A stretch of 25,801 bases of DNA from Chromera velia (Eukaryota > Sar > Chromeraceae): contig JAHBMJ010000962.1 in the NCBI GenBank assembly GCA_018398765.1, positions 17,501-43,301 on the forward strand, in the 5' to 3' direction. Positions 1 to 25,801 of this stretch are shown piece by piece. Within the stretch, counting starts at the first letter, position 1; every line of letters begins with the position of its first letter. Both the position numbers and the translations under genes were made by a program. The notes beneath the pieces were generated by a model that saw nothing but the letters and a program-made list of their open reading frames with translations, was not told where the DNA came from and did no database searches.

Positions 1-2811
1 TCGTGAAGAAGGAAGGGGGGCTGATGGTGCCCTTCATGATCTCTCTGCCGGTCAGTCAGTGCGAATCGATCGTTCAATGAACGAACGCGCACTATTCTTG
101 GTTGAATCACTGCGGGAATGAGGTTCTTTCGCTCACCTTTCTTCTCAGTTTGTAGTCTTTTCGTCACACTGTGTCTGCGGCATCCCTCTTTTCGTCGAGC
201 TCAAAGCTCTTCTCTCTTTCTGTCTTTACCCTCACTTGCCTCGCGATTCCCCTTCCCTATTTTTTCAACGGTTATCTTCGTCTGCCCTCCCTCTTTGACA
301 ATGAATGCTTCAGGTCCGGTCCTCGAGGGGAAACTTTGCGAAAGGAGTCCACCCAGAGGGCAAAAAGCCCAAGCCAGTTTTCTGGTTCAGGGGGCCCTCG
401 GCAGTGAAGGAATACGAATCCCTCCTCCGAAGTTACTACAAGGTCTCGACTGGGTGCATTGACGAGGAACGCTGCAAGGCCGAACTGCTCAGCGACACGG
501 CTGCCCGGATGGACTGGTTCAGGTGGGATGATGGGGGGATCGCAGAGTTGCTACTCAGACTCGCGCGATTCGGGAGTGAAATGCCCCCAGAGGGTGACGC
601 CACCCCCCCCCGTCTGGCTGTGTTTCACATGATTGCGACGGGGGACTCTGTGATTCCTTCCTTGGAGACGGCGGAGGACTTTGGAGAGTTCGTGCAGGCA
701 AAAGTGGACGGGGTTGAAGTCCCCTCCCGTCTCCTTCCTGCGGGAGATGTGCAGATGGACGGGGTGGCGGCATTGAACGGGTCGGTCGGGTCAACTGGTT
801 TCCTTCCCTCTCTCTTTCGCGTCCATTCCGCATGCCTTAGACCCTCTCGGGGGGAAGGGAACAAGAATGAGAGCAGCTCCTTGTCCCCATGTGAGATGTA
901 CCAATGCAAACCTGTTCATTTGGGCTCACTTCCAGTTTCCGTCTCTCTCTCTGTCAGCTGAGTGCTGCCCTTTTGCACCGGCTTGCAGCTTTTTCCCTCT
1001 TCACCTCTATGATTCATGGAAACGCAAGCGAAGTGATGACAGGAATACACAGAAAGACGTACAGTTTGAGAGAGGGAAGGAACTAAAGAGAGAGGAAGTG
1101 AGAGAGAGCGCGCGGACGTGTAAAAACATCGTTGGCTTCGTTTTCAAGCCCTCCGGGCTTGTCTTGTCACTCCCTCTTTTTCCCTTCTCCACATCTGATG
1201 AATTCAATCAATCTCATCTTACTTCTTCCATGCAGGGAAAGCTTCACCACGGAGCGTTTCCGTGATTTCTTCAGAGACGGCACCATGGTCGACCCTCTCA
1301 ATTTCTACCACAACCGCATCGTCGTTCTCCTCCATGACCTCGTCAAGCTCAAGCCCCACCTGCCCCCTCTTTTCCCCAACGACCCCACCAGAGAGGCACT
1401 CCAAAAGTACAAGACACAACCCGAGAGCGACGTCACAGACGCAGACTTTGCCTGGCATCTCATTAAGGCGCTGTCAGTTTTTTCCTTCCCCTACCCTTAT
1501 CCTTGGACTGCCTGCCTGCCTGAGGCACTTGATGAATTCCCCTTTGGCCACCCGTTGCCTGCAACTGCAGCCAGCCTTCCTCCTTGACACCCTAAATGAG
1601 CCCTGCCGATTGTCCATTTTGGCTGCCTGCCCATCCATTCTCTCACTCCTCTTCCCATTACCCACCTCTTGATTTCCATGTCTCTTTTCTCAACCCCCTC
1701 TTTTCCCTTTCTTTCAATGACCTGAGTCTCTGCCCTTCATCTGCGGCTCCGTCTACTTCTCTTTCATCCGAAAGCCTGACATTCTGCTTTTCCCGTCTCA
1801 TTGCTTTTCCTTCCTCCGTTCGGGAAGATTCTTCTCATCTGACGTGGAAGGTGTGAGCCCTCTTGAAGTGTACCCATCTTAAGAGGATGCAGACTTGTCG
1901 CAGTCAGTGTAAAAAAAGAAAGACCTCCCGTTCAATGCAGCCTCTGCAGACGTCTTCGTGAAAGTCGTCACTTTTGACCTGTCTCCATCTCTGCTTGCTT
2001 TCGACTCACGCAACCCCTACTTGCTCACTCACTTACTTCATGGGCCTGAAAACGCTCTCGCTCGCTCGATGAAACTTGCAGGCACGTTCTGCAGACCTCC
2101 ATCGCAGAGGCGGCGATCATCGAGAAACCCCTCCACAGTGTCTTCGCCATCCTGGCAGACAGCCCTGCGGACGGAATTCAGCACCCCCATGTGCCCGGTC
2201 GTGCAGCCGCCGCCGCCAGTGTGGGGTCCTCGTTGAACATTCCGCCTGAGAGTTTGGGGGTGACTACGGACAGAGCGCTGTTCAGTGGGGGTGGGGACGG
2301 TGGTCAGAGGGGAGAGAAGCGACGCGCGGGTGGCAGTGGGGGAGTCTCTCTGTTGAGGTCCAAGAGAGGACCTTACAAGAAAGACAGAAAGGTCAAGGGG
2401 GAGTCGGTTCTCGAGATAGGCCATACAAGGGAACCGGGTCAGGTGGGAAGACCCCGGAAAGTCAGCAGACGGGTGGGGGGGGTGTCTGTCCGTGTTCATT
2501 ATGGTGACAAGCTGGCTGAAATTGACTCCACCTACTCCAGCCGCATGAGTGATGTTCTAGACAAGGTCTCGCTCCTCTGCGGTGAGAACAACGTCCTTCC
2601 CGCGAGAGACGCGACAACCCTGTGTGTCCGAAAGGGGACGACTGCCATTGTCTCCCGTGCGCTCGAGAATGTTGGCAGTCTCGCGATTTGCGCGTTCGGA
2701 CAGGAGCATGTAGACAGACTCTACGTCTCTGGGTCTGCAGCCGTGGTGGAGTTGGAGTTGATCTCTGTGGAAGAGTACTCAGCGCGTATGCAGGCTCTGA
2801 GACAGTCGTGA
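1..2811 (+). CDS. Unknown protein, 3' part, four exons, AT-hook-like basic patches
   Basis: I do not recognise this protein. Four exons join with matching phases: up to base 50 (weakest), 314-780, 1236-1472 and 2082-2811, ending in TGA. Introns are 51-313, 781-1235 and 1473-2081, all GT-AG with pyrimidine-rich acceptors. The middle exons encode a helical-looking segment with motifs such as FYHNRIVVLLHDLVKLKPHL; after the last junction the frame continues as HVLQTSIAEAAIIEKPLHSV. The last exon has a Gly/Arg-rich stretch, then two basic patches, KRGPYKKDR and GRPRKVSRR; the second contains the GRP core of an AT-hook. It ends in a compact domain of about 110 residues. The 5' end lies outside the window. 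Nuclear or chromatin association is only an inference from the basic patches. The splice sites for exons 2-4 are well supported because all phases agree and the frame stays open. Confidence 0.7.
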
Positions 2812-2908
2812 TCGGCCGATCGATGGACTGGGTAAGGGGGTTGGCGGCACTCGACAACGTTCAGTCCCCCTCTCCTTCGTTCGCATGATTAGAGGGGTCC
2901 TGCATCGC

Positions 2909-2934
2909 CTCTCTCTCTCTCTCTCTCTCTCTCT
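2909..2934. repeat. (CT)13 microsatellite
   Basis: Uninterrupted CT dinucleotide run about 100 bases after the stop codon of the left-hand gene, probably in its 3' flank. No gene overlaps it convincingly. Confidence 0.95.
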
Positions 2935-3182
2935 GTGCGTGTTTGTCTGTCTGTCTCTGTCTTCTTTCGTTTCGTCCCCGTTCCCAGGCTCTTTCTCTCG
3001 TCGGCCGACTCGTTCGTTGTACAGACACCAGAGTGGTTTTGCATGACCTTCTCTTCTCAACACCCTCTGGCCGGGCTTTCACAATATTCCCTTCGTGCGG
3101 TCAGATAGAAGGCAGATACATGCATTTCGTCCCTTTTGCCCCGGCCAGCGGACCGACTCGCACACATGCGCATGGACAGAAA

Positions 3183-3232
3183 ACACACACACTCACACAC
3201 GCACGCACGCACGCACGCACGCGCGCGCGCAC
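3183..3232. repeat. Alternating (AC)n/(GCAC)n/(GC)n tract
   Basis: A compound purine-pyrimidine tract: AC repeats, then five or six ACGC units, then a GCGCGCGC run. Strict alternation over about 50 bases is the kind of sequence able to adopt Z-DNA. Reading frames across it give only Thr/His/Ala repeats and are not taken as genes. Confidence 0.9.
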
Positions 3233-3659
3233 TCACTTATACACGCAGATGCACACGCGAGCATGAGCTCTGATCTTCCGGTCAGTCCACCCACGCACCT
3301 GCAGCCGAGGCGAGGCAGAGTGCGGAGAGAGAGCCAGGAATGCGGTGGGTGCATGGGGAGTGAGTGGCTTCGAAAAAACCGAATCGATTGTCGATCGACG
3401 GGTGTGACCACGGAGGACCCGCACGGGTTTTCGGTAGGAAGTTGTCAGTTGAGTGCACGTCTTTCTCGAGGTTTCACTATGTTTCACTCTTCCTAGCACC
3501 CGGATGCGCCCTCTTCCAGTTCCCTCCTGAAGTCTTCCTATTAAAGAGAAAAAGGCAATTAAGAAAAAAGCGGATAGAGAAAGGCATCTGGAATGATGCC
3601 GCTGTATCGACCAGTCAAATAAAAACTTGTATGTGTATCAACATCCGCTTCAAGTGACC

Positions 3660-5187
3660 AAATCAGTAAAAAACATTTTAAAATTCATTAAATTCAGAAA
3701 CATTTGTGCATTAAGTTCATTTTATACCATCAAAAGATTTTAAAGGCTAAACTGAATTAAAATAAATATTGTTTCGATGATTTTCTATCAAATCTTTATA
3801 AAGATTAAGAAGTGCAGGAAAATAAATATAGGTTAGAAATATTCTGACTGTCACTGACAGTAGGTGAGGCAGTCAGACTATACGGAGAGTTCTTAATTAG
3901 ATAACACCTGTATATAATAGTTTAACCACTTGAAGTAGTAGGAGATCCTAGATTAGATTAAATTTTAGAATAAAAATAATTTAAGTTTTACATCAGGTGA
4001 TCTAGAAGGTGATGTAAATTAATTAGATGAACTCTACAAATTTAAAAACTTGGATGATCGGTTTCATTCATCCGTTTTGTCCCGTCTCTATCAGACTCAC
4101 CTAGACTTAGTATCTCAGTCTGATTCTCAGACTGACCACTACGTACTCACCACGCATCTAGCTATCAACTGTATAATCAACATGAATCTGGAGGTGGTTA
4201 GTTATGAAAAGTCCATTCTAAGCTAGAAAGAAAACTTGAAAATTTGTTTAACTTTTCTATGATCGATAATGCGCAGAGATTTCAAAGTTCGTGATAAAGG
4301 GTAACAAGGCGGCCGGTGAGGCTCCCTTATATGCTTTCAGTAAGGTAATCTTTCAGTTTGGGTTACAGATATCAATGATTATATCACAGTTCGGAGGTCA
4401 CGACTAGTGACGAAACTGATCTACTATTCAAATACTAAATTTAGCAGCTATGTAAATTTACTAACCAGGCTTTGCATCTTTCTTGACATGCTTGGCCACG
4501 CGTGAACGTCCCTTTGGAATGGAAGTTGTTTCCACCCACTCTTGATGACTCGGACCGCGGCTTGCAATTAATTATGATCAAGTATATACGGTCACATTTA
4601 ATTGTGCGTTTCGTTTTGAGGTACGCGTTTGCATAATGATGATTGAGGTTTTTGTTATGCATGCCGCGTCCCCGTGTATGAGGGGCGGATCTAGCCTAGT
4701 CTGTTTGCGTAATGGTTTTTATGGTTGCATTGAGGTGTTGCATGCTTTGTTGCTTACAACGTAGTAATTTTTCGAGCAATTAGATAATCTTTTTTTTACG
4801 TGTAATCATTAGTTTGCAACACTCTGCAACACTGCATGAATCTTACTGGATCATCTTACTCGAAACAATGTATGCTCAAGCCATGCAGGTCACCCTCCTG
4901 GCATAATATATAGTACACACAACCGTACCTGGCAGAAGACGGGCCGTTTTACGCCAACTTGACTCTTCAGTGTTGCAGGGAATTGCGTGTTCAGCTGTCT
5001 GTTGTGCAACCGCTGTCTCGGTCCATGTATCTTGAACATTCTCGAACCCAAGATGAGACGAATTTCAGGAAGTTCAACGCTCTCTCGTTAGGCTTCTGGC
5101 CGCCCCCCAAACCCTGAATCCTTTGGCTCAAAACGCGAGCAGAAAGCTCTTGTTCTCTCCTTAGATCAAAAAAGGAGGTCACCCATC
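3660..5187. other. AT-rich region with no supported gene
   Basis: Base composition drops sharply near 3540-3660, from the GC-rich gene on the left to long A/T stretches, and rises again near 4900. I see no open frame with protein-like composition. A 9-bp perfect inverted repeat with a 3-base loop lies at 4115-4135 (arms TCAGTCTGA/TCAGACTGA), and a small palindrome, CTGTCA-C-TGACAG, lies near 3850. The last 200 bases lead into the first array+HNH gene and should contain its promoter, but no clear core element is visible. Confidence 0.6.
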
Positions 5188-7106
5188 ATGGATACGAGAT
5201 GGAGGCATTGGGCAGCTCAGAAACTCATAAGACTGAGTACCGAAGCTCATGAACATCATGGTCTTGCTCTAAGCTCTTCGCTTCCATCATCCTCCATTCG
5301 TTTCCAAGCTACTACAACCACGGCATCTCAAAACAGGAAGAGGGATGTAGAAATGGAAAGTTTTCCTGTCCCGTTTCCGCCTTCAGATTCCCGTCTGGTC
5401 CAATGGGCCCTTCCTCTCAGCGACGGAAGTGCTGAAGCAAGAGGGCTCTCTGTCCCTCATCTTCAGTCCGTCTACCAACAAATTCAGGTTCGCAGGAGCT
5501 TCGGCTCTCTGGTTTCCAAAGCTGGCGCTTCTGCACAAAGAACAGCTCTGGCAGATGGGGGGTGGGCAGGCCAACGGGAGGAAATAACTTTGGAGGGGTC
5601 TCCCGGTTGGAGTTTACCTCTGTCAGAGAGAGAGAGAGATTGCAGAAAGTAGAGAGGGTTGCTGACTGTGTCCCGGGGGAATCTAGTGGTTCCTCCATCT
5701 CATGCACCGAGCTGCCGGGCTCTGCCTGCCGCAAAGGGGTCCGCGAGGGAAAACAGCTGTGTCCTCATGGGAAGCGGGTCTATTTGTGCAAAGACTGCGG
5801 TGGGAAGGGGATATGTGAGCATGGACGCCAGCGCAACCACTGCAAAGAGTGTGGCGGGACGCAAATCTGTATTCACGGACGTTACCGCGCCTGTTGCAAA
5901 GAGTGTGGGGGTAGAGGAATCTGTGAGCATGGTCGGAGGCGCTCGCAGTGCAAAGAATGTGGGGGGGGCTCCATTTGCATCCACGGTCGTTTGCGTGCTC
6001 ATTGCAAGGAATGTGGGGGGAGTGCCATTTGTATTCACGGACGAATCAAGTATGCGTGCGTCGACTGCGGCGGGAGTTCGATTTGTCCACATGGTCGCCT
6101 TCGCAGTAATTGCCGAGAATGCGGAGGGGGTGGAGTTTGCGAGCACGGTCGTTCTCGCTCAGTCTGTAGGGAATGCGGAGGTGGCAGTTTTTGTGAACAC
6201 GGCCGTTTACGCACAACATGCAGAGAGTGTGGAGGCGGCAGCGTGTGTATGCACGGACGTCTGCGGACGAGTTGCAGGGAGTGTGGGGGTGGTAGCATCT
6301 GTGACCATGGAAGACAGAGAAGCGCCTGTGCAGAATGCCAGAAGGACAATCCCGCCTTTGCAGAGAGGCGTAAAAGGCGAAAACTGAGGTACAAAGAGGA
6401 TTTTGTGTACCGATTGGTGCACACTGTTAGGAACTCTGTCCATAAACGCCTCTGCGCCGTTCGAGACAGCAAGTCTCCGTCCGAAATGAAACGCACCCAC
6501 GAGTACCTCGGTTGTTCGTTTCCCGAACTCAAAGCCCACCTCGAGAAGGACAACTTCGACGGCAACCCCGGAATGTCGTGGGAGAATTATGGGAGTTTGT
6601 GGCACGTTGACCATATTGTGCCAATTATGTTTGCAGGAGCGGACGGTCAGAAGCCTGACAGAGACACTCTCGTTTCCCGCCTCCATTATTCCAACCTCCA
6701 GCCATTGTGGTCGGGGGACAATCTTCGAAAGGGGAACAGATTCGTGGGCAAACCGCCCCCGCTGCTCCCTCTTCCACAGCAGGTCCGCTCCGTATCCCGT
6801 CTACCTGGGCAGGTAGATATCAAGGAGCCCCCCTGCGTTCCTAAAACCCCAAGCACGGTCTGGGAGGTAGGCAGCACTCGTCTTTCCCACTCTTGGTTGG
6901 CCTTGACTGCCTGGTGGAATCACAACGATCGTTTGTTTCGAGAGAGGGCTTTAGGGGTGAGGGTTGGCAGGGGGCTCAGGAGTGCAAACAGAATTCCCGG
7001 CTTTCGAATGCAGGCAAGAAGTCTTTCTGCTGTCTTTTCCCACACACCTCCCATCCACACGGAATTCCGGCACGACGTGCCTCTGGCAAACGCTTGCCAT
7101 CCATAG
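5188..7106 (+). CDS. Zinc-unit array + HNH nuclease, module 1 (11 units)
   Basis: Predicted nuclease with an 11-unit Cys/His array (5757-6350), then an HNH domain. The HNH part has a helical lead-in, YLGCSFPELKAHLE, GMSWENYG, then WHVDHIVPI (6600-6626), SNLQPLW (Asn at 6693-6695) and a final N..K in DNLRKGNR, an H-N-N version of the metal-dependent nuclease fold. The frame carrying the array is open from 5436 but has no ATG before the array. The likely start is the ATG at 5188 in another frame, which opens about 150 residues with an Arg/Trp-rich start. The two frames must be joined by a splice or by a shift at the (AG)7 tract (5625-5639). The frame ends at a TAG (7104-7106), after which it continues open into module 2. 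Phage-type HNH enzymes share the core motif; the array is what is unusual. Nuclease activity is inferred. Confidence 0.68.
5625..5639 (+). repeat. (AG)7 tract at a frame switch
   Basis: Seven AG units plus an A, lying where the ATG-headed frame (5188-5652) and the array-HNH frame (open from 5436) overlap. Losing one AG unit would carry the first frame into the second. Confidence 0.85.
5757..6350 (+). repeat. Eleven 54-bp coding repeats (18-residue C-x-H-x6-C-x2-C units)
   Basis: Eleven head-to-tail units with no gap or frame change. The consensus unit is I-C-x-H-G-R-x-R-x-x-C-x-E-C-G-G-x-x, with all four candidate zinc ligands (C2, H4, C11, C14) kept in every unit. Unit 1 starts LCPHG and has Tyr at position 9; unit 6 is distinct (IKY..C, then VDCGG); unit 11 ends AECQKDN and leads directly into the HNH lead-in helix. 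Positions 3, 7, 9 and 10 vary most. Confidence 0.95.
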
Positions 7107-7232
7107 AAGGGGATTGACACAGAACATGAGGCAAGTGGAGTAGTCAGAGACTGCAGCAAAAGAAAAAGAACAGAGCAAGAGGAGGAAGGAAGAGAACAAT
7201 CTGTCAGCGGGGAAGATGGTAAAGGTCCGAAC

Positions 7233-8063
7233 ATGCAGTCTGATTCACGGAGTAGCCGCTGTCCGCACGGACGGAAGCGTTACGATTGCAAAGACTGCGG
7301 TGGGAAGGGTATTTGTGAGCATGGGCGCGTTCGAAGGCAGTGCACGGAGTGTGGTGGGAAGGCTGTTTGTGAGCACGGTCGCCTGCGGAGAACGTGCAAA
7401 GAGTGCGGTGGGAAGGGAATCTGCATTCATGGAAAAAGACGCGAGACTTGTATTGACTGTGGAGGAAGTGCCATGTGTGGCCATGGACGGTACAGATACT
7501 ACTGTACAGATTGCGGTGGGAAAGGAATTTGCGAGCACGGTCGGGTGCGTAATCAATGCAAAGAATGTGGGGGGTCGAGTATTTGTAAACATCAGCGCCG
7601 CAGAAGTGAATGCGCTGAGTGTCAGAAGGACAACCCTTTCTTTATTGCGAGAAGACAGCGGCAGAAAGATGCCAGAAAGATCCGGTATAGGGAGGACCTC
7701 ATCTTTTGCTTGACTGCTCTGACCCGTTCCTCTGTTGCAAAATGCCTTGCAGCCATCCGAAAAGGAAACTCAACCCCTTTTTTTCGTCAGCGATCCCACG
7801 AGTACCTCGGTTGTTCGTTTCCCGAACTCAAAGCCCACCTCGAGAAGGACAACTTTCACGGCAACCCCGGAATGTCGTGGGAGAATTATGGGAGTTTGTG
7901 GCACGTTGACCATATTGTGCCCTTGATGTATCGGGGAGCAGACCGACAGAAACCTGACATAGACATTCTGATCTCCCGCTTACATTTTTCTAATCTTCAA
8001 CCAATGTGGGGGGAAGACAATCGCCGCAAAGGAAATCGTTTTGTAGGAAGCCTTGCACGTTAA
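7233..8063 (+). CDS. Zinc-unit array + HNH nuclease, module 2 (7 units)
   Basis: Second array+HNH module, 276 residues from the ATG at 7233 to TAA. The same frame is open back to the TAG at 7104-7106, so it could instead be the downstream half of module 1. The ATG is chosen because it lies just before the first zinc unit, but the preceding 42 codons (Lys/Glu/Arg-rich) look like a linker, not a leader. Seven units (7257-7634) are followed by QKDN, a basic helix, YLGCSFPELKAHLE, WHVDHIVPL (7899-7925), SNLQPMW (Asn at 7992-7994) and DNRRKGNRF, which completes the H-N-N core. It stops soon after the core and has no zinc-finger tail, unlike the minus-strand relative. The family role is probably site-directed DNA cleavage; the target is unknown. 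Confidence 0.75.
   Translation: MQSDSRSSRCPHGRKRYDCKDCGGKGICEHGRVRRQCTECGGKAVCEHGRLRRTCKECGGKGICIHGKRRETCIDCGGSAMCGHGRYRYYCTDCGGKGICEHGRVRNQCKECGGSSICKHQRRRSECAECQKDNPFFIARRQRQKDARKIRYREDLIFCLTALTRSSVAKCLAAIRKGNSTPFFRQRSHEYLGCSFPELKAHLEKDNFHGNPGMSWENYGSLWHVDHIVPLMYRGADRQKPDIDILISRLHFSNLQPMWGEDNRRKGNRFVGSLAR
7257..7634 (+). repeat. Seven 54-bp coding repeats (18-residue zinc units)
   Basis: Seven contiguous units of the same 18-residue pattern, with all Cys/His ligands present. Unit 1 has the first-unit signature (CPHG, Tyr at position 9). Unit 4 resembles the special internal unit of the other arrays (CIDCGGSA). Unit 7 (ICKHQRRRSECAECQKDN) is the terminal type with the QKDN exit. Confidence 0.95.
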
Positions 8064-8094
8064 GCTCTTTATTTATACGGTTCAAAACAAGTTC

Positions 8095-8126
8095 AAAAGG
8101 TTCACCTTTTTAAGTTTGAACCTTTT
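8095..8126 (+). terminator. Hairpin just after HNH module 2
   Basis: A perfect 10-bp inverted repeat, AAAAGGTTCA/TGAACCTTTT, with a 12-base loop, ending in a T run, 32 bases after the stop codon. Related GTTCAAAA words occur just upstream. In a eukaryote this is more likely a 3'-end RNA structure or a remnant of a repeat border than an intrinsic terminator. The pairing is certain; the role is not. Confidence 0.4.
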
Positions 8127-8797
8127 TTGTATGAACATTTTCTCAGCTTTACCAGTGATAGAGGAACAGTTTATGTGAAGCATTAAAAGTTCAAAACTAG
8201 GTTTGAAGATAAAACTTTTATAGTTTAGAGTTAAACTGAATGTTTACATGACCACACAATAATGAAATCATTATTTTTGGGATGATGTCTTACATAATAA
8301 TATGTCTTGCTAAATTTTATAGGCATATAACATTGAGGTAATAATAATAATAAAACCTTTTTAAATTAAATAACTATATATGATCGATCACGATCAATAT
8401 CGCGTACATACTATTTAAAAAACGCGATAAACTAACAGTAGGCCAGAAATGCATATACAAAAATACTAGGAAAAGATCTTAAAAACATCTCTTCTTGAAG
8501 CCTCAAATGACTCCTAATCTATGATAGGGAACATTAACTACGTGTACAAATAGCCCAGTAGCCGCATTTTAAAAAAATATTAAATATACAGAAATGTTAG
8601 GAAAAGACCTTATAAAAACAACTCCCCTTATAGTTTAAAATTTATTTTGGTCTCTATAATAATGAGTATTAACCACAACATATGTAGCCGCGTTTTTTAA
8701 AAAATAATATTGAATTAACCATACATTATTGGTCTATATAGTGAAACTGATTTAATGAGGTAAACCTCGCTACTAGCTTTGTTATATATAGCTTGTC

Positions 8798-8852
8798 ATC
8801 ATGATCATCATCATCATCATTATCATTATTATTATTAATCGGTCTATAGGCC
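8798..8852. repeat. (ATC)n/(ATT)n tract plus GGTCTATAGGCC, copy 1
   Basis: An ATC run grades into an ATT run and is followed by AATCGGTCTATAGGCC. The same order is seen at 8972-9032, and a shorter version at 9475-9525. Confidence 0.8.
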
Positions 8853-8970
8853 ATATGCAATGCATGAGTCTAGGACAATGCTTTATTGCCCCTTTGCCAG
8901 ACCTGCATCATACAACGGGAGGGGGCTTCATTCTTACAACTCTAAACACCCTGCATCTAGAAGATGCTTT

Positions 8971-8971
<1 letters not shown>

Positions 8972-9015
<44 letters not shown>

Positions 9016-9032
9016 GATCGGTCTATAGGCCT
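8972..9032. repeat. (ATT)n tract plus GATCGGTCTATAGGCC, copy 2
   Basis: More than a dozen ATT units end in GATCGGTCTATAGGCC, shared with copy 1 apart from one base. About 120 bases of unrelated sequence separate the two copies. Confidence 0.85.
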
Positions 9033-9058
9033 AGATTTGATTTGATAGGATTTGATTT

Positions 9059-9081
9059 GATTTGAGCTTCAAGCTCAAATC
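9059..9081. repeat. Perfect palindrome of the GATTTGA repeat family
   Basis: Arms GATTTGAGCTT/AAGCTCAAATC pair perfectly around a single C. It follows a run of GATTTGATTTGA units (9033-9060) and precedes further degenerate copies to about 9115. Confidence 0.85.
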
Positions 9082-9419
9082 TGACCAGATTTGAGGTAGA
9101 TTTGAGATTAAAGTCTAGAGGTCACTTTCAACACTAGTCTCGACAGCACTGAAGACGACATGACACAGTCGATACCACTAGCAAATCCTAGAAAGCCTTA
9201 GAGACAAAAAAATTACTAAAAACTAGACTAAAAGCTAAATTAAGACTCTCAAAATTAATGAGCTATTGTCAAAGCTAGCTAAGAGCTTATATAAGTTTTT
9301 AGCTTTAAGTTAGAGTCATCCTAGAGAGTCACCTCGAAGATTTGAGGTTAAAGGGTCAGATTTAAAGTAGATTTAATAGGATTTGATAGGCCTTATCATG
9401 CTAAAGTTTCTTAGGCCTA

Positions 9420-9459
9420 AGATTTGATTTGAGGTTAAGCCCTACTTCAAATCAAATCT
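9420..9459. repeat. 13-bp inverted repeat of the GATTTGA family
   Basis: Arms AGATTTGATTTGA (9420-9432) and TCAAATCAAATCT (9447-9459) pair perfectly around a 14-base loop. Same word family as the palindrome about 360 bases upstream. Confidence 0.85.
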
Positions 9460-9474
9460 GGTTACTAATCATCC

Positions 9475-9525
9475 TCTAGATCATCATCATCATTATTATC
9501 ATTATTATTATTATTGATCGGTTAT
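9475..9525. repeat. (ATC)n/(ATT)n tract plus GATCGGT, copy 3
   Basis: ATC run, then interrupted ATT run, then GATCGGT; the CTATAGGCC end of the other copies is missing here. Confidence 0.75.
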
Positions 9526-10237
9526 CATTATACGCCGTATCGCTATCAGCCTATAAATAGGCATTTAGCGTTCGGCAGCAACGCATGAAGCAGTTCGGTT
9601 CTTTATAACAGCAGTTCACTTTGATTTAATTATATTTAATCGTATTTAATTCAACCAGTTTATAAATTCTATGAAAAAATAAGGGAGAATTGGCCTTAGT
9701 TTCTGCGATTGCTTCAAATTTGCAGCGTTTAATCTATGTATTTAATAGAAAGTGACATGATTCTAGTGATGAATTTCTGTGCATATGAAACAATTTTGAA
9801 ATCAATAGAGAGTTAGGGGTAGTTAGGGGTTAGGTCAGCGGTCAGGATGGTGCCTAGGGGTGGTGCGGGTTCTCATTTTTATCTTGATATCGAGTTACAT
9901 ATTAGGTAGCAGTAAAATTAGAAGAAAAAAGGGAAGCTTGTGAGGTATGTTTAAACTGTAATAGTCTGCTACCAGGCTTGCCAGTTCACTATTCTTCAAT
10001 TCGACCTCGATGGCTTGAAGATTTTGATTTAAAGTTCCTGTAATCGTACGTCGAATCGTCGTCCATCGTGTCTTCCGGTTGCTTGTGCCCTGAGACTCAT
10101 CTCAAATGGCGCTACATTCTTCGACATTTTTCAAATCGTGGCAAAAACCGCGAAGTCCGCACGCCAATGGTCAGCCAATGGTTGACCGGGTTGACATGCC
10201 TGTAGAAGTATGATAACACGTCGCTAGAACACGTCGA

Positions 10238-11291
10238 CTATTGGCACGTCGATTGCCTGCACTGTTCGGTGTGTGTGCCCAGCGGATCACCAATAACCTC
10301 TAGTGACTGTTGCATCATGCAATGGCATGCTACAAACATGTGCACGACTGTGTTGGAGCCTCCACCTTGTTGCGATAGCAGGTTCCCTCTCGAAATGCAA
10401 GTTGGCAACGGTCGCCGGGGCTCTTTACATCGCATTCCATCACACGATTTGGTGTTGCAGGTATTTTCTTTTCCTTCCAGAACCCCACAGTGCCGTCATA
10501 GTTACGAGTTGCAGGTACTTCAACAGTTTCCCAGCCAAATTCACCGTCGACACTCTTACACCACGGCTGTTTCCCCTCTATGGCAGCATTTGAATTCGAA
10601 CGAAAGGACTCTTTATCGAACCTCTGGGTGCTCCAATCATATAAAGGGAGGTGTTGGCGTTCCCGAGTGCGGTGGGCGACTACAACGGGGAGAATATAGA
10701 GGAGCAGTGAAGTCACTGTGGCGACTTTCCACACGTTTCGTGTCTGTTTCAGCCGTTCTATTCCAAAGCGGTGGAAAAAAAGGTGCACTGTCAATCGGGA
10801 AGCGTCTCTGCAGAGTCTGCACCTTATGACTGTCCCCCCCTGACATGGGAAATGCATGTCAGAGTTGCTGGTAACAGTTGCAGTTTGTTGAATACGCGTG
10901 CGTGGTGCACCATTATAGGGGAGACGGATCCATGCAGTAATTAACTTAATAGATGCATGCATGCATGCATGCAAGAGAATAAAAAAGCAATTTTTTTTAG
11001 CAAAATTCATGCAGTTTCTCGCGCGCGATTTGCGCGCGCCGCAATAATCCCACTGCATGCATGGGCGCAAAAAATACGTACGTCGTATACGTACGCCCCT
11101 TAAACGCCCCGCTGCGTTCAGTTGAATGATCCTTGTCAGATTTCAGAGTGAAGGCACAGCATTTCGATCCGTTGTGCCGTAGCAGCACATTTCAGAGCTA
11201 TTGGGTGGAAGTCTTTGCACGGTGGACACACTGGGGGTCCGTCTCGATCTTGATTGATGGATCGTTGCCTCGAGACGCCAGACAGCTTGAA
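10238..11291. other. Intergenic region upstream of the PPR-like gene
   Basis: Composition returns towards balanced. Overlapping open frames on both strands (10269-10829 plus, 10330-11070 minus) lack recognisable domains and are not called. The last 350 bases hold (ATGC)5 at 10953-10972, an alternating GC/CG tract near 11020-11041, and a hairpin CGTACGT-CGTAT-ACGTACG at 11077-11095, about 200 bases before the ATG of the PPR-like gene. These may lie in its promoter, but nothing shows function. Confidence 0.5.
10953..10972. repeat. (ATGC)5 microsatellite
   Basis: Five uninterrupted self-complementary ATGC units, about 320 bases upstream of the PPR-like gene start. Confidence 0.9.
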
Positions 11292-14200
11292 ATGCTGGGT
11301 CTCTGTTTTTTTCTCTTTCTCTGGGCTGTAACCGACTTTTTCTCTTCGCACGGTATTGTTGTGGCTGTGCTCAGCTTTGTGCGCACTATTTCTTCTAGTC
11401 AGACAGGGGGCAGAGAAGACGCCTCCCGTCTCTTCCAGAAGAACCGGTATGGTCTCACCCCAGGCGGGGATTATTCCTATTACCCAGACCTACCCGGAGT
11501 TTCCTCATCACCAGTGCGGCATCAAAAAATACGCCGCGGTTCACGGGTCGAAGGGAAGTGGGATCCGCAGAGTCCTATTGGGAGGGCTGCTGCTGCGTAC
11601 GGGAGGAAGAAGAAGGATGCCAAGAGACCCTTGACAGATTTTGACTTTGAGCAGTACTTCTTCGCAGCCCTCGCTGACGAACGCCCCGAGCGTTCTCTCT
11701 ACGCTCACACATTCTGTGCGAACGAGATGCGAAAACAGGGGCGGCCCGACCTGTCTGCCAAGATTGTTGAGAACCTTCTCAGACGAAACCTTCCCGTCTC
11801 TGAGGAAATTGTGGGCACCACCATGAAGGCCATCGCAGACAAGGGCCTGGGCAAAGCTGCCATGCAGTTTATGAGGGCCCTGATGGCTCAGCAAAAGATG
11901 CCTGTCGGTGATGGAATTGCGTGGTTAGCGATGGCGGCGTGTCGCAACGCACCCGAGGGTGCTCTTTGGAAAGAGGCGCTGAGTATTTTTGCCAACGTGA
12001 GCAGTCACCGTTTTGTTGACGCGCGTCTGTTGTGTGAGGTTCTTGACCTGTGCTCGAGGGCCCCGGAAGGTGCGCAGTGGCAGGAGGCAGAGAAAATTTT
12101 CCAGAAGGCCCTGCGGTCTCGTCGAAAATTTCGGGTAGAGGGGAGGGTTGTGGAGATGATGGCACGGTGTTATGCACGGGCAAACGAGCAGACAACGCAC
12201 CGCTTGCAAAAAGAAGAGACAGAGGATGACATGCAGTCAGACGAATCCATGCAGTGCCCCCCCAACCCGCCCCTCTCCGACCGCGCACTTGCTCTTCTTC
12301 GACAATTGCCTGAAGGGGAAAAACCCGACACGCCCTTCTACGGGCCTGCGCGGAGAGGGAGACTGGAGACTTATGTGATCCGTGCACTGGCACGTGAACC
12401 GAGAGGGGGGGGGCGTTGGGAGGAATGTTTGTGGTTGTTAGGGGAGATGGAGAAGGATGGGTCGCCGATGTTGAATAACTACCTTTCATGTGCAATCGCC
12501 TGTTCTCGTGCGCCTGAAAAGAACCTTTGGGAAGAGGCGGTGCGAGTGTTCGAGAGAGGGAGACAGCGGTTGCAGGTAGCACCAACTCCCCATGAGTTTG
12601 CCACAATGGTGCAAATTCTCTTGGAGGCGTCGGAGGATTCTGGTTCGATCACTACCCAGTTTCCAGAGGGGCCCTTTGAGGGTATGCGCTGTCTTGAAAT
12701 TGCAGAGAGATACCTCCTTGAATGGTCTCATATTTGGGGGTTCAAAGGGTCTCACCATGCTTATGTCACGTGTGTGATTTTGTGGAGCCACCCCTTCTGG
12801 GAGGGGAAGAGAGCTGGGAAGCTCCTCCAGGTCTTCAAGGCCCGTTGTGCCCAAGCGAGTCCCCATAAGGCAAAATTTTGGAGCGACCTAGACAATTCCA
12901 TGCTGTCCCTCTTTCTGGATGCAGCACAGAAGGGTTGCAGTACTCGTGAGAGCGCCACGCTTGCCGCCCTCCTTCCTGTTGTGTTGGAGAGAAAGTCCCG
13001 ATACGGGACCCCACCAGATGGGGTCTTGTTTGAGAAGATTTTCAATTTTATGTACAGACGCCTGCCGCCCTCTGGGAGAAATCTCCCCGATGCGCAGGGA
13101 TACCAACATGCACTTGAAGTGTACCGCCGAATAAAAAGTGGGGAGATAGGCTCCTGGCCTCCACCCATTGAAGTGTTCAGGAGCCTGTCAGTCCTTCTTG
13201 CTCGTCGTGCGTCTCCTCCCGATTGGAGATCTTGTGTCCTTCTGTTGGATGACCTCAGTGCGTGTGGGGTGTGGGATGCACAGACTGTGACAAACACGAT
13301 GCAAGCCTGTGCAGGGGCTAGGAGGTGGAAGGAGACAGTCCGTTTGTTTGAGGATTTGAGAATGAGGGATCCGGTTGGGGTCACCTCCCAGACGTTTGTT
13401 GCCCTCCTGACGGGTCTTGCTGCGAATCCGGGAGAGGAAAGTCCCCCCGCACGCCATGTCCTTCTTGCAGAGGAGTTCTTTGTTCGAGCCCTTGATCTCG
13501 TTCTTCCAGAAAAGAAAGGGCTGTTGAACGTCAAGGAAGGGTTCAGGAAGTGTGTGAAGGGGATCAGTAGCCAGGCGGGCGTGGCTCCAGTGGAGAGTCT
13601 TGAGGCGATGGGACGAGTTGTCAGTCACATTCGCTCGTGCGCGCTTCCTCTCTCGTTACAGGAGGGTGGGGAGGCGTTGGGTCTCTTTCCGGTTCCTGAC
13701 CAAATCCCTGAGGAGTTCTGGTCGAGGTGGGACGACCTCAGGGGTCAGATTCGTGAACTCATCCTCACAGAGTTTGAGGTGTCAGACTGTTACCAAGAGG
13801 CCGTGAGGAGGTTGAAGGCTCCCTCTCCCTTTCCTAACCAAAGGGGTTCCCCCATCATCCCAGAGGCCTCTGAGAGGCTCCGTAGTCTGCTTGTGACAAA
13901 CCCGGATGGGGGGGCCTCTCTGGAGCGGCAGCCTGGTTGGAGTCCCCTCGTGTCTCTGTATTCTCCAGAGAGCGTACAGAGGGTGCGGGAGAGGCTGTTG
14001 GTGGCTGTGGAGGATGAGGCACAGAATTTGGTGTCTCAATCAGCTCCCAAAAGCCTCAGGCTCCCACGTTACCCCTATCTGCCAAACAGCGCCGGGTGGG
14101 ACAGAACAGAGGCCAAGGTTGTCCGATATGATCCGAACAGCAGCAGTCCTGCTGTGCCTGCTTCGTCTTCTTTGACACGCCCTGCTTCGCCGTCTTTTGT

Positions 14201-15026
14201 TCCGTCAGAGAAGGCCGTGAAGCCAACGCACCGAGACACGCCTTCTCGGCTTGAGGTAGACAGAGAAGGGGTGCGACGGGGGGGGGAGAGGAAGATTGAT
14301 GGTTTGATTTGGGGTGGGGGGAAAGTTGAAGAAGAAATGGACTTTCCACCCGAGAAGGGGCAGGGGGAAAGTGAGAGAGTGTTGAGAGAATCTCGAGGAA
14401 GAGACAGCGGAGATGAATTCGCAAAAGAGGAAGACATTGACGGTGAAGGGGAATTTGACGAGAGCGTAATAGAACAGGTCTTGGAGGAAGGGACCAGTGA
14501 TGCCCTCGGTTCTTCCTCGGGTTCTTTGCTAAAGAGGAAGTATGAATTTGACCACTTGAGGGGTGTATGGGAGGAGGGGGAGGAAGGCTGGGGAGTTGAA
14601 GGGGATGAGACTGGTCCTGGTTTTCTGTTGGCAGACCGAGACGAAGCAGAGGGGCATGTGGATTTTTGGTCGAGCAAGAAGATGCATTCAGATGAATCTG
14701 GGTTGATTGAAGCAGATGAAGATGAAGAAACAGAGTTTGAAGAAGATGAATATCAGGAGGATGAGAGAGAGGAGGAAGGAGAAGAAGAGCTGTCCGAATG
14801 GGGAGAGTCCACAGAGCTGTGGCCCCAGGGGTGGCCGATGGCGGCCTCTTCAGCTCCACAGAGCGAGCAGGATCCGTCTTTACCTGCCAGTGGCCTGAAG
14901 GAAGGAAAAGGTGTTGGCAGGCAAACAATTTCTTTCCAGACGAGCGAAGAGAACAAGAAAAATCAACAACAAAACAAAAAGTCCACAGAAGTGACAGAAC
15001 AACGAACACAGGCTTCAAACTTTTGA
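11292..15026 (+). CDS. PPR-like helical-repeat protein, signal peptide, acidic tail
   Basis: A single-exon protein of 1244 residues ending in TGA. The first ATG of the open frame (11292) begins MLGLCFFLFLWAVTDFFSS, a hydrophobic signal-type segment; a Ser/Arg-rich stretch follows, as in bipartite leaders for complex plastids. From about residue 120 to 750 there are helical hairpins with a recurring motif: APEGALWKEALSIF (near 217), APEGAQWQEAEKIF (near 256), APEKNLWEEAVRVF (near 405) and RRWKETVRLF (near 677). This spacing and the W-x-E-A pattern match pentatricopeptide-like repeats of alveolate proteins. Residues of roughly 1000-1200 are highly acidic and low in complexity, and the end is Gln/Asn/Lys-rich. 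The PPR family binds organellar RNA for processing or translation; a plastid RNA role is inferred. Repeats are degenerate, so a related helical family is possible. Confidence 0.8.
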   Translation: MLGLCFFLFLWAVTDFFSSHGIVVAVLSFVRTISSSQTGGREDASRLFQKNRYGLTPGGDYSYYPDLPGVSSSPVRHQKIRRGSRVEGKWDPQSPIGRAAAAYGRKKKDAKRPLTDFDFEQYFFAALADERPERSLYAHTFCANEMRKQGRPDLSAKIVENLLRRNLPVSEEIVGTTMKAIADKGLGKAAMQFMRALMAQQKMPVGDGIAWLAMAACRNAPEGALWKEALSIFANVSSHRFVDARLLCEVLDLCSRAPEGAQWQEAEKIFQKALRSRRKFRVEGRVVEMMARCYARANEQTTHRLQKEETEDDMQSDESMQCPPNPPLSDRALALLRQLPEGEKPDTPFYGPARRGRLETYVIRALAREPRGGGRWEECLWLLGEMEKDGSPMLNNYLSCAIACSRAPEKNLWEEAVRVFERGRQRLQVAPTPHEFATMVQILLEASEDSGSITTQFPEGPFEGMRCLEIAERYLLEWSHIWGFKGSHHAYVTCVILWSHPFWEGKRAGKLLQVFKARCAQASPHKAKFWSDLDNSMLSLFLDAAQKGCSTRESATLAALLPVVLERKSRYGTPPDGVLFEKIFNFMYRRLPPSGRNLPDAQGYQHALEVYRRIKSGEIGSWPPPIEVFRSLSVLLARRASPPDWRSCVLLLDDLSACGVWDAQTVTNTMQACAGARRWKETVRLFEDLRMRDPVGVTSQTFVALLTGLAANPGEESPPARHVLLAEEFFVRALDLVLPEKKGLLNVKEGFRKCVKGISSQAGVAPVESLEAMGRVVSHIRSCALPLSLQEGGEALGLFPVPDQIPEEFWSRWDDLRGQIRELILTEFEVSDCYQEAVRRLKAPSPFPNQRGSPIIPEASERLRSLLVTNPDGGASLERQPGWSPLVSLYSPESVQRVRERLLVAVEDEAQNLVSQSAPKSLRLPRYPYLPNSAGWDRTEAKVVRYDPNSSSPAVPASSSLTRPASPSFVPSEKAVKPTHRDTPSRLEVDREGVRRGGERKIDGLIWGGGKVEEEMDFPPEKGQGESERVLRESRGRDSGDEFAKEEDIDGEGEFDESVIEQVLEEGTSDALGSSSGSLLKRKYEFDHLRGVWEEGEEGWGVEGDETGPGFLLADRDEAEGHVDFWSSKKMHSDESGLIEADEDEETEFEEDEYQEDEREEEGEEELSEWGESTELWPQGWPMAASSAPQSEQDPSLPASGLKEGKGVGRQTISFQTSEENKKNQQQNKKSTEVTEQRTQASNF

Positions 15027-16552
15027 TTTATAGTTAGCAAGCGTAGAGACAGCTGAGTCACAGCTCAATATACAGAGTATTTTATAATCTTGTCTCGTAT
15101 CTTAGCTGGGGCACCTTTTTAGTTTGAATTCTTAGCAGCGCTGCCTTAAATACCGAGTTTGGTAACTCATTTCTCCCCACTAGAAAATTTACTCGAGAAT
15201 TTACTTTTCAAATTCTTTGGTGTGGAATTCCCTAAGGAATTCTTTCTGACCTACCTAGCGGCCTAGTGGTACTTTCACAATGGATATTAATCAAGCAATC
15301 GATGATCACTCAATTCCATCTTTTACACTTTTTTTCTAGCTAGCTTTTTTTGCCTCTCGGAGAGCCTGTTGTGCAACCAACCGCCACTGTTCCTCCTTCA
15401 ACACTCACTAGCCTGTCTCATGTCCTCTGTGGTGCCTCGGCATGAGCTAGGTCATGAAACATTAGATGAGACACCCGGTGCATCGCAGCTCTCTGCCATA
15501 CAGAGTCTGCAGTCCACTACACAGTCATAAACATATCAAAACCTACATCAAAACTTTCTAAACTCTCGACCTCAACCACCTATGAGCTCTTCATATCTTC
15601 CCACGACCTTGCTTTTTCCGTTAGGAGCGGCTGATCGTCACTCCTTCTATCGGAGTGCTACCGCTGCCGCTGCCCCTCCCTCAACGCAGTCCACTGTCTG
15701 CATCCGGACTAGCTTGCTCTCATGTACGTACACATCTGTCATCAATGTATGTTAATGTGGGGAGAGATCATGCATTTGAAATCTGTTTCTAGCATATCCG
15801 CCTTACTTTTGTCCTAGCTTTTGTCCTTCCATCCCTCTATTCAACACTGCAACACTTCTGGCTACATTGCAATACTCTAGGTTCTACTCGATTAGTTTTT
15901 TACGGTTCAGTCGTCCATAAGGATGAGCTATTACTAGAGAATGGGTACACTGCTGAATCCCCCCCCCTCCCCGGAGACTCCCCCCCTTTATCGAAGTAGC
16001 CTCGCGTACCCTTGATGCACGCATTCGTTACCTGGGGCTTGTAGGTGGGCAACTTGTAGCCAAGCTCGGATTCGGCCACACACCTTTCCATACCTCTGCC
16101 CCCGCTTCTTGCTTAACAGTTCCACCAGCCTGCACAAAAATGTGTTGGCTTCCTTCTGGAGTATGCTATCAACCAGGCTCACTAATGGAATAAACTGACA
16201 TTGAAGTCGTATGCCCTGTTGCCATATGCCCCTACGCGTAAAGTGGTACCAACGAAGTTAAGACAATCCGTACCAAGTCGAAGCTTCACGGCCTGCGTCC
16301 AAAGCGAGCGTAGGTGACACAAAAATGTATACACATGCATGTAGCACGCACATCGGATCGATTGAGCATACACAAATACAGTCAGCTAGGCAGAAAGTAC
16401 GTACTGCATCAGACTGGCCTATCTAGAGGCCAAGTCTAGGGCCAAACAGCGAGACACTGGGTGTCATGGGCCGCCTTAATATTGCGAGCGCCTTTAAATG
16501 CCTTTCTCACTTTAGGTGAATGGATGCGAACGGAACTTGCATGTCATGCCCC
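15027..16552. other. Intergenic region with no supported gene
   Basis: Follows the PPR-like stop codon. It has a small palindrome, GAATTCC-CTAA-GGAATTC, near 15226, a C-rich run around 15958-15990, and several GCAACACT-type words near 15841. No frame of more than about 65 residues looks protein-like. No RNA gene was recognised. Confidence 0.55.
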
Positions 16553-16835
16553 GGTTGGCCAGAGCCTAAGTGGTGGCTCGCCGGCTAGGCGTAGGATATT
16601 AAAAACAATAATCACAAATAATAATCAAAACAAAAAAAAAATGATGATATGATTCAAATGCAAAAAATGTACAATTTGACCTATAGGTTACTACTAGGAC
16701 CTTCCGGTCACCTAAAAACGTCTTCAAAAATTTAAATTTATTGTTTTAGGATTTTTGAAAGCAATTTTATCGATTTTTATGGAGATAAATTTTGAAGTTA
16801 GTCTGTACACGATAGGCTGACTTACACAATTTTTG

Positions 16836-17228
16836 CATTTCCCTTATGTTTGGCATATCGATCGGGGGGGAGGAAGGTTGGATTACGCTCTGTTGACAGA
16901 CTGTTGTGCCGACGAAGTCAAGAGACTCGGCCTTCTGTCCGACGAGGGCCTGTCCGGCAGACGGAGTCTTGACATAGACAAATATGCCCGTGCTCTGGAA
17001 GGTCGCCTCATTGAAGGGCGTGTATGGGGTGGGTATGTGGAAATGATTTGCTTCTCATTCATGAAGGACGTGCGGATTCACGTCTTTAGAAAAGAAACTG
17101 ATGTGTACAGAAGACTGTGTGTCCTAGGTAAAAAGGAGATGAAGAAAGAAATTTTTTTACTTTGGCAGCAGAGAGTGGAAGGGGATCACTACGATATGCT
17201 AGAGCCTCATTCTGTTCTCCAAGCCTAA
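16836..17228 (+). pseudogene. OTU cysteine-protease-like domain, C-terminal part
   Basis: An open frame to TAA with no upstream ATG. It reads DIDKYARALEG, then GRVWGGYVEMICFSF and VRIHVF, and ends WQQRVEGDHYDML. This order (a W-G-G-x-x-E helix, a V-x-I-x-V strand, a closing H-Y) matches the C-terminal half of OTU-type deubiquitinases; the His in DHYDM would be the catalytic one. The N-terminal D-G-N-C part with the catalytic Cys is not seen within the preceding few hundred bases, so this is a 5'-truncated copy or the last exon of a split gene. It sits between inverted repeats, suggesting capture or carriage by a DNA element. OTU assignment is from motif memory, moderately sure. Confidence 0.5.
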
Positions 17229-17286
17229 AAGCTGTGATTGAGGTCATTGTCTTTGCTCTCAATGTATCTTAATGAAAACAATTGTA

Positions 17287-17292
17287 AATAAA
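17287..17292 (+). promoter_or_regulatory. AATAAA polyadenylation-type signal
   Basis: Canonical AATAAA 59 bases after the stop of the OTU-like frame, in an AT-rich context. It fits the 3' end of a once-transcribed gene, but AT-rich DNA yields this hexamer often by chance. Confidence 0.3.
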
Positions 17293-17975
17293 GTGTTTCG
17301 TAGATTTTTATAAAAAAGATCAAAGCAGTTAGAACTTACATCTTGACTAGTGTTTTGAAATGACTTGACCTAGGTTTTGATCGTTTAATTCAAAAAAAAA
17401 AACTTGAAAAAATGACGTTATGTTTTATTATTTGATTTTGATGTCCTACGCCTAGCTCACCGGTTTTAACCGCAATATTATAAATACAATACATATTTTA
17501 TACTATAAATTAGTAAATGTATATATAAAACTGAATTGAATTGAATTAAGGCGGTTAAGGCCGGTAACTTACCACTTAAGCTCTCACCAACCAAACTACT
17601 TCATATTTATTATTCAGTTTGAAATTTTTGAATTTTAGAATGTTTAAGTTCAAAAATTAATACAGCTTGAAACACTGAGTTTATCAAATTGATTAGATAC
17701 TTTTTCTATTTTTTTCAGCTAAAAATTGCACAAAAAACTCCAACAGCAACCTCCGACAGTGGACTGCGGGCAAAATCCGGAACATTACTGGCAATGGATT
17801 CAATGCTATGCTACTAGCTATGCTATGCCAACAAGCTTGATCGAATACAATTTATGCTTTTCCTACGAACATAATTCATACAGCAGCTACTAGAACAGCT
17901 AGGACTAGCTCATACAACAGTGGGCAAGACTTCTGTGTGGGCATTAGGTGCAACTGCAAGCTCATCTGCTTCGCC

Positions 17976-20684
17976 TTAGAGAGGCATTTTGTGTGTCTTC
18001 ACCATATGGAGACGCAGACCTCTTTGTGAAGCAAAAGATCTTTTACATCCAGAAACTGTGCAGCAAAATAGACCCTCAACGTTGTCTTTCTGATTTTTGG
18101 GATCGGGTTTGGGAGGCTTCCCAATGAACCGGTTCCCTTTACGCAGGTTTTCTTCGGCAGACAACGGCTGCAGGTTTGAGAAATGGAGGCGGGAAAGTAG
18201 CATTGCCATGTCTGGCATCTCACCACGAGGCACTTTGTAATTGATAGGCACAATATGGTCAACATGCCAGCCCCCCCTTCCGTAATTCTCCCACGACATG
18301 CCGGGATTGTCGTTAAAGAGTTTCTCGAGGTGGGACTTGAGGCCTGAGAATGAACAGCCAAGGTGCTGTTCCGTACGCATGCGAAAGGGTAGAGGAGGCT
18401 TTCCGTCTCGAATGGCGGCCAAACACCGCCGAACAGCCATACGCGTGATTTTTGACAATCGGTAAACAACGTCTTCCCTGTATCGAACCCTTTCAGCATC
18501 CCTCTGCCGCTGCCTTCTCTCTGCAAAAGCGGAATTATCCTTTTGGCATTCTGCACACGAACTCCGTTTGCGATTGTGCTCACATATCTGTGACCCACCA
18601 CACTCTTTGCAGTCCCTCCTCCTGCGATGGTGCTTACAAATGCCATTTCCTCCGCACTCTTTGCAATCGTACCTGCGCCTGCCGTGGGGACAAAGACATT
18701 TGCGTGTGGAGTTTTTTCCACGAGGACCTGTTGTGAAGACAGACTGAGCTGTCTCGAGCCCCTGTGCTTCCTCTCCTTGAACGTTCTTTTCTAGGTTTTC
18801 AGAATGGGCGTCGCACTGTCTCGAAGTACAAAGTGGAAGACAGTCTCCCCCACAAGCAGGTGGATCAGTAAGGGTGTCAACGCGTGGGTCCGGTGAAGGG
18901 GGAGGGAAGGAAACGGACCCCTGCCTGATGTGTGTTCGAAAAGGAGCAGGAGGGAACCCCACACCAATTTGCCACCCTGAAATCACTCCCAATCGATGGA
19001 GAGGAACGCTTCCCTCTATATACGGCGCGACAGTATGGAAGGACCGTCCGCTTTTCCGACATGCAGGAGAGCCAGCCCACGGCGACAAACTTTGGTCATG
19101 GCTGACCCTAACAATATTGAAAAGGGGGTGAGGGTTGATGCGGCTTTGCTGTCTGACGACATCGGAGGGATGCTGAACCGGTGGTGGTCTCCCGACAAAT
19201 CTGTTCCCCTTACGGAGATTTTCCTCCGACCACAACGGCTGTAAGTTGGAGAAGTGGAGACGAGAAAGTTGGGTGTGCGCGTCTGGCTTCTGACCGTTTG
19301 CCCCCCGGTACTGAATAGGCACAATATGGTCAACGTGCCACATGCTCCCATAATTCTCCCACGACATTCCGGGGTTTCCGTGGAAGTCGTCCTTCTCCAG
19401 GTGGGCTTTGAGTTCGGGGAACGAACAGCCGAGGTACTCGTGGGTGCGTTTTTTGTCGGAGGGGCTTTTGCCCCGCCGAAGATCTCTCAAGCATCTCGAG
19501 ACAACAGACCTCATTGTCTGTGTTAAACGGAAAACAAACTCCTTTCGTAGTTCTTGTCTTTTGTGAAAAACAGGGTTGTCTTTCTGGCATACTGCACATC
19601 GGTATCGCAAGCTGCCGTGTTCGCAAAAACTACCACCCCCGCAGTCTCTGCAATAGGAGCGTATGCGACCGTGTTGGCAAATTGAACCACCTCTGCAGAG
19701 TTTGCAAAGTGTGCGCCGACGACCGTGTTCGCAAATACTACCACCCCCACACTCCCGGCATTGGCTGCGTTGCCGTCTGTGCTCACAAATAGCACTTCCA
19801 CGACAGTCCAGACAGGAATACTTGATCCGACCGTGAACACAAATTGAGCCCCCCCCACATTCCTTACACTGTGAGCGTCTCTTACCATGCTCACATATTC
19901 CTGTCCCCCCGCACTCCTTACAGTAAGAGCGATGGCGTCCGTGCTCGCAGATACCTTTGCCACCGCAATCTTTGCAGGCGTACTGCTGTCGTCCATGCGG
20001 ACACAGACTCTTTCTCCGACTCCCGGCTTTCATCAAATCGGTGGGAAACCGTGAAGTTTCTTTTTGGGTGAGGCCCAGACAGTCAGAGTTGTTGGTCTCT
20101 CTCTCTGTTACAATCTGCCCTGCAGCTGTCCCGAGACCTCTTGTTGACAAGACTGGCCCCATAAAGCGAGAGTGCCTTTCACAAGACATCTCTTCTAGAT
20201 TTGCGCACTCTCTTTCTGTGGAAGGTTTTAAGCGTTCTGCAAGTGTAGAGACAAAAGAAGCAGAACAGAACCCCCTACGATCCTCAAAGATTCTGAACGC
20301 ATAGACGGACCGCACAAGGATAGAATGGCGGCATCTTGCTTCAAGAGCACCTTCAGTGCAGATGGGAGATTTACGAGCCAGACAATTGTCTGATGGGGGA
20401 CATGGAACAGATTGCTGCTCCTGTTCGGGATCGGTGTAAGTCCTCGGCACAGGTAAGTTTTCTTCTTCCAAAAGCTGTTGACTACTTGAAGTACCACGTC
20501 TCAAGTCGTTCGTGACAAGGCCGTCACGAGCACCAATATTCCAGAGGGGATTGCTGATTGTCTGTCTAGTTCGTCTCCTCTGTTCACGTGACGAGAGAGC
20601 GGGAGATCTGTTCAAAAGAGTGGACACTGGGCAAAAGAGACGACCTCGAACGCGACGAGAGAATGTCGCTGTGATGCGCTTCAT
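17976..20684 (-). CDS. Two-module zinc-unit array/HNH nuclease with C2H2 finger
   Basis: An uninterrupted 902-residue frame from ATG to TAA. Residues 1-45 are Arg-rich with one acidic residue, like an organellar presequence. Module A: eight zinc units (227-370), then HNH with WHVDHIVPI (449-457), NLQPLW (480-485) and N489/K492. A Pro/Ser-rich linker (about 500-660) follows. Module B: three units (664-717), then HNH with WHVDHIVPI (806-814), NLQPLS (837-842) and N846. The C-terminus has a classical C2H2 finger: C875, C880, H893, H898. It is the intact counterpart of the two plus-strand modules, on the opposite strand across the PPR-like gene. HNH enzymes cut DNA using a metal ion; here both H-N-N cores look complete. 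Two nuclease domains in one chain could make paired nicks, which is inference. No introns are needed, though the linker could hide one. Confidence 0.8.
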   Translation of the reverse strand: MKRITATFSRRVRGRLFCPVSTLLNRSPALSSREQRRRTRQTISNPLWNIGARDGLVTNDLRRGTSSSQQLLEEENLPVPRTYTDPEQEQQSVPCPPSDNCLARKSPICTEGALEARCRHSILVRSVYAFRIFEDRRGFCSASFVSTLAERLKPSTERECANLEEMSCERHSRFMGPVLSTRGLGTAAGQIVTERETNNSDCLGLTQKETSRFPTDLMKAGSRRKSLCPHGRQQYACKDCGGKGICEHGRHRSYCKECGGTGICEHGKRRSQCKECGGGSICVHGRIKYSCLDCRGSAICEHRRQRSQCRECGGGSICEHGRRRTLCKLCRGGSICQHGRIRSYCRDCGGGSFCEHGSLRYRCAVCQKDNPVFHKRQELRKEFVFRLTQTMRSVVSRCLRDLRRGKSPSDKKRTHEYLGCSFPELKAHLEKDDFHGNPGMSWENYGSMWHVDHIVPIQYRGANGQKPDAHTQLSRLHFSNLQPLWSEENLRKGNRFVGRPPPVQHPSDVVRQQSRINPHPLFNIVRVSHDQSLSPWAGSPACRKSGRSFHTVAPYIEGSVPLHRLGVISGWQIGVGFPPAPFRTHIRQGSVSFPPPSPDPRVDTLTDPPACGGDCLPLCTSRQCDAHSENLEKNVQGEEAQGLETAQSVFTTGPRGKNSTRKCLCPHGRRRYDCKECGGNGICKHHRRRRDCKECGGSQICEHNRKRSSCAECQKDNSAFAERRQRQRDAERVRYREDVVYRLSKITRMAVRRCLAAIRDGKPPLPFRMRTEQHLGCSFSGLKSHLEKLFNDNPGMSWENYGRGGWHVDHIVPINYKVPRGEMPDMAMLLSRLHFSNLQPLSAEENLRKGNRFIGKPPKPDPKNQKDNVEGLFCCTVSGCKRSFASQRGLRLHMVKTHKMPL
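18534..18695 (-). repeat. Three 54-bp coding repeats (18-residue zinc units), module B
   Basis: The shortest array: a first-type unit (LCPHGRRRYDC), one internal unit (ICKHHRRRRDC) and a last-type unit ending CAECQKDN. Two units have lost the HGR glycine (HHR, HNR). Confidence 0.95.
19575..20006 (-). repeat. Eight 54-bp coding repeats (18-residue zinc units), module A
   Basis: Eight contiguous units with every C2/H4/C11/C14 ligand kept. Unit 1 is the CPHG/Tyr type. Unit 4 (IKYSCLDC) matches unit 6 of the 11-unit array. Unit 8 ends CAVCQKDN. Two units have Arg for Gly in the CGG turn (CRGS, CRGG). Confidence 0.95.
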
Positions 20685-22106
20685 CTCGAAAGGGTGACAA
20701 GCTCAAGCTGGTGGAGAGAAATGGACCGATTCTTACGATCGAAGACCGTGGGATGAAGGCTGGTCGCAAACTTGAGTCACAGTCTGACATACATATACAT
20801 GGATGCTGATCTTTGGGTCGGGATGAACATCCTGAAACCGGCAGGATGTTTCTCGCAAGCATCAAGCCATGCAATCTGAAGGAGGCCATGCATTCCCTTA
20901 AGTGCATGGATCTGCTCATGCGGTACGTATAGAGCTCAATCCAACGCCGGGTTCTGCAACAGATCGAGCTGCATTGAACACAGATTCATTGAACGCAAGT
21001 TACGCAACACTATGCAACACTTGCAGCATAGTTACAGCACATATGGATCAATATGTATTAAAAAAATGTTGCACGCGTGCATGTTGCAAAGACGGTGTGA
21101 TGCGAAGGGCCGCGGCCCCGCAGCAGACAGCAGCTAATAGCAGCAGACCCATATCGCGTCGTAATCTTCATTGTTTTGAGGGGGGTAGGGGGGGGGTTAG
21201 ACTAAGGGGAGGGGTATATAATATTTTAGTATGCATTCGGTTCAGTGTAGAGGTACAACGTCAGAACTTAGGTTTACTTAGGTTCTCTTTTTATACTTAG
21301 TTGCCGTCATATCGCTCAGTGTCTATGCTGCAGCAATTCCGTCAGAACTACCCAGATCAAACTAACAAAAAAACATAAATTAAGAAACACTCCCTCCATA
21401 GCTGGTTATTAACTGTTTTATCGGCCTTCTATCCACCCTACTCCACCGTCATAACTCATCATAACTACTCATAACTCTCATCAGAGTACATTAGTAATCA
21501 TATAACATTAGAGTGACTAATGCCAGTGCATTGACTATGGAGCTACCCATAAAGTGACTACCACTATTATAGTATGCTATATGAATTTTTGTTTTCACTA
21601 ACCATCACCAACTTTAGTACTCTGCTAATTGGGTACAGTAAGCCTGGTAAGCAACATAGATATCTCTAGATAGCTCTATATATCTGTCTCACTGTTAGGT
21701 ATACTACTACTATAAGGTTGTATGATGCACAGCGTGTACAGCATGTCGATTCTCTTAAAAGCTGCACACTGAGTCAATCACACACCATCGATAAGTTTTG
21801 TGTAATTTGTCTTCCAAGCACACTCATTACGATGTTTTGTGCTGACCCCACCTAACATCTCACGGAAATCAGTCCGAAAGAGGTTGAAGAGGGAAGCTAC
21901 ACACACGCATTACACACACATACGTCGGATTGACCCCATACCGAGCGCTTCCATTCCGGCATGAAACTGAGCTCTCGCTTTCAGGGTTGCGTGCTGACAG
22001 TGCGCATATGTCGTCAGCTGTCAACCAACAACACTTGCCGTGTTCATGATTGGAGACCTTCTGTCAGGTCCTGGACCATTCTTGACCGGGCTCCCTTCCT
22101 CCACAA
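20685..22106. other. Intergenic region without supported genes
   Basis: Contains the presumed promoter of the minus-strand nuclease gene (just above 20684), paired GCAACACT words near 21003-21020, a G-rich motif at 21180-21214, and an AT-rich stretch at 21350-21880. The frame at 20902-21300 has no recognisable domain. No RNA gene was seen. Confidence 0.55.
21180..21214 (+). other. G-quadruplex-type motif
   Basis: Four G runs of 6, 9, 4 and 4 bases, with spacers TA, TTAGACTAA and A, followed at once by TATATAATATTTTA. The pattern satisfies the usual four-run rule for intramolecular quadruplex formation. No gene begins close downstream on the plus strand. Confidence 0.6.
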
Positions 22107-25761
<3,655 letters not shown>

Positions 25762-25801
25762 CTGCGTACGCACACACAAACACACACACAGAAGGGGGGG
25801 G

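Follow-up and report, generated by a model that had tools for sequence, protein, structure and literature searches.

Tandem arrays of an 18-residue Cys/His unit on HNH nuclease cores at two Chromera velia loci and on other nuclease types in viral contigs

In the 25,801 nucleotides of Chromera velia DNA analysed here (assembly GCA_018398765.1, contig JAHBMJ010000962.1, positions 17,501 to 43,301; hereafter the window), a pattern scan of all six frames identified 29 perfect matches to the unit C-x-H-x6-C-x2-C, compared to a chance level of on average 0.05 matches per window (20 mononucleotide shuffles). All of them lay inside four modules, and no further C.H......C..C match was found outside modules A to D in any of the six frames. 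Modules A and B sit on the plus strand at locus 1, with arrays of 11 (5760..6338) and 7 units (7260..7622), and modules C and D sit on the minus strand at locus 2, with arrays of 8 (19587..20003) and 3 units (18546..18692). The step from unit to unit was exactly 54 nt, i.e. a period of 18 residues. Each array runs into a QKDN exit, a lead-in (helical in A and B) and an HNH core, located at 6339..6755 for A, 7623..8063 for B (including the stop codon), 19188..19586 for C and 18117..18545 for D. The arrangement proposed by the sequence-only reading, four modules of array units, QKDN exit and HNH core, was thus borne out by the 29 units and a QKDN in every module; the further motifs that it had named held for DHIVP and N..K (four of four) and for NLQPL in three modules, module B having NLQPM. 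The first unit of all four arrays follows C-P-H-G ... Y-x-C-K-[DE]-C-G-G, with Y at position 8, and the last unit of all four ends in C-A-[EV]-C-QKDN; from these motifs, the first and last units look like conserved caps.

Locus 2 is a single uninterrupted ORF of 902 aa (17976..20684, minus strand; ATG at 20684, stop at 17976), which opens with an N-terminal extension exceeding 220 residues, followed by 8 units, a core, a linker, 3 units, a second core and, C-terminally, a C2H2-like finger (17988..18071, minus strand; PF18408 E 5.4e-5 and zf-C2H2 E 0.03, neither of which reached the Pfam cut-off). Modules A and B of locus 1 lie in one frame that is broken by a single stop (7104-7106), and a phase-0 GT-AG intron of 294 nt (6813..7106, plus strand) is predicted to join them; it had the top splice-consensus score among 131 candidates keeping the frame, and its removal eliminates the stop. 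The putative first exon or exons, coding for an N-terminal extension (5188..5649, plus strand), are open from the ATG at 5188 to a stop at 5650-5652. Because this ATG is out of frame with the array, locus 1 would need at least one intron; 151 frame-compatible sites are candidates for the 5' splice, with none singled out. The N-terminal extensions of the two loci are related (37% identity over 57 aa, E 2e-5, in one pairwise BLASTP comparison with composition statistics and SEG off). The N-terminus of locus 2 is basic, with 10 basic and 1 acidic among 37 residues, and that of locus 1 is not clearly so (5 basic and 3 acidic among 40). Since A and B would be joined by removal of the predicted intron and C and D lie within one ORF, each locus is probably one gene for a two-headed chain, a head being an array plus an HNH core, and the two loci are probably inverted paralogues. 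Besides the finger, the window frames scanned against Pfam (5 + 9 frames) gave solely PPR/TPR-like and ABC transporter matches and no transposase. An adjoining PPR-like gene was below the Pfam cut-off, and an ABC transporter domain was split over separate frames (PF00005 E 4.7e-8; other part E 0.006, sub-cut-off). The genomic setting looks eukaryotic. No group I intron was found between 4800 and 21000 of the window at E 1, with one chance sRNA match.

The units were highly uniform across arrays. An entropy ranking of the 29 window units and of 126 distinct viral units (a set in which the ligand positions are fixed by the search pattern itself) placed position 9 as the most variable in both. 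Positions 6 and 8 were also highly variable; position 2 in the window and positions 16-17 in the viral units vary comparably, and the variable sites therefore do not single out one reading loop. Nucleic-acid contacts may plausibly lie in loop 5-9, where residues 5 and 7 are basic, and weak constraint would account equally well for its variation. A metal shared between neighbouring units, held by the CxxC of one and the CxH of the next, is less likely, because all four arrays start with CxH and end with CxxC, and because in the phage protein p100 (see below) the final CxxC directly precedes QK. The repeat unit had no significant match in Pfam, NCBIfam or PDB sequences, and a literature query by the letters of the unit returned unrelated matches only. 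The sole exception among the libraries was one PHROG family, phrog_37414, of unknown function, which was matched by array A (E 9.3e-5) and by the viral array proteins L132 (E 1.9e-5) and L126 (E 2.6e-4). An NF010329 match to array A (E 0.42) and matches to two antibody-like or cytokine-agonist PDB chains (E 0.37 and 0.86) were set aside as due to chance or too general.

Structure prediction of module B (AlphaFold, 47 rows) gave a mean pLDDT of 88.4, with array values of 91-97 per 10-residue block (80 in the first block) and a bridge/turn/short-helix pattern that recurs at intervals of 18 residues; the core ended in strand-strand-helix. A phage array protein with another C-terminus showed the same pattern, its array blocks reaching 85-92 and falling to 69 at the end, and its nuclease half was modelled poorly (mean pLDDT 68.7). 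Of the rod of small zinc modules suggested earlier, the confident periodic structure is thus supported by the model, and we infer one metal per unit. A PDB fold search gave no match at E 0.001 for either model, and for the phage model none even at E 10. The matches to module B between E 0.88 and 10 included the Cas9 HNH domain, EXOG, Vvn, NucA and many autotaxin chains; the His-Me fold of the core is assigned by sequence, the PDB matches to His-Me enzymes being non-significant (E 0.88 or worse).

All four cores fell in the phage HNH family phrog_1035, labelled 'endonuclease VII' (A, E 6.7e-7; B, 2.1e-7; C, 1.2e-7; D, 2.3e-11), with additional matches to phrog_28061 for A (E 5.7e-4), C (7.7e-6) and D (2.4e-5), and none matched Pfam or NCBIfam significantly. 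The lead-in between array and core is basic. Module B matched 112 phage records by tblastn, for example p100 of Rhizobium phage 16-3 over the nuclease half (33% identity, E 3e-16), plus six plasmid records, none of which spanned 80% of the module. In agreement with the earlier proposal of a nuclease, no loss of catalytic residues was seen: the catalytic D-H, N and N..K were invariant in nine aligned cores, four of them from the window. Outside the tract described below, dN was 0.33-0.39 in the six module pairs and dS was 1.64 for A-C and saturated in the five other pairs. With dN far below dS, codon comparison indicates that the cores are kept by purifying selection.

Around the active site, a tract of 42 codons (A, 6498..6623, plus strand; B, 7797..7922, plus strand; C, 19317..19442, minus strand) was nearly identical in DNA among A, B and C; module D lacks it. 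Codons for the same amino acid were identical at 36 of 38 sites inside the tract compared to 22 of 54 outside for A-B (p 4e-8), 30 of 37 compared to 13 of 49 for B-C (p 9e-7) and 30 of 36 compared to 26 of 53 for A-C (p 0.0015). Gene conversion of the tract among A, B and C would be the simplest reading of these codon counts, although it does not by itself explain why only this segment should be affected in three modules that occupy both strands.

The cores were also compared with viral loci, of which 98 of 170 were readable (counted as loci, some on the same contig). A CxxC...CxxC pair preceded the core in 66 of the 98, and array units did so in three: L098, L107 and L163, the last on the contig of L107. 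A tree built from 89 cores, on few columns and with numerous open forks and a bootstrap that had yet to settle, placed the array-bearing ones, i.e. the four window cores together with L098 and L107, in one clade (96/93). The L098 contig is palindromic around its array gene and carries a Pox_A32-type ATPase (E 8.3e-17), a ResT/TelK telomere resolvase (E 2.7e-11), a helicase-primase and a GIY-YIG nuclease. Since no capsid gene was recognised on it, we assign it only provisionally, by gene content, to the Polinton-like viruses, and the L107 contig more tentatively still. The putative capsid and the ATPase of the L098 contig gave nothing significant in a PDB sequence search. HNH and GIY-YIG homing endonucleases occur in such viruses according to PMC12220804, the main text of which lacks the word 'zinc'. 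Among predicted viral structures (BFVD), 30 matched the module B model at E 0.001 or better by Foldseek, giant-virus models among them, with low TM-scores of 0.23-0.41 by query length. The top match was A0A481Z8I3 of Pithovirus LCPAC304, named 'DnaJ central domain protein' (E 3.3e-24; 42% identity over 270 columns; TM-score 0.40); going by the model comparison, it is probably an array plus HNH mislabelled as a DnaJ domain.

Array units were not confined to this core. Two scans of IMG/VR, one using 12 array stretches as queries (19 candidate stretches, giving 9 loci) and one using a DNA pattern of the unit (34 stretches), left 35 candidate array ORFs after a loose array filter; six contigs carried two or three separate array genes each. 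Twenty-seven of the 35 ended in a nuclease-type C-terminus of one of several types, assigned by motif and backed by profile matches for the subset scanned. Eight were HNH of the phrog_3118 type, five were of the phrog_3322 type, four were of the PF02945 endonuclease VII type, seven were of a CQFPNC type (endonuclease VII-like by motif alone and named by no library scanned) and three had the core of the window. As L127 repeats L098, these three comprise two distinct ORFs, L098 and L107, and because phrog_3118 and phrog_3322 overlap, we count at least three kinds of nuclease. Of ten array proteins scanned, three matched PF02945 at E 0.1, and two of these exceeded its cut-off. The eight ORFs without a nuclease comprised three that were chance-like, two cut by the end of the stretch, one with a stop, one broken by an apparent insertion sequence and one ending after three units. 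As viruses join array units to other cutting enzymes, the array is suggested to be an interchangeable component of selfish nucleases, probably one that steers them on DNA. Neither this spread over several nuclease types nor the probable two-headed gene at each locus had been anticipated by the sequence-only reading.

Arrays look rare in named phages: when three viral array proteins and array A were run by tblastn against 50,697 records, no arrays were found, the queries returning nothing or mainly nuclease-half matches plus a few weak ones. Array A alone had three weak matches in the phage collection (best E 4e-3), and the one region checked held no tandem units, nor did ten further loci, mostly from named phage or plasmid records. 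One scan of bacterial genomes gave two weak matches, one with other CxxC repeats (L106) and one without tandem units (L105). A crAss-like match (H70), which spanned 88% of one viral array protein, carried CxxC modules and no CxH units, and a TFIIB zinc ribbon match on a phage array (E 0.0016, sub-cut-off) was dropped as due to chance or too general.

The neighbourhoods of the phage array genes were homing-endonuclease-like. The array gene lay between terminase and portal in two contigs (G010 and G014). Four others (G008, G011, G012 and G017) have in common a block of X1, X2, helicase/primase, polymerase N-part and polymerase C-part, and the array gene took one of three places in it: G008 carries it between X2 and helicase and G011 between helicase and polymerase, and in G012 and G017 it separates the two polymerase parts, there with differing nuclease partners. 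The slots were otherwise empty or held other nucleases. That between X2 and helicase was empty in G012 (89 bp) and G017 (111 bp) and held a phrog_1035 nuclease in G011; that between helicase and polymerase had no nuclease gene in G008 (230 bp), G012 (218 bp) or G017 (4 bp); and that between the polymerase parts held a phrog_2633 endonuclease in G008 and was empty in G011 (117 bp). The polymerase of G017 is broken just before a motif that is continuous in its relative L143. Such a break at a polymerase motif is a classic site for mobile nucleases. The four contigs are a biased sample, because they were found through their arrays. A query with the DNA polymerase for empty sites returned only itself and one relative, and six phage stretches scanned for group I introns gave none at gathering score, only tRNAs. 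PMC2988022 describes free-standing T4 homing endonucleases as sitting between genes conserved among related phages, and the HNH enzymes MobA and MobE as nicking. The suggestion that the window nucleases are selfish thus gains from the homing-like gene positions, but these were seen in phage relatives whose array genes have nuclease partners unlike those of the window.

On balance we lean towards both loci encoding homing-type HNH nucleases, selfish or formerly selfish, whose arrays bind nucleic acid. Each 18-residue unit (CxH ... CxxC) would hold one metal, and the units of an array would together form a rod that contacts nucleic acid all along, with the HNH core positioned at the C-terminal end of the rod. 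The core would then cut, most likely by nicking a single strand with each head; a two-headed chain could in this way produce a double-strand break at a composite site, and repair from the gene-carrying copy would spread the gene. We infer the metal, the nucleic-acid binding, the cleavage and the homing in the Chromera velia genome. The array-plus-core architecture is common to the window and to viruses, probably those of microbial eukaryotes. That the 18-residue unit is moreover a sequence-reading module with its own code, written in variable residues such as 9, 6 and 8 of the loop that separates the ligand pairs, with basic 5 and 7 beside them, seems quite unlikely.

Part of this evidence could be read differently. 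Instead of reading sequence, the array may act as a spacer or ruler, fixing how far the HNH core lies from a binding part. The confident periodic model and the high uniformity of the units would suit such a role, and the I-TevI linker with its zinc finger is described as a distance determinant in PMC2988022. However, 2 to 11 units would give very different spacings, and most viral ORFs viewed hold, by eye, little beyond array and nuclease that could do the binding, so that we consider a ruler possible rather than likely. The purifying selection on the cores would also be expected of a domesticated host enzyme of viral origin, i.e. a nuclease that is targeted to an organelle and serves recombination, repair or the turnover of introns or DNA there, its array conferring general affinity for DNA or RNA. 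Consistent with this, the N-terminus is basic at locus 2, the N-terminal extensions of both loci are related and the neighbouring PPR-like gene, although sub-threshold, belongs to a typical organelle class. Locus 1, on the other hand, lacks a clearly basic N-terminus, and two copies with two heads fit a selfish gene as well; we regard domestication as unlikely.

A nuclease directed by RNA or by structure, with the array on RNA or branched DNA and the core acting on junctions like endonuclease VII, is improbable in our view. It draws on the top PHROG label of the core and on the PF02945 matches of the array proteins, yet PHROG labels are annotation only, and the places of the phage genes, beside those for polymerase and terminase, resemble homing sites. 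Finally, the need for at least one predicted intron at locus 1 could be taken as a sign of decaying pseudogenes left by a viral insertion and without present function. This is highly improbable given that locus 2 is open for 902 codons, that the arrays are unbroken runs of units with four ligands kept in each, and that the cores keep their catalytic residues with dN far below dS. Compared to these alternatives, homing-type nucleases with a nucleic-acid-binding array remain our preferred reading.

Among known systems, the phrog_1035/phrog_28061 family, e.g. p100 of Rhizobium phage 16-3, has the same core (W-x2-D-H-x2-P, N-L-Q-P and N-x2-K), and p100 carries a zinc module with a final CxxC-QK before it. 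In this family a CxxC...CxxC pair is usual (the 66 of 98 viral loci above), whereas all four window modules have CxH...CxxC arrays instead, with probably two heads per gene. L098 and L107 resemble the window in having 7 units and the same core within one clade, and differ in having one head per protein and in retaining a CxxC module N-terminal to the array. The PHROG family that matches the unit, phrog_37414, names neither a function nor a nuclease. In sections of PMC2988022, the T4 seg and mob nuclease genes occupy intergenic sites flanked by conserved genes, and homing nucleases have binding parts built of small modules; a tandem 18-residue zinc array is not mentioned there for the free-standing T4 enzymes. 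By its sequence, the window core is of the kind carried by free-standing homing endonucleases (a His-Me finger, GIY-YIG or similar core). A eukaryotic nuclear mobile element with a His-Me finger nuclease is also described in PMC9587614; it combines an I-PpoI-like His-Cys box nuclease with a transposase, which the window frames scanned lack.

Other Cys/His-rich or modular domains did not account for the array. The EsV-1-7 repeat, which is included in Pfam, has the spacing C-x4-C-x16-C-x2-H; it differs from that of the unit and gave no Pfam match. The DnaJ central domain (CxxCxGxG) gave no Pfam match at E 1, despite the label on the viral relative A0A481Z8I3, and the NUMOD and AP2 homing modules had none in the stretches scanned, which began beyond the N-terminus at locus 1 and after some 190 residues at locus 2. 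Engineered zinc-finger nucleases likewise place tandem metal modules, C2H2 arrays, ahead of a nuclease. C2H2 repeats are longer, of the form CxxC...HxxxH, and have linkers, and zf-C2H2 had no match in arrays A to D at E 1, only in the finger after module D. A tandem 18-residue array common to several nucleases was not described in the libraries or in the (mostly non-subscription) literature searched; the exception was phrog_37414, and the catalytic core and the homing lifestyle were already known. Homing nucleases are usually hard to retarget, as binding and cutting are intertwined. A very short tandem metal unit, arrayed 2 to 11 times on at least three nuclease types in phage contigs, eukaryotic viruses and a nuclear genome, would constitute a modular targeting part. 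Were the unit also to read sequence by a code of its own, which we consider quite unlikely, one swappable targeting array would serve several nuclease heads in phages, in small and giant viruses of eukaryotes and in a protist genome, as a natural analogue of zinc-finger and TALE nucleases that is two-headed in Chromera velia.

Three of the four modules in the window, each of which combines an array of tandem 18-residue zinc-binding-like repeats with an HNH nuclease core, carried almost the same DNA over a 42-codon tract spanning the active site (6498-6623 in module A and 7797-7922 in module B on the forward strand, and 19317-19442 in module C on the reverse strand). Outside this tract, the third codon positions of the modules were near saturation. 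The identity of the tract may reflect localised gene conversion or, alternatively, a constraint acting at the DNA level. Elsewhere in the window, an uninterrupted frame of 1298 codons (11130-15026) was weakly similar to PPR/TPR sequences and had a long tail rich in acidic residues, and an ABC transporter ATPase domain on the reverse strand (23079-24324) was spread across separate frames, presumably due to introns.

When the AlphaFold model of module B was compared to viral protein models (BFVD) using Foldseek, a giant virus protein labelled as a DnaJ central domain (A0A481Z8I3) aligned to the array plus the HNH core; this label is probably a misannotation. The family phrog_37414, whose function is not given in PHROG, matched the zinc unit of array A and that of two viral array proteins, and the proteins of this family could likewise carry such arrays.

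The putative Polinton-like viral contig G003 (locus L098, around position 17.3 kb) was palindromic, with two identical array genes in inverted orientation, which, together with a telomere resolvase encoded on the same contig, hints that its chromosome ends could be hairpins. In the viral contig G021 (L111, 120-827), compared to the related contig G022 (L123), the array nuclease frame continued into an apparent transposase gene, assigned by eye to the IS200/IS605 type.

In four related large phage contigs (L156, L159, L160 and L161), the DNA polymerase gene was spread over two frames; the interval between these held an endonuclease gene that differed among contigs, or no endonuclease gene. The endonuclease VII-like protein of L159 (7658-8152) contained CxxC...CxxC repeats with a spacing other than that of the array units, and these would represent a second kind of zinc repeat carried by a phage nuclease.
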